From NCBI RefSeq assembly GCF_901538355.1, contig NZ_LR593887.1, positions 4,812,920 through 4,876,919 of the forward strand: a stretch of 64,000 bases of DNA, in the 5' to 3' direction. Positions 1 to 64,000 of the stretch are shown in pieces. A program made the position numbers and the translations under genes. The notes beneath the pieces were generated by a model. That model was not told the origin of the DNA and made no database searches. It saw only the letters and a program-made list of their open reading frames with translations. The DNA comes from Tuwongella immobilis. Its GTDB lineage: Bacteria; Planctomycetota; Planctomycetia; Gemmatales; Gemmataceae. Positions within the stretch are counted from its first letter, which is position 1; every line of letters begins with the position of its first letter.

Positions 1-1
1 C

Positions 2-550
2 GAAATCACCAACCCGGATACCCAACCGCTCCCCTGGGGGCTGGGCTATCATCCGTATTTCCGACACCCCGCGCAAGCCGATGGCGATCTCTCCCGCGTC
101 ACCCTGCAAACGGCAGCGCGGTCCCGTTGGGAACTGGTCGATAGTCTGCCCACTGGCGTGACCGAGGCCGTGACGGGGAAACACGATTTTCAATCGCCCC
201 GATTGCTGGCCGATCATCACTTGGATGATCTGTATGGTGATCTTCCCAACGGTCGGCGGAATCCCAAGTCGGGGCTGTTCTGGCGGGCGACACTCGGTCA
301 TGCGGATGCGCCCGGACGGCTGGAGATGAATACCTCGCCGATTTTCCGGGAATTGGTGCTGTTCACGCCGCCGCATCGCAAAGCAGTCGCCATTGAACCG
401 TACACCTGCACGACCGACGCCGCGAATCTGGCCGCAGCGGGCAAGGATGTCGGCTGGCAATTGTTGCCACCGGGCGGGAGTAATCTCAATGTCGTGGAAT
501 TGATATGGGAGCCGAACGCCGCCCCGATGGTGCCAACAGCGGCGTCATGA
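2..550 (+). CDS. aldose 1-epimerase family protein (5' end missing)
   Basis: The frame is open from the window edge, so the N-terminus lies outside. The visible 182 residues are the C-terminal half of a galactose-mutarotase-like beta-sandwich. GYHPYF carries the family's substrate-binding/catalytic His, and AIEPYT near the end corresponds to the region of the catalytic Glu. The family interconverts alpha and beta anomers of aldohexoses in the cytoplasm. No signal peptide can be judged. The stop is followed by a convergent gene 130 bp away. The family is clear; substrate specificity cannot be read from the sequence. Confidence 0.8.
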   Translation, partial: EITNPDTQPLPWGLGYHPYFRHPAQADGDLSRVTLQTAARSRWELVDSLPTGVTEAVTGKHDFQSPRLLADHHLDDLYGDLPNGRRNPKSGLFWRATLGHADAPGRLEMNTSPIFRELVLFTPPHRKAVAIEPYTCTTDAANLAAAGKDVGWQLLPPGGSNLNVVELIWEPNAAPMVPTAAS

Positions 551-680
551 CTCCGACTTGCAGAATGACGAGGTCGCTCGGAAACCACGATTGCGTTTCC
601 GAGCAGAATCCTTCACACGGGCAGGAATTGCCACCATCGGCGAATCCACAACCGAGTGAAGGCAATTCACGGAATGGCAA

Positions 681-2828
681 TCAGCCAATGCGCTTGGCGG
701 CGTCTTGCAATTCCAGCAGATAGTTTTCCGAATCGCGGTCGCCCTTCTTGCGAACGGCGGCCAGCCCCTTCTCGATGAATTCCAAGGCGCGAGCGCCTTG
801 TTTCTTGCCGATCATCACCTCGGCGGCGGTCCCGTAGAATTTCCCTTCCGGTGGATTGGCGGCCACCATGCGGCTAAGCGTCGCATAGGCACCGTCCACA
901 TCTCCCAAGCGGGATTGGGCTTGCGCTCGTCGAACGGCCAGGTCGAACTGCCGCTTCTCGCTGTTGTGTTCCCGATCCGAAGCCTCGGCCTGATCCAACA
1001 GCGGCAGAATCGCGGCCGTGTCGCCGGCATTCTGCGCCGATTGAATCAGGTGCTGATAGATCGGATAGCGATCGGGCCGATCCGCCGACACGGGCCGGGC
1101 AATCAACGCCTTGGCGAGCGAATCGGCCACCTCACGCGGTGCCTTCTGAATGGCGGCACGAGTCGCCGCTTCCAGGTCTGCATCCGCGAGCGCATCGGCT
1201 TGCAACGCGGCGAACTCCGCTTCGGAAAGCGTCGTGAAGTCTCGCCCGATCGCCGCTCCGTCCGCACTCCCGGCAGCGCCACCCGTTGCCGCACCACTGC
1301 CCGAATCTAAGTGCAGCAATGCCTTCAGTTTGGAGAAATCATAGGGCCGATTCTTCGGATCGGTCACATCGATTTTCGGCGACAACGCCATCAAGGTCGA
1401 ATCTTCCAGAAGTTGAATCATGGCCAGGAGTTTGGGCCGATTCGCCGGATTGCTCGACGCCGTCATCGGACTGAGATTTCCGAGCGATTTCAACGGCTGA
1501 TTCGCCCAGGTTTGCTCGAAATATTCCTGGTAACCTTCGAGCATCTTGGACCGCACCGTGAGACTATCCAACTGACTGGTTCCCGGTGGGGCAAACCGCA
1601 GCGCCTCGATGGTGAGATCGTGGAACGAAATCGGGCCGGTTCGCTTTTCGACCTGCGAGCCGATCATTCCCAGGCTGATTTGCAATTCTTTGACAATCTT
1701 CTCGACTTCTTCCTCATTCGGGCTGCTGAGTTGCAAAATCGGCCCGCTGAGGAACAGATGCGCCGCCATCCGACGCAGCCGCGTGGAGAACGACAATTGC
1801 GGCACGCCATCATCGCGCATCATCAGCCCGGCGATTTCGCCCGTTTCTTGGCTGACAGACGTGACCAGCAACCGGCCTTCGCTGGCCAACTTTTGCAGCA
1901 CCTGCACCAGCAAATTTGGATCACCGCTCATATTCATAAAGCGGTAATGCTGCTGATGATCGGCGTTGGCTTCCTGCCCGGCGGCAAAGCGCAAAATTTG
2001 GATCAGCGTGTAGCAAGTCAGTTGCAGCGATTCATCCGCAGATTTTTCGGCAGCCTTCGTCAGCGAGTCAATCGCCGGGTTGGTATCCCCACGGTAGGCT
2101 TGCACCAATCCGAGGTTGTACCAGACGTCGGAATCATCGGGTTTTTCTTGAGAAAGTTTGGTGAAGCCCGCGAGAATCGCACCAGTGTGATCGGGATTCG
2201 CCGTCGTTTGCTTGGCAGCCGTCCACGCAGCATCCAGCGTCGCCGGGAAGCGGTAGGGATATTCTGCGCGGGCAACATCCGGGAAGCGTGCCCGCCCCGC
2301 GACCATCTCCAACTCTTGCGCCAATCGCGGATCCAACGCTGGCTGATGCGCCCGAATCCGTCGCGCGGCATAGCAAGCGGCCAACGGTTTATTCAGGCGG
2401 CTCTCCGCTTCCATCACCAGCAGATGCAGTTCCGTCAGCGGCTCATGGGCCTCTTCGTGATAGGCTTCGATCGCCTTGCGGAATAGAATCAGCGCCCCAA
2501 TGGTTTCGCCTTCGGCGTTCCGCATCAATCCGCGCAACATCAAGCCGTATGGGTAGTTCGGTTGAACCGCAAACGCCTGATCCAGGGATGCTTCCGCCTC
2601 GTCCCCACGCTGCAACTGCATCAACAGCGACGCCAGTTGTCCGAACGACTGCGGATTCTCGGGATGGTCTTTCGTGAGTTGCTGCAAGGTGCCCAACGCA
2701 GCCTCGACCTGCCCGTTGCGAATCTGCTCCTGGGCTTTCTCGATCATCGGCTCGAGCGGCTGGCAGCACCATTTATATTTGCGTCCGCTACCACACGGAC
2801 AGAGCTTATAGGTATCAACGAGTGCCAT
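681..2828 (-). CDS. SEC-C zinc-motif protein with tetratricopeptide repeats
   Basis: A 715-residue protein. The start is placed at the ATG at 2828, not the upstream one, because AAGAAGG lies just before it and the SEC-C motif begins a few residues later. The N-terminus holds CPCGSGRKYKWCC, the Cys-rich zinc knuckle shared with the SecA C-terminus. It is followed by helical TPR-like repeats (about residues 30-170, GQVEAAL... and DEAEASLDQAF...), a second TPR block near 250-310 and another at the C-terminus. There is no signal peptide or membrane segment, so it is cytoplasmic. Planctomycetes have many such SEC-C/TPR proteins of unknown role; a scaffold or chaperone-like function is only inference. 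It is divergent from the kinase-like gene to its right. Confidence 0.8.
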   Translation of the reverse strand: MALVDTYKLCPCGSGRKYKWCCQPLEPMIEKAQEQIRNGQVEAALGTLQQLTKDHPENPQSFGQLASLLMQLQRGDEAEASLDQAFAVQPNYPYGLMLRGLMRNAEGETIGALILFRKAIEAYHEEAHEPLTELHLLVMEAESRLNKPLAACYAARRIRAHQPALDPRLAQELEMVAGRARFPDVARAEYPYRFPATLDAAWTAAKQTTANPDHTGAILAGFTKLSQEKPDDSDVWYNLGLVQAYRGDTNPAIDSLTKAAEKSADESLQLTCYTLIQILRFAAGQEANADHQQHYRFMNMSGDPNLLVQVLQKLASEGRLLVTSVSQETGEIAGLMMRDDGVPQLSFSTRLRRMAAHLFLSGPILQLSSPNEEEVEKIVKELQISLGMIGSQVEKRTGPISFHDLTIEALRFAPPGTSQLDSLTVRSKMLEGYQEYFEQTWANQPLKSLGNLSPMTASSNPANRPKLLAMIQLLEDSTLMALSPKIDVTDPKNRPYDFSKLKALLHLDSGSGAATGGAAGSADGAAIGRDFTTLSEAEFAALQADALADADLEAATRAAIQKAPREVADSLAKALIARPVSADRPDRYPIYQHLIQSAQNAGDTAAILPLLDQAEASDREHNSEKRQFDLAVRRAQAQSRLGDVDGAYATLSRMVAANPPEGKFYGTAAEVMIGKKQGARALEFIEKGLAAVRKKGDRDSENYLLELQDAAKRIG

Positions 2829-2942
2829 TCGTGCCTTCTTTTTCGGCAAAGGTCGCAGAGATGCGTCATAATCCGAGACGCGCAATCGGAATAACCTTAA
2901 GATAGCGACTCGATCTGTCGACGAAAACCATCTCCTTGTTAG

Positions 2943-2970
2943 TTGACAGGCCGTTTGGATTAGGTACGCT
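2943..2970 (+). promoter_or_regulatory. candidate sigma70-type promoter for the kinase-like gene
   Basis: A perfect TTGACA at 2943-2948 is followed, after 16 bases, by TACGCT (3 of 6 matches to the -10 consensus). It lies in the divergent gap about 100 bases before the ATG at 3074. If real, it excludes the more distal ATG at 2936 as the kinase start. Confidence 0.35.
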
Positions 2971-3073
2971 ATGGAATAGAAGCGTTCGTCCAGCTATGGA
3001 CTGCGCGAGAATCGTTGCCCACGCCTCCGGTTCCTCTCGGCTTTGCCGGGGGAAGAGTCCTACGGACGAAATT

Positions 3074-4732
3074 ATGGTCACAAGCGAACTTGGTGCTTGC
3101 GAGTGGTTCGTGTGGGATATTCGCCGCAGTAATTTGATCGATCGAGGCCAACTCGATCAGGTCATTGGTGAATTTCTCAAGCGCAATCCACGGGCGGAAC
3201 CGGCCCAACTGGCAGAGTATCTGGTCAGTCAAGAAATCCTGACCGCGTTCCAATCCACTCGGATTCTGGAAGGCAAAACCCAAGGGCTGGTGCTTGGGCC
3301 ATATGTTCTCATCGACGCCATTGGTGCCGGCTCGATGGGGCAAGTCTACAAAGCGATCAACAAAACCGACAACCAACTGTACGCCATTAAGGTGTTGCCC
3401 CGCCGGAATATGTGGAACGTCCGCCTGGCACGTCGCCAAGTTCGTGCGTTCAGTCAGTTCACCCATCCGGCCGTCGTTCCGTTCGTCGATGTCGGCACCT
3501 CGGGCGGGTTGCACTATCTGGTGTGGCCGCTGGTCTCCGGCGAAACGCTCGAAGCCATGGTGCAGCGACTCGGGCGGCTCACCCCCGATCAGACGGCCCA
3601 AATCGGCTCGCAAATCGCCCAGGGCTTGGCGGTCTGCCACCAAAACGGCCTGTTTCACGGCTTGCTCAAACCCTCCAACATTATGATTGGCACCGATGGC
3701 CAATCGCGGATTCTCGATTTCGGCATCGGTTCGCTGCTGGCCGAAAACGAAGGCGAATCCCTCGTGGATACCATGTCCGCTTCTAACACGCTCACCAGCG
3801 GTTTGGATTGTGCCAGCCCCGAATCGATCATGGAGCCCACCAACCGGACACCGGCGGGCGACCAATACAGTCTCGGTTGCACACTGTATTACTGTGTCAC
3901 CGGTCGATTCCCCTTCCCGGAAGGGTCCGCCGTCGAAAAGATGATGTCGCACCAATCCCGCACGCCCGATCCCGTGGCCGAATTGGCCCCCGGATTACCC
4001 GCGGCAATGGTCACCATCATCGAACGATTGATGCAGAAATCCCCGGAACATCGTTATTCGGGTGCGGATGAAATCGTCGATTCGCTGCAACCGCTCGTGG
4101 GAGCCGCCGCCGCCACCGCTGGTCGTCGCAGTGGTACCATTCAGCGACCGCAACCCGGTTCCGCAGTGATGAGTCCGCCCCCGCGACCGAATCCGCCGGC
4201 GGCTCCGGCCACGCCAACCGGCTCGAGCTACCCGACCCGACCGGCTTCCAACACGCCAACGAGTTATCCGCCACCAATCGCGCCGACTCGTCCGGCGGCA
4301 CCGACGCCGCTGCCCGGCACCTATCCGCCGCAAGCGCCAGCCTATGCTCCGCCGCAAGCGCAACCGCCGTTTGCGCAACAACCTCCGGCATATGCGCCGC
4401 AGCAACCGCCGGGTTACGCCCCACCGATGCCTCCTGGGTATCCCCAACAGCCGCCCGGCTATCCGCAACAACCGCCGTTTGCGAATAACCCTGCGGCACC
4501 GCCATTCGCGGCACCTCCGGGATACGCTCAGCAGCCGGCACCAGGATTCCCAACCGCACCACCACCACAAGGAAACCCCGAAGTTCCCGGATGGGCCGGT
4601 CCCGGCGGATGGGTCGATGAAGAAAAGCAATCCCGTGTGAATTTCGGCGGCGTCGGCTTTGCCATCCTCGCCGTGATCCTCGTCGGCGCGGCATTCGTTG
4701 TCGGCCTCATGGTCTTCAAGCCCGCCCAATAA
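3074..4732 (+). CDS. membrane-anchored Ser/Thr protein kinase homologue, probable pseudokinase
   Basis: A 552-residue protein. The kinase fold spans about residues 75-345, with the Gly loop IGAGSMGQVYKA (~82) and the ATP-binding Lys in YAIKVLP (~103). DFG is intact in ILDFGIG (~215). The catalytic loop, however, reads HGLLKPSN where active kinases have HRDLKPSN, so the catalytic-base Asp is Leu. The alpha-C region reads ARRQVR where a Glu is expected. A long Pro-rich, repetitive linker (about 365-505; PPGY and PPFA repeats) leads to one C-terminal membrane helix (about 524-547), giving a cytoplasmic kinase domain with a very short tail outside. The start at 3074 (MVTSELG) is preferred over 2936, because the intervening residues are not kinase-like and a promoter candidate lies between. 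ATP binding without phosphotransfer is the simplest inference. Confidence 0.82.
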   Translation: MVTSELGACEWFVWDIRRSNLIDRGQLDQVIGEFLKRNPRAEPAQLAEYLVSQEILTAFQSTRILEGKTQGLVLGPYVLIDAIGAGSMGQVYKAINKTDNQLYAIKVLPRRNMWNVRLARRQVRAFSQFTHPAVVPFVDVGTSGGLHYLVWPLVSGETLEAMVQRLGRLTPDQTAQIGSQIAQGLAVCHQNGLFHGLLKPSNIMIGTDGQSRILDFGIGSLLAENEGESLVDTMSASNTLTSGLDCASPESIMEPTNRTPAGDQYSLGCTLYYCVTGRFPFPEGSAVEKMMSHQSRTPDPVAELAPGLPAAMVTIIERLMQKSPEHRYSGADEIVDSLQPLVGAAAATAGRRSGTIQRPQPGSAVMSPPPRPNPPAAPATPTGSSYPTRPASNTPTSYPPPIAPTRPAAPTPLPGTYPPQAPAYAPPQAQPPFAQQPPAYAPQQPPGYAPPMPPGYPQQPPGYPQQPPFANNPAAPPFAAPPGYAQQPAPGFPTAPPPQGNPEVPGWAGPGGWVDEEKQSRVNFGGVGFAILAVILVGAAFVVGLMVFKPAQ

Positions 4733-4786
4733 TGCGGTGCGGTCAATTGAGAGCGGATGCGGCCTCAGCGCGGGAATAACGCGGAC

Positions 4787-4815
4787 TTGAGAACGCATCC
4801 GACTCGGACTACAAT
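4787..4815 (+). promoter_or_regulatory. candidate sigma70-type promoter for dxr-rseP
   Basis: TTGAGA (4787-4792), a 17-base spacer and TACAAT (4810-4815) form a good housekeeping promoter. Transcription would start near 4822, so the dxr start codon must lie downstream of that point. Confidence 0.5.
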
Positions 4816-4855
4816 GCTCCCAGCCGATCCACCGCCGGGAGTGTTGTTCCGAGTG

Positions 4856-6118
4856 ATGCATCGGTTGATTCTTGGGGTTCAAGGGAATGGCCTCCTACTC
4901 GCATGTCGGTGCCGCTTGTCTGGTCTGATCTCCCCTACTGCTGATGCCCTGCGCCCCCGCCCGGTGGTTGTGCTTGGCTCCACTGGCTCCATTGGGCGAA
5001 GCACTTTGGATGTGCTGGCCCACCTTCCCGATCGATTTCCGCTCCTTGGAATCGCCGCACGTTCGAGTGTCGAATTATTCCTGGAGCAGGTTCAAACCTT
5101 TAAGCCACGCTACGCCGTCCTTACCGATCGTGCGGCCTTCGAGCGAGCGTTGACTGCCGACCTCCCCCCGCAAACGCAACTCCTCTTCGGCGAAGAGGGG
5201 ATTGCGAAGATGGTCACGGATGCGGATACGTCGATGGTGGTTTCCGCCATTGTCGGGGCCGCGGGACTCTTCGGCACCTGTCAGGCACTGGAAGTGGGCA
5301 AGACCGTCGCACTGGCCAACAAAGAGACGTTAGTCGTTGGTGGCGAACGGATTATGGAATTGGCCGACGCTCGCGGCACCACGTTGCTGCCCGTCGATAG
5401 CGAACATTCGGCCATCTTCCAAGCCATCGGCAATCACCCGATGGAATCGGTGGAACGGGTGGTGTTGACGGGGAGTGGTGGCCCGTTTCGCGGACGGTCT
5501 GCTGAACAGTTGGCGAATGTCACGATTGAGCAGGCGTTGAATCATCCGACGTGGAAGATGGGTCCGAAAATCACGGTTGATTCCGCGACGCTCATGAACA
5601 AGGCGTTGGAAGTTATCGAAGCTCGCTGGTTATTTCGATTGCCGAGCGAAAAGATTGCCGTGATTCTGCACCCCGAATCGATTGTGCATTCGTTTGTTGA
5701 ATTTATCGATGGTTCGGTGCTGGCCCAACTCTCGCCGCCGGATATGCGGCTGCCGATTCAGTACGCGCTCACCTGGCCGGACCGGGTGCCGGGTCCGACT
5801 CGCCGATTGAATTGGGAAACGCTGGCGAATCTGCGGTTCGAACAACCCGACCGCAAGACGTTTCCTGCATTGGACTTAGGATTTGAAGTCGCCCAACGCG
5901 GCGGAACCTGTGGAGCAGTGCTCAACGGGGCCAATGAAGTCGCGGTTGAACAATTCCTTGAAGGTTTGTTGCCCTTTGATCAGATTGCTCAAGTCGTTCG
6001 GGATGTGCTCCATTCCCATCATTTCATGGCTCGTCCGAGCTTGGATGAATTGTGGGCAGCCGAGCGTTGGGCCCGACAGGAGGTAGTGCGTTGGAATCGC
6101 CACAGGATTCGCCCGTGA
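4856..6118 (+). CDS. dxr: 1-deoxy-D-xylulose 5-phosphate reductoisomerase
   Basis: Converts DXP to 2-C-methyl-D-erythritol 4-phosphate with NADPH and a divalent metal, the committed step of the MEP isoprenoid pathway. Seen in order: the NADPH-binding VVLGSTGSIG, LANKETLVVGG, the metal-site segment LPVDSEHSAIFQ, TGSGGPFR, the substrate loop TWKMGPKITVDSATLMNK, and ILHPESIVHSFVEF. The start at 4856 gives 420 residues with about 33 before the Rossmann motif, slightly long for the family. The upstream ATGs at 4757 and 4814 lie before the inferred transcription start. A TTG further in is also possible. The end overlaps the start of rseP, so the two are cotranscribed, a common dxr-rseP pairing. Confidence 0.93.
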   Translation: MHRLILGVQGNGLLLACRCRLSGLISPTADALRPRPVVVLGSTGSIGRSTLDVLAHLPDRFPLLGIAARSSVELFLEQVQTFKPRYAVLTDRAAFERALTADLPPQTQLLFGEEGIAKMVTDADTSMVVSAIVGAAGLFGTCQALEVGKTVALANKETLVVGGERIMELADARGTTLLPVDSEHSAIFQAIGNHPMESVERVVLTGSGGPFRGRSAEQLANVTIEQALNHPTWKMGPKITVDSATLMNKALEVIEARWLFRLPSEKIAVILHPESIVHSFVEFIDGSVLAQLSPPDMRLPIQYALTWPDRVPGPTRRLNWETLANLRFEQPDRKTFPALDLGFEVAQRGGTCGAVLNGANEVAVEQFLEGLLPFDQIAQVVRDVLHSHHFMARPSLDELWAAERWARQEVVRWNRHRIRP

Positions 6119-8394
6119 ATAAGCCCGGCAGCCCCGCCGGTTCCAACCCGCCCGCCGCCGTCCCCGAGCCGACAAGTCTCTCGGGGTGGTTCGCCGCCAA
6201 TGGCACATCGCTGGTCTTCACCGTGATTGCCCTGGTGCTGATTATCGTCTATCTGAATGTCCTTGATGTCATCAAAGTGGCGATCGGTTTGGGGCTGGTC
6301 GTGTTCATTCACGAACTGGGCCACTTCGCCGCCGCCAAGTGGTGCGATGTCCACGTCAAAACCTTCTCCATTGGCTTCGGTCCGGCGATTCCCGGATGCC
6401 GATTCCAATATGGCGAAACGACTTACATGGTCGCACTGATCCCGCTGGGCGGATACGTTCAGATGGTCGGCCAAGAAGACGGCAAAACCGAATCCGAAGA
6501 AGCCGACGATGATACGGACGATGATCCCCGTTCGTATCGCAACAAGACCGTCGGCCAGCGCATGCTGATTATTTCGGCCGGCGTGATCATGAATATCGTG
6601 CTGGCGTGCATCTGTTTTCTCATTGTCTATCCGCACGGCGTGAAGGAACGCCCCGCCGTCATCGGCCGCGTCGATACCAGCAGCGCGGCATGGGAATCGG
6701 GCATTCACACGGGCGTCACCATTCGCAAAATCAACGGCCACGAACGCCCGTGGTTTGCCGATGTTCAATCGACCGTCATGGCGACTTGGGCCGGCGAACA
6801 GGTGCGATTGGAAATTGATTCGCGTGACAATCCGAATCCCCGCGAAATTCTCGTCGAGCCGAAAGTCGGGCCGGATGCGCTGTATCCCATGTTGGGGATC
6901 ACGCCATCGTCCTCCACGCAACTGGAAAAATCGGCCCGCCCCGGATTCAAGCCGTATCGCCCGGGCAGCCCCGCCGCGAAGATGGAAAGTCCGTTCCTGC
7001 CAGGAGATCGGGTGATCGGCATGACCGACCCGACCGATCCCAGCAAGGTGACGCCGCTGCCCACTTCTGAGACCAATGATCGCATCGAAATGCGGCCCGA
7101 CTATGCGGAAATGTTGCGGCGCATGGTGTTGCTGCGCGATCGGCCGATCCAGTTTGAAGTGGTGACCGCCTCCTCGAGCGGAGATGCCGCCAAGGGCGAA
7201 ACCCGCCGCGTGACCGTGGCCCCCGCTGCGACGCTGAGCCTCGGCATGCGGATGCAAATGGGGGAAATCACCGGGTTGGTTGCCGACAGCCCAGCGGTGA
7301 AGGCCGGGGTGCAGGCTCGCAAAGCCGACGCCGCGACCCAGACAACCACCGCAGGCGATCGCATCGTGGAAGTTGCCGTGACCGATGCCGATGGTTCCGT
7401 CCTGCGATACGCCGCCACGCCGAGCGTTCCCCCGCAGCCGGGCAAGGAATTCCCGCTTGATCCGATCCGGCTCCCCGACCAACTCGAACGCTGGGCCGAG
7501 CGCCAGACTCAGAACCGCGAAGTCAAGCTGACGGTCCTGCGTCAAGTCGGCCACAAAGACGAACGAGTCACGCTGACCGCGACCTGGGATGATGCGCGCA
7601 AGTACGACCGCACGATGGTCTCCATGAGCAATTCGCCCGTTCCGCTCTACGGATTGGGACTGGGCTATCAAGTCAAGGCGATTGTCGATGCCGTCGAGCC
7701 CGGCTCACCCGCCGAGAAAGCGGGCGTTCAAAAGAGCGACGTGATTGTTGGCATTCAGCCGCAAACGCTTGACGAAGCGGGCAATGCCAAGCCCACCCGT
7801 TGGACGGATGTCAAAGAATCCGAATGGGGCTACGTCTTTGCACAACTTCAGTTGCTGGAAGTGCCGACGATGCAAATTCGGGTGTCTCGAGGCGATCAAA
7901 CTCCGATCGAACTGACCATCACTGGAGAGTACGATTCCACTTGGAACCAAGTCGATCGTGGGATGTACTTCCGGGACGATGTGCAGATTCAACAGGCCCA
8001 CACCTTCGGCGAAGCCCTGTCGATGGGTGTTGCTCGTACGCTGCGGTCGATCCGAATGATCTACACCAATCTCTCGGCGATGATCTTCGGACGCGTCTCA
8101 ACCCGCACGATGTCCGGCCCAATCACCATTGCCACGGTCTCCTACAGCATCGCTGGCGAGGATATTTGGCAATTTGTGCTGTTCATTGGTCTGATTAGCG
8201 TGAATCTGGCGGTCATCAACTTCCTGCCCATCCCGGTCTTGGATGGTGGGCATATGGTCTTTCTGCTGTACGAAAAGATTCGTGGCAAACCCGCGCCGGA
8301 ATCCCTGCAGAATATCGCGGTCTGGATTGGCCTGGCGATGATTCTCTCGCTGATGGCATTTGTCATGTTCCTCGACATTCGCCGACTGCTGTAA
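6091..8394 (+). CDS. rseP: site-2 zinc metalloprotease RseP family
   Basis: Intramembrane protease of the RseP/S2P family, which cleaves membrane-bound anti-sigma factors. After a Pro-rich leader and a first membrane helix, the zinc motif HELGH sits in FIHELGHFAAAKWC (~residue 73). Further membrane helices follow, then an extended periplasmic part with PDZ-like segments (about 190-260, 380-450 and 520-600). The second catalytic motif is NFLPIPVLDGGH (~708), near the C-terminal helices. Length is about 767 residues against about 450 in E. coli; the excess lies in the PDZ region. The start is placed at TTG 6091, because AGGAGG lies 7 bases upstream of it, inside dxr. A GTG at 6115 overlapping the dxr stop is the alternative. 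Confidence 0.9.
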   Translation: MESPQDSPVNKPGSPAGSNPPAAVPEPTSLSGWFAANGTSLVFTVIALVLIIVYLNVLDVIKVAIGLGLVVFIHELGHFAAAKWCDVHVKTFSIGFGPAIPGCRFQYGETTYMVALIPLGGYVQMVGQEDGKTESEEADDDTDDDPRSYRNKTVGQRMLIISAGVIMNIVLACICFLIVYPHGVKERPAVIGRVDTSSAAWESGIHTGVTIRKINGHERPWFADVQSTVMATWAGEQVRLEIDSRDNPNPREILVEPKVGPDALYPMLGITPSSSTQLEKSARPGFKPYRPGSPAAKMESPFLPGDRVIGMTDPTDPSKVTPLPTSETNDRIEMRPDYAEMLRRMVLLRDRPIQFEVVTASSSGDAAKGETRRVTVAPAATLSLGMRMQMGEITGLVADSPAVKAGVQARKADAATQTTTAGDRIVEVAVTDADGSVLRYAATPSVPPQPGKEFPLDPIRLPDQLERWAERQTQNREVKLTVLRQVGHKDERVTLTATWDDARKYDRTMVSMSNSPVPLYGLGLGYQVKAIVDAVEPGSPAEKAGVQKSDVIVGIQPQTLDEAGNAKPTRWTDVKESEWGYVFAQLQLLEVPTMQIRVSRGDQTPIELTITGEYDSTWNQVDRGMYFRDDVQIQQAHTFGEALSMGVARTLRSIRMIYTNLSAMIFGRVSTRTMSGPITIATVSYSIAGEDIWQFVLFIGLISVNLAVINFLPIPVLDGGHMVFLLYEKIRGKPAPESLQNIAVWIGLAMILSLMAFVMFLDIRRLL

Positions 8395-8439
8395 TCGGCC
8401 TCGCGGCATCTAGCCACCCATCAAACGGCCACCATCGGG

Positions 8440-8464
8440 GCACTCGGGAGACGATTCCGAGTGC
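8440..8464 (+). terminator. hairpin downstream of rseP
   Basis: A perfect 8-bp stem (GCACTCGG / CCGAGTGC) with a 9-base loop starts 46 bases after the rseP stop. A short TTTT run follows about 10 bases later, so this is at best a weak intrinsic terminator. Confidence 0.35.
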
Positions 8465-8607
8465 CTCGAGTCATTTTCCGTGGAATTGCCTTCGCGCATC
8501 AGCACGCGCGATTCCGATGATCCGCCGAAGCCCATACGGGCATGCGGGCGATTGGCGATGGGTGCCCGACTCCACACGCGATCGGATTCGGAACATTCGT
8601 CGGAAAT

Positions 8608-9087
8608 TTAGCGCGCCAGTTCATCGACCAACGCATCATCGACGAGATACGGTCGAAACACGAGGCGAATATATTCCGATCGCTCCGAAGTGGACCAGAG
8701 ATCCCAATTGGTCCCACAACCTGCGATCGCCGCGAGGTGACGACGAACGGCTTCAATGATGTGGCTCTCTGGGGATCGAGATTGGAACCGTCCCCGAGTT
8801 TCCTGCGGATTGCCGGGCAAGTGCCCCGCGTCTTGGGCGGCAATCATCGCCTCCATCGCCCGTTCGCAGAGGCGAGCCACGATTGGGCTGCCCGCCAACT
8901 CAAGATTGTCTCCATGAGCATGAAATTTCGCTGCAAACAGTGCTTGGACCAGCGCATGAATCTCAACGGGATGATCCACCACAAACCGTGCGGACATTTC
9001 GCTTGCCCTCGCTCTCATATCGAGATCCATCACAAATAGTCGAGAATCGATCGCGTTGGTCCCCAACACTGCGTTGATTGCCATCAT
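8608..9087 (-). CDS. hypothetical protein, immunity-like cluster
   Basis: A 159-residue soluble protein, MMAINAVLGTN... to ...LVDELAR. It reads as real coding sequence: acidic and mixed, with helices such as EIHALVQALFAAKF and AVRRHLAAIAGC. There is no signal peptide or membrane segment, and no family was recognised. It is the last of three small minus-strand genes whose base composition is more AT-rich than the flanking housekeeping genes. The tandem SUFU-domain genes next door suggest an immunity-type role, which is inference only. Confidence 0.6.
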   Translation of the reverse strand: MMAINAVLGTNAIDSRLFVMDLDMRARASEMSARFVVDHPVEIHALVQALFAAKFHAHGDNLELAGSPIVARLCERAMEAMIAAQDAGHLPGNPQETRGRFQSRSPESHIIEAVRRHLAAIAGCGTNWDLWSTSERSEYIRLVFRPYLVDDALVDELAR

Positions 9088-9222
9088 CCCGCGACACTGG
9101 CGACGGTGGCCGGTTGTTCTGTTGATTCACAACCGAGGTTGTTCTCACCACCACGGACAGGCTTGGTGATGGATTGCTCCGGAGCGAATCTCCCCTGGGA
9201 ACTGGCCAAAGGAACAAGCTCA

Positions 9223-9540
9223 TCAGCCTACCGTGGAGCGTCCCTCGCCGCCTGGTCGTTGTTCGTCAAAGCAGAATTGACACATCGACTCCAGCTGCTC
9301 CATGATCTCGCAAGACGCAATGTCGAACGGGACCGAAGCCCCCGAGATGTTGTACCTCGTTGCTTCCCTCGGCGACAAATTGAATCGGAAAAATGCCTCC
9401 TTGTGTGGAGAATCTTTCACTTCAATCGTGAGAATCTCGGGGAACGCCCCGTCCGCTTGCATATTTAGCAGATCCCGAGAGAATAAGCACACTCCCGCAC
9501 TCCCATGTTTGGGACAGCGAATCATCATGATCGCAACCAT
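9223..9540 (-). CDS. hypothetical protein with Cys/His pairs
   Basis: A 105-residue protein preceded by GAGGG a few bases before its ATG. It begins MVAIMMIRCPKHG and ends with CQFCFDEQR. The CPKH and CQFC pairs could bind one zinc ion. It is soluble, with no known family recognised. The gene lies 6 bases after the end of the gene upstream on the same strand, suggesting cotranscription. Confidence 0.55.
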   Translation of the reverse strand: MVAIMMIRCPKHGSAGVCLFSRDLLNMQADGAFPEILTIEVKDSPHKEAFFRFNLSPREATRYNISGASVPFDIASCEIMEQLESMCQFCFDEQRPGGEGRSTVG

Positions 9541-9546
9541 TTTCCC

Positions 9547-9858
9547 TCAAGGGGTTTCTGCGCTCACAGGAACCCGCGGGTGGCCAGCAGATGGATCCAT
9601 CCGGTTGGACTGCCCTGACACACCGAAATTTGCCAATCGACCATTCGCGCTTGGCGTTCCAATCCGATGGTACTGCCGGATTCGCTGGGCGTGCAATCGG
9701 AAGATCGGGAAAGTCACTAGGGGCGGTTCAACCAACGTCAACAGCTGGGCATCGGTAACGCGATTCGACGGGGCATCCACTGTGGGAAATCTCCCCGTCA
9801 GGTCGAGTGGTGGGTCGTGCGACTCGCTCTCCAAAGTGACGGTTTGTCGCAAGCCCAC
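9547..9858 (-). CDS. hypothetical protein, start uncertain, possibly 5'-truncated
   Basis: The first usable start is GTG at 9858, giving 103 residues. The same frame remains open and protein-like for about 48 further codons upstream, to a stop near 10006 (readable stretches include GDFGYGITIPHRE and EIRATILHDE), yet contains no ATG, GTG or TTG. Either the gene has lost its 5' end, perhaps when the neighbouring ankyrin gene arrived at 10019, or it uses a rare start. No family was recognised. It lies just upstream of the Cys/His protein on the same strand. Confidence 0.45.
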   Translation of the reverse strand: MGLRQTVTLESESHDPPLDLTGRFPTVDAPSNRVTDAQLLTLVEPPLVTFPIFRLHAQRIRQYHRIGTPSANGRLANFGVSGQSNRMDPSAGHPRVPVSAETP

Positions 9859-10018
9859 GATTGAGCACTCATCATGAAGAATTGTCGCCCTGATTTCGCC
9901 TAAGACATTGACAATAATGATCTCACGATGTGGAATCGTAATTCCATAGCCGAAATCTCCGAGTGGAACACATGCTTCACCATTTTGCTCATCAGTTCAT
10001 TGGCTGAGGATCGATTTA

Positions 10019-11203
10019 ATGAGAGAACAGTCCGAGGAATTGCGTGGACAATATTTTTCAATTTGTGCCAAAAGAGATTATGCGACACTCCGAGAGATGC
10101 TTCAAAATCATCCAGAGTTAACCCGAGATGAACGTTGGCTTCAAAGTGCTACGAGAAATCCTCCGATCGAGATTCTCAAAATTCTCCATGAGTTCGGTCT
10201 TGACCTGAATTTCGCACCCTATCACCCCGACCGTCGATTGCTTGATGAGGCTGCATCAGCCAAAAACTGGGCTGTTGTCCGGTGGTTGGTCGAGAATGGT
10301 GCGGCAGTGAATTATGCGCATCAGGGAGAGCCGCGGTGTCGGGCGTTGTTTTTTGCGATCATGGAGCCGAACATGGAGATGGTTCGGTTGTTAGTCGAGG
10401 CGGGGGCGCGATTGGATGTGTGTGGATCAATGAATATCACACCCTTAAGTTGGGCGATCTCTCATGGGCATCAGGAGGTCGTTGATTATTTGCTCGCAAA
10501 AGGGGCCATCCTCTCTGAGCAGGCCGCCAATTATCGGCATCCTCCCATCCGTTCGCCGATGTTGGATTATCTCGAATCACAGATCGGGCAAACAAAACCG
10601 TTAATCGATTTACCTGTCTTGGCCAACATGCCAGATACACTCCGACTCTTTCTGGTGGATACCGAAGATGCGTTCTTTGTTGTGACCGATGGCATGTCGA
10701 ACCGGCCGATGCAACCGCCCGAGGGGGTTGATGGCTATCAACGAGCGGAATTGGCATTTCGGTGTGGAGATTATTTTCCCCGACATCCTGCGGATTGGAA
10801 CATCCCGGAGGTGGCATGGGTGTTGGAATGGATGATCAAACTGGCCGAGTTTCCATTTACGCAAGGGATTTGGTTTGGAAAACCATATGGAGTGATCAGC
10901 AACGAAGAACCACCTCAACCATTATCAGAATTCACTGCCGCAACCTGTTGGGCATTGTTCGGAGAAAAAGATCCATTCTCAGAAGGATTTGTGATCGATA
11001 ACCAACAAGTCGTCATCTACACATTATATCCGATCCATACGGATGAACGCGATTTTGTGATATCCGATGGATTACGCCCATTGTTAGAACGATTCAACAT
11101 GCATGGAATGAGTGCGAATGTTGACCCGACTCGCCGAAGTGTCATCAGCGATCCACCACCGTTGATCGCCGACAATGATGAACGCGAACGTGATGGCATG
11201 TGA
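10019..11203 (+). CDS. ankyrin-repeat protein with C-terminal SUFU (suppressor of fused) domain, copy 1
   Basis: A 394-residue protein with GAGGAT 6-10 bases before the ATG. Ankyrin repeats span about residues 45-165 (for example NWAVVRWLVENGAAVNYAH, EMVRLLVEAGARLDVCGS and QEVVDYLLAKGA). The rest (about 200-365) matches the SUFU fold: a DGMSNRPM-type motif, AELAFRCGD, then WVLEWMIKLAEFP, GKPYGV and late IYTLYPIHTDERDF. Bacterial SUFU proteins are known mostly as immunity proteins of polymorphic toxin systems, and ankyrin modules also recur there. It is followed by a near-identical paralogue 64 bases on. There is no signal peptide, so it is cytoplasmic. Confidence 0.8.
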   Translation: MREQSEELRGQYFSICAKRDYATLREMLQNHPELTRDERWLQSATRNPPIEILKILHEFGLDLNFAPYHPDRRLLDEAASAKNWAVVRWLVENGAAVNYAHQGEPRCRALFFAIMEPNMEMVRLLVEAGARLDVCGSMNITPLSWAISHGHQEVVDYLLAKGAILSEQAANYRHPPIRSPMLDYLESQIGQTKPLIDLPVLANMPDTLRLFLVDTEDAFFVVTDGMSNRPMQPPEGVDGYQRAELAFRCGDYFPRHPADWNIPEVAWVLEWMIKLAEFPFTQGIWFGKPYGVISNEEPPQPLSEFTAATCWALFGEKDPFSEGFVIDNQQVVIYTLYPIHTDERDFVISDGLRPLLERFNMHGMSANVDPTRRSVISDPPPLIADNDERERDGM

Positions 11204-11212
11204 AATCCACGC

Positions 11213-11238
11213 GATCGCTGTCTGCACCGTGGCCGATT
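11213..11238 (+). repeat. 26-bp direct repeat, copy 1
   Basis: Located 9 bases after the stop of SUFU copy 1. It differs from the copy at 13163-13188 at two of 26 positions (common core CTGCACCGTGG). The pair brackets SUFU copy 2 plus the MORN gene. Confidence 0.7.
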
Positions 11239-11266
11239 AACTTCATTGGTCAAGAGAGATGCTGAA

Positions 11267-12466
11267 ATGTCGGATTCTGTGATACAGATGATGGGTCGTT
11301 TCATGGCGATAAGTGATCGATCCGACTGCAACCAACTGAGAAAAATGCTTCAAGAAACCCCGCACATTCTAAAGGATGAAATGTGGCTAAGCAGTTCACT
11401 ATCTCGTGTTGTTTCGGATTTGAATTCATTAGAAATTCTCAAAACTCTCCATGAGTTCGGTCTTGACCTGAATTTCGCACCCTATCACCTCGACCGTCGA
11501 TTGCTTGATGAGGCTGCATCAGCCAAAAACTGGGCTGTTGTCCGGTGGTTGGTCGAGAATGGTGCGGAGGTGAATTATGCGCATCAGGGAGAGCCGCGGT
11601 GTCGGGCGTTGTTTTTTGCGATCATGGAGCCGAACATGGAGATGGTTCGGTTGTTAGTCGAGGCGGGGGCGCGATTGGATGTGTGTGGATCAATGAATAT
11701 CACACCCTTAAGTTGGGCGATCTCTCATGGGCATCAGGAGGTCGTTGATTATTTGCTCGCAAAAGGGGCCATCCTTTCTGAGCAGGCCGCCAATTATCGG
11801 CATCCTCCCACCCGTTCGCCGATGTTGGATTATCTCGAATCACAGATCGGGCAAACAAAACCGTTAATCGATTTACCTGTCTTGGCCAACATGCCAGATA
11901 CACTCCGACTCTTTCTGGTGGATACCGAAGATGCGTTCTTTGTTGTGACCGATGGTATGTCGAACCGGCCGATACAACCGCCCGAGGGGGTTGATGGCTA
12001 TCAACGAGCGGAATTGGCATTTCGGTGTGGAGATTTTTTTCCCCGACATCCTGCCGATTGGAACATCCCGGAGGTGGCATGGGTGTTGGAATGGATGATC
12101 AAACTGGCCGAATTTCCATTTACGCAAGGGATTTGGTTTGGAAAACCATATGGAGTGATCAGCAACGAAGAACCACCTCAACCATTATCAGAATTCACTG
12201 CCGCAACCTGTTGGGCATTGTTCGGGGAAAAAGATCCATTCTCAGAAGGATTTGTGATCGATAACCAACAAGTCGTCATCTACACATTATATCCGATCCA
12301 TACGGATGAACGCGATTTTGTGATATCCGATGGATTACGCCCATTGTTAGAACGATTCAACACGCATGGAATGAGTGCGAATGTTGACCCGACTCGCCCA
12401 AGTGTCATCAGCGATCCACCACCGTTGATCGCCGAGAATGATGAACGCGAACGTGATGGCATGTGA
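11267..12466 (+). CDS. ankyrin-repeat protein with C-terminal SUFU domain, copy 2
   Basis: A 399-residue tandem paralogue of the gene before it. From residue 62 onward the two proteins differ at only about eight positions, mostly single-base changes. The first 60 residues are clearly diverged (MSDSVIQMMGRFMAISDRS here, MREQSEELRGQYFSICAKR in copy 1). The start is taken at 11267, with GAGAGA upstream; a TTG at 11246 is the alternative. Domain layout is the same: ankyrin repeats followed by SUFU. A diverged N-terminus with an almost identical body suggests recent duplication with selection or recombination acting on the N-terminus. Confidence 0.8.
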   Translation: MSDSVIQMMGRFMAISDRSDCNQLRKMLQETPHILKDEMWLSSSLSRVVSDLNSLEILKTLHEFGLDLNFAPYHLDRRLLDEAASAKNWAVVRWLVENGAEVNYAHQGEPRCRALFFAIMEPNMEMVRLLVEAGARLDVCGSMNITPLSWAISHGHQEVVDYLLAKGAILSEQAANYRHPPTRSPMLDYLESQIGQTKPLIDLPVLANMPDTLRLFLVDTEDAFFVVTDGMSNRPIQPPEGVDGYQRAELAFRCGDFFPRHPADWNIPEVAWVLEWMIKLAEFPFTQGIWFGKPYGVISNEEPPQPLSEFTAATCWALFGEKDPFSEGFVIDNQQVVIYTLYPIHTDERDFVISDGLRPLLERFNTHGMSANVDPTRPSVISDPPPLIAENDERERDGM

Positions 12467-12734
12467 ATTCAACACCCATGGGACTTCCCCTCAATCCGAG
12501 ACACAGGCTTCACGAACCGCGAAGCCTCGAACGCCACTGGACTTCCGAAGCCCGACGTGGAATTTCCGAGTTGGAGATCGTCGAGAATCGTGATCGACTT
12601 GACTGTTTGGGACGTGGGAGCTTTGCTGGTGGAGCGGCGTTTGTTCGGGATCTGCTCCTTCGTCAGCTGGGCAAAGAAAGCCTATGGATCGCTTCATCCC
12701 AAACACAGCGGGAATGCCTGCAACAGGAGGGACC
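12467..12734. other. gap without a supported gene
   Basis: 268 bases between SUFU copy 2 and the MORN gene. Two overlapping plus-strand frames are open (one from 12482, one from 12463), but neither has a ribosome site or recognisable content. They may be relics of another small gene. Confidence 0.4.
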
Positions 12735-13157
12735 ATGAACCAGGTGCCTGATGAATTGCTGGATTATGACGAGGATCTCGGTGTTTATACATTCAATGGA
12801 GAACCGTTTACCGGGCTGGCGTTCCAATCAGGGCCAGGCGGTTGGATTCGGAGTGATGAAGAATATCGCGATGGTCTTCCATGGGGTGTCAGCAGAACGT
12901 GGCACTCATCTACACAACTCGCTTCGGAGAGTCGGACCGTAGGCGGGGTTTGGCACGGTCCCCGTCGTGAGTGGCATCCCACGGGTCAGCTTGCTCTGGA
13001 AGAAGAGTTGGAGTTTGGGATCGCTCTGCGCCGCCGCCGGTGGGATGAATCGGGTGCGATCGTTGAAGATTTCTTGCTGTTGGAGACGGATCCGAACTAC
13101 GAAACCCTATTGATGTTCCGCAAGCACAATCCACGTTATCGCTGGACGGAACCTTAA
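12735..13157 (+). CDS. YwqK-type MORN-variant repeat protein (antitoxin/immunity-like)
   Basis: A 140-residue protein. The start at 12735 (MNQVPDELL) is fixed by AGGAGG 5-10 bases upstream. Repeats of the form FNGEPFTG, RDGLPWGVSRTWHSS and WHGPRREWHPTGQLALEE are typical of the YwqK/MORN_2 family, short beta-hairpin repeats often annotated as toxin-antitoxin or immunity proteins. There is no signal peptide. It follows the tandem SUFU genes, supporting an immunity role by context; the partner toxin is not visible. Confidence 0.65.
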   Translation: MNQVPDELLDYDEDLGVYTFNGEPFTGLAFQSGPGGWIRSDEEYRDGLPWGVSRTWHSSTQLASESRTVGGVWHGPRREWHPTGQLALEEELEFGIALRRRRWDESGAIVEDFLLLETDPNYETLLMFRKHNPRYRWTEP

Positions 13158-13162
13158 TTTCT

Positions 13163-13188
13163 GATCGCTGCCTGCACCGTGGTCGATT
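13163..13188 (+). repeat. 26-bp direct repeat, copy 2
   Basis: Follows the MORN gene stop by 5 bases and matches 11213-11238 at 24 of 26 positions. It marks the right limit of the immunity-like segment. The sequence from here to 13385 holds no supported gene. Confidence 0.7.
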
Positions 13189-13385
13189 GGCTGTCAGACG
13201 ATGCTGCCGGGATCATTGGCATCCCTGGCGTGGGGTGGAGTCGGGGTTGCGGTGGGGGTGGTTGGCGTGGTAGCATGCGCGGACTGGGCTGCGATGACTG
13301 GCGGAAGCGGGGTCGCGGTTTGGGGTTTGGCTCACGGATCGAGCTGAGCGACGCTTTGCGAGATGCAACCAAGGATGGGCTGCGT

Positions 13386-14333
13386 ATGGAGTGCGTCATC
13401 ACAGGTGCGGCGGGATTTATCGGGTCTCATCTGGGTGCGGCATTGCTGCGGCAGGGCCATCGAGTCGTTGGGATTGACTGCTTCACATCGTATTATGCTC
13501 GTCAAATCAAAGAAGCCAATCTGCAATCGTTGCGGAAGCATCGCTGGTTCCAATGGATGCCGTTGGATTTGACCTCGGACCCGTTGGATGAGGCATTGGC
13601 CGGCGCGGATTGGGTCTTTCATCTCGCGGCGATGCCGGGATTGGTCCGCAGTTGGACGCATTTTGACGAATATCAACACCACAATGTGATTGGCACGCAG
13701 CGTCTCTTGGAGGCGTTGAAGCGCGTGCCGCGGATTCCGAAATTGATCCATGCATCAACATCCTCGGTGTATGGCCGGTACGCCTTGGGGGATGAGTCGC
13801 TGCCGTTGTTGCCCAGTTCGCCGTATGGAATCACCAAGTTGGCGGCGGAGAATCTGGTGCGCGTCTATCGGGAAGAATTCGGCGTGCCGGGCGTGGTGCT
13901 GCGGTTTTTCTCCGTGTATGGGCCAGGTCAGCGGCCTGATATGGGGTACCACCAATTCATTCAGGCGTTGATGCGGCATGAACCGATTCGCGTCAGTGGC
14001 GATGGGCATCAGGTTCGTGGCAACACTTTTGTCAGCGATTGTGTCGCGGCGACGATTGCGGCGGCGGAGCGTGCCCAAGATGGGGATGTGCTCAATATCG
14101 GTGGCGGCGAGATGGTTTCGGTGTGGAAGGTCATTGAGGTGCTGGAGCGGATCACGCATCGCAAAGCGTTGATTCAATCGATTCCGGCACGCCACGGCGA
14201 TCAACGCTATACCGGCGCGGATATTCGCCGGGCCCAGCGACAATTGGGTTGGGAACCGAGCGTGCCATTGGAAGAGGGATTGGCCCAACAGGTGGCCTGG
14301 CAGCGCGAACAGAATTCCCGATTGGCAGCGTAA
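13386..14333 (+). CDS. NAD-dependent sugar epimerase/dehydratase (UDP-glucuronate 4-epimerase-like)
   Basis: A 315-residue extended SDR enzyme. The start is set at 13386 (MECVITGAAGFIGSH), because the NAD-binding GxxGxxG begins at once; the upstream open frame is Gly/Arg-rich and not conserved-looking. Seen: GAAGFIGSH, the HLAAMPG motif, the ASTSSVYG serine region and SPYGITK with the YxxxK catalytic pair, then LRFFSVYGPGQRPDM and RGNTFVSDCV. GIDCFTSYYARQIKEANL resembles UDP-glucuronate 4-epimerases. It likely supplies a nucleotide sugar to the ligase and glycosyltransferase genes that follow on the same strand. Confidence 0.85.
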   Translation: MECVITGAAGFIGSHLGAALLRQGHRVVGIDCFTSYYARQIKEANLQSLRKHRWFQWMPLDLTSDPLDEALAGADWVFHLAAMPGLVRSWTHFDEYQHHNVIGTQRLLEALKRVPRIPKLIHASTSSVYGRYALGDESLPLLPSSPYGITKLAAENLVRVYREEFGVPGVVLRFFSVYGPGQRPDMGYHQFIQALMRHEPIRVSGDGHQVRGNTFVSDCVAATIAAAERAQDGDVLNIGGGEMVSVWKVIEVLERITHRKALIQSIPARHGDQRYTGADIRRAQRQLGWEPSVPLEEGLAQQVAWQREQNSRLAA

Positions 14334-14359
14334 CTGGACTTTCTCCAAGGATGGACCCA

Positions 14360-15736
14360 ATGCTGACTCTGTTGAATCGACACGTTTTCAGCCCGCTGAT
14401 CGCCCGCAAGAATGGCAGTCGGGTGTTTGAATTTTTGCGCATTTTGGAAGCCAGTCAGTTCGACTCGCCGGAAGTCGTGCGTCATCGTCAATGGCGGAAG
14501 CTCAAACAGATCATCCGGCATGCCTATGACACGGTGCCGTTTTATCGCAACCGTTTTGATGCCATGGATTTGCATCCGGATGATTTGCGCGACTTCTCGG
14601 ATCTGGATGCCATCCCGATTCTCACCAAGTCGGACATTCGCAACTACAATTCCGAACTCATTTCCACGCATTACAACCGCGACACGCTGCGGGTGAAAAC
14701 GACGAGCGGCTCCACCGGCGTTCCGCTGGCCATTCGCATTGATGAACCAAGCATGCAATGGAAATCCGCCTGCACGATTCGCTCGGATCAGTGGAGTGGC
14801 TGGCGATTTGGCGAGCGGGTGGCGAAAGTCTGGGGCAACCCGGAATATCTGCACGAAGGCTGGAAGGGCAAGATTCGCAATCGGCTCATTGAACGGGCCA
14901 TTTACCTGGATACGCTGGGCATTACCGATGAGCGAATGCACCGATTCTGCCAGGATTTGAAGAAGTGGCCCCCATCGCTGCTGTTTGGCCACGCGCATTC
15001 GCTGTACCTGCTCGCCTGCTACGCGCACAAGCACAAAATCGATTGGATTCGCCCCAAGGGGATGATTTCCACGGCGATGCTGCTGCACGATTATCAGCGT
15101 GCGACCATCGAAAAAGTCTTTGGCACGAAAGTGACCAATCGCTACGGATGCGAAGAAACCAGCCTGATTGCCAGCGAATGTCCGGAGCATGACGGGCTGC
15201 ATTTCAACATGGATTCGATTTATCCGCAGATTGCGGTCGATCCCGCCGCGTCGGCCACCAACGGGGCACCCACCGGCAAGCTGCTGCTCACCGATCTCAC
15301 GAATCAGGCCATGCCGCTGATTCGCTACCAGGTCGGCGATGTCGTCGTCGCCAAGGAATCGCCCTGCGGGTGTGGTCGCGGCTTGCAGATGATCCAACGC
15401 ATTGAAGGGCGGGAAGCCGATTATGTGCTCACGCCCACCGGCAAACTGATTTCCGGCATTTCGCTGACCGAAAACTTCGCCATGCTCATTCGCGGGGCGG
15501 CCCAGGTGCAACTGGTGCAAGAATCGCTCACCCTGCTCCGCGTGCGGCTGGTGACCAGCGACGAATTCAACGATCAAAGCGTGCGGGATATTCACGAATT
15601 GGTCCGCACGACGTTTGGCCCGGCGATGCGGCACGAAATCGAACGGCTCGATGCGATTCCCCAAGAGCCATCCGGGAAATATCGATTCTGTATCTCGAAG
15701 GTCGCCACGGATCACCTCCGCGCGATGTCCGCATGA
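14360..15736 (+). CDS. phenylacetate-CoA ligase/CapK-family adenylate-forming protein
   Basis: A 458-residue member of the PaaK/CapK branch of AMP-forming enzymes. Visible landmarks are the nucleotide loop TTSGSTGVPLAIR, the A5-like segment RYGCEETSLIASEC, RYQVGDVVV and a C-terminal ligase-like domain ending PSGKYRFCISK. The start at 14360 (MLTLLNRHVF) has AAGGA 8 bases upstream; an ATG at 14351 is too close to that site. CapK-like members occur in capsule and exopolysaccharide loci, which fits the epimerase before it and the glycosyltransferase overlapping its stop by 4 bases. The substrate is unknown. Confidence 0.8.
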   Translation: MLTLLNRHVFSPLIARKNGSRVFEFLRILEASQFDSPEVVRHRQWRKLKQIIRHAYDTVPFYRNRFDAMDLHPDDLRDFSDLDAIPILTKSDIRNYNSELISTHYNRDTLRVKTTSGSTGVPLAIRIDEPSMQWKSACTIRSDQWSGWRFGERVAKVWGNPEYLHEGWKGKIRNRLIERAIYLDTLGITDERMHRFCQDLKKWPPSLLFGHAHSLYLLACYAHKHKIDWIRPKGMISTAMLLHDYQRATIEKVFGTKVTNRYGCEETSLIASECPEHDGLHFNMDSIYPQIAVDPAASATNGAPTGKLLLTDLTNQAMPLIRYQVGDVVVAKESPCGCGRGLQMIQRIEGREADYVLTPTGKLISGISLTENFAMLIRGAAQVQLVQESLTLLRVRLVTSDEFNDQSVRDIHELVRTTFGPAMRHEIERLDAIPQEPSGKYRFCISKVATDHLRAMSA

Positions 15737-16695
15737 ACGCCCCACGGGTCACTGTCGCTACCGCGACTCGCAACTACGGCAAATACCTCGAGGCCACCAT
15801 TGAATCGGTGCGTCGTCAGACGTTCACCGATTGGGAAATGGTGATTGTCGATGATGGCTCGAACGATTCAACGGCCATGCTGCTGATGCGCTTGGCCGCC
15901 CAGGAGCCGCGCTTGCGAGTCGTCACCGCCAACGGGTTGGGCATCAGCCGCGCCAAAAGCCTGGGCTTTCAATTGGCACGCGGCCAATGGATCGCCTGCC
16001 TGGATGGCGACGATGTTTGGCACCCCACCAAACTGGAACAGCAACTCGCCTTGGCCGATGCCGATCCCGAACTCGGTGTCATCTACACCGGGCGGGAGTG
16101 GATCGACCCGCAGGGCAACCTCATCGGCACTCCGGAATGCCCCCCCGCACCCAGCGAAATGCTCCCGACTCTGTTCCAGACCAATCCCGTCTGCTACTCC
16201 TCCGCGATGCTGCGACGAGATGTCATGGAGCATATCGGATTGTTCGATCCACGATTGGAATTGGCCGTCGATTACGACTTATGGCTGCGAATCGCCCGCC
16301 ATTATCGCTTCGGGTGCGTGCCTGAGCCACTGGTGCAGTATCGCACTGGGCATGGCAATGTCTCGCGGCGGGTGGTCGATCGACTGACGATCAACCAATC
16401 GAATCAGCGGCAATTTCTGGATCGACTCGGTTGGCGCAACCTCATTCCAGCTCGAATCTTGCGGCAATCGTGGTATCACAGCTACGAGGCACTGGGCTAC
16501 CTGTTTCGCGGGGTGCATCTGGGCGAATCGATGCGCTGGTACGGCAAAGCGCTAGCCACCGGACGCGGAACCGTGACCGTGTTCCGAGGCATTCTCGGGG
16601 CGATCTTCCGCTGGTGCAAACGCCAGATGATTCGCTCGCCGCAACGCGCCCACGAACCGACCTTGGCGGCAGAAAATCTTCCAGAAAATCGATAA
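15733..16695 (+). CDS. family 2 glycosyltransferase
   Basis: A 320-residue GT-A enzyme. It opens with VTVATATRNYGKYLEATIESVRRQ and contains VIVDDGSNDST and the metal-binding CLDGDDVW (DxD equivalent). A C-terminal helical part follows, without a strongly hydrophobic membrane span. Its ATG overlaps the stop of the preceding ligase (ATGA), so the two are translationally coupled. It is the third gene of a small surface-polysaccharide operon; donor and acceptor sugars cannot be deduced. Confidence 0.88.
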   Translation: MNAPRVTVATATRNYGKYLEATIESVRRQTFTDWEMVIVDDGSNDSTAMLLMRLAAQEPRLRVVTANGLGISRAKSLGFQLARGQWIACLDGDDVWHPTKLEQQLALADADPELGVIYTGREWIDPQGNLIGTPECPPAPSEMLPTLFQTNPVCYSSAMLRRDVMEHIGLFDPRLELAVDYDLWLRIARHYRFGCVPEPLVQYRTGHGNVSRRVVDRLTINQSNQRQFLDRLGWRNLIPARILRQSWYHSYEALGYLFRGVHLGESMRWYGKALATGRGTVTVFRGILGAIFRWCKRQMIRSPQRAHEPTLAAENLPENR

Positions 16696-16791
16696 ACTCG
16701 GAACCATGCGTGCGACATGACGATCCGAATGCTATGCTGAATGCAGAGGCGGAAGCGTCCACCATGGACCGATTGAATCGAGGTCGGTGTC

Positions 16792-18672
16792 ATGCGCATC
16801 ATGGGCCGGTTGCTGGCGGCATTTCTCGTTCTGAGCATCGTCTCGGAAATCTCAGCCCAGGCGATCCGTGAAACGGATATCCAGGCTGCGGTCAAACGCG
16901 GTGCCGATTATCTGAAGCAATACTACGCGGGTCAGGGCGGCAATGGCCTGAACTTTGGCGGCGGCGGGGCCGTTGTCGGGGGGGGACATCCCTCCGGCGA
17001 ACGATCGCTGGCGGCTGTCGCCATGCTCGAAGCCGGTATCCCCGCGACCGATCCCGTCATTCAAGCGATGGCCAAATTCGTCCGCGAGGATGCCATTGCG
17101 CAGACGAAAACCTACGAAGTCTCGCTGGCGATCATGTTTCTGGATCGACTGGGCGACTCCAAAGATAAGCCGCTCATTCAGATGCTCGCCCTGCGATTGC
17201 TGGCCGGGCAGAACGCCAACGGCGGTTGGACCTATTCCGCCGTCGGCAGCATTCCTGCGAACGAAATCGAACGCATCCGCACCGGGTTGGCCAATCCCAC
17301 CAAGCCGGCCGAACTCAATACCCCTGCCGCCAACAAGGAAAAGGATTCGCCACTGGCGGGAAAAGTCGATCCGCTGGTCGCCGGGCATCTCGATGCGCTG
17401 CGACAGATGCGGGCCAATGGCGGAGTCGGTGGCGCCTACGAAGGCATGGGCGATGACAATTCCAACACACAATTTGCGACGCTGGCGTTGTGGATTGCCC
17501 GCCGCCATAACGTCAATACCGATGTGGCGTTGCAGGGAGTTGCTCGCCGATTCCGCATCTCGCAAATTCGCGCCAACGGTGCCTGGGATTACATCTTCGG
17601 CATGGTCGGCGGCGGGGGCAAACCGTCGATGACCTGCTCGGGGCTGCTCGGGTTGCTGATGAGTTACGGTGTCGCCGCCGAGAATAACAACAAAGCCAAC
17701 ACGGATTTCAAAAAAGATCCCGCAATCACCGCCGGTTTCAACTACCTGGGCGCATCGATTCGCCGGGCCGTCCCCGGTGGCAATCAGGTCGCGCCGATGA
17801 TCGGTGGCGATGGCATGGGCGTCACCACCACCGATTACTACTTCCTGTGGTCGCTGGAACGGGTTTGCGCAATCGCCGATGCGGACAAAATCACCGGCAT
17901 CGATTGGTTCCAATGGGGAGCCACGCACCTGCTGCGGCAACAGAAGCAAGACGGCAGTTGGGCGGGGAGTTACGGCGGACACATCGACACCTGCTTTGCC
18001 GTGCTATTTCTCTGCAAAGCCAATCTGGCACGCGACTTAACGCAAACGCTGACCGGCCGCGCGGGGCCAGCCGTCGGCTTGGGCGGACGCACCCGACCGA
18101 ACATTCCCGGCGTCTCCGATCCCACGGCAATGCGGCCCAAGCCGGAACTCCCCTCCCCGCTCACCGCCCCGCGACCGACTCAACGACCGGGCGATGCCGT
18201 GCCACCGTCGGGAAGCGCCGCCGAACTCGCCAGCAAACTCGTCGAGTTGCTCCCCGGCCCGTTTGAGACGAAATTGCAAGAATATCACGACGCCAAAGGC
18301 ACCGCATACACCGAAGCAATGGCCCAGGCCGCTGCTCAACTCGATGGCGATCGACAATCGCAAACGCGTGAGAAACTCGCCTATCGCCTCTCTCGATTCA
18401 GCGCAGATACGCTGCGAAACTACCTGGGCAACCGCGATGCGGAATTGCGCCGGGCAGCGACCTTGGCCGCCGCCATTCGGGGTGAATCGAAGTTGATTCC
18501 CGACTTGATCGCACGATTGGACGATGAAGTTGCCACCGTTTCGCGCTCGGCGTATGCGGCACTCAAGAGCCTGACCAACGAAGATTTCGGCCCGAAAACC
18601 AACGCCACCGTCACGGAACGGGCCGCTGCCAGTGCCGCCTGGCGTCGGTGGTGGAAACAACAGCAGCAATAA
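16792..18672 (+). CDS. secreted prenyltransferase/squalene-oxidase-repeat protein
   Basis: A 626-residue protein with a Sec signal peptide (MRIMGRLLAAFLVLSIVSEISAQ). It has an alpha/alpha-toroid of the terpene-cyclase/prenyltransferase repeat type: QNANGGWTYS (~145), NGAWDYIFG and QKQDGSWAGSYGGHIDTCFAVLFL (~385-405). A Pro-rich linker and a C-terminal HEAT-like helical domain (LRNYLGNRDAELRRAATLAAA) follow. Such proteins are abundant in planctomycetes. They lack the cyclase Asp-rich motif and are probably not enzymes of sterol synthesis. GAGG lies about 10 bases before the ATG. Confidence 0.8.
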   Translation: MRIMGRLLAAFLVLSIVSEISAQAIRETDIQAAVKRGADYLKQYYAGQGGNGLNFGGGGAVVGGGHPSGERSLAAVAMLEAGIPATDPVIQAMAKFVREDAIAQTKTYEVSLAIMFLDRLGDSKDKPLIQMLALRLLAGQNANGGWTYSAVGSIPANEIERIRTGLANPTKPAELNTPAANKEKDSPLAGKVDPLVAGHLDALRQMRANGGVGGAYEGMGDDNSNTQFATLALWIARRHNVNTDVALQGVARRFRISQIRANGAWDYIFGMVGGGGKPSMTCSGLLGLLMSYGVAAENNNKANTDFKKDPAITAGFNYLGASIRRAVPGGNQVAPMIGGDGMGVTTTDYYFLWSLERVCAIADADKITGIDWFQWGATHLLRQQKQDGSWAGSYGGHIDTCFAVLFLCKANLARDLTQTLTGRAGPAVGLGGRTRPNIPGVSDPTAMRPKPELPSPLTAPRPTQRPGDAVPPSGSAAELASKLVELLPGPFETKLQEYHDAKGTAYTEAMAQAAAQLDGDRQSQTREKLAYRLSRFSADTLRNYLGNRDAELRRAATLAAAIRGESKLIPDLIARLDDEVATVSRSAYAALKSLTNEDFGPKTNATVTERAAASAAWRRWWKQQQQ

Positions 18673-18755
18673 TCGGACCCGATTCCGCGACGGCTCGCGC
18701 ACTCGATCCGGGTCACGACCGTCCGCGGATTGCGCCGATTCGGCATGAGACCGGT

Positions 18756-19355
18756 ATGGAACCCTCTCCGTCAGTCACAACCTGGATTGGCCAACTCCGG
18801 GCCGGCGACCTGGAAGCCGCGCAACCCCTTTGGGAACGCTACTTTCGGCGCTTACTGGGATTGGCCCGGCAGCAACTCACCGGCACCGATCGCCGGGCCG
18901 CCGACGAGGAAGACGTTGCCCTTTCGGCATTCCACAGCTTTTGCCAAGCCGTGAAGGACGATCGCTTCCCGCGATTGGACGATCGGCAGGATCTTTGGCA
19001 AATCCTGGTCATGCTCACCGCCCGCAAAGCCCACCAGGAACGCCGCCGCCAGTGGACTCTGAAACGCGGCGGGATCGACGCCGACGAGGGAAAACGCGTC
19101 GCTCCGCCGGAATCCGATTTCGCCATTGAAGAACTCATCGGCAGCGAGCCCGACCCCGCGTGGATCACGCTCATGGCCGAACAATGCGAGTTTCTCATGC
19201 AATCCCTGCCCGATGACGAATTGCGACGCATCGCCCGATTGCGATTCGAGGGTTACACCGTTGACGAAATCGCTCAAAAACTCGGCATCCGCCCGCGCAG
19301 CATCGAACGGAAATTGGCCCTGATTCGTGGTTATTGGAATGACGCCATTTCTTGA
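18756..19355 (+). CDS. ECF-like RNA polymerase sigma factor
   Basis: A 199-residue sigma70-family protein of the planctomycete ECF type. Region 2 runs from WIGQLRAGDLEAAQPLWERYFRRLLGLARQQL to FHSFCQAVKDDRFPRL. Region 4, near the end, has the helix-turn-helix FEGYTVDEIAQKLGIRPRSI. The ATG at 18756 gives a standard ECF N-terminus; upstream codons from 18648 overlap the previous gene. It is followed 60 bases later by a Ser/Thr kinase, the usual neighbour of this ECF class, so regulation by phosphorylation rather than a classical anti-sigma factor is likely (inference from the class). Confidence 0.88.
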   Translation: MEPSPSVTTWIGQLRAGDLEAAQPLWERYFRRLLGLARQQLTGTDRRAADEEDVALSAFHSFCQAVKDDRFPRLDDRQDLWQILVMLTARKAHQERRRQWTLKRGGIDADEGKRVAPPESDFAIEELIGSEPDPAWITLMAEQCEFLMQSLPDDELRRIARLRFEGYTVDEIAQKLGIRPRSIERKLALIRGYWNDAIS

Positions 19356-19415
19356 CGGGTTTTGGACCAATTTGGACAGGTCTCTTCCAAGAGGGCTTTT
19401 CAGGAGGGGCCAACC

Positions 19416-22400
19416 ATGAATCATCCCGGATTTGAACCATTCGAGCGGCTCCCACTCGCCACCCGTCAGGCGATCGATGCGGTGTGCAGCCGCTTCGAAT
19501 CGGCCCTCATCCACGGCGAAACTCCCGACTTGCCCCACGATTTGGCCCACTTCCCCGCCGATGCCCGGACGGTGCTGCTGACCGAACTCATCCATTTGGA
19601 GTGGGAATATCGTCACCGGCGCGGCGAATCCGTCGATTGGGCCAGCTATCGGGATCGACTGCCGGACGATGCCGCGCTGCTCTCGCAACTGCAAGACGGC
19701 CTGCAACAGTCGTCGATTCTCATGCCCCCCAGCACGCATCGCAATACCGAGCCGCAATCGCAAACGGTGACCCTGCTTCGAGATCGGGAACCAACTCTCA
19801 CCGGGCCGGATCGCTCCCCTCTGCCGACAATTCCGGGATACGAAATCGAAGGCGAACTCGGTCGCGGTGGGATGGCGGTGGTTTACCGGGCGCGAGAAAT
19901 CGCACTGAAGCGGCCCGTCGCCATCAAAACGATTCTCGATACGCGGCAGACCGGCTCGCTGCATCGCTTTCGCTCCGAGGCGGAAATGGCCGCTGGGCTG
20001 CAACATCCGCAGATTGTGCATGTCTTTGGCTTTGGCGAAGTCGATGGCCAGCCGTACTTGGTGCTGGAATTGCTCGAAGGGGGTTCGCTGGCGGATCGCC
20101 TCCGACGGGAGACGCTGCCGGCGATTTCCGCCGCCCAAACCGTGGCGATGTTGGCCCGCGCGATGGCACACGCCCACGACCGACAGGTGATTCACCGCGA
20201 TTTGAAGCCCAGCAATGTGCTGTTTGATCATGCGGGCAATCTGAAAATTGTCGATTTCGGGCTGGCGAAAGCGGCCAACAGCGATCACAACTTGACGCTC
20301 ACGGGCATGATTTTGGGCACGCCCTGCTACATGGCCCCGGAACAGGCCAATTCCGAAGATGCGAAAATCGGCCCGGCCGCTGATATCTACGCACTCGGGG
20401 CGATTCTCTACGAATGCCTCACCGGTCGCCCGCCGTTCAAAGGCGCGACCGTGAATGAGACCCTGCGACAAGTGATGACCGATGAGCCGCCATCGCTGCG
20501 ACTTTTTGATGCCAAAATCCCCCGCGATCTGGAATCGATCTGCCTGAAGTGCCTTGAGAAAGACATAGGCCGCCGCTATAGCAGCGCATCCGACTTAGCT
20601 GCCGACTTGGATCGATTTATCGATGGTCGCCCGATTTTGGCGAAACCCATCGGCCCGGCCATTCGGACCACACGCTGGATCAAGCGGCACCCGGCCATGG
20701 CGATGCTGCTGCTCCTGATGATTCTCACGCCCGCGGCGATTGCCACCGGCGTAGGGTTGTTGCTGTATTCGCAAGAATCCGAACGGGGTCGGCAGTTGGC
20801 CGTGGAATCCCGCGATCGCTTGGCCCAAGCTGCCGATGCGACCCAGCGCGCACTCGCCGCCACCGAATCCGCCCGCGCCGATCTCGCCGATGCCGATTAT
20901 CTCTCGCGGGTCGGGTTGGCCTACCGCGATTGGTTGCAGGATCGCACCGTCGCGGCCACCGATCGACTCATGGGCTGCCCGCCGGATGTTCGCGGTTGGG
21001 AATGGTCAATGGTGCATCGGATTGTCCGCAATGTCCCCTGGCCGTGGAGCCAGCACGACCGCGACGTCTGGACCGTGTCCGCGACGCCCGATGGCAACCG
21101 CCTCGTCAGCGCCGATCATGCCGGGAGATTGGTCGTCTGGGGCACGCGGGAACGGGTGATCCGCAAGCAAGAATTCCAACAGCCAATCTGGGCGATTGCG
21201 GTCAGCCCCAACGGAAAAACCCTCGCCATTGCCCTGCGGGATCGCGGCGTGCTGCTTCAGGATCTCGAGACCGGCACCCAAATCCAGCGGTTGAAATGCC
21301 CCAATCAGATCGTCAACGCGCTCGCATTCAGTCCCGATGGCACCCGCTTGGCTACCGCCGGCGGAACCACTGGCCGCAATATCGTCTCCACAAACGTGGA
21401 GGAAGCCCCGAATTCGTTCGCCGTTCGCGTCTGGGATTGCGACACCGGCACCGTGCGGCAAACCCTGATGGGGCATACGGATACGGTCTTTGCGCTGGCA
21501 TTTCGTGCCGATGGTGCCAAACTGCTGACCGGCCAGCACGGATTGGCGATTGGTTGGGAGTTGGCATCGGGGCGGAAAACCGAGTATGCCGTGCCGGATC
21601 AGTGGGTTCGGGCGGTGCAGTTTGGTCGGCCCGGAAGCGTGCTGGTGGCATCGCTCGATTCCCGTGTCGAAATGTTCGAGGAATCCACGGGCAACCGCAT
21701 CGGATTTCTGCCGCATCCCGCCGGGGTGCAAGCGATGATTCCGCTTCCCGGCGGGCGATTGGCCACCGGCAGCAAAGATCATTCCATTCGCATCTGGGAT
21801 CTGCAATCGCTGCAGGAAATCAGCCGATTTCGCGGGCATACCGGCGATGTCACCTGTTTGACCCGGGCGGGTGAGCAAGTGCTGGTCAGCGGCAGTTTGG
21901 ATCGCAGCATTCGCCCGTGGAATTTGGCGTTTCAGCAAGAAGCGGTCACGACGCAATCGTTCTCCCGGCCTCAAAGTTTGCAGATCGATCATGCCGGAAA
22001 GACGCTCTATCTGGGCAACAGCGGCGGCGGGCTGCACATCTACCGCATCTTCGGCCGCCAACTCCTGCATCGGATTCCCGTGAGTGACGGCTACATTAGC
22101 GCCATCAGCGTGCGCGGCGACGATGCCGAGGTGGCCGTTGCCGACACCCATGGCGTCATCAGCATTTGCGACCCGATCACCGGGCAGCGGTTGCGGCAAT
22201 TTCCCAGCGGATTCCCGGTGGTTTCCGCGCTGACGTACCTGCCACGCGGAGATCGACTCATCAGCGCTCACCCGGGCAACGGGCTGGCGATTTGGAATGC
22301 CGCAACCGGCGAGCGCATCGGCACCCTGCCCGGCCGCAGTCAACTGGCGCTGGCGTTCGATGGCTCGATTCTGGCCACCATCGATGGCGATGAGGTGATT

Positions 22401-23051
22401 TGGGTGAATCCGCACACCGGCGAGATTGCGCAGCGCTACCGCCCCGCCGCCGCGCCGGAGGTGCTGGCGATTTCGCCCGATGGCCGCCGCGTGGCGATTG
22501 TCGATCGCAACCGGGTGGTATCGGTGGTCGATCGCCTGGCGCTGACGGAGCCGCCAATTCAAGATCGCTCGTTCGCGGGAACGGTGCTGCTGCCACGCTT
22601 CACAGCAGATGGGCGGCGGGTGGTGCTCAGCGGCGATGATGGCATCATTCGCGTGATGGACGCTCGCACCGGCCGCGAGGCATTGATGCTACTGACCAAC
22701 GGTCTGAATGTGCTGGCGTTCGATCTATCGATTTCCGGACAATCACTCGTCGCGGCATTGGGCGATGGCAGCCTACGCTGGTGGTCCTCATCGATGTCGC
22801 CGCCGAAAATCCTCCCCGCGCCGGGTGCGGAAGGTCTTGCCATGGTGGGAGATACGCTGATTGCTCGCTGCTCCGACGGCACGAAACAAGCCTGGACGTT
22901 GCCCAACGGCACACCCTGCGAGGTGCCCCCAGGCGAGCTGGAAATGCTCCCGATGCTCGAGCGAAATCGCCCCCATCTCCGCATCGATTTGCTGATCGAC
23001 CGCGTGCGAATTGTCCCGCTCACCGCCCCCCCGCCAGCATTTGCACGATAG
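19416..23051 (+). CDS. Ser/Thr protein kinase with C-terminal WD40 repeats
   Basis: A 1211-residue protein; AGGAGGGG just upstream fixes the ATG at 19416. An N-terminal segment of about 135 residues precedes a complete kinase domain: GELGRGGMAVVYRAR (~142), VAIKTIL, catalytic HRDLKPSNVLF (~259), VDFGLAK (~278) and GTPCYMAPEQ. One membrane helix (AMLLLLMILTPAAIATGVGLLLY, ~427-452) and a short coiled segment follow. The remaining ~700 residues carry WD40 units (VWDCDTGTVRQTLMGHTD, RIWDLQSLQEISRFRGHTGD and others). It is membrane-anchored, with the propeller probably outside the cytoplasm as sensor or scaffold. It pairs with the ECF sigma factor upstream. Confidence 0.9.
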   Translation: MNHPGFEPFERLPLATRQAIDAVCSRFESALIHGETPDLPHDLAHFPADARTVLLTELIHLEWEYRHRRGESVDWASYRDRLPDDAALLSQLQDGLQQSSILMPPSTHRNTEPQSQTVTLLRDREPTLTGPDRSPLPTIPGYEIEGELGRGGMAVVYRAREIALKRPVAIKTILDTRQTGSLHRFRSEAEMAAGLQHPQIVHVFGFGEVDGQPYLVLELLEGGSLADRLRRETLPAISAAQTVAMLARAMAHAHDRQVIHRDLKPSNVLFDHAGNLKIVDFGLAKAANSDHNLTLTGMILGTPCYMAPEQANSEDAKIGPAADIYALGAILYECLTGRPPFKGATVNETLRQVMTDEPPSLRLFDAKIPRDLESICLKCLEKDIGRRYSSASDLAADLDRFIDGRPILAKPIGPAIRTTRWIKRHPAMAMLLLLMILTPAAIATGVGLLLYSQESERGRQLAVESRDRLAQAADATQRALAATESARADLADADYLSRVGLAYRDWLQDRTVAATDRLMGCPPDVRGWEWSMVHRIVRNVPWPWSQHDRDVWTVSATPDGNRLVSADHAGRLVVWGTRERVIRKQEFQQPIWAIAVSPNGKTLAIALRDRGVLLQDLETGTQIQRLKCPNQIVNALAFSPDGTRLATAGGTTGRNIVSTNVEEAPNSFAVRVWDCDTGTVRQTLMGHTDTVFALAFRADGAKLLTGQHGLAIGWELASGRKTEYAVPDQWVRAVQFGRPGSVLVASLDSRVEMFEESTGNRIGFLPHPAGVQAMIPLPGGRLATGSKDHSIRIWDLQSLQEISRFRGHTGDVTCLTRAGEQVLVSGSLDRSIRPWNLAFQQEAVTTQSFSRPQSLQIDHAGKTLYLGNSGGGLHIYRIFGRQLLHRIPVSDGYISAISVRGDDAEVAVADTHGVISICDPITGQRLRQFPSGFPVVSALTYLPRGDRLISAHPGNGLAIWNAATGERIGTLPGRSQLALAFDGSILATIDGDEVIWVNPHTGEIAQRYRPAAAPEVLAISPDGRRVAIVDRNRVVSVVDRLALTEPPIQDRSFAGTVLLPRFTADGRRVVLSGDDGIIRVMDARTGREALMLLTNGLNVLAFDLSISGQSLVAALGDGSLRWWSSSMSPPKILPAPGAEGLAMVGDTLIARCSDGTKQAWTLPNGTPCEVPPGELEMLPMLERNRPHLRIDLLIDRVRIVPLTAPPPAFAR

Positions 23052-23106
23052 ATGGCGCAAGGATTGGTGCGGCGACGGTATCGGTTACGCTCGCAAACTC
23101 GATCGG

Positions 23107-24003
23107 TCAGTAATCCGACGTATGTTTCAAGAATTCCAGGGGTTTGGCTCCCAGTTCGAGGGAGAACGGATGATAACTTGCGTCATAGGCTTTGAACTGT
23201 AGTCGAGCGGGGGGCGGTTGATCCGACGGGAAAATCCACTCCCGAACCCAGTATGGGGCATCATCACCGACGTGGTAGCCGTAATCCCCGTCCGGCTTGA
23301 CGTGGTATTTCGCGCCGACCATAAAACTTCTCGGCGGCAGCATTTCGAGGTCGCCGATATCGTTCCGACACAAGGTCCAAAGAGTCGTCTTCGTGGTATC
23401 GCCGTTGTAGTTGTCGAACCCGGCTACCACAATCGGGAATTCCCCGGGGCCGGAAGCGATGGCCGAGGCAATCGCCCGCTTGAGGAACGCACGCTGGAGA
23501 TCCAGGATCGCGGGCCTGCCCCGCTTCTCCGCCTCGCGGCGGAGCACATCCCCCAACGCTTCCACTTCGTCCACGTCGATGGGGTGAGAACCGTACCGGA
23601 CCGTGTACGGGTAAATGACCACGGTTGTTTCGGCGGTTGTCCCGCAGATTCGAACCCGCCACAAGGAATGCTCGGTCGCCAGGAGACGGCGGAGATGCTC
23701 CACCAACTCGGCGGTACAATCTTGCACGTCCATGAAGCTGATGTTGAGCGTGCGGTCGGTGAGGCCCTTCGAGATGCACAAATCGTAATAATTCCGCACT
23801 TCGTTTGGAGTGAAGCCCTTTTGGTTGGCGTACCGGTAGATGACTTCGTAAGCGTCAGCACTGACTTCGTTCACCTCGTGCAGGGTCAAACGAGGGGGGC
23901 CGGGGAATGGATTCAGGTAAGGGCCGTCGTCCGGATCCGAACTTTCGGGCACGTTGTAGTATCCGTCAAATTCTGCAGCCGAAGGCGTACGGTGCGGTTG
24001 CAT
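23107..24003 (-). CDS. hypothetical protein
   Basis: A 298-residue soluble protein starting MQPHRTPSAAEFDGYYNVPE; the upstream in-frame extension to 24258 is not convincing. Readable secondary structure alternates strands and helices (VSADAYEVIYRYAN, TAELVEHLRRLLA, VVIYPYTVRYG, EALGDVLRREAEKRGRPAILDL, FPIVVAGFDNYNG). There is no signal peptide, membrane span or catalytic motif, and no family was recognised. It lies between the kinase gene and the integron-like cassette region, on the same strand as the cassettes. Confidence 0.7.
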   Translation of the reverse strand: MQPHRTPSAAEFDGYYNVPESSDPDDGPYLNPFPGPPRLTLHEVNEVSADAYEVIYRYANQKGFTPNEVRNYYDLCISKGLTDRTLNISFMDVQDCTAELVEHLRRLLATEHSLWRVRICGTTAETTVVIYPYTVRYGSHPIDVDEVEALGDVLRREAEKRGRPAILDLQRAFLKRAIASAIASGPGEFPIVVAGFDNYNGDTTKTTLWTLCRNDIGDLEMLPPRSFMVGAKYHVKPDGDYGYHVGDDAPYWVREWIFPSDQPPPARLQFKAYDASYHPFSLELGAKPLEFLKHTSDY

Positions 24004-24009
24004 TGGGAT

Positions 24010-24290
24010 CTCAAAATGATGGGTATTGAATTCGGGCCGAATCGTTCTATCTCTTCGGCGACGGTGTATACCGCATGGTCGGGCTGTCGTACCGCTGGTT
24101 GATTTCCTTTCGCTTCGCGAAAACGCTTCGTGGAACAGGACGGCGTACTTTGGGTCAACCTTATCGACTAACTCTTGGTCGAAGCAGTTCGACCCCAGGT
24201 GTTCCCTGCTCCGAACAGATGCCGTTCCGCCCCGAGAATGTCGCCCTCGGACAGGCACTTGACCGCGATCTTGAAGTGCGGGCTATCTGC
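24010..24290 (-). pseudogene. possible decayed gene fragment with frame changes
   Basis: Protein-like pieces appear in successive frames on the minus strand: HFKIAVKCLSEGDILGAERH, then FDQELVDKVDPKYAVLFHEA, then GNQPAVRQPDHAVYTVAEE. Together they would make one protein of about 95 residues broken by two frameshifts. No family was recognised. The right part overlaps the decayed distal end of the cassette array, so this may be partly chance. Confidence 0.3.
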
Positions 24291-24684
24291 GGCACAGGCC
24301 ATCGCCTGGTTTGGCGTCTCGGCCGGGCGGGGTGACCAGCTCGACTGTGTGCCCGTCGAGGTCGCGGACCACGGCCCGACGGCCCCACTCCGAGTCATGC
24401 GGCTCAGCGACCACCTCGGCGCCGAGCGCTTGTACCGATGGCACCAACTCGTCCACAGAATCCACGCTGAAGCCGATCCGCGTGCCGGTCGTCGGTGATC
24501 GGCCCGCTGCGAGCGGGTACAGCTCGAACACGAACCCGTTGACGCTCGACGAGTAATGCTCCGGGCCGTCCCCGTGCCGCTCCGTGGTGAACAGCAGGCC
24601 CAGCGCGCGGTAGAACCGGGCAGCCCGGTGGATGTCGGGCGACCGCAGCACGAGCAGGTTCACCATCGGTGGGGCTGCGAACAC
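24283..24684 (-). CDS. VOC-family (glyoxalase/bleomycin-resistance fold) protein, integron-type cassette gene
   Basis: A 133-residue protein with the paired beta-alpha-beta-beta-beta fold. The first half is VNLLVLRSPDIHRAARFYRALGLLF...; the second is RIGFSVDSVDELVPSVQALG...VRDLDGHTVELVTPP, with the C-terminal metal-ligand Glu position (VELV). The GTG start at 24684 lies 7 bases after GGAGG, and this ribosome site directly abuts the attC-like repeat. An ATG at 24666 is the alternative. Its 3' end runs into the sequence CGCCAAACCAGGCG, a variant of the cassette-end motif. The family includes dioxygenases and antibiotic-binding proteins; the substrate is unknown. GC-rich relative to the neighbourhood. 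Confidence 0.75.
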   Translation of the reverse strand: MFAAPPMVNLLVLRSPDIHRAARFYRALGLLFTTERHGDGPEHYSSSVNGFVFELYPLAAGRSPTTGTRIGFSVDSVDELVPSVQALGAEVVAEPHDSEWGRRAVVRDLDGHTVELVTPPGRDAKPGDGLCRR

Positions 24685-24699
24685 CCGACGCCCTCCGCC

Positions 24700-24790
24700 G
24701 CCGAACGAACAAGCTCAGCAGCCCCGCCTCGGGGAGCCAAGCATCAGAGACATCCGATGAGGCGGGGGCGGCTGTCGCGCCTGGTTCGGC
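24700..24790 (-). repeat. attC-like site 1
   Basis: Read on the minus strand: CGCCGAAC, an imperfect palindrome with GC-rich arms (CCCCCGCCTCATCGG pairing with CCGAGGCGGGG), then GTTCGGCG. The outer 8-mers are perfect inverted complements, like the R'' and R' boxes of integron attC sites. Length is 91 bp. It separates the VOC gene from the next minus-strand gene. Confidence 0.6.
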
Positions 24791-24799
24791 GTGCCTTTG

Positions 24800-25240
24800 C
24801 TACCCCTCGCGCCGCCAGTTGCAGAACCACCCGGCCAGCTCGACCGCCGGCGCGCCCAGCCAGTACATGATGCCGCTCAGCTCGGGCGGCACCTCACCGG
24901 AGAACTCGGGCGGCACCAGCGCCCGGTACGCCTTGCCCACCTTGCGCTTGCCGAACTGGGACGCCAGGTACAGCGGCACCAGCCGGTTGCTCAAGTTGAG
25001 CCGCGACGCACCGATGGCCCGCAGCGCATCCTCAACGGAGAGCGGGCACCACGGCTCCAACTCGACCAGCAGGCACGACGCCCACGCATCGGCTGGAGCG
25101 AGGTCGGTATCTAGCGCGAGTGGCCAGAGCAGCCCGAACACCTCGTCCGCTGCTCGGCCTCGGAGCGCGGCCGCCAGTTGCCGGAAGCGGTCGAGCGTCA
25201 TCGGCGCTGCGAGGGCCGCCCGCAGGTCTTCGGCTGTCAC
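24800..25240 (-). CDS. hypothetical cassette protein
   Basis: A 146-residue, mostly helical, GC-rich gene: LRAALAAPMTLDRFRQLAAAL, CLLVELEPWCPLSVEDALRAIGAS and VELAGWFCNW. GTG start at 25240 with GGAGG about 10 bases upstream, again directly next to the attC-like GTTCGGCG end. There is no own promoter-like spacing and no family was recognised. It sits between two attC-like sites, as an integron gene cassette would. Confidence 0.55.
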   Translation of the reverse strand: MTAEDLRAALAAPMTLDRFRQLAAALRGRAADEVFGLLWPLALDTDLAPADAWASCLLVELEPWCPLSVEDALRAIGASRLNLSNRLVPLYLASQFGKRKVGKAYRALVPPEFSGEVPPELSGIMYWLGAPAVELAGWFCNWRREG

Positions 25241-25258
25241 CCCCGGATGCCCTCCGCC

Positions 25259-25354
25259 GCCGAACGACCCAGCTCAGCAGCGGCGGGGCACCGGCGAGCT
25301 TGAAGTCCTAGAAACCTATCGTGCCCCGCCGTCTGCTGCAGCGCCTGGTTCGGC
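25259..25354 (-). repeat. attC-like site 2 (best preserved)
   Basis: 96 bp from GCCGAAC to GTTCGGC. On the minus strand the arms GCTGCAGCAGACGGCGGGGCAC and GTGCCCCGCCGCTGCTGAGC pair almost completely. A two-base bulge on one side resembles the extrahelical bases of attC hairpins. It overlaps the 3' end of the upstream cassette gene, as is common in cassettes. Confidence 0.65.
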
Positions 25355-25841
25355 GTGCCTTGTTGTACTCGGCGAGATCGACCGCCTCGGGGAAGTACCG
25401 CCGGAAGCTCTCGCCGATGGCCCGATCCTTGCACAGCAGTAGCGTGCTTGTCGAGTCCCAGCACACGATCTCAACCTCGGCCAGCGGGTGCTGGATGCGC
25501 GGCTCGTCCACCCAGAACCCGGCGTTGCCGTCCGCGTAGGGGACGACCGCCAACCGATCCAGGTCGAGCGATACGCCTAGCGGGAAGCTGGACAGCACCG
25601 CCCACACAAACTGCATGTCATGCTCGGCCACCAGCCTCGACAATTCCTCGCCAGTCCGCCAGTGCGGCCCACTGCCGATGAACGGTGCATGTTCGTCGTC
25701 CTCGTGAACCCCAAGCCAGCCGTAATCCAGATCGGTGATGAGCCAGTTGAAGTCACGCTGCCGATCGCCGATGGCTCGGAAGACGAGGCGCAGGTCGGTG
25801 AAGTACTCCATCTCGCAGCGGCCTTCGAGAAGCGTCTCCAC
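25308..25841 (-). CDS. hypothetical cassette protein
   Basis: A 177-residue protein starting at GTG 25841, with GGAGG 9 bases upstream inside the cassette boundary; an ATG at 25811 (MEYFTDLRLVFRAIG) is possible. The core reads as a folded soluble protein: FNWLITDLDYGWLGVHEDDE, EELSRLVAEHDMQFVWAVLSSF and VCWDSTSTLLLCKD. The last ~20 residues (RRTRRCSRRRG) are encoded by the attC-like repeat, and the conserved-looking part ends before it. The fold recalls small immunity-type proteins, but no family is claimed. Confidence 0.6.
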   Translation of the reverse strand: METLLEGRCEMEYFTDLRLVFRAIGDRQRDFNWLITDLDYGWLGVHEDDEHAPFIGSGPHWRTGEELSRLVAEHDMQFVWAVLSSFPLGVSLDLDRLAVVPYADGNAGFWVDEPRIQHPLAEVEIVCWDSTSTLLLCKDRAIGESFRRYFPEAVDLAEYNKARRTRRCSRRRGTIGF

Positions 25842-25858
25842 CGCCGTTGTCCTCCGCC

Positions 25859-26115
25859 GCCGAACTCTTGATTCGATTGCGCCGCAAGGAAACGATCCTT
25901 GCACACCGCGCAATCGATCACGGTCGCATCGTTGTCTTCGCTTTCTGCGTAAATTCAATCCCAATCGTTGATTCCGGTCATTTTCCCCGAATTCGTCGCC
26001 AGCGAACGATTGCGCTGGATGCAATCGTTCGTGGGAAATCACACTTGCGTCCTGCATGATTCTTCGAGGTCAAGCAGAGGCAAGCCACGCCATCTGCTGC
26101 AGCGTCGGGTTCGGC
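25859..26115 (-). repeat. attC-like boundary 3, enlarged or rearranged
   Basis: GCCGAAC (25859-25865) and GTTCGGC (26109-26115) are in the same relation as in the other two sites but 257 bp apart. The left arm CGCTGCAGCAGATGGCG resembles site 2. The middle contains an unrelated AT-richer insert with two palindromes: CGATTGCG...CGCAATCG around 25873-25914, and CGAACGATTGC / GCAATCGTTCG at 26003-26013 and 26021-26031. Confidence 0.4.
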
Positions 26116-26387
26116 GTGTGCGCGACGCCCTCGCTCGAACTCCGGCAACGCCCAGTATCCCAGTCGCGGCCGCTGCAACAGGATGGCCGCCACCATGCAC
26201 GCCGCGAAGACGAGCAGCGGGTACTGACACCGCTGCCATCGCGTCGGGGCGTAAACGAATAGCAGGGCCGGCGGGAACAATCAGAACGCGATGGCCCACG
26301 CCCTAAACTCCTCGAAGGAGTCGGACAGCAGGACGAAGTCAGCCTTCAGGCCGACCAGCCACACCACGCCCAGAACGCTGTCTTCAC
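25978..26387 (-). pseudogene. frameshifted small membrane protein gene in a cassette
   Basis: GGAGG followed by GTG at 26387 begins VKTAFWAW, but the frame soon stops. The continuation is readable in a second frame (WLVGLKADFVLLSDSFEEF, RAWAIAF then TGA) and then a third (LFPPALLFVYAPTRW, YPLLVFAACMVAAILL, GYWALPEFE). Joined, these give a protein of about 85 residues with two or three hydrophobic segments. Two frameshifts make it a pseudogene unless the assembly is wrong. The last frame runs through the attC-like motif to 25978. Confidence 0.45.
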
Positions 26388-26407
26388 AGGCAACCTCCGT
26401 TTCCGTC

Positions 26408-26430
26408 GCCGAACAACGGAATCGGCGTGC
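26408..26430 (-). repeat. collapsed attC-like site
   Basis: On the minus strand GCACGCCGA is joined, after a few bases, to TTGTTCGGCG. The two outer boxes are present but the ~80-bp palindromic middle is missing, as expected if the hairpin was deleted. Confidence 0.4.
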
Positions 26431-26705
26431 CTTTGTCTGTCCAGGACACGACGCCCTCGATTGCCGGATGAAGCAGGCGGCGATGAGGGTTGCGGGCTAC
26501 AGGCTCAATCATCGAATCGCTCGTCACCAGTCGGAGCGGGAACCTTGCGGCTTGAGATCGGTATCCGCGTCTGGATCGGGCACGTTACGATTGAGAGGTT
26601 GCCATATGGCCAGCGGTCACCCACCGGCAGCCACCCACACGGGCGGCCCAACCTCAATGCCTGCCCCGGCCGACGCCCGAAGGACGCCGTGCCTGGCTCG
26701 TGGGA
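26431..26705 (-). other. decayed cassette sequence, no intact gene
   Basis: No complete gene with a ribosome site was found. A short minus-strand tail (WQPLNRNVPDPDADTDLKPQ, then a stop near 26537) looks like the end of a lost gene. GTTGGGC at 26652-26646 (minus strand) matches the classical attC core GTTRRRY and may be the remains of another site. Confidence 0.35.
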
Positions 26706-27203
26706 TCACCGGATCGCGTCCGGCGGCAGATCGGAGTCCGCCAGCAGAGACGCATCGACGGCGATCATTGTGCGGTAGTTGAACTGGTCCAACTCGTCCT
26801 GAATGCGGTCGATTTCCTGCTCCACCCGCCGGACCTCCCGGTCGATATCCGGCTTGCGGAACTGGGCGACGTAGTTCGTCCGAACCCCGGAGAACCCCTC
26901 GATGGAAGGGCCATGCTTGGTGTTCACCTTGCCGAGCATGGCGACCAACGCCTTGCACTCGGCCAACTCGAAGATCAGCCCCTGAATCGGCTTGTTGGCA
27001 GCGTTGAGGGCCACTTTGAGCTGGACCAGTTGCTCGGCCAGCACCATCCGCTGCTTGTAGAGCAGGCGGACATCGTACTCCTGATTGTCCTCGATATCGC
27101 TGTTGTAGGTGATGATCTGCATGTCGAGTTGCGACAGGCGGTGGACAACGCGGTTCTTGAGCTTGAGTGCCCGCGACAGGTTGATCTGCGTCATCTCGGC
27201 CAC
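26706..27203 (-). CDS. coiled-coil protein, DIP1984/DUF6847-like
   Basis: A 165-residue, highly helical, charged protein. It begins MAEMTQINLSRALKLKNRVV and ends with a helical pair REVRRVEQEIDRIQDELDQFNY followed by a short tail. The layout (N-terminal LxxALxLK helix, paired helices, terminal IDxIQxxLxxxNY) resembles DIP1984/septicolysin-like coiled-coil proteins; this assignment is tentative. GTG start at 27203 with GGAGG 7 bases upstream. A degenerate GTTCGACGGCAGAGGC just before it resembles the cassette 5' boundary, suggesting it entered as a cassette too. Confidence 0.6.
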   Translation of the reverse strand: MAEMTQINLSRALKLKNRVVHRLSQLDMQIITYNSDIEDNQEYDVRLLYKQRMVLAEQLVQLKVALNAANKPIQGLIFELAECKALVAMLGKVNTKHGPSIEGFSGVRTNYVAQFRKPDIDREVRRVEQEIDRIQDELDQFNYRTMIAVDASLLADSDLPPDAIR

Positions 27204-27451
27204 GTTCGCCCCTCCGAAAAGCCTCTGCCGTCGAACAACCGATGATCCCGCGACGTGTCGCAGAGCAACACCAGATCACGCGAGTCTGAGCAGACGCCTA
27301 CGTTCGTCTGAACCCGTTGTCAGATCACGACTTCCGACATCACACCGCGATAATCGCGGCGAAGGATCACGCGGTAACGGCTACCTGCGTCGAATCGCGA
27401 TCCGCTCAAACCATCGAGCGGGATATCGATGCCTCGCCCGCCCTGGTTTTA

Positions 27452-27608
27452 TGAGGATCTCGGACACAGGCGAATTCTCGTCCGGTCGAATCATAAACCG
27501 CTACAAATTGATTGTCAAGCAGTTCTACCCTTTGACACTATTTTCATTACGATGAATTGCCTGGCTCCTGCCGCGAATCACTCGGGCCGCCACACATCGA
27601 ATCACGCG
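27452..27608. repeat. long direct repeat, copy 1
   Basis: About 157 bp from TGAGGATCTCGGACAC to ATCACGCG, repeated in the same orientation at 29361-29519 with a few substitutions and small indels. The surrounding 27204-27813 interval holds no supported gene beyond this repeat. Confidence 0.85.
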
Positions 27609-27813
27609 CACGATCGCGAAGCGGCGGGGAGATGTACAGGTGCCGATTCACCGGGCGTGCCCAGGAGGCACCGTAAACATCAGGAATCAAACGAACGATT
27701 TCGCTTGAGTGCCCCGACTTTGCGGGAGCGGTGGCAACTTTAGCACCTCCGCAGCAAGCAGATTCATGAAGCCCGACCAAACATCCATTATGCATACAAG
27801 ATAACATGTTTAT

Positions 27814-28410
27814 CTAATCAACCACATTTGCTTTTGCTTTTGTTGAAAGATATTGTAATATTGGATCGGCCTCTTGGGACGCAACTCGTTCAAATTCTCT
27901 TCGACACGAGGCCAAAAACTGGGGCCGAATTGACAAGAACGCATAAGCTTTTATGCGATCTTGCGGATCGTTGGAGGAGAGAGCTTGTTGTAGATCTCTT
28001 ACCGATTCAAAAATCCGTTCTGGGCGAGTACCATCCGAAAAAAGGTCTGAAGGGTAGGAATAAGCGTTGCACGGCTCTCCTCGCAACGCACTACGCTGAA
28101 ATAACGCAAGTCCTTCCATCCAGACGCCCGCTAGTTGCTCCATGAATGCAGCTTGCTGCCCTGGGTCTTGGAGGAAGAAGATAGCCAAGTGCTCCGCGAT
28201 ATACGAACGGAGATGCCGGTGATTCTGCCATGCATCGAGAAGATCAAGCCAAGCGGCACCTTCTTCGGCCATATTTGCTGGGCTAGACACTCTTGCGAAT
28301 CGATTATTGATAGCGAGCACACTTCGGACGAGGCGGTCATCTGACTGATTGCCGCCAGAAGCATGAATCGACAATTGAACGTGGAGAACAAGGAATTCAA
28401 AGGGCTTCAT
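27814..28410 (-). CDS. hypothetical protein
   Basis: A 198-residue soluble, helix-rich protein. AGGTGG lies 5 bases before the ATG at 28410 (MKPFEFLVLHVQLS). Segments such as AAWLDLLDAWQNHRHLRSYI, AIFFLQDPGQQAAFMEQLAGV and IFESVRDLQQALSS suggest an all-alpha fold. No family was recognised. It lies inside the interval bracketed by the 158-bp direct repeat and is AT-richer than the cassettes to its left. Confidence 0.6.
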   Translation of the reverse strand: MKPFEFLVLHVQLSIHASGGNQSDDRLVRSVLAINNRFARVSSPANMAEEGAAWLDLLDAWQNHRHLRSYIAEHLAIFFLQDPGQQAAFMEQLAGVWMEGLALFQRSALRGEPCNAYSYPSDLFSDGTRPERIFESVRDLQQALSSNDPQDRIKAYAFLSIRPQFLASCRREFERVASQEADPILQYLSTKAKANVVD

Positions 28411-28518
28411 TCTGACCACCTATGTGCATTTGATAACGATCAATTAGGTGTCGAGATCACCCCGGAGATGCCAGTCATTTCCGGGATCTTGGCTTTCCCC
28501 GCGTTCTCGATCATTGGG

Positions 28519-28539
28519 CCGCACGGTTTAGCCGTGCGG
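28519..28539 (-). terminator. hairpin after the LE-R-PS gene
   Basis: A perfect 8-bp stem, CCGCACGG / CCGTGCGG, with loop TTTAG, located 11 bases beyond the stop of the minus-strand gene at 28550. No T-run follows, so it may be an interspersed palindrome rather than an intrinsic terminator. Confidence 0.4.
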
Positions 28540-28549
28540 TCGGGAGCCG

Positions 28550-28934
28550 TCACTGGAAGGTTCGCAGAAGGGCAAGATACTCCTTGTAGTGTGCGATCTT
28601 AATCGCCAGGCCATTGATCGTTGCCGTTGCAAACTGGATTTGGCTCGGTGTTGAGGTGGTCACGGTCGCCGCAATCGCTTGCCCGATCTCCGCAATAAGT
28701 CCCTGTGCGGCCGCAATCTCAGCCTCTGCGGCAGCGATGTCTGCAGCGACCCCGAGAAGCGGTCCAGCCTGTCCTACAGCCGCGCCTCCGGAGGCCGCAC
28801 CGGCCCCTGCGCCGCCACCCGCCACACCTCCTGCACTTCCAGTCGCTCCGCCATTCGTCCCAGAAGCTGCCGCCGCTGGGGTTGTCACGACACTCCAGCC
28901 CCTCGACGCCCAACCGCATCGCCCCCTTTTGCAT
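28550..28934 (-). pseudogene. frameshifted gene with planctomycete LE-R-PS N-terminus and Gly/Ala-rich body
   Basis: GGGGAGG 6 bases before ATG 28934 starts MQKGAMRLGVEGLECRDNPS. The VE-LE-R-PS element is typical of the N-termini of many planctomycete surface or cell-wall proteins. This frame then becomes Arg/Cys-rich and ends at 28719. The neighbouring frame carries the sensible continuation: a Gly/Ala stretch (SGTNGGATGSAGGVAGGG), then AADIAAAEAEIAAAQGLIAE and IKIAHYKEYLALLRTFQ to 28550. A one-base shift in the CCCCAGCGGCGGC tract would join them. The ORF in the second frame alone, starting at 28969, lacks a ribosome site. Confidence 0.55.
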
Positions 28935-29174
28935 GACACACCTCCCCTTGCAAAAGCCGAACTCATCAATTGGCTGCGAACGTCGCAGCCTCTTTCTGAC
29001 CTACTTTTATCATGATCGGCTGCGAAGACTCGCGGCCGATCATGACTCCCTACTGCTGGGTTTCTTCACTCCAAGCCATTGCTGGCAAACTACTTGCATT
29101 CCGCCAGCTATGCTCTTGACGAGCCATATTCTTGTGTTCGGCTGCAAGCGACTGCCAGTTGGTCCGGTGGCATC

Positions 29175-29345
29175 TCCTTGCAACAGATCCGCTGGGCTTT
29201 GAATGTTGTCCCGGTTTCGCAACAGCACATGGGTGTCGATTATCGCCGCATCCACATCAGCATGTCCGAGCAACTCCAGCACGGGGCGGAAGTCCGGACT
29301 AGCCTCGAGTCGACTATGTCGCAAACGCATGCTGGAACGTGTGAC
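29175..29345 (-). pseudogene. fragment of an integron-type tyrosine recombinase (IntI-like)
   Basis: About 50 residues match the C-terminal end of integron integrases: LRHS, then VLELLGHADVDAAIIDTHVL and a QSPADLL tail. GHADV carries the box II His/Trp-position motif. The R-S-P-[AL]-D tail after THVL is characteristic of IntI rather than XerC/D. The catalytic Tyr of IYTHV is Asp here (IDTHV), and the HxLRHS His is lost. Everything N-terminal is missing; the fragment begins next to copy 2 of the long direct repeat. Clearly non-functional. Confidence 0.65.
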
Positions 29346-29360
29346 ATGACGCTCACTTCG

Positions 29361-29519
29361 TGAGGATCTCGGACACATGCGAATTCTCGTCTGGTCGAAT
29401 CATAAACCGCTACAAATTGACTATCAAGCAGTTCTACCCTTTGACACTATTTTTTCATTGCGACGAATTGCCTGGCTCCTGCCGCGAATCACTCGGGCCG
29501 CCACGCTTTGAATCACGCG
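29361..29519. repeat. long direct repeat, copy 2
   Basis: About 159 bp, same orientation as 27452-27608 and nearly identical, including TTCTACCCTTTGACACTATT and CACTCGGGCCGCCAC. It abuts the truncated integrase fragment. From its end to 29702 no gene is supported. Confidence 0.85.
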
Positions 29520-29702
29520 AAGAATGCATCGCGGCGGCGTGAAGCGGCGGCGAATCTGCCGGATCGGCGAGGCGAGAGTGGCGCGGGATTGGCGTGCGTC
29601 GGGGAATCCGGGAGAGATTTTGGTTGCTTCTGGTGCCTACAATGGACTAAAACCGAGTGAATCGCATCGGAGTCTCTCGACTCGCCAATCGGGGATTGCA
29701 GG

Positions 29703-31469
29703 ATGAATCGACGCGAATGGTTGCAAACTGCTGCCGTCTCGGCACCGGGGTTGTTGGGGGCCGCATCCCTCGGCTGCCAACGGGCCACGCCGACGCTGTT
29801 TGCCGACCCGATTGGTCAACTGGCGAACGGCAACGAACGCAAGGCGGATGTGGTCATCATCGGCGGCGGGTTGGGGGGCATCGCCGCCGCGCTTGCGGTC
29901 TTGCGACGCGGAGCCACCGTCATCCTGACCGAACCAAGCGACTGGATTGGTGGCCAACTGACCGCGCAGGCGGTTCCGCCGGATGAACATCGCTGGATCG
30001 AATCGTTCGGTTGCACCCGCAGTTATCGGCAATTGCGCGAGGGCATCCGCAGCGCGTATCGGCAATCGACCACTCGCCCGCTCAAGCCCGCTTTGCGTGC
30101 GAAAAGGGAACTCAATCCCGGCAATGGCTGGGTGTCGCGGCTGTGTCACGAGCCGAAAGTCGCTCTCGCCGTCCTGGAGGGGATGCTCGCCCCGTATCGG
30201 GAAAAAGGCCAACTGCAACTGTTGCTCAATTGGGAAGCGACGGGCTGCGATTTGGGGATTGATCGCATTCGCGCCGTGCAAGGCATCGATCTTCCCAGCG
30301 GCAAAACGACGACGCTCTTGGGCAGTGTGTTCCTGGATGCCACTGAACAGGGCGATCTGCTGCCGTTGGCGAAAGCGGAATTTGTAACGGGGTTTGAATC
30401 GCGAAAACAGACCGGCGAACCGCGTGCCCCGCTTCAGGCGCAACCGACGAATCTGCAAGGGTTTACCGTTTGCTTTGCGCTGGAATACTGCCCCGGTGAA
30501 GATCACACCATCGACAAGCCCGCCGAATACGATTTCTGGCGGAATCATGTGCCCAAGACCAATCCGCCGTATTTGGGCAAATTGCTGAGTTGGGAGCATC
30601 CGAATCTGCCGAATCGCCGCTACGGATTCGACCCGACCAGCGCCCGCACGCCCGAAGGCCCGAATCTGTGGACGTATCGCCGAATTCTCGATGCCAATCA
30701 GTTCCAGCCGGGCACGCTGAAAGGCGATGTCAGTATCATCAATTGGCCACAGAATGATTATTTTCTGGGGGCGTTGCACGCGGTGCCGGAAAACGAAGCG
30801 GAGATGCACCTGGCGCGGGCCCGGCAACTGAGTCTCTGCGTCGCCTATTGGCTGCAAACCGAGGCGCCCCGGTCGGATGGCAAAGCCGGCTGGAAAGGGC
30901 TGAAACTGGCGGGAGAATACACCGGCACTCGAGATGGGCTGGCGAAGATGCCGTACATTCGGGAATCGCGTCGGATTCAAGCGGAATTTACGATTGTCGA
31001 GCAGCAAATTCGCAAGGAACTGCGTCGCCCATTCGCCAAAGATGGGATGCTGAGCGCGGAGCATTTTGCGGATAGCGTTGGCATCGGCCATTATGCCATG
31101 GATCTGCACCCCAGCACGTTCGGCAATCCCAATAGCTATGTGGAGGCGTGCCCGTTCCAGATTCCGCTGGGGGCGTTGATTCCGATTCGCCTGGAGAATC
31201 TACTCGCCGCCGGCAAGAATCTCGGTGTCACCCACCTGACCAATGGCTGCTATCGGTTACATCCAGTGGAATGGAATATCGGCGAGGCAGCCGGAGCGGT
31301 GGCGGTGGCCAGTCTCAAGGCCAAGGTGCCCCCTCGGCAGATTCGCAAGCAGTTGGCCAGGCTCGATGAATTTCAAGGGGATCTCCGCAAAGACGGATTC
31401 GAGCTGGAGTGGCCGGATTCCGCCCGACTGCAACCGGCCGAACCCGCGAAACCCGCCGCCGGTGGATGA
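29703..31469 (+). CDS. FAD-dependent oxidoreductase, exported (Tat-like leader)
   Basis: A 588-residue protein. The N-terminus MNRREWLQTAAVSAPGLLGA carries a twin-Arg and a hydrophobic stretch, so Tat export of a folded flavoprotein is likely. The FAD-binding motif is VVIIGGGLGGIAAALAVLRRGATVILTE (about 48-75), followed by DWIGGQLTAQ. A second flavin segment is FLDATEQGDLLPLA (~205), and a C-terminal one reads LAAGKNLGVTHLTNGCYRLHPVEWNIGEAAG. This pattern is typical of the planctomycete FAD-dependent oxidoreductase (xanthan-lyase-annotated) family. The substrate is unknown. Confidence 0.82.
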   Translation: MNRREWLQTAAVSAPGLLGAASLGCQRATPTLFADPIGQLANGNERKADVVIIGGGLGGIAAALAVLRRGATVILTEPSDWIGGQLTAQAVPPDEHRWIESFGCTRSYRQLREGIRSAYRQSTTRPLKPALRAKRELNPGNGWVSRLCHEPKVALAVLEGMLAPYREKGQLQLLLNWEATGCDLGIDRIRAVQGIDLPSGKTTTLLGSVFLDATEQGDLLPLAKAEFVTGFESRKQTGEPRAPLQAQPTNLQGFTVCFALEYCPGEDHTIDKPAEYDFWRNHVPKTNPPYLGKLLSWEHPNLPNRRYGFDPTSARTPEGPNLWTYRRILDANQFQPGTLKGDVSIINWPQNDYFLGALHAVPENEAEMHLARARQLSLCVAYWLQTEAPRSDGKAGWKGLKLAGEYTGTRDGLAKMPYIRESRRIQAEFTIVEQQIRKELRRPFAKDGMLSAEHFADSVGIGHYAMDLHPSTFGNPNSYVEACPFQIPLGALIPIRLENLLAAGKNLGVTHLTNGCYRLHPVEWNIGEAAGAVAVASLKAKVPPRQIRKQLARLDEFQGDLRKDGFELEWPDSARLQPAEPAKPAAGG

Positions 31470-31529
31470 TGCTGGCGTTCCCTGGGGGAATCGCTACAAT
31501 CGTCCGCAGTGGACTTCCCAGGTGATGAG

Positions 31530-32195
31530 ATGACTGAGATGATTGTGACCATTGATGGGCCGTCTGGCTCGGGGAAAAGCACCGCCGCCCGCACGCTGGC
31601 GACTCGGCTGGGGCTGGAATATCTCGACACGGGTGCCATGTACCGGGCCGTGGCATGGTCGCTGCATCGGGCCAAAATCGACCCCGCCGATGAGGCCGCT
31701 GTTGCCCAGCATCTCAGCCATTTTCACCTGGAAATGCACGGGAATTCCGTCTGCATTAACGAGGAACCCATCCCCGATTCGGAATTGCGCTCCCCGGAAA
31801 ATAGCCTCGCCAGCAGCGCCGCCGCCCGATTCCCGCATATCCGTCGCTTTCTGATTTCGCTTCAACAGCAAATCGCCAAAGGCCGCCGCATGATCTGCGA
31901 AGGCCGCGACCAGGGGACCGTCGTATTCCCCAAGGCACAGGTGAAAATTTTCCTCACCGCCTCCCCGGAAGCGCGGGCCGAACGCCGCTGGCAGGAACTG
32001 AAGCAGAAGGGCAACCCCATCGGCTTCGAGCAAGTGCTGGCCAATCAAATCGATCGGGATACCCGCGATTCCAGCCAGAATGACGGTCGGCTGATTCCCG
32101 CAGAAAATGCCATTGTGCTGGACACGACCGGCATGCCGCTGGAAGCCGTCCTGGATCGCATTTCGCAGGAGATCCAGCGATGCTTGCATGGGTAA
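31530..32195 (+). CDS. cmk: cytidylate kinase
   Basis: A 221-residue kinase that phosphorylates (d)CMP with ATP. P-loop IDGPSGSGKST, nucleotide-binding YLDTGAMYRAVAWS, and GRDQGTVVFP with the family GRDxGT element; RWQELKQKGN forms the lid. Start at 31530, with AGGTGA 5 bases upstream. TACAAT at 31495-31500 may be the -10 element of its promoter. The gene overlaps plsC by 16 bases, heading a five-gene same-strand run (cmk, plsC, DUF3592 protein, sulfatase, cupin). Confidence 0.93.
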   Translation: MTEMIVTIDGPSGSGKSTAARTLATRLGLEYLDTGAMYRAVAWSLHRAKIDPADEAAVAQHLSHFHLEMHGNSVCINEEPIPDSELRSPENSLASSAAARFPHIRRFLISLQQQIAKGRRMICEGRDQGTVVFPKAQVKIFLTASPEARAERRWQELKQKGNPIGFEQVLANQIDRDTRDSSQNDGRLIPAENAIVLDTTGMPLEAVLDRISQEIQRCLHG

Positions 32196-32887
32196 AACGT
32201 CGCTGGTATGACACGGTCTTTTGGATCACGTGGCCGCTGTTTTCCTGGATGTGGTCGTATCGGATGACTGGTCGGCCGCGCATGCCCAAAACCGGGCCGG
32301 TGCTGGTGTTGGCCAATCATCAGTCGTTTTTTGATCCGGTGTTGGTGGGCATCGCCTCGACGCGGTATCTGGGCTTTCTGGCGCGGCGAACGCTGTTCAA
32401 GAATCCGATTCTGGCCGCGCTCATCCGCTCGCTGGATGCCGTGCCGATCGACAATCAAGGGCTGGGCAAAGATGGCCTGCAAACGGTGCTCAACGCGCTG
32501 AACGCCGGTCGGGCCGTGCTGGTATTCCCCGAAGGTAGCCGCACCGAAGATGGCAACATGCTGCCGCTTCAACCGGGAATCACGCTGCTGATCAAAAAAG
32601 TGCGCTGCCCGATTGTGCCGGTGGGGATCGCCGGTGCCTTCGATGCCTGGCCGCGACGCCAGAAACTCCCCGCCCCGTCGCCGATCTGGAAAGACGCCAC
32701 GCCGCGCACCATCGCCGTAGCCATTGGCGAGCCAATCGACCCGGCCACACTCGTGGATCTGCCCCGCGAGGAAATGATCGCCCGCGTGCAATCCGCCATG
32801 GAAACCGCGTTCGCCGAAGCCAAGGCACTCCGCCGACAATCGCGCGCCACCTCGCCGGAGTCCGCCGCATGTTCGCCAACGGAATGA
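32180..32887 (+). CDS. plsC: 1-acyl-sn-glycerol-3-phosphate acyltransferase family
   Basis: A 235-residue membrane-associated acyltransferase that makes phosphatidic acid from lysophosphatidic acid. Motif I is NHQSFFDP (HxxxxD), motif III FPEGSRTEDG; an N-terminal hydrophobic segment (VFWITWPLFSWMW) anchors it. The C-terminus is Ala/Arg-rich and poorly conserved. The start overlaps cmk, and the end overlaps the next gene by 19 bases. Confidence 0.88.
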   Translation: MLAWVKRRWYDTVFWITWPLFSWMWSYRMTGRPRMPKTGPVLVLANHQSFFDPVLVGIASTRYLGFLARRTLFKNPILAALIRSLDAVPIDNQGLGKDGLQTVLNALNAGRAVLVFPEGSRTEDGNMLPLQPGITLLIKKVRCPIVPVGIAGAFDAWPRRQKLPAPSPIWKDATPRTIAVAIGEPIDPATLVDLPREEMIARVQSAMETAFAEAKALRRQSRATSPESAACSPTE

Positions 32888-33438
32888 TGACGCGGAATAC
32901 CCGCATCGTGCTGTTTCTAGTCGCCATGATCGGCTTCTCGGCGTATGGCAGCTTCCAAGCATTGGCGTTTGCCAGCCTGGGCCGCGATGGCTGGGCGACG
33001 GCGCAGGATGTTCGCATTGTCTCCGGCGGGCGCAGCAGCGGTCCCTCGCAATCAGTCGCGGTGGTGTATGTGGATACCAACTTGGGCCGGCAAGAGGGCA
33101 CCATTCGCGTGCCAATGAAGCAGCCCATCACCGTCGGCGAATCGCTGCGGGTGCGGCATATTCCCGGCTGGTCGGGATGGGTGCGCTGGCACGAAGAAAC
33201 CGGCCGCGTGTGGTTGATCGCCTTCGCCATTTTCGTGCTCATCGCCGGTGTCACCGCCGCGTTGACGCTCGATTTCGATGGTGCGAAATCATCGGCAGCC
33301 GTGCCCGATTCCGACGCATCGAATGATCCTTCGGCGCATCCTGCAACGACGGCATCGGGATCCTCCGCCGACTCATCCCCGGCCAAACCCGAGGATGATA
33401 TGGATGCCATGCTGCGTGCCCGAGGTTGGAAAAAGTAG
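32869..33438 (+). CDS. DUF3592-like membrane protein
   Basis: A 189-residue protein with two membrane helices (IVLFLVAMIGFSAYGSFQALAF, about 12-33; VWLIAFAIFVLIAGVTAALTL, about 104-124). An extracytoplasmic beta-rich segment between them (VAVVYVDTN...VGESLRVRHIPG) is typical of DUF3592. The cytoplasmic C-terminus is low-complexity Ser/Ala/Asp. It is coupled by overlap to plsC. Function unknown. Confidence 0.6.
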   Translation: MFANGMMTRNTRIVLFLVAMIGFSAYGSFQALAFASLGRDGWATAQDVRIVSGGRSSGPSQSVAVVYVDTNLGRQEGTIRVPMKQPITVGESLRVRHIPGWSGWVRWHEETGRVWLIAFAIFVLIAGVTAALTLDFDGAKSSAAVPDSDASNDPSAHPATTASGSSADSSPAKPEDDMDAMLRARGWKK

Positions 33439-33469
33439 CATCTCCCCTCTCCCTTGCGAGGTTGCCCTC

Positions 33470-35281
33470 ATGACGATTCGCTGGTTGCTCGCCGGGTTCT
33501 GCCTGCTGGTAGGACTCTCGCCCATGCGGGCCGAAACGCCGAAATTCAATGTGGTGCTGATCGTCGCCGACGATCTGGGGGCAGTCGATTTGGGCTGCAC
33601 CGGCAGCAAATTCTATCGCACGCCGCGCATCGATGGCTTGGCCGCCGAATCGCTGCGATTCGCGCAATCGTATTCGGCCTGCCCAGTCTGTTCGCCCACC
33701 CGCGCGGCATTGATGACCGGCAAAAATCCGGCCCGATTGCACCTGACCGATTGGCTCCCCGGTCGGGGCGATGGTCCCAATCAACTCTTGCTTCGGCCTC
33801 AGATTCAAGAGCATCTGCCGCTGGAAGAAGTCACCCTGGCGGAACGATTCAAGACCGCCGGGTATCGTACCGGGATGATTGGCAAATGGCACCTGGGCGG
33901 AGATGCGTTTGGCCCCACGAATCAGGGGTTCGATGTGAATATCGCCGGCGATCACACGGGGACGCCGCTGAGCTATTATGCCCCGTATCAACGCAACGGC
34001 CGCACCATGCCCGGATTGGAGCAAGCGCCCACGGGGGAATATCTGCCCGATCGATTGGGGCAAGAAGCGGCCAAACTGATTGGCGAATGGAAGAATTCGC
34101 CGTTTTTCCTGTATTTGCCGCACTATTCGCCCCACACGCCGTTGACCGCCCCGGGCGACCGCATCCTCAAATTCGCGGGGAAAAATCAACTGGGCAAACA
34201 AGACAATCCCATCTATGCCGCTATGGTCGAAGCCGTGGATTCCGCGGTGGGCAAAGTCTTGGACGCGATTCAAGCCAACGGCCTGAAAGATCGCACAATT
34301 GTCATCTTTACCTCGGATAACGGCGGGCTGGCGACTCGGGAGGGACCAGGCACGCCGGCGACCATCAACACGCCATTCCGCGAGGGGAAAGGCCACTTGT
34401 ACGAAGGCGGGATTCGCGTGCCGTTGATTGTGCATGTGCCGGGAATCACCCCCAAAGGCGGCGTGCAGCAATCGCCCGTGCGCAGCGAAGATCTCTTCGC
34501 CACCATCAGCGACCTGACGGGAATCGCCCCGAAAACTGGGCCGCTCGCCGTCGATGGCATCACCTTGCGGCCGATTCTCAGCGATGCCAAGGCCACCCTG
34601 CCCGAACGCTCGCTGTATTGGCACTATCCGCATTATGCCAATCAGGGGAGTCGGCCCGGCAGTGCGATCCGCAAGGGCGATTGGAAGCTGATCGAATTCG
34701 CGGAACAGGGCCGTCGGGAACTGTTCAACGTCGCCAAGGATGTCTCGGAATCGCGGAATCTGGCGTTAGACGACCCCGCTCGTGTGGAAGCGATGGCGGC
34801 GGAACTCGAAGCCTGGCGGAAATCGGCGAATGTGCAGCGCAACACCCGCAATCCCAACTATCGGCCCAATGTGCAGCTCAAAGATGGCAGCATTCGGCTG
34901 CATGGTCGCACGGCCAGCGTCTACGGGGCGATGCTGCGTTATGAGCCACTGCCGCACAAGGAGACGCTCGGTTTCTGGGTCCGCCAAGAGGATTACGCGG
35001 TTCTGCCCGGCACCGTCACCAAACCGGGGCGATTCCGAGTCATTGGCACCATCGGCTGCGGCAACGGCAGCGGCGGCTCCACCGTGCATTTCGTCTTCCC
35101 CAACGACACGCTGAAACTGACCGTCCCTGAGACGGGCGGATTCCAGAATTTCCGCGAGATTCCGCTGGGCGAAGTCACGCTCAAACCCGGCGCATTCCAG
35201 GTCGAAGTGCGGGCGATTCAAAAGCCGAAAGTCGCGGTGATGGACCTGCGTGAAATTCGGTTGGAACCGATCGGAAAATGA
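33470..35281 (+). CDS. secreted sulfatase (Cys-type)
   Basis: A 603-residue arylsulfatase-family enzyme with signal peptide MTIRWLLAGFCLLVGLSPMRA; the start at 33470 has GAGG 9 bases upstream, and upstream in-frame codons lie in the previous gene. Metal site IVADDLG. Formylglycine motif CSPTRAALMTG with Cys ~74 as the residue oxidised by a formylglycine-generating enzyme. IGKWHLGG and FTSDNGG supply further active-site residues. The last ~130 residues form an extra beta-rich domain. It probably desulfates polysaccharides at the cell surface or in the periplasm, as is common in planctomycetes. Confidence 0.92.
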   Translation: MTIRWLLAGFCLLVGLSPMRAETPKFNVVLIVADDLGAVDLGCTGSKFYRTPRIDGLAAESLRFAQSYSACPVCSPTRAALMTGKNPARLHLTDWLPGRGDGPNQLLLRPQIQEHLPLEEVTLAERFKTAGYRTGMIGKWHLGGDAFGPTNQGFDVNIAGDHTGTPLSYYAPYQRNGRTMPGLEQAPTGEYLPDRLGQEAAKLIGEWKNSPFFLYLPHYSPHTPLTAPGDRILKFAGKNQLGKQDNPIYAAMVEAVDSAVGKVLDAIQANGLKDRTIVIFTSDNGGLATREGPGTPATINTPFREGKGHLYEGGIRVPLIVHVPGITPKGGVQQSPVRSEDLFATISDLTGIAPKTGPLAVDGITLRPILSDAKATLPERSLYWHYPHYANQGSRPGSAIRKGDWKLIEFAEQGRRELFNVAKDVSESRNLALDDPARVEAMAAELEAWRKSANVQRNTRNPNYRPNVQLKDGSIRLHGRTASVYGAMLRYEPLPHKETLGFWVRQEDYAVLPGTVTKPGRFRVIGTIGCGNGSGGSTVHFVFPNDTLKLTVPETGGFQNFREIPLGEVTLKPGAFQVEVRAIQKPKVAVMDLREIRLEPIGK

Positions 35282-35311
35282 CCCAAACGATTTCAGGCAA
35301 GGAATTTGCGC

Positions 35312-35671
35312 ATGCGAATGATCCCGACGCCGACGCGCATCAACGCCCCCGGCACCCCGCCCAAAACCATCGAAGAATTCATCGGTCTGGTGAATTCCGG
35401 GCATCGCGACATCAGCATTGCCCGCATGGTCAGCCCGCACGGCTGGAGCGAACCGGGGCAAACGCCGGAATTCGATGAATTCACGCTGGTGCTCAAAGGG
35501 ACGCTGACCGTGGAGACGCGCACGGGCACGCACAAGATTACCGCCGGGCAATGCCTGATCGCCGAAAAAGGCGAGTGGGTGCGCTACAGCACGCCGGATG
35601 AAGGCGGGGCGGAATATGTCGCCATTTGCGTGCCCGCGTTCACCCCGGCAACCGTCCACCGCGACGAATAA
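35312..35671 (+). CDS. cupin-domain protein
   Basis: A 119-residue single-domain cupin: FDEFTLVLKGTLTVET, then AGQCLIAEKGEWVRYSTP and AEYVAICVPAFTP. The usual GxxxxHxHxxxxE metal ligands are only partly present (a His in ISIARMVSPHGW and the Glu in EFDEF). AAGGA lies 8 bases before the ATG. It follows the sulfatase closely on the same strand. Role unknown. Confidence 0.75.
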   Translation: MRMIPTPTRINAPGTPPKTIEEFIGLVNSGHRDISIARMVSPHGWSEPGQTPEFDEFTLVLKGTLTVETRTGTHKITAGQCLIAEKGEWVRYSTPDEGGAEYVAICVPAFTPATVHRDE

Positions 35672-35680
35672 TCGCTAGAA

Positions 35681-35700
35681 TCGTGGGGCATTCTCCACGA
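35681..35700. terminator. hairpin between convergent genes
   Basis: TCGTGG / CCACGA stem with 8-base loop in the 136-base gap between the cupin and the convergent SDR gene. A short but plausible bidirectional terminator. Confidence 0.3.
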
Positions 35701-35807
35701 TGGAATGGAATTGCACATCGGCCAAGTCGGTCGGCGCATTCCCCCGCGATGAACCGGGAGAATGCGCGAATCCGCTTGGCCGATTGGCATCTTCGCAATG
35801 CTGCGGA

Positions 35808-36578
35808 TTATTTGCGTTCGTAGGGCCACACGCCCTGCGTCCACAATCCGCCGTCCACCCAGATCGTCTGGCCGGTGACGAATTCGCCGCCCGGCCCGGC
35901 GAGAAACACGACCGCCGCCGCCACGTCTTCGGGTTGTCCCACGCGACCGATCGGGGTAATCGCCGCCCAGGTTTCGCCGTATTCGGGCGATTCCTGGCGG
36001 GTGCGTTCGATTTCGATTGCGCCCGGTGCCACGCAGTTGACCCGGATGCCGTATTTGCCCAGTTCCACGGCGGATACTCGAGTGAGCTGATCCAACCCGC
36101 CCTTGCTGGCGCAATAATCGACGAGATTCGGGAACGGCGTGCGATTCGCCCCGGAGCCGATGTTGATGATCGTCCCGCCGCCCGTGTCTTTCATCCGCCG
36201 CGCGGCCTGTTGCGTGCAGAGAAACGAGCCGGTCAGGTTGGTGTGAATCGTCTTCAGCCAATCTTCCAGCTTCAATTCCAACAGCGGTGCCCAAGTTTGG
36301 CGACCGGAGTTGTTCACCAGCAGGCGAATGCTGCCAATGGTGGCGTCAATCTGGGCGAACATCGCGGCCACGGAATCGGCATCGGCGACATTCGCGCCAA
36401 CGACCCACGCCTGGCGACCCCGTTTGCGAATCGCCTCGGCGGTTTCCTCGGCACCGGCCTGATCGCTGAAATAATTCACGATCACGTCCCAGCCCGCATC
36501 CGCCAAGCCAAAGGCGATGCCACGCCCTACGCCCTTGCTCGCCCCGGTGACCAGGGCAATTGGTGCAGGATTGCTCAT
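35808..36578 (-). CDS. short-chain dehydrogenase/reductase (glucose 1-dehydrogenase-like)
   Basis: A 256-residue classical SDR. Cofactor motif TGASKGVGRG, NNSG, catalytic Ser in INIGSG and YCASK (YxxxK), and the C-terminal GGEFVTGQTIWVDGG. Start at 36578 (MSNPAPIALVTG), with AAGGA about 10 bases upstream; the in-frame ATG at 36632 is less likely. It is transcribed in the same direction as gpmA, 28 bases downstream of the gpmA stop. The substrate is undetermined. Confidence 0.85.
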   Translation of the reverse strand: MSNPAPIALVTGASKGVGRGIAFGLADAGWDVIVNYFSDQAGAEETAEAIRKRGRQAWVVGANVADADSVAAMFAQIDATIGSIRLLVNNSGRQTWAPLLELKLEDWLKTIHTNLTGSFLCTQQAARRMKDTGGGTIINIGSGANRTPFPNLVDYCASKGGLDQLTRVSAVELGKYGIRVNCVAPGAIEIERTRQESPEYGETWAAITPIGRVGQPEDVAAAVVFLAGPGGEFVTGQTIWVDGGLWTQGVWPYERK

Positions 36579-36606
36579 CGGAGAGGTTCCTTGGATTCGC
36601 AACAAA

Positions 36607-37353
36607 TTACTTGGCCTTGCCCTGCTTGGCAACCGCTTCCATGGCCGCCCGCACCGCGTCGGGATCGCCCAGATATTCCGACTTGATCGGCTTCAGATGG
36701 GCATCCAAATCGTACACCAGCGGCAAGCCGGTGGGGATGTTCAACTCAACGATATCGTCATCGCCGATGTTGTCGAGATACTTCACCAGCGCCCGCAAGC
36801 TGTTGCCGTGCGCCACCACAATCACGCGCTGACCGCTGAGAATGCTGGGGGCAATCGTTTCGTGCCAGAACGGCAGAAAGCGATCCACGGTGTCCTTCAG
36901 GCATTCCGTGCGGGGCAAATCGCTGTCGGGCAAGCCCGAATAGCGACGATCGAACCCGGGGAAGCGCTCATCGGTCACTTCCAGCGGCGGGGGCGGAATG
37001 TCGTAGCTGCGACGCCAGATTTTCACCTGCGCTTCGCCGTATTGGGCGGCGGTTTCGGACTTATTCAGCCCTTGCAGCGCACCGTAATGACGTTCGTTGA
37101 GTCGCCAACTGCGAACGGTGGGCAACCACAGCAGATCCATCGATTCCAGGGCCAACCAGCAGGTGCGAATCGCTCGCTTGAGCACCGAAGTGTAGGCGAT
37201 ATCGAAGGTCAGCCCGGCATCGCGCAGGGTCTTGCCGGCTGCGCTCGCTTCTTGCATCCCCTTGGGCGACAGATCAACGTCGGTCCAGCCGGTGAAGCGA
37301 TTTTCTTGATTCCAGGTACTTTCGCCGTGTCGCAACAGGACGAGCTTATACAT
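36607..37353 (-). CDS. gpmA: 2,3-bisphosphoglycerate-dependent phosphoglycerate mutase
   Basis: A 248-residue glycolytic enzyme interconverting 3- and 2-phosphoglycerate via a phosphohistidine. [18 protein letters not shown] has the catalytic His, [13 protein letters not shown] follows, and the second His is in [16 protein letters not shown] 8 bases before the ATG at 37353 fixes the start; the open frame further upstream is antisense to the LRR gene. Confidence 0.95.
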
Positions 37354-37452
37354 CTCGCGGACCTCCGCAGGGATCGGGATTCCAAGTGACCGTTGGAGTG
37401 CTACTCTATGAGCATCGGTGCCAACTGCCACCCCCCGAAAACGAGAGCGACC

Positions 37453-38187
37453 ATGTCCCAGCCCAATCCCCCCAGTGCGCCCCCCGGTTGGCTGTTTCGC
37501 GCGGATGAATCGGGCGACGTGGTCGAGGCGCACGCGCAGGTCAAATCGATCCGCGATGCCGACCTCGCAATTTTGTCGCAACTGCCGAATCTGGAAGAAC
37601 TTTGGCTTGCCGGCACGGGGATTACCGACGCCGGTCTGGAGCCGATTCGCCAGTTGCCGAAACTCCGCACGCTGGTCTGCGACCGCACGATTGTCAGCGA
37701 TGCGGGGCTGCCGGTGATCGCGGAATTGATCCACCTGGAAGAACTCGGCCTGCGACACACTCGCGTGCATGGACCGGGGTTGATCCACCTGGCCAAGCTG
37801 CAACGGCTGCGGTATCTCTACCTGGGACATACCCCGCTGACGGATGCCGCCTTGCCGCTGATTCGCCATCTCACTCAGTTGACGTATCTCTACCTGGGCG
37901 ATACGCGCATCACCGATGCGGGATTATCCATTCTGGATCATTTACCGAACATCGAGCGACTCTTTCTGGAAGAAACCGGCATCACCGACGTGGGAGTGGA
38001 GCCAATCACGCGACTGCCGAAACTGGAATCGCTCGATTTGTATCGGACGCGGGTGAGTGATGCCGGGCTGGAGCGGCTGGCGGAAATGCCCACGCTGAAG
38101 CGAGTCGATCTCTGGGCCACCGCCGTCACGCCGCAGGCAGTCGAGCGGATTCGGCAGCGGCGACCCGATTTGAGTATCAAAATCTGA
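37453..38187 (+). CDS. leucine-rich-repeat protein
   Basis: A 244-residue protein made almost wholly of 24-residue LRR units ([44 protein letters not shown] and others), of the type with ITDAGL and VSDAGL turns frequent in Gemmata relatives. There is no signal peptide, so it is probably cytoplasmic and binds proteins. The start at 37453 ([12 protein letters not shown]) follows GAGAGCG. It ends 7 bases from the stop of the convergent eboE-like gene. Confidence 0.8.
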
Positions 38188-38194
38188 CCGCGAT

Positions 38195-39349
38195 TTACCA
38201 CGCCTGCTGAGCGGAGAACCAGCGCAATTCCTCCGCGATGCCGGCGGCCAATTCCGGCACTTGCATCTCGGCGGGTAGCACCGTCCAAGCGTAGGTTTCG
38301 ACCTCGAAATGAGGCGATTCCGGCAGATCGACCATCGCCCGAAGGCAATCGTGGATCGCCTCTTGCGTTGCGTGCAGATGCCCGAAGCGTTCCAGATAAA
38401 TCGGCACATGAAAATGCGTTCGCCATTCGCGGGCCTGCCGATCGCCGTGGGCCAACGCATCGGGCAGATTCACGAATTGCCGCAGCGTTCCATCCTGGGA
38501 TTGCACCAGCGTCTGATGCAGATAGCGCGGCTCGGCGAAGGTCGCCAGTTGCTCGAATGCCGCCGCGTGATCGCGGGATTCGAGCCGATCCAACCGCAGC
38601 GACACCGCAGACGACACTTGCACTTTTCCGATCGTCAGCCCCGCCCGACGATAGCCCGCGATGACCTCCGCTTGCGGCTCGAACATGACCGCCGCGTGAC
38701 AAATATCGTGACAAATTCCGATATGCCGTCGAATGCTCGCCTCATCCGCCGCCCCACGCAGCAGATGCTCCTCGAAAAACCGCACCATCGGGGCACCGCG
38801 TTCGAGCAGACAGCCCGGTTCGGGTTCGATGCTGAGAATGATGCGGCGGCCGGATTCGGCTTCGAGTTGTCGCAATTCCTCGGCCAATTGTCGCAGTTGG
38901 GCGACGGCAGCGGCGAAGTCGGATTCGCCCCACGCCGGTTCGCTCCAGGCCAGCGGCAATGTCGAAATCGAGCCAGTCATTCCGGCGGGCAAAAGGGCGT
39001 GTTGAATGGCGACGAGATCGCGGGTGTAGTCGAGTCGCTTCGGATCGGCCCAGGTGGGCAAATAGACCGCCAATTGCACGACGGAATCGTGGAAATCGCC
39101 ATACGGAAAGCCGTTGAACGTGAACGGGACCAACCCTTCACTGGCGAGCCAATCGCGCCATTCGGGTCCCCCCCCGCCGTGGCGAAGTTCGCGGGCCGCC
39201 GATGCGGACAACCACAAGCCGACGCCGATAGTCTGATCGGGGGCAAAAGATCGGCGAACGGCCGTCGCATGTTTGGCCAAATTCGCCCGCGCTTGGGCCA
39301 GATTCGCACCCGCATGCACATTCGTACAATAACCTGTTGCAAAACTCAT
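38195..39349 (-). CDS. eboE: EboE-like protein (TIM-barrel, xylose-isomerase fold)
   Basis: A 384-residue protein beginning SFATGYCTNVHAGANLAQ, with FTFNGFPYGDFH, LPLAWSEPAW, LSIEPEPGCLLE and HIGICHDICHAAVMFEPQ. These are hallmarks of EboE, a member of the ebo (edge/eustigmatophyte bacterial operon) set linked to export of precursors across the cytoplasmic membrane. Metal-ligand His/Glu residues are present. It lies 44 bases downstream of an AroB-type gene on the same strand; ebo operons contain a dehydroquinate-synthase-like member, EboD. The remaining ebo genes are not in this window. Confidence 0.75.
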   Translation of the reverse strand: MSFATGYCTNVHAGANLAQARANLAKHATAVRRSFAPDQTIGVGLWLSASAARELRHGGGGPEWRDWLASEGLVPFTFNGFPYGDFHDSVVQLAVYLPTWADPKRLDYTRDLVAIQHALLPAGMTGSISTLPLAWSEPAWGESDFAAAVAQLRQLAEELRQLEAESGRRIILSIEPEPGCLLERGAPMVRFFEEHLLRGAADEASIRRHIGICHDICHAAVMFEPQAEVIAGYRRAGLTIGKVQVSSAVSLRLDRLESRDHAAAFEQLATFAEPRYLHQTLVQSQDGTLRQFVNLPDALAHGDRQAREWRTHFHVPIYLERFGHLHATQEAIHDCLRAMVDLPESPHFEVETYAWTVLPAEMQVPELAAGIAEELRWFSAQQAW

Positions 39350-39393
39350 GCGATGCGCCTTTTCAACAGATGCAATCAGATCGGAATCAACGA

Positions 39394-40488
39394 TTAGCTG
39401 GCCGTTTGCAAAATTTCTCGGGCGGCCGTTTCCGGGACATCATCCCGCAGCTCCACATGCCCGAGTTTCGTGGGCAAAATGAATCGCAATCGACCTAATT
39501 CCGTTTTCTTGTCGCGGTACATGCCGGCAATCATCGGGTCGATGGGCCACTCGGATTTCGGGGCAATCGGTAGGTCGAATCGGGCGAGCAATCGGCGTTG
39601 GCGTTCGGTGAGTTCGGCGGAAATCAGCCCTTGCTTTTCGGCCAAGCGACTGGCACAAACCATGCCCGCCGCCACGGCTTCCCCATGCAGCCAGGCACCG
39701 TAGCCGCCGATGGTCTCGAACACGTGCGCAAAGGTATGACCGTAGTTGAGAATCGCCCGCAATCCGGTTTCTTCGCGTTCGTCCTGTTCGACGACGACCG
39801 CCTTCAATTCGCAGGAACGGGCGACGATTCGGCGAATGGCATCGGCATCGCGGCGGCGGATGGCATCAGCATGGGCTTCGAGATACGCGAAGAAATCGGC
39901 ATCGAGAATCACCCCATATTTGATGACTTCCGCAAGACCGGAGAGGAATTCCCGCTCGGGCAGCGTGTCCAGAAATGCGGTGTCGATCCAGACGGCGGCT
40001 GGCTGATGGAAGGCACCAATGAGATTCTTGCCGCTGGGATGATTGATGCCGGTCTTCCCGCCCACGGACGAATCGACCATGGAAAGCAGCGTTGTCGGCA
40101 CCATCAGCAGGGGTAATCCGCGGGCATAGGTTGCGGCGGCGAATCCGGCCAAATCCCCGATCACGCCCCCGCCCACAGCCACCACCAGCGTCTTGCGATC
40201 GGCGGGCCAATCGGCCAGCACATCCCACAAGCGAGACAATTCCGCAGTCGATTTACTCGCCTCGCCACTGGGGATCGTCACCCGTCGCGTCTGCCAACCG
40301 GCAGCCTGCAAATTCCGTTCGACGAGATCCGCATGTTGGGGAATGGCGGCATCGACCACCACCAGCGCCCGATTAGATTTGGGCACCGCTTGCCGGGCAA
40401 AGGCCGCCAGCCCATCGGCATCGCCGCTGGAAATCGCGATGGAATAACTTCGTGGCCCCAAATTCACCGGCACGCGCAACGACGCCAT
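39394..40488 (-). CDS. aroB: 3-dehydroquinate synthase family (AroB)
   Basis: A 364-residue NAD-dependent, zinc-containing enzyme of the shikimate pathway (DAHP to 3-dehydroquinate). Seen: AVGGGVIGDLAGFAAATYARG, PTTLLSMVDSSVGGKTGINHP, LAEVIKYG, the zinc-ligand LNYGHTFAHVFE and HGEAVAAGM. The start at 40488 (MASLRVPVNLG) has AAGGA 6 bases upstream. The motifs fit true AroB, but an EboD function is an alternative because eboE follows directly. Confidence 0.9.
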   Translation of the reverse strand: MASLRVPVNLGPRSYSIAISSGDADGLAAFARQAVPKSNRALVVVDAAIPQHADLVERNLQAAGWQTRRVTIPSGEASKSTAELSRLWDVLADWPADRKTLVVAVGGGVIGDLAGFAAATYARGLPLLMVPTTLLSMVDSSVGGKTGINHPSGKNLIGAFHQPAAVWIDTAFLDTLPEREFLSGLAEVIKYGVILDADFFAYLEAHADAIRRRDADAIRRIVARSCELKAVVVEQDEREETGLRAILNYGHTFAHVFETIGGYGAWLHGEAVAAGMVCASRLAEKQGLISAELTERQRRLLARFDLPIAPKSEWPIDPMIAGMYRDKKTELGRLRFILPTKLGHVELRDDVPETAAREILQTAS

Positions 40489-40626
40489 GATCGATTCCTT
40501 TGCTGCAAGCAAGTCCCATTGTCGGTGTAAGCGATCGGCCCAAGCCCGACAAGGTGCCGCCGGAGAAGATGCCGCTCGACTCGAATGATGCGGATGGCGT
40601 GACGCGATCGATTGGCAAACAGGATC

Positions 40627-40656
40627 GGGCCACTCGCAACCATGCGCGAGCGGCCC
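40627..40656 (-). terminator. hairpin downstream of hflX
   Basis: An 11-bp stem with one mismatch (GGGCCACTCGC / GCGAGCGGCCC) and an 8-base loop, 28 bases past the hflX stop in its direction of transcription. No T-run follows. Confidence 0.4.
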
Positions 40657-40683
40657 GTCACAATGAGAGTGTTCAATCGAGGA

Positions 40684-41976
40684 TTAGGACGCCGCTGCCG
40701 AGTTGGGTTCGGCATGCAATTCCTGGCCGGAAATCTCCGCCGATCGCACCACCAGCGATTGGGCTTCGCGTTGGACCGGCCCCACCAGTGGCTTGGGCAG
40801 AAACGCCCGCATCACCACCAGATTGCCTTCGTAATGCTGATGGAAAATCTCCGCATGGGCCGCGAGATATGCCAGCAGTTTGCCGTTGGAGGCATCGACG
40901 ACAATATCGGCTTCCACGAATGCGTTGGAGAGCATTTCAATGACCGCATTCCGCAGATCATCGATGCCTTCGCCGGTGAGCGCACTCACGGCCACCGCTC
41001 GCGGATGATGCCGTCGCAACACATCCAAGTGCATGCGATCTTGCACCTGATCGACCTTGTTGAGCACCAACAGCGTCGGCTTGTCCAGACATTCGAGTTC
41101 GTCGAGCACCAGATTCACCGCCCGAATATGCTCCTCGGCGGCCAAATTGCTGGCATCCACCACATGCAGCAGCAACCGCGCTTGGCGAGCTTCTTCGAGC
41201 GTCGCTTTGAAGGAAGCGACCAAGTGGTGCGGCAAATTGCGGATGAAGCCGACCGTGTCGGAGAGCAGCACTTTGCCAAAGTCTTTGACCTGCCATTGTC
41301 GGGTGCGGGTGTCGAGTGTCGAGAACAGCTTGTTTTCGACGTAGACATCGGCTCCGGTGAGGCGATTCATCAGCCGCGATTTCCCGGCGTTGGTGTACCC
41401 CACCAGCGACACGGTATATTCCTGGCTGCGACTGGCGACTTCGCGTTCTTTGCGGCCCTGCACTTCGACGAGCTTGGCCTTGAGATCGCGAATCCGCATC
41501 GACACGAGCCGACGGTCTTCTTCAAGCTGCGTTTCGCCCGGACCGCGCAGACCAATGCCACCCCCCTTTTGTCGGGACAAGTGGGACCACATCTGCTTGA
41601 GGCGTGGGAGCGAATATTCCAACTGGGCGAGTTCGACTTGCAGCCGCGATTCCAACGACCGTGCCCGCGTGGCGAAAATGTCCAGAATCAGTTCACTGCG
41701 ATCAATGACCTTGCGTTCGGTGGCTTGTTCCAGATTGCGGACCTGACCGGGGGAGAGATCATTATCGAAGATGATGACATCCGCATCGGTGGTCTGCACC
41801 ATTTCGACCAACTCGCGGAGTTTCCCCGAGCCGATGTAGCTGTTGGTGTGGACATCGGTGCGTTTTTGCGTCAGTTCACCGACGATTTTCGCACCGGCGG
41901 TCGTTGCCAGCCCTCGCAATTCATCGAGCGGATCCAAGCTGATCCAGGGGCGATCGGGCAACGATACGCTTACCAA
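40684..41976 (-). CDS. hflX: ribosome-associated GTPase HflX
   Basis: A 430-residue GTPase that binds the large ribosomal subunit and splits or rescues stalled ribosomes. The N-terminal HflX domain contains TNSYIGSGKLREL and DLSPGQVRNLE, then GGGIGLRGPGETQLEEDRR. The G domain follows with VGYTNAGKSRLMNRL (G1), DTVGFI (G3) and LNKVDQV (G4). TTG at 41976 is the first usual start codon. However, the frame continues 20 codons upstream with family-like sequence (VRQEQAILVS) to an ATC at 42036 that has AAAAGGAGG 7 bases before it, so the true start may be there. Confidence 0.9.
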   Translation of the reverse strand: MVSVSLPDRPWISLDPLDELRGLATTAGAKIVGELTQKRTDVHTNSYIGSGKLRELVEMVQTTDADVIIFDNDLSPGQVRNLEQATERKVIDRSELILDIFATRARSLESRLQVELAQLEYSLPRLKQMWSHLSRQKGGGIGLRGPGETQLEEDRRLVSMRIRDLKAKLVEVQGRKEREVASRSQEYTVSLVGYTNAGKSRLMNRLTGADVYVENKLFSTLDTRTRQWQVKDFGKVLLSDTVGFIRNLPHHLVASFKATLEEARQARLLLHVVDASNLAAEEHIRAVNLVLDELECLDKPTLLVLNKVDQVQDRMHLDVLRRHHPRAVAVSALTGEGIDDLRNAVIEMLSNAFVEADIVVDASNGKLLAYLAAHAEIFHQHYEGNLVVMRAFLPKPLVGPVQREAQSLVVRSAEISGQELHAEPNSAAAS

Positions 41977-42036
41977 GATGGCCTGTTCCTGACGTACCGA
42001 AAAATCATTTCGACCGGTTTCGAACGATCCTTTGAT

Positions 42037-42411
42037 GGCGAGCCCTCCTTTTCAAGATTCCCCATTTTATCCCGATTCGATTCCGCACGCCAAGTCCGAT
42101 TCTTGGAACTTGTCGGAGACTGGGAGCGAATCTCGGGCAGAGTCACCGCACGAGATGCGCCCCATCAGCGCGACGAAGGAGGAATCCACGGGATTGCTCG
42201 CAACTGCCGATGCAAAGACCGTCTGGCCACCAACGGGTTCACGGGAAACACGCTAAATTTCCCGCCCCGAGGCGTCACTACGATCATCGTCGTCATTTGC
42301 GGGAATCCCGATGCAACGAAATCGCAAATTTCGCGGCATCGGCCCGCCGTTCATGCCGGGGATCATTCGAGGACATCTGGGCAATTCGGGCACGATTCGC
42401 CAGCCGAATCC
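42037..42411. other. intergenic region without a supported gene
   Basis: About 375 bases between hflX and the sigma-factor gene, both on the minus strand. It contains the strong AAAAGGAGG ribosome site for hflX at 42044-42052. Plus-strand open frames (for example from 42032) lack ribosome sites and protein-like composition. Confidence 0.5.
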
Positions 42412-43014
42412 TCACACCAGCCGGGCTAACGGATCGGCATCGAGTCGTTCGCGCAGCATTCGATAGCCGCGATGCAGCAGTTGTTGCGCCCGCTGGCGGC
42501 TAATCCCCATGCGGCGGCCGATCCATTCGAGTCGCTGGGCGCTGCCGGTGGTCACGCCAAAATGCCAATCGATGACTTGGCGTTCCCGGTCGGGCAATTC
42601 CGGCAGTAACTCGTGAATCTGCTGCATCTGCTCGAGGCGATGCGGTCGCGGCGTCGGGAATTCATCCAGAAGCTGCTGATTCGTCTCTGCATCGGAATGA
42701 ATTCGCGCATCGCTTTGCGATTGTTCGCGGCGAATCAGATCGTGAAATCGCCCGCGAACCGAACGCAGCGCATATCGGGTAAAGTGCCCCCCGCGTGCAG
42801 GGTGAAATCGCCGAATCGCTTTCAACACCACCACTTGCGCCTCGGCAAATAAATCATCGGCAGCAAGCCAGGGGCAGCGCCGCCTCGCCCGTTGCACTTT
42901 CACCGCAATCAAGGTATGATGCCGAGAGAGAATATCCATTTGTGCAGTGGGATTTCCGGCTTGAGCTTGTTCCAGCACATCCGAAGGAACCAAATCGGGC
43001 AGCAGCGGATTCAT
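42412..43014 (-). CDS. sigma70-family RNA polymerase sigma factor
   Basis: A 200-residue sigma factor. Region 2: DILSRHHTLIAVKVQRARRR, ADDLFAEAQVVVLKAIRRF and the aromatic-rich GGHFTRYALRSVRGRFHDLI. Region 4: LPDRERQVIDWHFG and the helix-turn-helix GRRMGISRQRAQQLLHRGYRMLRE. There is no region 1.1 or 3, so it is a small group 3/4-type factor. GAGG 7 bases before ATG 43014 fixes the start. No anti-sigma gene is adjacent. Confidence 0.85.
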   Translation of the reverse strand: MNPLLPDLVPSDVLEQAQAGNPTAQMDILSRHHTLIAVKVQRARRRCPWLAADDLFAEAQVVVLKAIRRFHPARGGHFTRYALRSVRGRFHDLIRREQSQSDARIHSDAETNQQLLDEFPTPRPHRLEQMQQIHELLPELPDRERQVIDWHFGVTTGSAQRLEWIGRRMGISRQRAQQLLHRGYRMLRERLDADPLARLV

Positions 43015-43151
43015 GATACGCCTCGGGCGACCACTGGTGTTCACATGTTTAGAGAATATACTAAAATCCACTATCGCACAACTCAAGGGAAAAACCCGGC
43101 GAAAATCGTCGGTTTTCTTGTTTTTGCGATTTTTCATGAGTCACCCCTGGC

Positions 43152-43847
43152 ATGATTCGCCTCCAGCAGTTGCGATTTGAGCCGTCCCCATTCCACCAGT
43201 TGGAATTGGACCTGCAGATCGGATCGGGCCAATATGCCGTCCTTCGCGGCCGCAGCGGATCGGGCAAAACCAGCCTGTTGGAAGTGATCGCCGGGTTGCG
43301 ACGCCCCGTGTCGGGTCGCGTCTGGATCTCCGACCGCGAGGTCACGCAGTTGCCCCCCGAACAGCGCGGCTTGGGCTATGTTCCGCAAGATCGAGCCCTG
43401 TTCCGCACGCTCACCGTCCGCGAACAATTGGCGTTTGGCCCGACCGTGCATCGCTGGCCATCCCGGGAGATCGCCGCAACCGTCGCCGAATGGTTGGACA
43501 AACTCGGCCTGACGAAATTGGCCCAGCGACTGCCAGCGGGGTTGAGCGGGGGCGAAGCGGCGCGCGTGGCCTTGGGCCGTGCGCTGTCCCTGCGACCCGC
43601 CGTGCTGCTGCTCGATGAGCCACTCTCGGGATTGGACGATGAGAGCATCGACGAAGTGATGCCGCATCTGCAGGCGCTGCGACACTCCCGCACCTGCACC
43701 GTCTTGCACATCACCCATCGCCAGTCGGAAGTGTTATCCCTGGCAGATGTTGCGTTGCAACTGCGCGATGGGGCCATCCATGTCGTTGCCTTGCCGAATT
43801 CGGCCACCGAGAACGAGCCGCCCCGCGAATCCCCCGCACCACCGTGA
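43152..43847 (+). CDS. ABC transporter ATP-binding protein, ModC/PotA-like, orphan
   Basis: A 231-residue ATPase: Walker A GRSGSGKTS, Q-loop YVPQDRALF, signature LSGGEAARVAL, Walker B VLLLDEPLSGLD and switch HITHRQSE. Sequence style resembles molybdate/polyamine importer ATPases, but the C-terminal TOBE domain is absent (a Pro-rich tail only), and no permease or binding protein is adjacent. It must pair with a distant permease or act elsewhere. Confidence 0.85.
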   Translation: MIRLQQLRFEPSPFHQLELDLQIGSGQYAVLRGRSGSGKTSLLEVIAGLRRPVSGRVWISDREVTQLPPEQRGLGYVPQDRALFRTLTVREQLAFGPTVHRWPSREIAATVAEWLDKLGLTKLAQRLPAGLSGGEAARVALGRALSLRPAVLLLDEPLSGLDDESIDEVMPHLQALRHSRTCTVLHITHRQSEVLSLADVALQLRDGAIHVVALPNSATENEPPRESPAPP

Positions 43848-43990
43848 GGCGAGCAATCACCCGGCAAGGCGAAATTTCACAGAATGGAATCATTCTGCGC
43901 GGCAGGATCTGAACTCACCCCTCGCCCTGCGGCGATTTGTTGCCTACAATAGGTCGATTGAATGTTCGCGTTCTGACGATAGGATCGTGC

Positions 43991-46132
43991 ATGGCTGAAT
44001 CTCAACCCGACCGCAACAAGCGGGTTCGCACTGCAAGCCCCAGCCTGTTGATCGTCTTGTTTCTGCTGGGCTTGGTGTACTGGATGGCCAATCGAGAATC
44101 GCTCTTACAGACGGTTCGCTATGGTCAATTCCGCCAGATGCTCGGCTTGCCCGGCGTCGAATTTCATAACCTCCACATTGGACCGAATGAAATTCGCGGG
44201 GAAATCGTCACGCGCGATCGCATCTCCGGCTACGACCTAAAAGATGCTCAATCGACCGAATTTCAGACCGACCCCGGTATTCTCAATCGCAAAGTCCCCT
44301 TCCGCGTCGTCCGCACCGGCCTGGAACGCGACGATGAATTGGTCACGCTGTTGCAGCAGAAAGTCGGCCCCAACTTCCAAGCCGACGATGAGGAAACCTG
44401 GCTACGCTCGCTGTTTACGATGCTGTCGATTCTGGTGACGGTGCTGCTTATCTCCGCGCTGTTGTTCTTTTTGCGACAATCGCTCTCCGGCGGCGGCGCG
44501 GGAGCGTTTGGGGTGGGTCGATCGCGGCACAAAATCTACACCCAAGACGATAAGCATACCACCTTTGCCGATGTCGCCGGCATCGACGAAGCCAAGGCGG
44601 AAATGACCGAAATCGTCGACTTCCTCAAACGGCCCGATAAATATCAGGCACTGGGCGGTCGCATTCCCAAGGGCGTGCTGTTGGTCGGGCCACCGGGAAC
44701 GGGCAAAACCCTGCTGGCGAAAGCGGTTGCGGGCGAAGCCGGGGTGCCGTTCTTCAGCTTGTCTGGGAGCGATTTCGTCGAGTTATTCGTGGGTGTGGGT
44801 GCCAGCCGGGTGCGCGATTTATTCCGGGATGCGGAACAGAAAGCGCCGTGCATCATCTTCATCGACGAACTCGATGCCATGGGCAAAAGCCGCAGCGGCA
44901 ACGCCATGGGCAGCCACGAAGAACGCGAACAGACGCTCAACCAATTGCTCGTCGAAATGGACGGCTTCGAGACCAATCGCGGCGTCATTCTCATGGCCGC
45001 CACCAACCGACCCGAGACGCTCGATCCGGCACTCTTGCGACCTGGTCGATTCGATCGAACCATCGTCGTCGATCGCCCGGACATTGAAGGCCGCATCGCG
45101 ATTCTGAAGGTGCATGCCCGCAATGTCAAACTGGGCGACGATGTCAATCTGCGTCGCATTGCTGCGCTCACGCCCGGATCGGTCGGCGCGGATCTGGCGA
45201 ATCTCGTCAACGAGGCGACACTGCTGGCCGCCCGTCGAGGCCAAGACAAAGTGCATATGAGCGATTTCGATGAGGCCATCGAACGCTCTGCGGTGGGTCT
45301 GCAACGCAAATCGCGGATCATGCGGCCGGATGAAAAGCGTCGGGTGGCGATCCACGAAGCGGGTCATGCGCTCGTCGCCTGTGCCACGCCGCGGACCGAT
45401 CCGGTGCACAAAGTGTCGATCATTCCCCGTGGGGTGGGCGTGGGTGGCTATGTGCTGCAACGGCCCGAAAATGATCGACTCGTCCAAACACAAACCGAAT
45501 TGGAAGGGATCATCAGCGTTCTGCTGGGCGGAACACTGGCCGAAGAAGCGGTTTTTCCCGAGATTTCGACCGGGGCATCGAATGACCTGATGCGGGCGAA
45601 CCAGATCGCCAAGCGGATGGTCACGGAATTCGGCATGAGCCGACTGGGTCGCATCTACTTCCGCGAGGGGGAGAGTCCGTTGGCCTTCCTGGGCGGCGGC
45701 GAAGGCGGCATCGGTGCCAGCGGGGAGACCGCTCGGGAAATCGAGATGGAAACTCGGCGCATCATCGAAAACTGCCTGAATCGCGTGCGGGAATTGCTGG
45801 TCAACCACCGAGAAACCCTCGATGCCGTCGCCAACCAATTGGTGGAAGTGGAAGTGATGGACGGCCGCGAGTTGCTGAAACTGCTGGATGCGCAACAGTT
45901 TCCGTTGACCGCCGAGGCCCGACGCGGCTTGGAAGAACCGCCCCCCAGCCTGTCGGGGATGATCCCGCTGCCGCCGGTGAGCGACTCGCCGACCATCGAC
46001 AATTCGGTGGTCGAATCGGGTCGAAACGGGCACGCCAACGGATCGACCAACCATCACACGAACGGGCACGAATCGCCCCACTCGACCGAGCCGCCCAGCA
46101 ATCCGTCCAAACCCGATGCTTCTGCACCCTGA
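43991..46132 (+). CDS. ftsH: ATP-dependent zinc metalloprotease FtsH
   Basis: A 713-residue membrane AAA+ protease that degrades misfolded membrane proteins and regulators. Two membrane helices ([15 protein letters not shown], about 18-33; [21 protein letters not shown], about 140-162) flank a periplasmic domain. Then come Walker [14 protein letters not shown] (~235), Walker [10 protein letters not shown], the second region of homology with [17 protein letters not shown], zinc motif HEAGH (~455) and the third zinc ligand in SNDLMRA. A His/Asn/Ser/Pro-rich tail ends the protein. The ATG at 43991 has AGGAT upstream; the ATG at 43937 is less likely. Confidence 0.95.
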
Positions 46133-46153
46133 TTGGCACCTGAGACGCCACGC

Positions 46154-47044
46154 ATGCCTGCTACGCTGTTGAAAACGCCGCCCTTGAATCCGATTCACGA
46201 GAGTTTTCCCGTGGAGCGGATTCTGGGCACTCCGCAAGCCACGCTCCCGGCCCGGCAGCATAAAATCATCGCCGTTCTGCCCGCATACAACGCGGAAAAG
46301 ACGCTCGCCGCCACGCTTGCGGATATTCCGCCCGGCGCGGTGGATGAGCTGATTCTCGTCGATGACGGCTCCAAAGATCGGACCGTGGAACTGGCCCGCG
46401 AAATGGGCCTGACTGTGATTGTGCATCCGCAGAATCGCGGCTACGGCGGCAATCAAAAGACCTGCTACGCGACGGCCTTGGAAAAAGGGGCCGACATTGT
46501 CGTGATGATCCACCCGGATTATCAGTACGATAGTCGAGTGATTCCGCACGCGGTCGGCATCATCGAATTGGGCATTTGCGATGTCGTGCTGGGCAGTCGC
46601 ATCCGCAGTCGGCACGAGGCGATCGATTCGGGCATGCCCTGGTGGAAGTACATTGCGAATCGGGCGTTGACCGCCTTCGAAAATTTCGCGCTGGGCCAAA
46701 ATCTGGGCGATTTCCACTCCGGCTTCCGCGTCTATCGCCGCGAAGTGCTCGAAACCATTGCCTACGAACGCAATAGCGACGATTTCGTATTCGATACGCA
46801 ATTCCTGGTGCAGACGGTGGATGCGGGCTTCCGACTCGGCGATATTCCGGTGCCGGTGCGATATTTCAAAGAAGCCTCCAGCATCAACTTCCGCCGCAGC
46901 TTAAAATACGGCATCACCACGATGACCACCGTGGGCCGTTACTGGTTGCACCGCTTGCGGTTATGGCGAAGTGCCCGCTATCAGCACAAGCGCAACCCGA
47001 AATCCAATCGCGCGAGCGCCGCGGAAACGTCCGCCCACTCGTGA
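46154..47044 (+). CDS. family 2 glycosyltransferase (polyprenyl-phosphate sugar synthase-like)
   Basis: A 296-residue GT-A enzyme: [46 protein letters not shown] and MIHPDYQYD (DxD-equivalent). [15 protein letters not shown] and [11 protein letters not shown] are typical of the dolichol/undecaprenyl-phosphate mannose/glucose synthase group. No C-terminal membrane helices are evident, so it is peripheral. It lies 21 bases after ftsH. Confidence 0.88.
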
Positions 47045-47334
47045 GCAATTCGCACGGCCCGATCTTGGCCACCATTCCACGCCGCGAAATCGAGTCCGCT
47101 CGACTCGCGGCGTGTCCGCATCCATCGTGCAAATCCCATTGACTGGGTGTACCGAAAGTCGCAGGCAACGGACCAAAATGGCCCGTGCGAACCGACGCAA
47201 CCGTTGGCCACGAAACGACTCCCGAATTCCGCCCTTGCGGGTCGTGAATTCGCGTGCTATTGGGATCGCAGTCTTTAGAATGGACTCCGTGATGATTTCA
47301 CGGATTGATGCATTTTCGACAGGAGTGCCAAGCA

Positions 47335-47702
47335 TGGCCGACGAAAAGATCCCGGATTCGACACAAGCCCCCGGCACGCAGATGCAGGTGCCCATCGACG
47401 CCGACGAAATGCAAACGGCGTACACCAACTTCTTCCGCGTCACCGGCACGTTTGAAGAATTGGTGCTCGATTTCGGCTTGCACACGCAGATGATGACCGC
47501 CAGCGGCCCCGAAGCGGTCCACCTCTCGCAGCGGCTGGTGATGAGCTTCTACACCGCCAAGCGACTGCTCAACGCGCTGCAATGGGCCGTCAGCCGCCAC
47601 GAAAACAACTTCGGCGTGCTGGAAACCGACCCGCAAAAGCGGCTGCGTCCCGGCCTGCGTCCGAGCGCTCCGGGCAGCGTCAACGTCAGCGGCCCGCAAT
47701 AG
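47335..47702 (+). CDS. DUF3467 protein
   Basis: A 121-residue protein: TAYTNFFRVTGTFEELVLDFGLH, then VHLSQRLVMSFYTAKRLLNALQWAVSRHE. This pattern of strand, then L-D-FG and a long helix, defines DUF3467, of unknown function. AGGAG 9 bases before ATG 47335 sets the start. The 290 bases upstream (47045-47334) hold no supported gene. Confidence 0.8.
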
Positions 47703-47728
47703 TTCATTGATTGCATGATTCGATCTGC

Positions 47729-47759
47729 GAATCGCCAGCGACGCAATCGTTGGCGATTC
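47729..47759. terminator. bidirectional hairpin between convergent genes
   Basis: A perfect 9-bp stem, GAATCGCCA / TGGCGATTC, with a 13-base loop, in the gap between the DUF3467 gene and the convergent cbiO. Confidence 0.45.
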
Positions 47760-47798
47760 TGCGGCTCGTTCTGCGAGGTGACGCCCCGACCCATTCGG

Positions 47799-48539
47799 TT
47801 AGCGCATCAATTTCGCGGGCACTTCCAGCCCGTGCGCTTCCATCAGCGCCGCGTCGGCCATCACCGTCGCTGGCAATCCATCGGTCACCACTTCGCCGGC
47901 ATCCAGCAGCACCACGCGATCGCAACTCGCCAGCACAAAATCAAGATCGTGCGATGCAATCATCAGCGTGCCGTGCCATTGTGCCAAGGTTGCGCTCAAT
48001 TCCCGGCGACCGCGTGGGTCTAAGAACATGGTCGGCTCGTCCAGCAGCAGCAATCGCGGCCGCATCGCCAGCACCCCGGCGAGGGCAGCGCGGCGTTTCT
48101 GCCCACCGGACAGCGCGAATGGCGGACGCTCTTCCAATCCCGTAAGTCCTGTCTGGGCAATGGCTTCCTGCACCCGTTGCCGAACTTCATCGGGGGACAG
48201 CCCCAGATTCATCGGCCCAAAGGCGACATCATCGGCCACGCTCATGCAGAACAATTGATCGTCACTCGATTGGAAGATCAGGCCGACTTCGCTGGGCAAG
48301 CGCTTCCGCTCAGCGGGCTTGCTGGGGTCGAGTCCGGCGACGCGCACCATGCCCGGCGCGGTGGGAATCACCCCAGTGATTGCCAGCAACAGCGTGGTTT
48401 TCCCCGCCCCGTTGGCACCGATTAGACCGACTCGCTGCCGGGCCGGAATCGTGAGCGAAATCGACCGAAGTGATTCGCGGCCATCGTGATAGCGATGGGA
48501 CAGGCCGGACAATTGCAGAACCGCATCGTCGCTGCTCAA
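47799..48539 (-). CDS. cbiO: energy-coupling factor (cobalt/nickel-type) transporter ATP-binding protein
   Basis: A 246-residue ATPase: Walker A GANGAGKTTLL, Q-loop IFQSSDDQLFCMSVADDVAFGP (the DDQ/VAFGP pattern of CbiO/EcfA), signature LSGGQKRRAAL, Walker B LLLLDEPTMFLD and switch ASHDLDF. TTG start, one base after the cbiQ stop, with GGAG upstream, so it is translationally coupled to cbiQ. Confidence 0.88.
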   Translation of the reverse strand: MSSDDAVLQLSGLSHRYHDGRESLRSISLTIPARQRVGLIGANGAGKTTLLLAITGVIPTAPGMVRVAGLDPSKPAERKRLPSEVGLIFQSSDDQLFCMSVADDVAFGPMNLGLSPDEVRQRVQEAIAQTGLTGLEERPPFALSGGQKRRAALAGVLAMRPRLLLLDEPTMFLDPRGRRELSATLAQWHGTLMIASHDLDFVLASCDRVVLLDAGEVVTDGLPATVMADAALMEAHGLEVPAKLMR

Positions 48540-48540
48540 G

Positions 48541-49272
48541 TCAAATGCTCCGCGCTTGCCATTCCAGCAGAACCAAGCCGACGCTCACCCCGGCGAGGCC
48601 GACGGCCAGCAGCGGATCGCCCCAGCGGGTGCGGAACGGTTCCAGGGAACGAAATCGGCCATCGAATCCACGCGCTTCCATGGCATGGGCGACGCGCTCG
48701 GATCGATCGCTGCCTCGCACCAACAAGGCACCAATCACTTGTCCCAGCGTCTTCCAGGAATGGCGATTGCCGCGATTGCGGAAGCCACGCACCCGCAGGG
48801 CCACGCGAATGCGCTGGATTTCCTCGGCGAGCAGAAAAGTGTAGCGATACGTCAGAACCGTTAGCAGCACCAGCACTTGCGGCATCCGCACCGCGACGGC
48901 AGCGGCAGCCAACCGATGCACGGATGTCGATGCGATCAAGGCCATCATCAGGCTCAGAATGGCGAGCGCCTTCAGTGTCACCATGGAGGCGACGATTCCG
49001 CCGCGCGGCCAGGGCAGCGTCAACGGCGGCAGAATCAGAAACGGAATCATGCTCAGGCAGACCGTGCCGAAGCGATATTTCAGCCACCGCCACTCGGGGC
49101 GTGCGAGCAGCAGCAGTGCCAGGGCGCAAAGCAACGCAACCGTAACGGAGACAAGGGTTTGCATCGCTGCGACCACAAGCGTGAGGCCGAGAATCCCCAG
49201 CAGTTTCCAGCGGGCATCGCAGCGAGCCAGGAGCGAATCGCGCGGGGTGATATGCTCAAACGCAAGCGTCAT
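48541..49272 (-). CDS. cbiQ: energy-coupling factor transporter transmembrane protein
   Basis: A 243-residue integral membrane T-component with about five hydrophobic helices: LLGILGLTLVVAAMQTLV, LLCALALLLLARP, CLSMIPFLILPPLTL and others. The cytoplasmic coupling motifs of CbiQ/EcfT are present as VRGFRNRG and the Ala-Arg-Gly in HAMEARGFDG. Start at 49272. No CbiM/CbiN or other substrate-binding S-component is adjacent, so the transported ion or vitamin is not determined. Confidence 0.85.
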   Translation of the reverse strand: MTLAFEHITPRDSLLARCDARWKLLGILGLTLVVAAMQTLVSVTVALLCALALLLLARPEWRWLKYRFGTVCLSMIPFLILPPLTLPWPRGGIVASMVTLKALAILSLMMALIASTSVHRLAAAAVAVRMPQVLVLLTVLTYRYTFLLAEEIQRIRVALRVRGFRNRGNRHSWKTLGQVIGALLVRGSDRSERVAHAMEARGFDGRFRSLEPFRTRWGDPLLAVGLAGVSVGLVLLEWQARSI

Positions 49273-49384
49273 AATTCGCCCATCACCGAAATTCACCCAG
49301 CGTCCGATCGCCAAGCGAGCGAACGTGGGCTATTTGATGATTGCCCCGAAGCATCGGCAAGGGGCAGTCGCGGATTCGGTGCGA

Positions 49385-50545
49385 TTACGAAACCACCGGC
49401 AGCGATCGGCCCATTTCCACCTCGCGCGGCTTGGGCGGCGAAGGCGGCATTGGCGGCAGCAGCCGTTCCCCTTCCGGCGTGTCGAGATATTCGTAGAAGA
49501 CGTTCCGTTGACGAGGGATGTAGCCCGCCTCGCGGATGCTCGATTTGATTTGTTCCAACGTCAGATAATGGACGGTGCCCGCGCTGGCGACGACGTTTTC
49601 TTCAATCATCAGCGAGCCCATGTCGTTCGCGCCGTAAAACAGGGCAATCTGGCCAATCTTGGCACCTTGCGTCACCCACGAACTTTGAATGTTGGGGATA
49701 TTGTCCAAGTACAATCGGGCAATCGCCTGCGTCCGCAGATATTCAAACGCACCTTGGGCCGGGGCATCGGCCATCTTGTGGCCTGGCTGCATGGTCCAGC
49801 AGATGAACGCGGTGAATCCGCCGGTTTCGTCCTGGAGTTGACGGAGTCGATCCAAATGCTCGATCCGTTCGGCGAGTGTCTCAATATGCCCAAACATCAT
49901 GGTGCAGGTGGACTTCCCGCCGAGTTGGTGCCAAACGCGGCTGGCTTCCAACCATTCATCGGTCAGCGCTTTGCCCTTGGTGAGAATCTTCCGAACGCGA
50001 TCGACGAGGATTTCGCCGCCACCGCCCGGCAAGCTGCCCATGCCTGCGGCTTTCAAGCGTTCCAACACGGTGCGCATCGGTAACTTGTTGACCCGAGCGA
50101 AGTTAACGATTTCCGGCGGGCTGAACGCATGCAGATTGACTTGTGGGAATCGTTCCCGCAGATCCCGAAGAAGCTCTTCGTACCATTCGAGCTTCAGATT
50201 CGGGTGCATTCCGCCTTGCATGAGAATCTGATCGCCGCCCAGGGCAATCGTTTCCTCAATTTTCTGATAGAGTTCTTCCCGTGGCAGAACATACGCATCC
50301 GCGTCCGACGATTTGCGATAGAAGGCACAGAAATCGCAGACCGCCGCGCAAACGTTCGTGTAATTGATATTGCGATCGATATTGTAGGTGCGATACGGTT
50401 CGGGATGCAGCCGCTGGGTGACCGCATGCGCGGCCCGCCCCAGGGCGTGCAAGTCGTGCGTTTCGAAGAGGGCCACCCCTTCCTCGACACTCAGCCGGCC
50501 GCCGTCAACGGCTTTCGACAAGATGCGTTGGATGGTAGGATTCAA
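49385..50545 (-). CDS. mqnC: cyclic dehypoxanthinyl futalosine synthase
   Basis: A 386-residue radical SAM enzyme of the futalosine route to menaquinone; it cyclises dehypoxanthinyl futalosine. The 4Fe-4S motif CAAVCDFCAFYR lies in NINYTNVC..., then GGDQILMQGGMHP, LHAFSPPEI and PGGGGEILVDRVR, and FICWTMQPG. TTG start at 50545 with AGGGGG upstream; it overlaps the end of mqnA by 41 bases, so the two are coupled. Confidence 0.9.
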   Translation of the reverse strand: MNPTIQRILSKAVDGGRLSVEEGVALFETHDLHALGRAAHAVTQRLHPEPYRTYNIDRNINYTNVCAAVCDFCAFYRKSSDADAYVLPREELYQKIEETIALGGDQILMQGGMHPNLKLEWYEELLRDLRERFPQVNLHAFSPPEIVNFARVNKLPMRTVLERLKAAGMGSLPGGGGEILVDRVRKILTKGKALTDEWLEASRVWHQLGGKSTCTMMFGHIETLAERIEHLDRLRQLQDETGGFTAFICWTMQPGHKMADAPAQGAFEYLRTQAIARLYLDNIPNIQSSWVTQGAKIGQIALFYGANDMGSLMIEENVVASAGTVHYLTLEQIKSSIREAGYIPRQRNVFYEYLDTPEGERLLPPMPPSPPKPREVEMGRSLPVVS

Positions 50546-51323
50546 AGGTCACCCCCTGCGGTGCAAGTTCCAAGTCTCTCGCCAACGTGTAAAAGTGGTG
50601 CAATCCCGCTTGTTCGCGTGGGCCGAGATCAAAATGTAGGATATTGGTGAGATACCGCCGACAGAATCCCGCGTCTAGTCCCAGGCCGGGGGCTTCGCGT
50701 TGGGCAATCGCCCCAACTTGTGACAGGCCATAGGCTTTCGCTTCCGCCAATGCCAGATCAACACCTTCCAGATCGACCCCATCGCGGACGGCCCAGACAG
50801 CAAAGACGAAGGGCAACCCCGTCCAATCGGTCCATTCTTGGCCCAGATCGTAAGCGTAGGCGTACCCCGGCAGACAGGCCCGCATCGCACGATCGCCGAT
50901 GAGCAACACCGCATCGGTATCCAGCGATTCCGGATCGGCGTGCATGGGGAACGGGACAATCTCGGGCGTGATTCCATAGCGTTTGCGCAACAGCACTTGC
51001 GTCAATGCGGCCGAGGTGCGCGAGCCAACATCCATGGCCACTTTGCGGATGCGTTCCCAGGGCTGACGGCTAAACAGCGTCACGCTCAACACGGGGCCAC
51101 GCGAGCCAATGGCGATGTTGGGAACCATTCGGTACCGGTTCGCCCGGAAGAATTCAATGACCGGAATCAGCCCAACGTCCAAATCATCGGACGCGAGTTG
51201 GTCCGCCAGCACGCTGGGGAGTTCCAATCGGAGATCGATTTGCGGATGAAAGTCGGTCAATCGTTCGATTAGCGGCTTGGTGTTCAGATATTCCACCGCT
51301 CCCACCCGAATTCGTGTCGGCAT
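50505..51323 (-). CDS. mqnA: chorismate dehydratase
   Basis: A 272-residue enzyme converting chorismate to 3-enolpyruvyl-benzoate, the first step of the futalosine menaquinone pathway. Periplasmic-binding-protein-like fold: RVGAVEYLNTKPLIERL, LASDDLDVGLIPVIEF, VAMDVGSRTSAALTQVLL, LLIGDRAM and PFVFAVWAVR. AAGGAGG 8 bases before ATG 51323 fixes the start; the longer upstream frame is spurious. Cotranscribed with mqnC; mqnB/mqnD/mqnE are not in the window. Confidence 0.9.
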   Translation of the reverse strand: MPTRIRVGAVEYLNTKPLIERLTDFHPQIDLRLELPSVLADQLASDDLDVGLIPVIEFFRANRYRMVPNIAIGSRGPVLSVTLFSRQPWERIRKVAMDVGSRTSAALTQVLLRKRYGITPEIVPFPMHADPESLDTDAVLLIGDRAMRACLPGYAYAYDLGQEWTDWTGLPFVFAVWAVRDGVDLEGVDLALAEAKAYGLSQVGAIAQREAPGLGLDAGFCRRYLTNILHFDLGPREQAGLHHFYTLARDLELAPQGVTFESYHPTHLVESR

Positions 51324-51474
51324 GGTCTTGCCTCCTTCGTCGCGGGAGATTATAGGGTTTCGCCGCGGGATTCCATCGGGATAACCGTTTCTGGGCCGCC
51401 CAGACAACGAAACGACACCGACGCTGCAGTGAAACGGACTCGAAACGCTGGCAATATCCGAAGGGGGCCACCCA

Positions 51475-52920
51475 ATGACACCACCAAGCCGATTGATCCC
51501 AACTCGGGGGTTGCTGTGGGCCATCCTGGGATTTGTCGCAGTGGGGTGCCACTCCATTCACCCCGATTGTCCCCGATTATACTCCACAGACCGATTGGTC
51601 TCGGAAGAAATCCGCGATTTGGAAGCGAAGCTCGATGAGGAATCGGCGGCCTGGATGCAGGTGCGCAATGTCTCGGAACGCATCTCGGGCTTCATGGGCA
51701 TGCTCGATCCGACGGTGCCGCCGCAAAATTACCTCGCGCTCTCCGGTGGCGGCAAATATGGAGCGTTCACCGTCGGCATTCTCAAGGGGTGGACCGATTC
51801 CGGCACCCGCCCCACGTTCGATGTCGTCACAGGGGTGAGTACCGGGGCGATGATTGCCACGTTTGCCTATCTCGGCCCGCAATACGACGAACTGTTACTG
51901 CACTATTATTCATCGCTCGATACGAATGAAGTCTTGCGGAAGCGCGGGCTGCTTCGCGCGTTCTGGTCGGGTGCGATGGCGGATTCCAAGCCGTTGGCAA
52001 AGACCATCTCGGAAGTGATTACCCCCGAAGTGGTTACGGCGGTGGCAGCGGAACATCGCAAAGGCCGCGGCTTATACGTGGGCACCACCGATTTGAACAC
52101 CCGCAAACTCATCATGTGGGATATGGGCGAGATTGCCTGTCGGGGCGATCAGGCATCGCTCGAACTGTATCGCAAGATCATTCTCGCATCGGCGTCAGTG
52201 CCGGGCTACTTTCCGCCGGTCAAAATCGATGTCGAAATCAACGGCCGTCGCTTTGTGGAATACCACGCCGATGGCGGGGCGACGGCGTCGGCGTTCTTCC
52301 GATCGTCGATGATGAAGATGCCGCCGGGCAAACCGTTCTACCGGGCGGGGTCGAATTTGTACATCATCGTGGCGGGCAAACGCTTTGCCGAGCCGAGTTG
52401 TCCGGGAACGCGGCTGACCGATGTCGCCTCCAACAGCATTAGCTCGATGCTGTATGCCGCCAGCCGAAACGACCTGATCCGCATGTTCACGCTCTGCCTC
52501 ATCACCGGGATGAATTATCAGGTGGTGTCGCTGCCGCAGCACTTCCAAGATTCCAACAACAGTCTGGAATTCACCCCCAAAGAGATGCAGCGGCTGATTC
52601 GCCTGGGGTACGAAATGGCGGTGCATGGCCGGGCGTGGAACAAACTGCCGCCGGAAACTTCGGTCGAAGAACGCGATATTCCGCGCGTCGGCACCAAACT
52701 GAAACTGCTCCGCAATCCGGGGGTTCCGTATCCGCTGACGGTCGATGATGGCAAGCCCGGTCCCGCGCTACCGGAGGGGCTGCCGCATTCGGACCCGCAT
52801 CATCCCGTTCCCACGCCCGGAATCGCGCCGGGTTCCGGCTCGAAATCGCCGCCGACGGCCCCGCTCGCGCCGCCGATGATGTCGCCGACTCCGGCCGATC
52901 GCAGTCGCCGGGTGCCGTGA
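51475..52920 (+). CDS. patatin-like phospholipase, probable lipoprotein
   Basis: A 481-residue protein. The N-terminal hydrophobic segment (LLWAILGFVAVGCHS) ends in a lipobox-like VGC, so lipid anchoring is likely. Patatin landmarks: oxyanion loop LSGGGKYGAFTVGIL, nucleophile elbow GVSTGAM (GxSxG) and the catalytic Asp in ADGGAT. A Pro-rich C-terminal tail follows the domain. Divergent from mqnA, 151 bases apart. Lipid acyl hydrolase activity is expected; the substrate is unknown. Confidence 0.85.
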   Translation: MTPPSRLIPTRGLLWAILGFVAVGCHSIHPDCPRLYSTDRLVSEEIRDLEAKLDEESAAWMQVRNVSERISGFMGMLDPTVPPQNYLALSGGGKYGAFTVGILKGWTDSGTRPTFDVVTGVSTGAMIATFAYLGPQYDELLLHYYSSLDTNEVLRKRGLLRAFWSGAMADSKPLAKTISEVITPEVVTAVAAEHRKGRGLYVGTTDLNTRKLIMWDMGEIACRGDQASLELYRKIILASASVPGYFPPVKIDVEINGRRFVEYHADGGATASAFFRSSMMKMPPGKPFYRAGSNLYIIVAGKRFAEPSCPGTRLTDVASNSISSMLYAASRNDLIRMFTLCLITGMNYQVVSLPQHFQDSNNSLEFTPKEMQRLIRLGYEMAVHGRAWNKLPPETSVEERDIPRVGTKLKLLRNPGVPYPLTVDDGKPGPALPEGLPHSDPHHPVPTPGIAPGSGSKSPPTAPLAPPMMSPTPADRSRRVP

Positions 52921-53080
52921 CCGGATCATGCCGGGCGAAGTGACATTCCGCGAGCCTGGGAAAAAATCTCTGCTTGAGATGGGTTGCCATTCCCGATAAG
53001 GTTGATAAACAATGTCGTGAATGAATCGCATCGGGCGATTCGCCACCGATTCGGGCAGTCTCGTAGGGATTGACGCACGC

Positions 53081-53914
53081 ATGGCCCAGGTGAATCGACG
53101 CATCCTGCCCGGCTTCGGCATCAGCTTGGGCTTTACCTTGATGTACCTCACCGTCCTGGTCGGCATTCCCTTGCTGGCCTGTGTGGTGCGGGTGTCGTCG
53201 ATGGCCCCAAGCGAATTTTGGAACGTCGTTTGGAACGATCCCCGAGTGCGCTCCGCGTATCTGCTGACGTTCGGCGCATCGTTCGTGGCCGCCCTCATTT
53301 CGGTGGTCATCGGCCTGTTGATCGGCTGGGTGTTGGTACGCTACGAATTTCCCGGCAAACGCTTCTTCGATGCCCTGGTCGATCTCCCATTCGCGCTGCC
53401 AACCGCCGTCGCGGGGTTGGTGTTTAGCAATCTGTATGTGCCAACCGGATTCTTGGGCCAATTCCTGACCCCACTGGGAATCGAACTTTCGTATTCCCGA
53501 CCGGGGATTGTGTTGGTGTTGGTCTTCATCGGCTTTCCCTTCGTGGTCCGAACTGTCCAGCCTGTGTTGGAAAGTCTGGATGCCGAAACCGAGGAAGCCG
53601 CCGCCGCCTTGGGTGCGAATCGCTGGCAGACGTTCTGCAAAGTCATCTTCCCGTCGATTCTGCCGGCATTGGTGACGGGATTCGCTCTCGCCTTTGCCCG
53701 CGCCTTGGGCGAATACGGCTCGGTAGTGTTTATCTCGGGGAATCTGCCGTTCAAAACCGAAATCGCCCCCGTGCTGGTGGTCGAGCAATTGGAAGCGTTC
53801 CGCTATCAGGCCGCCACGGCGATTGCGCTGGTGCTGCTGATCGCGTCCTTTGCGACGCTGGTAATCATTAACTGGCTGGAACGTCGTTCTCGCCGCTTCG
53901 AAGATGGCCGCTAA
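53081..53914 (+). CDS. cysT: sulfate/thiosulfate ABC transporter permease CysT
   Basis: A 277-residue inner-membrane permease with six predicted helices and the EAA loop EEAAAALGANRWQTFCKVIFPSI that contacts the ATPase; also RTVQPVLESLDAE and ALGEYGSVVFISGNLP, typical of CysT/CysU. The start at 53081 gives a standard N-terminus. First gene of a cysT-cysW-cysA operon; no sulfate-binding protein gene precedes it. Confidence 0.88.
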   Translation: MAQVNRRILPGFGISLGFTLMYLTVLVGIPLLACVVRVSSMAPSEFWNVVWNDPRVRSAYLLTFGASFVAALISVVIGLLIGWVLVRYEFPGKRFFDALVDLPFALPTAVAGLVFSNLYVPTGFLGQFLTPLGIELSYSRPGIVLVLVFIGFPFVVRTVQPVLESLDAETEEAAAALGANRWQTFCKVIFPSILPALVTGFALAFARALGEYGSVVFISGNLPFKTEIAPVLVVEQLEAFRYQAATAIALVLLIASFATLVIINWLERRSRRFEDGR

Positions 53915-53931
53915 GTCGAGGATGATTGGTC

Positions 53932-54825
53932 ATGGCCGCTCCTGGTTCTTCCATGCCACCGGCACACTCCGCCCGACGCGACCCCGCCTGGGTCCGCTGG
54001 CTGCTCACCACCCTGGCCGTTGGGGTGCTGACCGTGCTGGTGGTCATCCCCGTGATCTGCGTCTTCGTCGAAGCGTTCTCCCGTGGGGTGGGAACGTACC
54101 TGAAGAACATCTTCTTGGATCCGGACAATCGCAATGCGATTCTGCTGACACTGACCGTCGCGCCGATTGCGGTCTGCTGCAATGTGTTGTTCGGCCTGGC
54201 GGCGGCGTGGGCGATTGTGCGCTTTCGCTTTCCCGGTCGCACCTTGCTGACGGCGATGATCGATCTGCCGTTCGCCATTTCGCCCGTGGTTGCCGGACTC
54301 ATGTTCGTGTTACTGTTCGGCGATCTCGGCTACTTCGGGCCGTGGCTGAAGCAGAATGGCATTCAAATTCTCTTCTCCACTCCCGGATTAATTCTGGCGA
54401 CGACCTTTGTGACGCTGCCGTTCGTCGCCCGCGAATTGATTCCGCTGATGGAGGCGATTGGCCCCGATGAAGAACTCGCCGCGCTCAGCCTGGGAGCAAA
54501 TTCCTGGCAGATCTTCTGGCGGGTGACCATTCCCAACATTCGCTGGGCATTGCTGTACGGCATCATTCTCTGCAATGCTCGCGCCATGGGGGAATACGGG
54601 GCAGTCTACGTCGTCTCGGGGCGGATCGACGGAGCGACCAATACCATGCCCCTGCAAGTGGGCACCCTCTTTGATGGGTTGAATACTCCGGGAGCGTTCG
54701 CGCTGGCATCGGTGCTGACAATGCTGGCTGCCGTGACGCTGGTCATTAAGGTGGGCGTCGAGCGACTCGCGCGGCAACAGGTGCAAGAAGCCAAGGCCAA
54801 GCAGACGGCGCAGATCAAGGAATAA
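53932..54825 (+). CDS. cysW: sulfate/thiosulfate ABC transporter permease CysW
   Basis: A 297-residue permease partner of CysT: helices near residues 25-50, 65-85, 100-120 and on; [29 protein letters not shown] (EAA loop); and [24 protein letters not shown] about 9 bases before ATG 53932. It lies 17 bases after cysT and 4 bases before cysA. Confidence 0.88.
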
Positions 54826-54829
54826 TCGC

Positions 54830-55882
54830 ATGAGTATCGCTGCTCTGGATGTCTGCAAACGATTCGGTGCCTACAACGCGCTCGACCATGTCACCGTCGA
54901 GGCACCATCCGGCGAACTGCTCGCCCTGCTGGGCCCCAGTGGATCGGGTAAGACGACGCTGCTGCGGATCATCGCCGGGCTAGAAGTCCCCGATTCCGGC
55001 AGCATTCGCTATGCCGACGAGGAAGTCACCAACGCATCGGCACGCGATCGCGGCGTCGGGTTCGTCTTCCAGCATTACGCGCTGTTTCGGCACATGACCG
55101 TGTTCGAAAATGTCGCCTTTGGACTGCGAGTCCGCAAATGGCCGGAACAGAAAGTCCGCAATCGCGTGATGGAACTGCTGGAGTTGGTGCGACTGCAGGA
55201 ATTGGCCCACCGATACCCCTCGCAGCTTTCCGGCGGGCAGAAACAACGCATCGCGCTGGTGCGATCACTGGCCCCTCAGCCGAAAGTGCTGCTGCTGGAT
55301 GAACCGTTCGGCGCGCTCGATGCCAAGGTGCGGCTGGAACTGCGTGGCTGGTTGCGGCGTTTTCACGATGAGCTGCATGTTACCAGCATCTTTGTCACGC
55401 ACGACCAGGAAGAAGCCTTTGAGGTGGCCGACCGAATCGTCATCATGAATCGCGGTCGAGTCGAGCAATCTGGCACGCCCGCCGAAGTGTTCGAGCATCC
55501 CGCCAATGCCTTCGTGATGGACTTCCTGGGCAACGTCAACATCTTCCCCAGCCATCTGTTCGGCGAAGCGCACCCCGCACTGGCCAGCAGCAACGGCAAC
55601 GGCTCGCATCGGGACAGCGGCAGCCTGCAATTGTATGTCCGCCCGCACGAGTTGAGCATTCATCGCGGCCCGGTCAACGGCGGCTCACTGCCCGCGCGGA
55701 TTGTCCACATCAACCCCGCCGGGTCGGTGGTCAAGGTGCGACTCGTCGCCGAATCATTCGGGTTGGTGGTCAATGTCGATGTCGAGCGCGACCGATTTGT
55801 CGAACTCGGACTGATGACCGGCGAGAATGTCCACATCAGCCCCCGCAAGGTGCGAGCCTTCACCCCCGATTATGCCATCTGA
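54830..55882 (+). CDS. cysA: sulfate/thiosulfate ABC transporter ATP-binding protein CysA
   Basis: A 350-residue ATPase: Walker [14 protein letters not shown]-loop [14 protein letters not shown], signature [11 protein letters not shown], Walker [12 protein letters not shown] and switch [16 protein letters not shown]-terminal TOBE-type domain follows ([13 protein letters not shown]). AAGGA before ATG 54830. It completes the importer core. The end is followed 33 bases later by an IS remnant. Confidence 0.9.
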
Positions 55883-55915
55883 GCGACCCATACCCCGCAA
55901 TCGCCATCGGAGGTG

Positions 55916-56086
55916 GTGAATCATCACGAAGCGAAGCGGGGGTTTGTGGTGGTGCCGCGACACTGGGTGGTCGAGCAGACGTTCGGTTGGTTGCAACGAT
56001 TCCAACTCGCACGAGATCACGAACGTCTGACGGAATCCCAGATGGAGCGGCATTGGCTCGCCGTTCTCATGTTGCTGGGCACGTAG
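55916..56086 (+). pseudogene. IS5-family transposase C-terminal remnant
   Basis: Fifty-six codons ending in TAG read NHHEAKRGFVVVPRHWVVEQ, TFGWLQRFQLARDHERL and WLAVLMLLGT. This is the C-terminal end of IS5-type DDE transposases, with the catalytic Glu in VVEQTF and the typical RDHERL segment. The N-terminal and middle thirds are missing. It resembles, and is in the same orientation as, the remnant at 61708. Confidence 0.75.
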
Positions 56087-56518
56087 TTCGGTTTCCATAT
56101 TCAATAACCGACTCTCAATCCGTTCAAGGAGCTCCTCGACCCGCTTATACACGGGATGTCGGTCTGCACCAAAAGTCCTTGTGGGCGAGGGGTTTTGGAT
56201 TTACGGCGGTTGGTGCTTGTTGGGCAAAATGGCTCTATTTTCCACTGTTTCCATAAAATTGGAGCCACAACTGGTCCACCGCCGAATGGCTGGACAACCA
56301 GCGGTTCAGACGAGATTCAGCATGGCAAACTCACCCGCAAGTAGCTGGATCGCCGCGTTGTGGGCAAGGGCAGTTTCGAGCCTGATCAGGATGCATCGAG
56401 AACGCTAGTGCTGCGACCTTACATCCGATGATTCATCCGGTACTCGTCGAACCGAACTTGCCGATGATTATCAGACAAAACACCATCAGAACATCAAATA
56501 TATGCGAGGATGAAGGGC
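56087..56518. other. gap between IS remnant and defence operon
   Basis: About 430 bases with no convincing gene. A minus-strand stretch (56152 to about 56087, YKRVEELLERIESRLLNMET) is coiled-coil-like but runs straight into the IS remnant. AT-richer DNA (56440-56510) precedes the operon and probably holds its promoter, which could not be assigned. Confidence 0.4.
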
Positions 56519-59500
56519 ATGAAGAAGGGGGTAAACTCTGGTTCACGAAAAGGATTTGCGATCTGCTATTTCCGCGAGCGAAGGTTCAGCAACGAGCGGC
56601 TGATCGAACTTGCGGAGAAGTCTGTCCCATTTCAGCGTCGTTTGTTGGAGCAGATCAAGTTCGCCTCCACTTCTCTCGTCGGCAACCCCTTCCCAAAGAC
56701 TTGGGAAGCCATGCGGGCACCCCGCCTCGAGAACGTCCTAGGCACCCCTGACCTAGCGATTCCTTGGTCGATCGCGAAGATCACCGCTAACCGCGACCGG
56801 CTGAATCCCGCGTTGCAGTTGCGAAGGAAAATGGAGCACGTTCTTATCGAGGGTCGACCGGCAGAGTGCGAAGACCTGATAGAGGAGTTCGAGAAGGGCT
56901 GGGGATGCTCGCTCTGGTCCTTGGACTTACGTTTCGTGGCCGCCCAATTCGCCAGAGGGTTCCACGGCAATCGCACAGTGTTGAATTACTTCGCAGATTC
57001 CTGCAGCAACGAGTGGATTCACCTCCTGGCGCAGAACAGCAGCTTTCGGGCGCTTCTAAATATTTCGACTCGCGAGTACCTCGAAACCGTCGGGGTAATG
57101 ATTCCCCAGCTCGGGTCAGATGAGCTATCGAGCTACGTACTGGATTACGTGAAATACCGGCTCAACGACGACATTCCTTCGACCGAGACCGGCATCGCCA
57201 ATGTGCTCCATTTTGAGTCGCGACACGCGATGATCGATCTCTACGATACTGCGGTGAAGATCCTCTCGCGAACCCTTCGCGGCACTAGCGGCCGAAACGT
57301 CCGGGACGCGGTCCGCCACCTCGCAAGAGACATCAGCGGCGACAGGCTTGCCGGTCTGGCGGCTGTAGCGACCGAGAGAATCGAGGGAGAGTGCCACGAA
57401 GGGCGGGCTCTCTACGACTGTCTGGAGCGACTCTCGCAGGGTGATTACGCGGGCTGTCTCGCAAGTGGCCTCGGTGAACTGCGGCAGGACCCGACCGAGT
57501 TGATCTGGTTCGACCTCGTCGCGACAGCCGCGGTGGGATGCCGCTCAGTCTGCCCGCTTGTGTTCCCGGTTGAAGCCCCCGGACAGTTGGTGCTCAGCGG
57601 CCTATATGACTGGTACTCGGCGAGAACCTTCCGGAGGCAGTCAATCGAGGAACTGCGGCGACTGTCCCGCGCCCTCAGACCGACGCACCTCGGGGCGGCA
57701 CTCGCAGAATTCGTTGCTTTGTTTGATCAGCAGCAGTCGGCGTTGGGCCGAGATTGCATTGGCTTGCTGGCGTGCTCATGGCCGATCCCCCAGTTCGCAT
57801 ACGGCTACGTAAATGCTGACCGAGCGAGGGGCTACTTGAATCGTCTCAATGAAACAATAGGGCGGACTGCAGGAGGAGAAGTCGTCGCCAATTACCACCG
57901 CCTTCTCGACGATCCGAAGGGAGAGGCCATGTATGACCTCCCCGAACCCGAGGTACTCCGCTTCCGGGCCGCAGCGTTCCACTCTCACGGTCAATGGCAG
58001 GAAGTAGCAGATAGCCTGCGGCGATTGAGGGAAATCGCTCCAGAGTATTCAAGGGCAAGACCTGAGTTGCTGGTCTGTGAGGCAGAGGCACTTCTCGGAA
58101 TGCGCGAACTAGACCGCGCGGCCACCGTTCTGGGCGAGTTATTCTGCGAGGATCGGAAGCTGTTGCCTCCCCTCCTGCTCAGGAGGATGGCGGTCATCCT
58201 CAAGGACGAGAAGTTCAGGCCATCGGCAACCAATATTGCGTGGCCGATCTTAGCGGCCGCCGCACAAAAGGATGACCGCGCACAAATCAGTCTAGACCGC
58301 GTCCACGATTTCGTGGGCGACTACATCGAATCGCAGGGAGCGACGAAGCCAACTGAGTTAACGAAGTATGAGGATAGCTTACCGATTGAGCTGATCGTCT
58401 TTCTGGCGGAGTGCTGCACGCCCGACATCCTGGAATCGTCGATGTGGTACAGGAGTCGAGAAGAGCTATTGAAGGATCGATTGTCGCTCTGCGAACAGTT
58501 GATCGGTCGGTTTCAATTCCGAGAGCCCGAATTGCAGCGAGAGATTGCGGCGTTGACGAGGCAGTTAGCTATCCTCGACCTAACGAGCGAGATCCAGAGA
58601 AGCCGCATCTTCATCGACACCGACGCAATACTCAAAAACCTAGATGAGGCCACTTGGTCGCAGACGAACAGCCTGCTAACCGTCCGCGCATTGCGAAGCA
58701 ACGAGTTGCAGAGGGGGCTGAAATTGTTGCGGATCCCGAATCCCGAAGGCGGGAAGGTGACCGTAGTTGTCGTGGATGAGGGTAAAGCATTTTTCGAGAC
58801 AGTATTTGAGAAAATCAAGCAGCAGTTCTTGTACAGTCCAGAACTTGGGCTCGATGCAAACCTAAGTCAGCGGGTTCGGCACGGCACGCTGGCGGGCGAA
58901 CTGCGTGCGATTTTTGACCGCCTCCACCTCAGCACCAAGACACAGTCGGACGGCTCGTACGAACCGAACAGGCATTGGTACGAGTCGCTCGGGGTTGTGT
59001 GGAACGCTTGGCTCGCCGAGAAGGTCAACGCCTCATTTCGTGCGTTCTCTGAAGGCATCGACGAACAGATCCGCATGGTCAGGGAGGACTGGATTCAGAT
59101 TCGATCAGACGCTAAGCCTGTGGGTCTATTCGAGTATGGGTTCACGGACGACGAAATCGACCGCCTCCTCAGGAGTATATCGCCCTTAGCGGAACACGCG
59201 GATGTTCACGACCTGATCGTCAGCTCACTGCTGGAGCGCACGGAGAGCTGCCTTTCCCAAGTGAGATCGGCGATTATGACGAAGCTGGCCCCAGCTATTG
59301 AGCAATTGCTCAATCAACTGGTCATTGACGTGGATGACGCGGTCGGCAGTGGCGTCACATCTGTCGTAAGCCTGCGTAACGTCGTTACTCAATGCAAGAC
59401 GGAGTTTGGGCGGCAACTTGAGAAAATTCAGGGGTGGTTCTACGTTGATAATCGACACGAGCAGAAGCCGTTTCACTTCCCCGCTCTAGTGGGCGGGGTG

Positions 59501-59980
59501 GAAGAGGTGCTGAACCGGATCAACTCGCCTTGCACCGTCGCCCTCTTAAAAGCTTCTGGCAGCGATGTTCCAATCCAGGGGGCGTACTTCCGTCCATTAT
59601 GGGATCTGCTGGTCATCCTGTTTGATAATGCGTCACGACACTCGGGTGTGGATGCCGTCAGTATCCACCTCACCGCCGAATTCCGGGCCGACTCTACCCA
59701 GATACGATGTCTGAACGAGATGCGAGAGAACAGCGACATTGGCCAACTTCGGGCAAAGGCTGAGCAGCTCAATTTGCTCTCTCTGACAAATCAAAGCGAC
59801 CTAAACAAGTTGCGAGAAGAAGGAGGAAGTGGCACCGCAAAGCTGCACAAGATTGTCCGCCACGAACTCGGGCGTGATCGGCATGACTACCGAATTACGT
59901 TCGGCGTCACTGCGGTCAACGAATTCGAGGTGCTGATCACGCTTCAAATGGGGCTTACCAATGCGCATCCTGCTGATTGA
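56519..59980 (+). CDS. dtcA: Detocs-like sensor protein with histidine-kinase-type ATPase domain (DtcA-like)
   Basis: A 1153-residue soluble protein. The first ~700 residues are all-helical and TPR-like (AAFHSHGQWQEVADSLRRLRE, EAEALLGMRELDRAATVLGEL), suited to sensing. A conserved-looking RHGTLAGELR sits near 787, followed by long helices. The last ~120 residues have the GHKL ATPase pattern: N-box ILFDNASRHSG (Asn ~1037) and a Gly-rich GGSGTAKLHKIV (~1102). A canonical H-box was not identified with certainty. ATG at 56519 has GAGGA 8 bases upstream. It overlaps the next gene by 20 bases. Size, order and partners fit DtcA of the anti-phage two-component system Detocs; that is architecture-based inference. 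Confidence 0.75.
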   Translation: MKKGVNSGSRKGFAICYFRERRFSNERLIELAEKSVPFQRRLLEQIKFASTSLVGNPFPKTWEAMRAPRLENVLGTPDLAIPWSIAKITANRDRLNPALQLRRKMEHVLIEGRPAECEDLIEEFEKGWGCSLWSLDLRFVAAQFARGFHGNRTVLNYFADSCSNEWIHLLAQNSSFRALLNISTREYLETVGVMIPQLGSDELSSYVLDYVKYRLNDDIPSTETGIANVLHFESRHAMIDLYDTAVKILSRTLRGTSGRNVRDAVRHLARDISGDRLAGLAAVATERIEGECHEGRALYDCLERLSQGDYAGCLASGLGELRQDPTELIWFDLVATAAVGCRSVCPLVFPVEAPGQLVLSGLYDWYSARTFRRQSIEELRRLSRALRPTHLGAALAEFVALFDQQQSALGRDCIGLLACSWPIPQFAYGYVNADRARGYLNRLNETIGRTAGGEVVANYHRLLDDPKGEAMYDLPEPEVLRFRAAAFHSHGQWQEVADSLRRLREIAPEYSRARPELLVCEAEALLGMRELDRAATVLGELFCEDRKLLPPLLLRRMAVILKDEKFRPSATNIAWPILAAAAQKDDRAQISLDRVHDFVGDYIESQGATKPTELTKYEDSLPIELIVFLAECCTPDILESSMWYRSREELLKDRLSLCEQLIGRFQFREPELQREIAALTRQLAILDLTSEIQRSRIFIDTDAILKNLDEATWSQTNSLLTVRALRSNELQRGLKLLRIPNPEGGKVTVVVVDEGKAFFETVFEKIKQQFLYSPELGLDANLSQRVRHGTLAGELRAIFDRLHLSTKTQSDGSYEPNRHWYESLGVVWNAWLAEKVNASFRAFSEGIDEQIRMVREDWIQIRSDAKPVGLFEYGFTDDEIDRLLRSISPLAEHADVHDLIVSSLLERTESCLSQVRSAIMTKLAPAIEQLLNQLVIDVDDAVGSGVTSVVSLRNVVTQCKTEFGRQLEKIQGWFYVDNRHEQKPFHFPALVGGVEEVLNRINSPCTVALLKASGSDVPIQGAYFRPLWDLLVILFDNASRHSGVDAVSIHLTAEFRADSTQIRCLNEMRENSDIGQLRAKAEQLNLLSLTNQSDLNKLREEGGSGTAKLHKIVRHELGRDRHDYRITFGVTAVNEFEVLITLQMGLTNAHPAD

Positions 59981-60422
59981 AGACGATGCGAATAAGGCCG
60001 AGCAGATCGGCAATTTCGTGGCCAGTATACTTCCCGACAGGGAGATGGTCGTCCGCCGCGCGTTTCAGAGCGGCCTGCGCGAAGCTGTTCTAGGTGCGTA
60101 TGGGGCCATCCTACTTGACATGACCATGCCAACCTACGAAGTCGGCCCTCGGGAACCGGGTGGGCGAGAGCGCCGTTATGCCGGGCGGGAAATTCTGCGC
60201 CAGTTGGAGCGTAGATCACTCCGCACGCCGGTCATTGTGATAACTCAGTACGAGCAGTTTGAAGAGAACGGCGAAAACGTAACTCTCTCTGAACTGGTTA
60301 GCCAACTGCGAAATGACTACCCGGCAATCTTCCTTGGTGCTGTTTTCTACCAGGCGTCGAATACGAGCTGGATGGATCAGCTTAAATCACTACTTGCACC
60401 CCTTGGGACCAAAGGTGACTAA
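59961..60422 (+). CDS. dtcB: stand-alone receiver-domain protein (DtcB-like)
   Basis: A 153-residue CheY-like receiver: acidic pair IEDD (8-9), phosphoacceptor Asp 53 in GAILLDMTMP and Thr 95 in VIVITQYE. The Lys normally found near position 130 is absent (GAVFYQAS). There is no output domain. The ATG lies inside the end of dtcA, and the stop overlaps dtcC by 8 bases, so translation is coupled. In Detocs the equivalent protein is thought to act as a phosphate sink that prevents accidental effector activation. Confidence 0.78.
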   Translation: MRILLIEDDANKAEQIGNFVASILPDREMVVRRAFQSGLREAVLGAYGAILLDMTMPTYEVGPREPGGRERRYAGREILRQLERRSLRTPVIVITQYEQFEENGENVTLSELVSQLRNDYPAIFLGAVFYQASNTSWMDQLKSLLAPLGTKGD

Positions 60423-61668
60423 ACTCGAATGCCTGATCGTCGATGACGACGAGCTCAAACGCGATCGAATCAAGCAAACCATCAACGGGGAGGTTGGCGA
60501 AGGGAACGTACGGGTAACTACGGTCGGCTCCGCGAACGAGACGATTGACCTCCTCCGGGCGACCCAATACGACCTGCTGGTTATCGACGTTAACCTGCCC
60601 ATCAGGGCCGGGGAGCCCCCCTCGAAGGAGGGGGGCATTAAACTGCTTAAGCAGATCAGTCGAGGAACGGGCGGCCTGATACGACCAGCCTTCGTTGTGG
60701 GCGTGACCGCCTACCCGGAACTCGCGGCGAGTGCCCTGTCAGAGTTCTCGGCCCACGGTTGGGCCTTGCTTACCTATTCGCCGGAGTCCTCGGTTTGGGA
60801 GAACGCGCTCGCGAACCATTGCCAGCACATCTACTCGTACAAGGCGAAGCTCGATTCCGCTTCCAAAGCGCATGGGGCAGACATCTGCATCGTGACAGCA
60901 CTCTCCGAAACCGAGCTTGAGGCGGTCAGCAAGCTGCCGTGTGGGTTTAAGACCGTGACCCATCCCCTGGATCAATCCCGCTATTTCGAGGGGCAAATCT
61001 CTTCCACGGGCCGACCTCTGCGAATTGTCGCGACCGCGGCATCAGAAATGGGCAACGCAGCCACCGCTGTAACGGCTTCCAAGGTCATTGCGTTGTTCAG
61101 ACCGAAAGTGTGCTTTCTGGTCGGAATCTGCGCAGGGATAGATGCGGACATCGGTGACCTGGCCATCGCAGATTTCTCGCTCCATTATGAAAGCGGCAAG
61201 TACAACGAGGGCGAGGAAGGCGAGACAATCTTCCTGCCTCAACCCAGGTATCAGCCAGCTAGCGAGCGTCTCCTAGAGGCTGTCAAGAGATTCAAGCTTG
61301 ACCACGGGGACAAGATTCTAGGACTCCCTGCATCGTGGCCTGCCGACAAGCCGTCGAAAGCCCCCCTTGTCCATTTCGGTCCTGTCGCCTCAGGTGCAGC
61401 GGTCGTCGAAAACAAGGAAATCGTGACCAACCTTAAGTTTCGGGATCGCAAACTCATTGCATTGGAGATGGAGTCTTACGGCTTCTACCTCGCGTGCCGT
61501 ACCTCTACGCAGCCAAAGACCGAGTACGTTATGATTAAAGCAGTATGCGATAAGGCAAAGCCGCCGAAGATGGACAAGTATCAGCATTACTGCGCATTTT
61601 TAAGCGCCAACTTCACCTATCAATTTCTGCTTGCAGAGGCAGCCATTCCAGGCGGACTGTTTTCCTAG
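60415..61668 (+). CDS. dtcC: receiver domain fused to nucleoside phosphorylase/nucleosidase effector (DtcC-like)
   Basis: A 417-residue protein from GTG 60415. Residues 1-135 form a receiver (VDDDE, phosphoacceptor Asp 58 in LLVIDVNLP, Thr 98 in VGVTAYP; the usual Lys is replaced in TYSPES). Residues ~155-417 are a PNP/UDP-phosphorylase-superfamily domain: ICIVTALSETE, LVGICAGIDADIGDLAIAD, nucleoside-binding ALEMESYGFYLA (MES 352-354) and KAVCDKAKPP with the catalytic-position Asp. In Detocs, such a phosphorylation-triggered domain cleaves ATP into adenine and ribose triphosphate, aborting phage growth. Specificity here is inferred from architecture. Confidence 0.8.
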   Translation: MTKLECLIVDDDELKRDRIKQTINGEVGEGNVRVTTVGSANETIDLLRATQYDLLVIDVNLPIRAGEPPSKEGGIKLLKQISRGTGGLIRPAFVVGVTAYPELAASALSEFSAHGWALLTYSPESSVWENALANHCQHIYSYKAKLDSASKAHGADICIVTALSETELEAVSKLPCGFKTVTHPLDQSRYFEGQISSTGRPLRIVATAASEMGNAATAVTASKVIALFRPKVCFLVGICAGIDADIGDLAIADFSLHYESGKYNEGEEGETIFLPQPRYQPASERLLEAVKRFKLDHGDKILGLPASWPADKPSKAPLVHFGPVASGAAVVENKEIVTNLKFRDRKLIALEMESYGFYLACRTSTQPKTEYVMIKAVCDKAKPPKMDKYQHYCAFLSANFTYQFLLAEAAIPGGLFS

Positions 61669-61707
61669 AGGCTGTTATTGAGTTATCCTGTTGTTATTTG
61701 TCATGTG

Positions 61708-62191
61708 ATGGTGATGAAAACAACACGGAAGTCGTATCCGAGCGATGTTTCGGATGCGGAATGGGAATTTCTGGCACCGTTTCTGAGCCTCATGCGGGAG
61801 GACGCGCCTCAGCGGGAGTACCCGTTGAGGACGATGTTCAACGCGGTGCGATATGTTGTGAAGAAGGGTGGTACCTGGCGGTACCTGCACAACGACTTAC
61901 CTCCGTCGGCGTCAGTGTACCAGCAGGCCCGGCGGTGGTTCGACGCTGGGGTGTTCGAGCAAGTCAGCCACGAGTTGCGGGCCATTGCGCGGATCATCGA
62001 GGGCCGTGAGTGCCAGCCAACCGTTGCAAGAAATCACGGGGCGGACGGTGAAGATCGCGTTCGTGGATCAAGGCTCCACGGGCGAAACTGCGGCCGCTGC
62101 TGCCGAGACGGAAGGAATCGAATTGGTGGTGGTGAAGCACACGGCATCGAAGCGAGGGTTCGTGCTGCTGCCGCGTCGGTGGGTGGTCGAT
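61708..62191 (+). pseudogene. IS5-family transposase remnant with internal deletion
   Basis: The N-terminal third is intact ([54 protein letters not shown]). The frame then jumps near 62010: the next recognisable part, [37 protein letters not shown] and [12 protein letters not shown], is in another frame. The block around the first catalytic Asp region is missing. The coding sequence is cut at 62191 just before the catalytic Glu, against the end of the SDR gene. AGGCTGTTATTGAG right after the dtcC stop may be the IS left end. Confidence 0.75.
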
Positions 62192-62196
62192 ATGAC

Positions 62197-62958
62197 TCAA
62201 TCGACAATCATGCTCCGCAGCACCCGCGCTACCAGCCAATCGGGGGCCCATTTCGAGGCCCACGTCAACAGCGCGGTCGGCAGCGGGAAGCGCATCTGCT
62301 TCGCGTTCCGCTCGATGGCACGCAGCATCTTCGTCGCCGCCTTCGGGGCCGACATCGCAAACGGCATCCACGCCAATCGCTGGGTCATTTCCGTATGCAC
62401 AAATCCCGGGCAGATCGTCGTCACATTGATTCCATGCGAGCGCAGGCGAATGCGCAGCCCCTCGCTGTAGGCAATCAGCCCGGCTTTGCTGGCACAATAG
62501 GCCTCCTGACCGGGCAGCCCGCGCAATCCGGCTAAGCTGGCGATGGTGACAATCTGCCCGAATCGCCGCTCCAACATCGTCGGCAACACCGCTTCGATGC
62601 CGTCGATGACGCCGAGCAGATTGGTGCGCAGAATCCCTTGCTGCACCTCGCGGTTAAACGGGCGAATGGTGGTGCCTGCCCCCTGCCCGGCGTTGGCAAT
62701 GAACAGATCCACCGGCCCGAGTTTGCCCGTCAGTTCGGCAATGGCGGCATGCTGGGCATCGCGATCGCCGACATCCACGACGGCGATTTCGACGGTGGCG
62801 CCGGTCGCGCGCAATTGTTCCTGCAATTGCACCAGTTGCGGCTCGCGGCGGGCCATGAGACCGAGTTTCGCCCCCTTCGCGGCCAACTCCACGGCCATCG
62901 CCCAGCCCAACCCGCTGGATGCACCTGTCAGCAGCACCACGCGATCGCGTACCTGCAT
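62197..62958 (-). CDS. short-chain dehydrogenase/reductase
   Basis: A 253-residue SDR of the DltE/YqjQ-like type: [35 protein letters not shown] and YCASKAG (YxxxK). A C-terminal hydrophobic/basic segment ([20 protein letters not shown]) may attach to membranes. The ATG at 62958 has GGAGA 7 bases upstream. Its stop lies only a few bases from the broken end of the transposase remnant, so the extreme C-terminus may have been altered by the insertion. Confidence 0.85.
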
Positions 62959-63182
62959 GGCCCAATCTCCGTAACCACCCATCAGCCAATCGTTACAGTC
63001 GATACAATACCGCGATTCGATTCCTTCGGCCCGAAAATCGGGTGAAATTGATCGCACCCCCATCTGGATTCGCCAACTCCGGGCGCATACTACGAAATAT
63101 CGCTTGCAATCCGGGGACTGTGGATCTTAACATGAACATTCGTCTCAATCCCACATCAACTCCGCTGGAGGCGAGAACCGAC

Positions 63183-64000
63183 ATGCGTGCTTGCTCCGTG
63201 CGATGCCTGGGCCGAATCGCCTGGGTGGTGGTAGCGATTCTTTGCGGCCCGGTCACGGTCATGGCCCAAGTTCGCACACCGGCTCCCCCTGCTGAGTATG
63301 ATGTCACGCTGCGCTATTCGATCAATGCCGATCGTCAGGGGCGAATTCTGCAATTCGCCCGTATGCAGCAAGGGCTTGAGGCTCTGAAATTCGTCGAAAT
63401 CCCCACCGAAGATTCGGATGTGGCGGATCTCGACCCCACTGCCGAGCGCATGTTGGGTACCATTCCATCTGGCAATGCGTTGAAGTTGCTGGAACTGCCC
63501 GCCATTCGCACCGTGTTGGTCGCCCCGAAAGGCTCCACCTGGAACGCGAAGGCCGACACCAATGTGCCGGTGCGGATTCTCCTGGAGCAAGTCGCCACGC
63601 CGCGCTTGCAACTGCAACTGTGGACTCAGGCCCAAAATCAACTGGCGAAGATGGGCTTCTCCCCGAACATTGGCTACGAAACCTACGCCTATCGCATCAT
63701 TCGCGGTCGATTGCCTGCGGGTCAGATCCCGTTGCTGCTGAAGGACTTGCGCACACTCCCCAGCGGTTGGCTGATGCCGGAAACGCCGATTGACACACTA
63801 CCGCTTCCGCTGCGGGATACGCTGGCGATTCGTTTGATTGAGGTCGCCCCCGAACCGATGGATGCCCCGCCGGCGGTGAGCTTCTCCCTTCCGCCGGCGA
63901 TTCCGCCCGATCAAGCGAATCTCCGCAAACTGGAGCCGGAACTCCTGGCCATCTATCAAGATGCGATGAATAACCCGCAGCCCGTGCGGGTCGAAATCAT
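63183..64000 (+). CDS. hypothetical secreted protein (3' end beyond window)
   Basis: Open to the window edge, 272 residues visible. Signal peptide MRACSVRCLGRIAWVVVAIL...VMAQ, then a mature part beginning VRTPAPPAEYDVTLRYS. Readable features are LQFARMQQGLEALKFVEIP, NVPVRILLEQVATPRLQLQLW, GYETYAYRIIRGRLPAGQIP and LLKDLRTLPSG, a mixed alpha/beta envelope-type protein. The start at 63183 follows GGAGGCGAG; an ATG at 63132 in frame would place the signal peptide internally. No family was recognised. Confidence 0.65.
   Translation, partial: MRACSVRCLGRIAWVVVAILCGPVTVMAQVRTPAPPAEYDVTLRYSINADRQGRILQFARMQQGLEALKFVEIPTEDSDVADLDPTAERMLGTIPSGNALKLLELPAIRTVLVAPKGSTWNAKADTNVPVRILLEQVATPRLQLQLWTQAQNQLAKMGFSPNIGYETYAYRIIRGRLPAGQIPLLLKDLRTLPSGWLMPETPIDTLPLPLRDTLAIRLIEVAPEPMDAPPAVSFSLPPAIPPDQANLRKLEPELLAIYQDAMNNPQPVRVEI

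Follow-up and report, generated by a model that had tools for sequence, protein, structure and literature searches.

A probable decayed reverse integron in Tuwongella immobilis and the distribution of its attI site among planctomycetes

Does a run of small minus-strand genes separated by GC-rich palindromes, found in a 64-kb stretch of the Tuwongella immobilis chromosome (the whole of which is here called the window), represent an array of integron cassettes, and if so, of what kind and in what state? A preliminary description of this DNA had proposed an undescribed, CALIN-like cassette array with two clean attC-like sites and several rearranged ones. Our reading, to which we give a probability of about 0.9, is that the region is a decayed chromosomal reverse integron, in which two intact cassettes and one truncated cassette lie behind an attI site, and of whose integrase gene (intI) fragments alone are left.

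Cassettes and attC sites of the array

The cassette genes, their attC sites and more degraded traces of such sites all lie on one strand:

25308-25811, minus strand: cassette 1 gene (ORF), 167 aa, no known family; enters its attC
25250-25359, minus strand: attC of cassette 1 (model R1, 113 bits, E 2.6e-25; minus-strand fold z -4.2)
24800-25240, minus strand: cassette 2 gene (ORF), 146 aa, no known family; stop 7 bp before its attC
24691-24795, minus strand: attC of cassette 2 (R1, 96 bits, E 3.5e-21; minus-strand fold z -2.1)
24283-24684, minus strand: cassette 3 gene, 133 aa, glyoxalase/VOC family (Pfam PF00903, E 2e-12); crosses its truncated attC
24297-24318, minus strand: R'' half alone of the cassette 3 attC, at the array end (R'' match with 6 mismatches; repeat family D5)
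26399-26431, minus strand: attC remnant with both R boxes, hairpin absent (R1, 14 bits, E 0.21)
26706-27203, minus strand: ORF of 165 aa between box remnants, with distant homologues in two relatives
27221-27236, minus strand: candidate degenerate R' box (3 mismatches)

R1 is an attC covariance model built on 17 aligned sites of this genome and scored in part on its own training sites, among which are the attC sites of both cassettes 1 and 2. The GCCGAAC and GTTCGGC boxes of these two clean sites, 559 bp apart, fall at 24700-24706 and 24784-24790 (site span 91 bp) and at 25259-25265 and 25348-25354 (96 bp), and thus agree exactly with the positions and lengths first reported. Read on the gene (minus) strand, both have the order R''-spacer-L''-loop-L'-spacer-R', and single-strand folding, which had been proposed as a check, returned hairpins for both, with an attC-like fold and strong covariation. 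The textbook consensus of the R box is GTTRRRY, from which GTTCGGC deviates at one position (C for R) while retaining the crossover triplet AAC/GTT. Complementary R'' and R' boxes were present in 17 of 17 aligned sites, these having been chosen by the same pattern. On sequence and predicted fold, 24700-24790 and 25259-25354 are confirmed as integron attC sites.

The sites previously termed rearranged proved to be of several kinds: a lone R'' half at 24297-24318, a pair of R boxes lacking the hairpin at 26399-26431, a candidate degenerate R' box at 27221-27236, and a composite at 25844-26118 which is for the most part not attC at all (see below). The pair at 26399-26431 has a weak score on its own, while its place and strand agree with an attC remnant; the R' match at 27221-27236 is equalled in quality by chance matches elsewhere in the window. 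The ORF between these remnants is possibly an older cassette gene. That the genes run into the repeat at their 3' ends, as had been claimed, holds for cassettes 1 and 3 and fails for cassette 2.

Among the relatives searched, a homologue of cassette 1 was found in one (G008), where the nucleotide match is confined to 25374-25841, starting immediately past attI and stopping immediately short of attC. These limits show cassette 1 as a unit and say nothing of the direction or route of exchange. R1 detected no attC beside the G008 copy, and a repeat that flanks it was considered as another type of cassette and dropped: of the eight genomes searched, a single one had matches, three in number and all at the same locus. 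For cassette 2, there was no homologue among 58 relatives searched and no Pfam or NCBIfam match to its protein.

Across the genome (6.69 Mb, one contig) the pattern CGCCGAAC-N60-90-GTTCGGCG recovered 17 sites as against none for the reversed control, all of them in four clusters at 1511-1520, 4837-4838 (the window), 5361-5363 and 5818-5822 kb. R1 returned 49 genome matches, one being the reverse strand of another listed site; attC recurs about 45 times in all. Nearly all matches lie in the same four clusters and in two small extra ones near 1607 and 6166-6170 kb, and many are degraded. The consensus hairpin of the 17 sites shows compensatory changes at 9 of 25 pairs, and its unpaired parts (two L'' bases without a partner, a central spacer and a variable loop) follow the known attC plan of extrahelical bases on one arm, an unpaired spacer and a variable loop. 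In an alignment of the R1 matches in array loci, which is fitted to R1 and hence biased towards its structure, both-side changes occurred in 102 cells against 38 +/- 4.5 after shuffling (0 of 500 shuffles); 89% of cells were paired, both-side changes were seen at 13 pairs, and the covariation score was reached by none of 500 shuffles. Beyond this genome, R1 detected attC in 32 of 59 genomes (the present one included), all of one order, whereas at E 1e-6 genomes from the class's other families had none.

Bacterial intergenic regions commonly contain short GC-rich palindromes, and with so many degraded sites here one might suppose that the hairpins are an ordinary interspersed element of the REP, BIME or MITE type that came to lie between small genes by chance. 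Dispersal independent of gene arrays, which had been named as one observation that would overturn the cassette reading, was looked for and the reverse was found: the repeat is restricted to the arrays, with one gene per attC in a common orientation on a single strand, it occurs together with attI and intI remnants, its boxes are conserved and its stems covary, and the same class of attC adjoins intact intI in relatives. We consider an ordinary interspersed palindrome an extremely improbable explanation.

The attI site and the remnants of intI

Upstream of the cassettes, with respect to their direction of reading, the following features were located, those of attI being scored with an attI model, R2:

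25844-25930, minus strand: attI core with palindromic arms (R2, 100 bits, a member of the R2 training set; fold z -5.1)
25859-25865, minus strand: crossover box GTTCGGC in attI
26039-26078, minus strand: remnant of the intI 3' end, the last ~12 codons in frame and the stop (LDLEESCRTQV*), aligned with the intI 3' ends at L026 and L027
26085-26118, minus strand: left half of an attC (R''-L'') joined to the intI remnant and attI (R'' match with 2 mismatches)
28941-29005, minus strand: possible older attI downstream of an intI remnant (R2, 14 bits, E 0.19; weak)
29184-29375, minus strand: frameshifted remnant of the intI C-terminus (TIGR02249, 31.5 bits; tblastn, two frames)

The third site, at 25859-26118 and supposedly rearranged, holds a block of ~200 bp that recurs seven more times at array loci of the same genome. 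At two of these (L026 and L027) the block directly follows the 3' end of an intI fragment, that of L027 reading LDLGETLGAQE* where the window has LDLEESCRTQV*. The copies end at GTTCGGC (degenerate in both copies at L025) and then diverge into different cassettes. A compact homologue, GTGATAG-A/C-TTGCGC...GCGCAATCTAAT...GTTCGGC, lies near full-length intI in six relatives (L029, L030, L031, L032, L034, L037), ~140-190 bp past the intI stop and immediately before the first cassette; at L037 a longer intI ORF overlaps it. Since this place behind an intact intI is that of attI in a reverse integron, the third site is, judged by homology, mostly an attI insertion site. The core form of attI1 is AAC-AA-GTT, and the core here is alike.

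Eight similar copies of the block in array loci, three of them with the left half of an attC directly upstream, might suggest instead that 25844-26080 is a small mobile element inserted into an attC, and no attI. Against this, the block starts within the 3' end of intI and stops at the crossover box, its aligned copies show no target duplication, and six relatives from other genera carry the compact homologue in the corresponding position behind an intact intI. An inserted element is in our view very improbable, and given the homologues behind intact intI it was dropped for 25859-26118 as a whole. The fusion of an attC left half with an intI remnant and attI recurs in the alignment twice at L025, the sequence upstream of R'' being unrelated in both. 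The window attI lies behind this chimeric junction and may be a rearranged relic, other than the entry site of the three cassettes. A sigma-70-like promoter upstream of it scored no better than in shuffled sequence.

The 23 attI matches aligned (A5) show both-side changes at 10 of 11 pairs and score 0.336 for covariation, where shuffles score 0.119 (0 of 500), figures to be read with the alignment having been fitted to a model of the same structure, one row being the reverse strand of another and the rows being related. The best hairpin is a perfect one of 16 bp (L164), and several sites fold no better than shuffles. Paired change in both arms would also be expected if one and the same evolving protein bound each of them, and we therefore describe the attI of this planctomycete lineage, on alignment data, as a covarying imperfect palindrome, a functional fold not being established. 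The standard view, that attI takes part in recombination in double-stranded form only, would be called into question by a palindromic attI whose arms covary.

No intact integron integrase was found, in that no match in the genome (one contig, 96% estimated completeness) exceeded the integron-integrase cut-off. The best match, at 5816 kb, is a C-terminal piece (profile positions 160-314) below the cut-off, further pieces were found at 5361 kb and within the window, and the remaining ones are XerC/D-sized and weaker. The region at 29184-29375 is matched by the relatives' IntI proteins in two frames (tblastn, E about 1e-6 to 1e-8); a 14-bit attI-like match ties it weakly to the array. An attI between the intI 3' end and the first cassette is strong at 25.86 kb and weak at 28.96 kb, and it adjoins 3' fragments, not the intact intI of a complete integron. 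The arrangement is the reverse one: intI lies on the cassette strand with its 3' end facing attI and the cassettes, as remnants in the window, L026 and L027 and as intact genes in relatives of the same clade. In a maximum-likelihood tree, the L027 fragment falls within a clade of nine further planctomycete IntI (support 100/98). By same-strand attC downstream of intI, the reverse layout is seen at L029, L030, L031, L032, L033, L037, L059 and L034 (as L157), and at L036 by the position of attI; in a second IntI lineage of the same planctomycete family, intI diverges from the cassettes in the classical way (L035, L038, L042, L043), and the IntI of Treponema (L103) is placed outside the planctomycete reverse-layout clade. 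These layout labels rest on R1 matches and cover part of the tree.

In the decayed reverse integron proposed here, IntI, a tyrosine recombinase, would have inserted cassettes of one gene and one attC each at attI, with the crossover in GTTCGGC at 25859-25865; from what is generally known of integrons, it would have linked attI with the attC hairpins of the cassettes at the GTT of R'. All cassette genes read away from attI on the minus strand, and intI would once have stood upstream on the same strand, pointing towards attI, before its reduction to 3' fragments. The sequences show what the attC sites are, where attI lies and that it is conserved, that intI has been lost, and that relatives carry orphan attI. 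Past activity of IntI and the order of insertion are what we infer, together with any service of further attI copies in trans. Since the genome yielded no intact IntI, the array is probably frozen, barring the arrival of an integrase from outside. Clean attC sites with intact folds do persist, and foreign IntI is able to use CALIN cassettes (PMC9668308), so that a xenologous IntI, or an integrase of this genome that escaped the search, might still move cassettes; set against the single contig without an IntI above the cut-off, the weaker, XerC/D-sized nature of the other integrase matches and the degraded sites in the arrays, continued activity appears improbable. No Rfam match and no tRNA gene was found in the window, and a direct repeat (27452-27608/29361-29519), considered as a genome-wide element, was set aside with two copies only in the genome.

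Relation to known integrons

With at least two close attC sites and no intact intI, the array is CALIN-like, as had been proposed, and the identification as integron cassettes is upheld by the attC-like, covarying fold and by the confinement of the repeat to arrays. CALINs are common and share with it at least two attC sites, single small genes on the same strand and the lack of an intact intI nearby (PMC9024848); unlike them, the window array is headed by a recognisable attI and intI 3' remnants. Because attI detection in IntegronFinder 2.0 is confined to class 1 (PMC9024848), this array would be reported as a bare CALIN.

To call it undescribed was too strong, with Planctomycetes attC forming one of 11 published taxon covariance models (PMC8352920) and planctomycete intI long known (PMC2426708). 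That attC class, which we liken to ours by description, comprises planctomycete chromosomal sites and is probably the same general class. Reverse ("unusual") integrons have been published for Treponema denticola, Blastopirellula marina and others (PMC3607928, PMC6557892), and have in common with the present case an intI on the cassette strand that is transcribed towards attI; the planctomycete clade differs from these in its own supported IntI clade apart from that of Treponema, its covarying palindromic attI and its extra attI copies without intI. The classical integrons (class 1, Vibrio) share the attC architecture, whereas their intI diverges from the cassettes, opposite to the layout here. 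No paper on integrons of Gemmata or Gemmataceae was found in the literature searched, which covered few subscription papers. As planctomycete attC and reverse integrons are both published, the kind of array is already known, and what is less expected is the family-wide picture of orphan attI.

Copies of attI without an integrase

R2, trained on the copies in this genome and in six relatives and scored in part on its own training sites, gave matches in 16 of 59 genomes (the present one included); the class's other families had no match, nor had the genomes where only classical intI was seen (G003, G008, G019, G026). Thirteen matches lie in the T. immobilis genome; ten have an attC of the same strand no more than 2 kb downstream and none has an opposite-strand one there, the expectation for a random site being 0.3%. 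The window array is thus one of several attI-headed arrays in the genome. Related genomes carry one or a few reverse intI-attI platforms and extra attI without intI, several of which head arrays of their own; G032, G009 and G031 each have one attI behind an intact intI and others with no intI nearby. At least seven orphan attI (L154, L155, L156, L158, L159, L160, L151) have attC downstream and no trace of intI, in flanks searched in most cases ~3 kb upstream. One further attI (L161) sits inside an array.

Integron surveys count intI and attC and no attI outside class 1, and most CALINs are hence treated as headless debris. R2 places what looks like a genuine insertion site at the head of many intI-less arrays in one bacterial family. 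It can thereby be tested whether CALINs are defunct relics or, instead, satellites that depend on an integrase encoded elsewhere. Neither a description of integrase-less attI copies heading arrays nor the phrase "orphan attI" was found in the searchable literature, few subscription papers being covered.

As to their origin, we lean slightly towards the orphan attI being leftovers of duplicated whole platforms in which intI decayed, none of them stand-alone and none served in trans. Remnants of intI beside several attI (in the window, at L026 and L027, and at L152 and L164) are in line with this, as is the usual view of CALINs as degraded integrons (PMC9024848). Several orphans, though, occur in genomes with an intact IntI, and orphan and platform attI are often homologous over a core of ~45 bp only; this, together with the at least seven copies lacking any intI trace, means that loss of intI from duplicated platforms is not obvious for them. 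Long divergence after platform duplication could yield the same picture. More tentatively, and on the doubtful side in our estimate, attI might be a foldable, attC-like palindrome that has been copied to many genomic positions as a small independent insertion site, in some cases equipped with a promoter, one integrase serving several arrays in trans. The promoter in question would be TTGACA-17-TAGCCT, a -35/-10-like motif present at four orphan attI in two genera (twice at L149 in T. immobilis, and at L154 and L155 in G032), whose flanks are otherwise largely dissimilar; its single-site scores are marginal against mononucleotide shuffles (0.015-0.055).

Rearranged attI and intI segments

An identical chimeric order, in which the left half of an attC site is followed by the intI 3' end and attI, is present at three sites, in the window and in a further locus of the same genome (L025), and the outer flanks of the three copies are unrelated on both sides:

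Copies of the attC-intI-attI chimera
window 25844-26118
L025 6630-6897
L025 2398-2656

A direct repeat of 159 bp (93% identity between copies) is found at 27452-27608 and 29361-29519 of the window, and one of the two copies abuts the intI remnant on its 5' side; a search of the T. immobilis genome returned these two copies only. At another locus of this genome (L027), a 225-aa ORF (9929-10606) retains IntI sequence in its C-terminal half only: the N-terminal half of the integrase is absent, and an unrelated N-terminus stands in its place.

attI copies lacking an adjacent intI

The motif TTGACA-17-TAGCCT is conserved upstream of the orphan attI in L149, from T. immobilis, and in L154 and L155, from relative G032, which represent two genera; it is a candidate cassette promoter. 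Neither attC nor intI was found in the vicinity of a pair of attI-like sites about 360 bp apart (L148 3955-4041 and 4401-4464; 3743 kb in the T. immobilis genome).

Cassettes and related integrons

Cassette ORFs in L026 and L027 frequently read through R'', acquiring a stereotyped C-terminal tail that is encoded by attC and set by the frame, for example RHAEPGAAADGGA or PNQALQQTAGH. The homologue of cassette 1 in relative G008 (L141, C27:33600-37600) is bracketed by two copies of a direct repeat of about 122 bp, with a third, partial copy upstream; across the eight genomes searched, this repeat was found at L141 alone. A second IntI lineage with the classical divergent layout occurs within the same family (L035, L038, L042, L043), and its attC sites are picked up by the same covariance model (R1), built from T. 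immobilis attC sites.

Follow-up and report, generated by a model that had tools for sequence, protein, structure and literature searches.

In a living integron, the integrase IntI recombines the attC site of a newly arriving cassette, as a folded bottom strand, with the attI site. In the reversed layout, attI lies directly behind intI, so that cassettes and integrase gene share one reading direction.

Same-direction integrons are already in print. In the portions of the papers available, same-direction integrases are stated for Treponema (PMC3607928), an inverted-IntI sub-clade is mentioned (PMC8352920), and a reverse orientation is mentioned for typical Spirochaetota IntIs (PMC9668308). The initial annotation of the present locus had named such integrases for Treponema and some planctomycetes; the former is borne out, while no passage naming planctomycetes was found in the text available. 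A search for literature on integrons with a reversed, inverted or same-orientation integrase in Gemmata found nothing, and the accessible parts of the Rhodopirellula baltica integron literature held no statement on the direction of intI.

The relic described here, probably a further, decayed case of that less common integron type, lies in a 64,000-nucleotide stretch of the Tuwongella immobilis chromosome (hereafter the window). The 3′ end of an intI gene and a worn attI-like site occur together there, and we consider it likely that they are the stump of a reversed (same-direction) chromosomal integron platform in a planctomycete of the Gemmatales. Compared with the inverted-IntI integrons of Treponema denticola and its relatives, only the last 50-odd codons remain, the catalytic tyrosine is lost, the putative attI is worn and the phylum is Planctomycetota. 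With the same-direction integrons of other Gemmatales (L061, L064, L065, L069, L215, L216 and others), it shares an IntI C-terminus, an attI-like motif, which they have some 131–294 nt behind it, and attC sites of the same model; those six loci have complete integrases.

The integrase relic and its break point

The relic occupies positions 29175–29345 on the minus strand, with the translation VTRSSMRLRHSRLEASPDFRPVLELLGHADVDAAIIDTHVLLRNRDNIQSPADLLQG, and sequence comparison confirms it as encoding the C-terminus of an integron integrase. Its best family was the integron integrase TIGR02249 of NCBIfam (E 5e-8, 32.7 bits, profile positions 264–314 of 315, the SP[AL]D tail included); the score is far below the 265-bit cut-off for the whole protein, as expected of a fragment. 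A genome-wide scan with the same model recovered the relic unprompted (E 3.9e-7, positions 29184–29393 of the window). In local alignments, the relic scored 100 against an intact relative, compared with a maximum of 48 among 500 shuffled versions of itself, and the IntIs of relatives scored up to 111. All four motifs that the initial annotation had picked out, LRHS, LLGHADV, THVL and SPADLL, are present.

A fragment of XerC/XerD or of a phage integrase would likewise be a tyrosine recombinase C-terminus, and both Xer models do match the relic weakly (18.2 bits for XerC and 14.2 for XerD), while the genome's own Xer-like genes reach local scores of 67 and 61 against it. These values all fall behind those of IntI, and the HMM comparison with the IntI family that had been suggested for this fragment thus came out in favor of the integron integrase. 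Moreover, the sole PDB match was IntI4 of Vibrio cholerae (2a3v, E 0.0016), and there was no integrase match in Pfam (E up to 1) or, among phage families, in PHROGs (E up to 10). The profile, PHROGs, PDB and local-alignment results together lead us to reject a Xer or phage origin, whose probability we put very low.

Alignment with complete integrases showed that Asp replaces the catalytic Tyr within the TTMIYTHVL box, as had been read from the sequence initially. Four residues (FATH) are also deleted after LRHS, and everything N-terminal of the LRHS-containing segment is gone, including the portion where the additional domain specific to IntI would lie between the core motifs, so that the residues required for catalysis by a working IntI are not all in place. 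To judge from these lesions, the relic is a dead stump and not a working integrase; with its 5′ portion lost, a deletion close to the catalytic arginine and a changed nucleophile, it should not recombine DNA. The 112-aa open reading frame that contains it (29040–29378, minus strand), recognized by its frame and profile match, is probably not a working gene.

The loss of the intI front coincides with a repeat boundary, since a direct repeat on the minus strand (repeat B, 29361–29519) ends where the relic starts. A second copy (repeat A, 27452–27608, minus strand) is 93% identical to it over 159 nt, and the two, each of about 160 bp, have no other copy in the genome. Both carry promoter-like sites facing the cassettes, TTGACA-17-TATGAT at 27518–27490 in A and TTGATA-17-TATGAT at 29427–29399 in B; with 11 and 10 of 12 matches, no other site in the region scores as well. 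A transposon was considered for these repeats and rejected; with just two copies, both of them here, a local duplication is the likelier source. It appears that the 5′ end of intI was lost through a break at the edge of the 160-bp repeat.

An attI-like site and its counterparts in relatives

A comparison with complete integrons of relatives, as the initial annotation had advised, was carried out on two sets of loci whose directions were assigned from attC matches. Among 28 IntI entries in the first set, 15 were same-direction, 6 divergent and 7 without a direction call; the 20 entries of the second gave 8, 1 and 11, respectively. One locus (L089 of G004), in which the C-terminus of IntI is missing from the available piece, was not counted. 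Same-direction intI genes are therefore common in this order, with 23 loci versus 7 divergent ones. A tree built from 34 integrases brings together the same-direction enzymes of planctomycetes (14 rows, 9 same-direction and 5 direction-uncalled; support 94/94), and the divergent planctomycete IntIs form a separate group (100/99). Integrases of either direction, as well as direction-uncalled ones, are found among the relic's best local scores, and its 57 residues are too short for placement in the tree. A scan of named genomes yielded proteobacteria for the most part and helped little. The SPAD tail was also tried as an indicator of reversed integrases and rejected; present in 3 of the 23 same-direction loci and in none of the 7 divergent ones, it does not discriminate.

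Behind the same-direction intI genes there is a recurrent motif, often a hairpin followed by AAT-N4-7-GTTCGGC. Counted as AAT-N4-7-GTT[AC]GGC at 60–330 nt behind intI, it was present at 19 of the 23 same-direction loci and none of the 7 divergent ones. In the first set, the figures were 12/15 same-direction, 0/6 divergent and 1/6 of the direction-uncalled entries with more than 200 nt available; in the second, fetched only after the motif had been fixed, they were 7/8, 0/1 and 4/8. The background rate is low, at 24 occurrences in 1,076,726 strand positions, or about 0.006 per 270 nt. The hairpin is not general: within the first set, a perfect stem of at least 7 accompanied the motif in 5 of 15 same-direction entries (G027, G009, G031a, G000a and G000b).

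A degenerate site of this kind lies on the 3′ side of the relic at 28956–28990 on the minus strand. It comprises an 8-bp hairpin, GGCTGCGA-CGT-TCGCAGCC (28990–28972), then AATTGATGA, and finally GTTCGGC (28962–28956), whose G at 28962 follows the relic's profile match at a distance of about 222 nt; in the same-direction genes, it is about 131–294 nt. GTTCGGC occurs 31 times in the window, and just two of these, at 28962 and at 25865 in the composite site described below, have AAT and a hairpin stem of at least 7. By a base-by-base attI-core score over 30 columns, the 28962 site reached 3.27 and ranked 51st of 127,940 positions, so that it is weak without the hairpin and the distance. The hairpin at 28972–28990 also scores as a plus-strand terminator, and it could be a terminator instead. 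On the whole, motif, hairpin and distance fit an attI that is now worn, as the site may well be, and its position on the 3′ side of the relic supports the reversed layout, since only that layout puts attI there. Separately, an attI-like core at 27236 on the minus strand, just before the gene at 27203–26706, is the second best of the window (13.6); it is near the noise (next 10.9) and was not used.

The cassette array and the rest of the genome

The array lies on the 3′ side of the relic, and the relic and all of the array's attC sites are on the minus strand, as expected of a same-direction integron and as the initial annotation had observed. There are two full sites in the window, at 25250–25358 (125.4 bits, E 8.1e-24; folding as a bottom-strand hairpin with a z of -4.4) and 24691–24794 (97.5 bits, E 6.7e-18), both among the 13 sites of this genome on which the attC model was built, and one composite site; the array thus has sites of the attC type, with a bottom-strand hairpin and GCCGAAC/GTTCGGC ends. 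Three minus-strand cassette genes were mapped: one at 25308–25805 without a usable family match, one at 24800–25240 without a family match, and one at 24283–24684 encoding a member of the glyoxalase superfamily (Pfam PF00903, E 2e-12).

The array is headed by the composite recombination site (25842–26118, minus strand), in which an attC left half is followed by the final codons of an IntI other than the relic (about 26075–26039) and by an attI-type segment with a hairpin and GTTCGGC (25865–25859). Composite sites of the same make occur at three places in the genome, ending different genes; the further ones are at G000:C1:1522397-1522613 and 1526630-1526854 (both minus strand), with the attC left half, IntI last codons of the LDLGETLGAQE type and the attI-type segment. 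Four further genome copies keep the attI-type part alone. Cassettes ending in attI pieces have been described for class 1 and 2 integrons in the available text of PMC12901181. Like those delta-attI-type cassettes, the composite site ends in attI-derived sequence rather than a full attC; unlike them, as far as that text describes, it belongs to a chromosomal planctomycete array and keeps an attC left half and an intI end.

Relic and array are about 3 kb apart, with three minus-strand frames between them that have no useful family matches; one open reading frame at 28419–27814 (201 aa) had no relative among 44 genomes at E 1e-5. About 2.5 kb between the 28962 site and the array is without a recognizable attC, and the unfiltered attC model found nothing below E 0.2 from 28962 to about 26.75 kb. 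A weak match at 26399–26430 (minus strand; 14.4 bits, E 0.031) is a possible collapsed attC remnant whose hairpin has been lost. The flanks were also compared with those of relatives: the flanking FAD gene was found in 12 of 44, and in the 11 with about 1.5 kb of flank, cmk and plsC were unmatched. No empty site could therefore be read.

Elsewhere in the genome (6.69 Mb, a single contig), the TIGR02249 scan found no IntI above the family cut-off, and the intact intI of a functional integron is accordingly missing. At least 50 attC sites were found at E <= 0.01, a lower bound, as 150 of 3,750 candidates were scored. The scan also returned two other IntI fragments, at C1:5816100-5816564 and C1:5361230-5361388, both sharing their strand with the attC sites downstream of them; the relic matches the two fragments at 53% and 50%. 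The array at 24.3–26.1 kb therefore resembles a CALIN (an attC cluster without an integron integrase) in having attC sites in a genome with no working intI, and differs from one in that a dead integrase stump persists near it. Its cassettes would be stranded, and movable only by an integrase from elsewhere.

Several other features were noted in passing. At G000:C1:1511314-1520189 (plus strand) and 1523232-1526854 (minus strand), two cassette arrays stand face to face; each opens with a segment of attI type, and neither has an IntI match in its vicinity. Two adjacent genes at G000:C1:6143946-6145672 (minus strand) encode tyrosine recombinases (334 and 383 aa) that score only weakly as IntI. Within the window, identical 92-base stretches at 10365–10456 and 11628–11719 (plus strand), 1,263 bases apart, probably reflect local duplication or the recurrence of a domain.

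Origin and meaning of the relic

The proposal that the relic is the remains of a reversed integron is supported by the attI-like site on its 3′ side and by the same-direction arrangement of both other IntI fragments; some 2.5 kb with no recognizable attC separates that site from the array. The platform would have been reversed from the outset, and not rearranged later. Alternatively, the relic could derive from an ordinary divergent integron made parallel by a later inversion or recombination, with the 28962 site a chance match or a terminator. Divergent integrons do exist in the same class, the region has been rearranged, as repeats A and B attest, and the hairpin also fits a terminator. However, no divergent locus has the motif behind intI, whereas in the relic its distance is typical, and the other two fragments of the genome are same-direction, which makes this derivation unlikely. 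A different question is whether the decay involved two platforms, one being the relic and its attI (28.96 kb) and the other surviving as the IntI tail and attI in the composite site (26.1–25.8 kb), in which case the relic would not be the integrase of the intact cassettes. Such a history would refine the reading as a reversed platform's stump without contradicting it, and we hold it to be slightly better than an even bet. The IntI tail in the composite site matches a C-terminal extension of the other two IntI fragments that the relic lacks, and the relic's match to those fragments is only 53% and 50%. Since the site that heads the array contains another IntI's tail, the intact cassettes may have been served by an integrase other than the relic's. 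On the other hand, composite sites of the same make end different genes at three places, so this one may have arrived as the end of a cassette and not as a platform.

It is also conceivable that a reversed intI with its attI, having the form of a cassette, can be captured, copied and stranded within arrays, and that the relic, the IntI fragments and the composite sites are all remains of captured integrase cassettes instead of fixed platforms. The intI of L064 (8223–9197) sits between an attC (8000–8105), ending 118 nt before its first ATG, and its own attI, with 10 same-strand attC sites before it and 8 behind; the intI of L216 (7195–8136) has 3 before and 12 behind, and the L047 fragment directly follows an attC. 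Nonetheless, 16 of the 18 same-direction loci of relatives with at least 2 kb upstream had no attC on the intI strand there, and the same picture would arise if a platform had inserted where an older array ends. Because just two of the suitable loci show such embedding and stacked platforms look alike, we regard the cassette origin as improbable and favor the stump of a fixed reversed platform.

The locus suggests that, in Gemmatales, the platforms of reversed integrons break down and leave their cassettes in place. The attI signature, often a hairpin and then AAT and GTTCGGC behind intI, provides a way to recognize reversed platforms, or their stumps, in other genomes. Finally, if reversed integrases do travel as cassettes, integrons of this type would have a route of spreading that is absent from divergent integrons.
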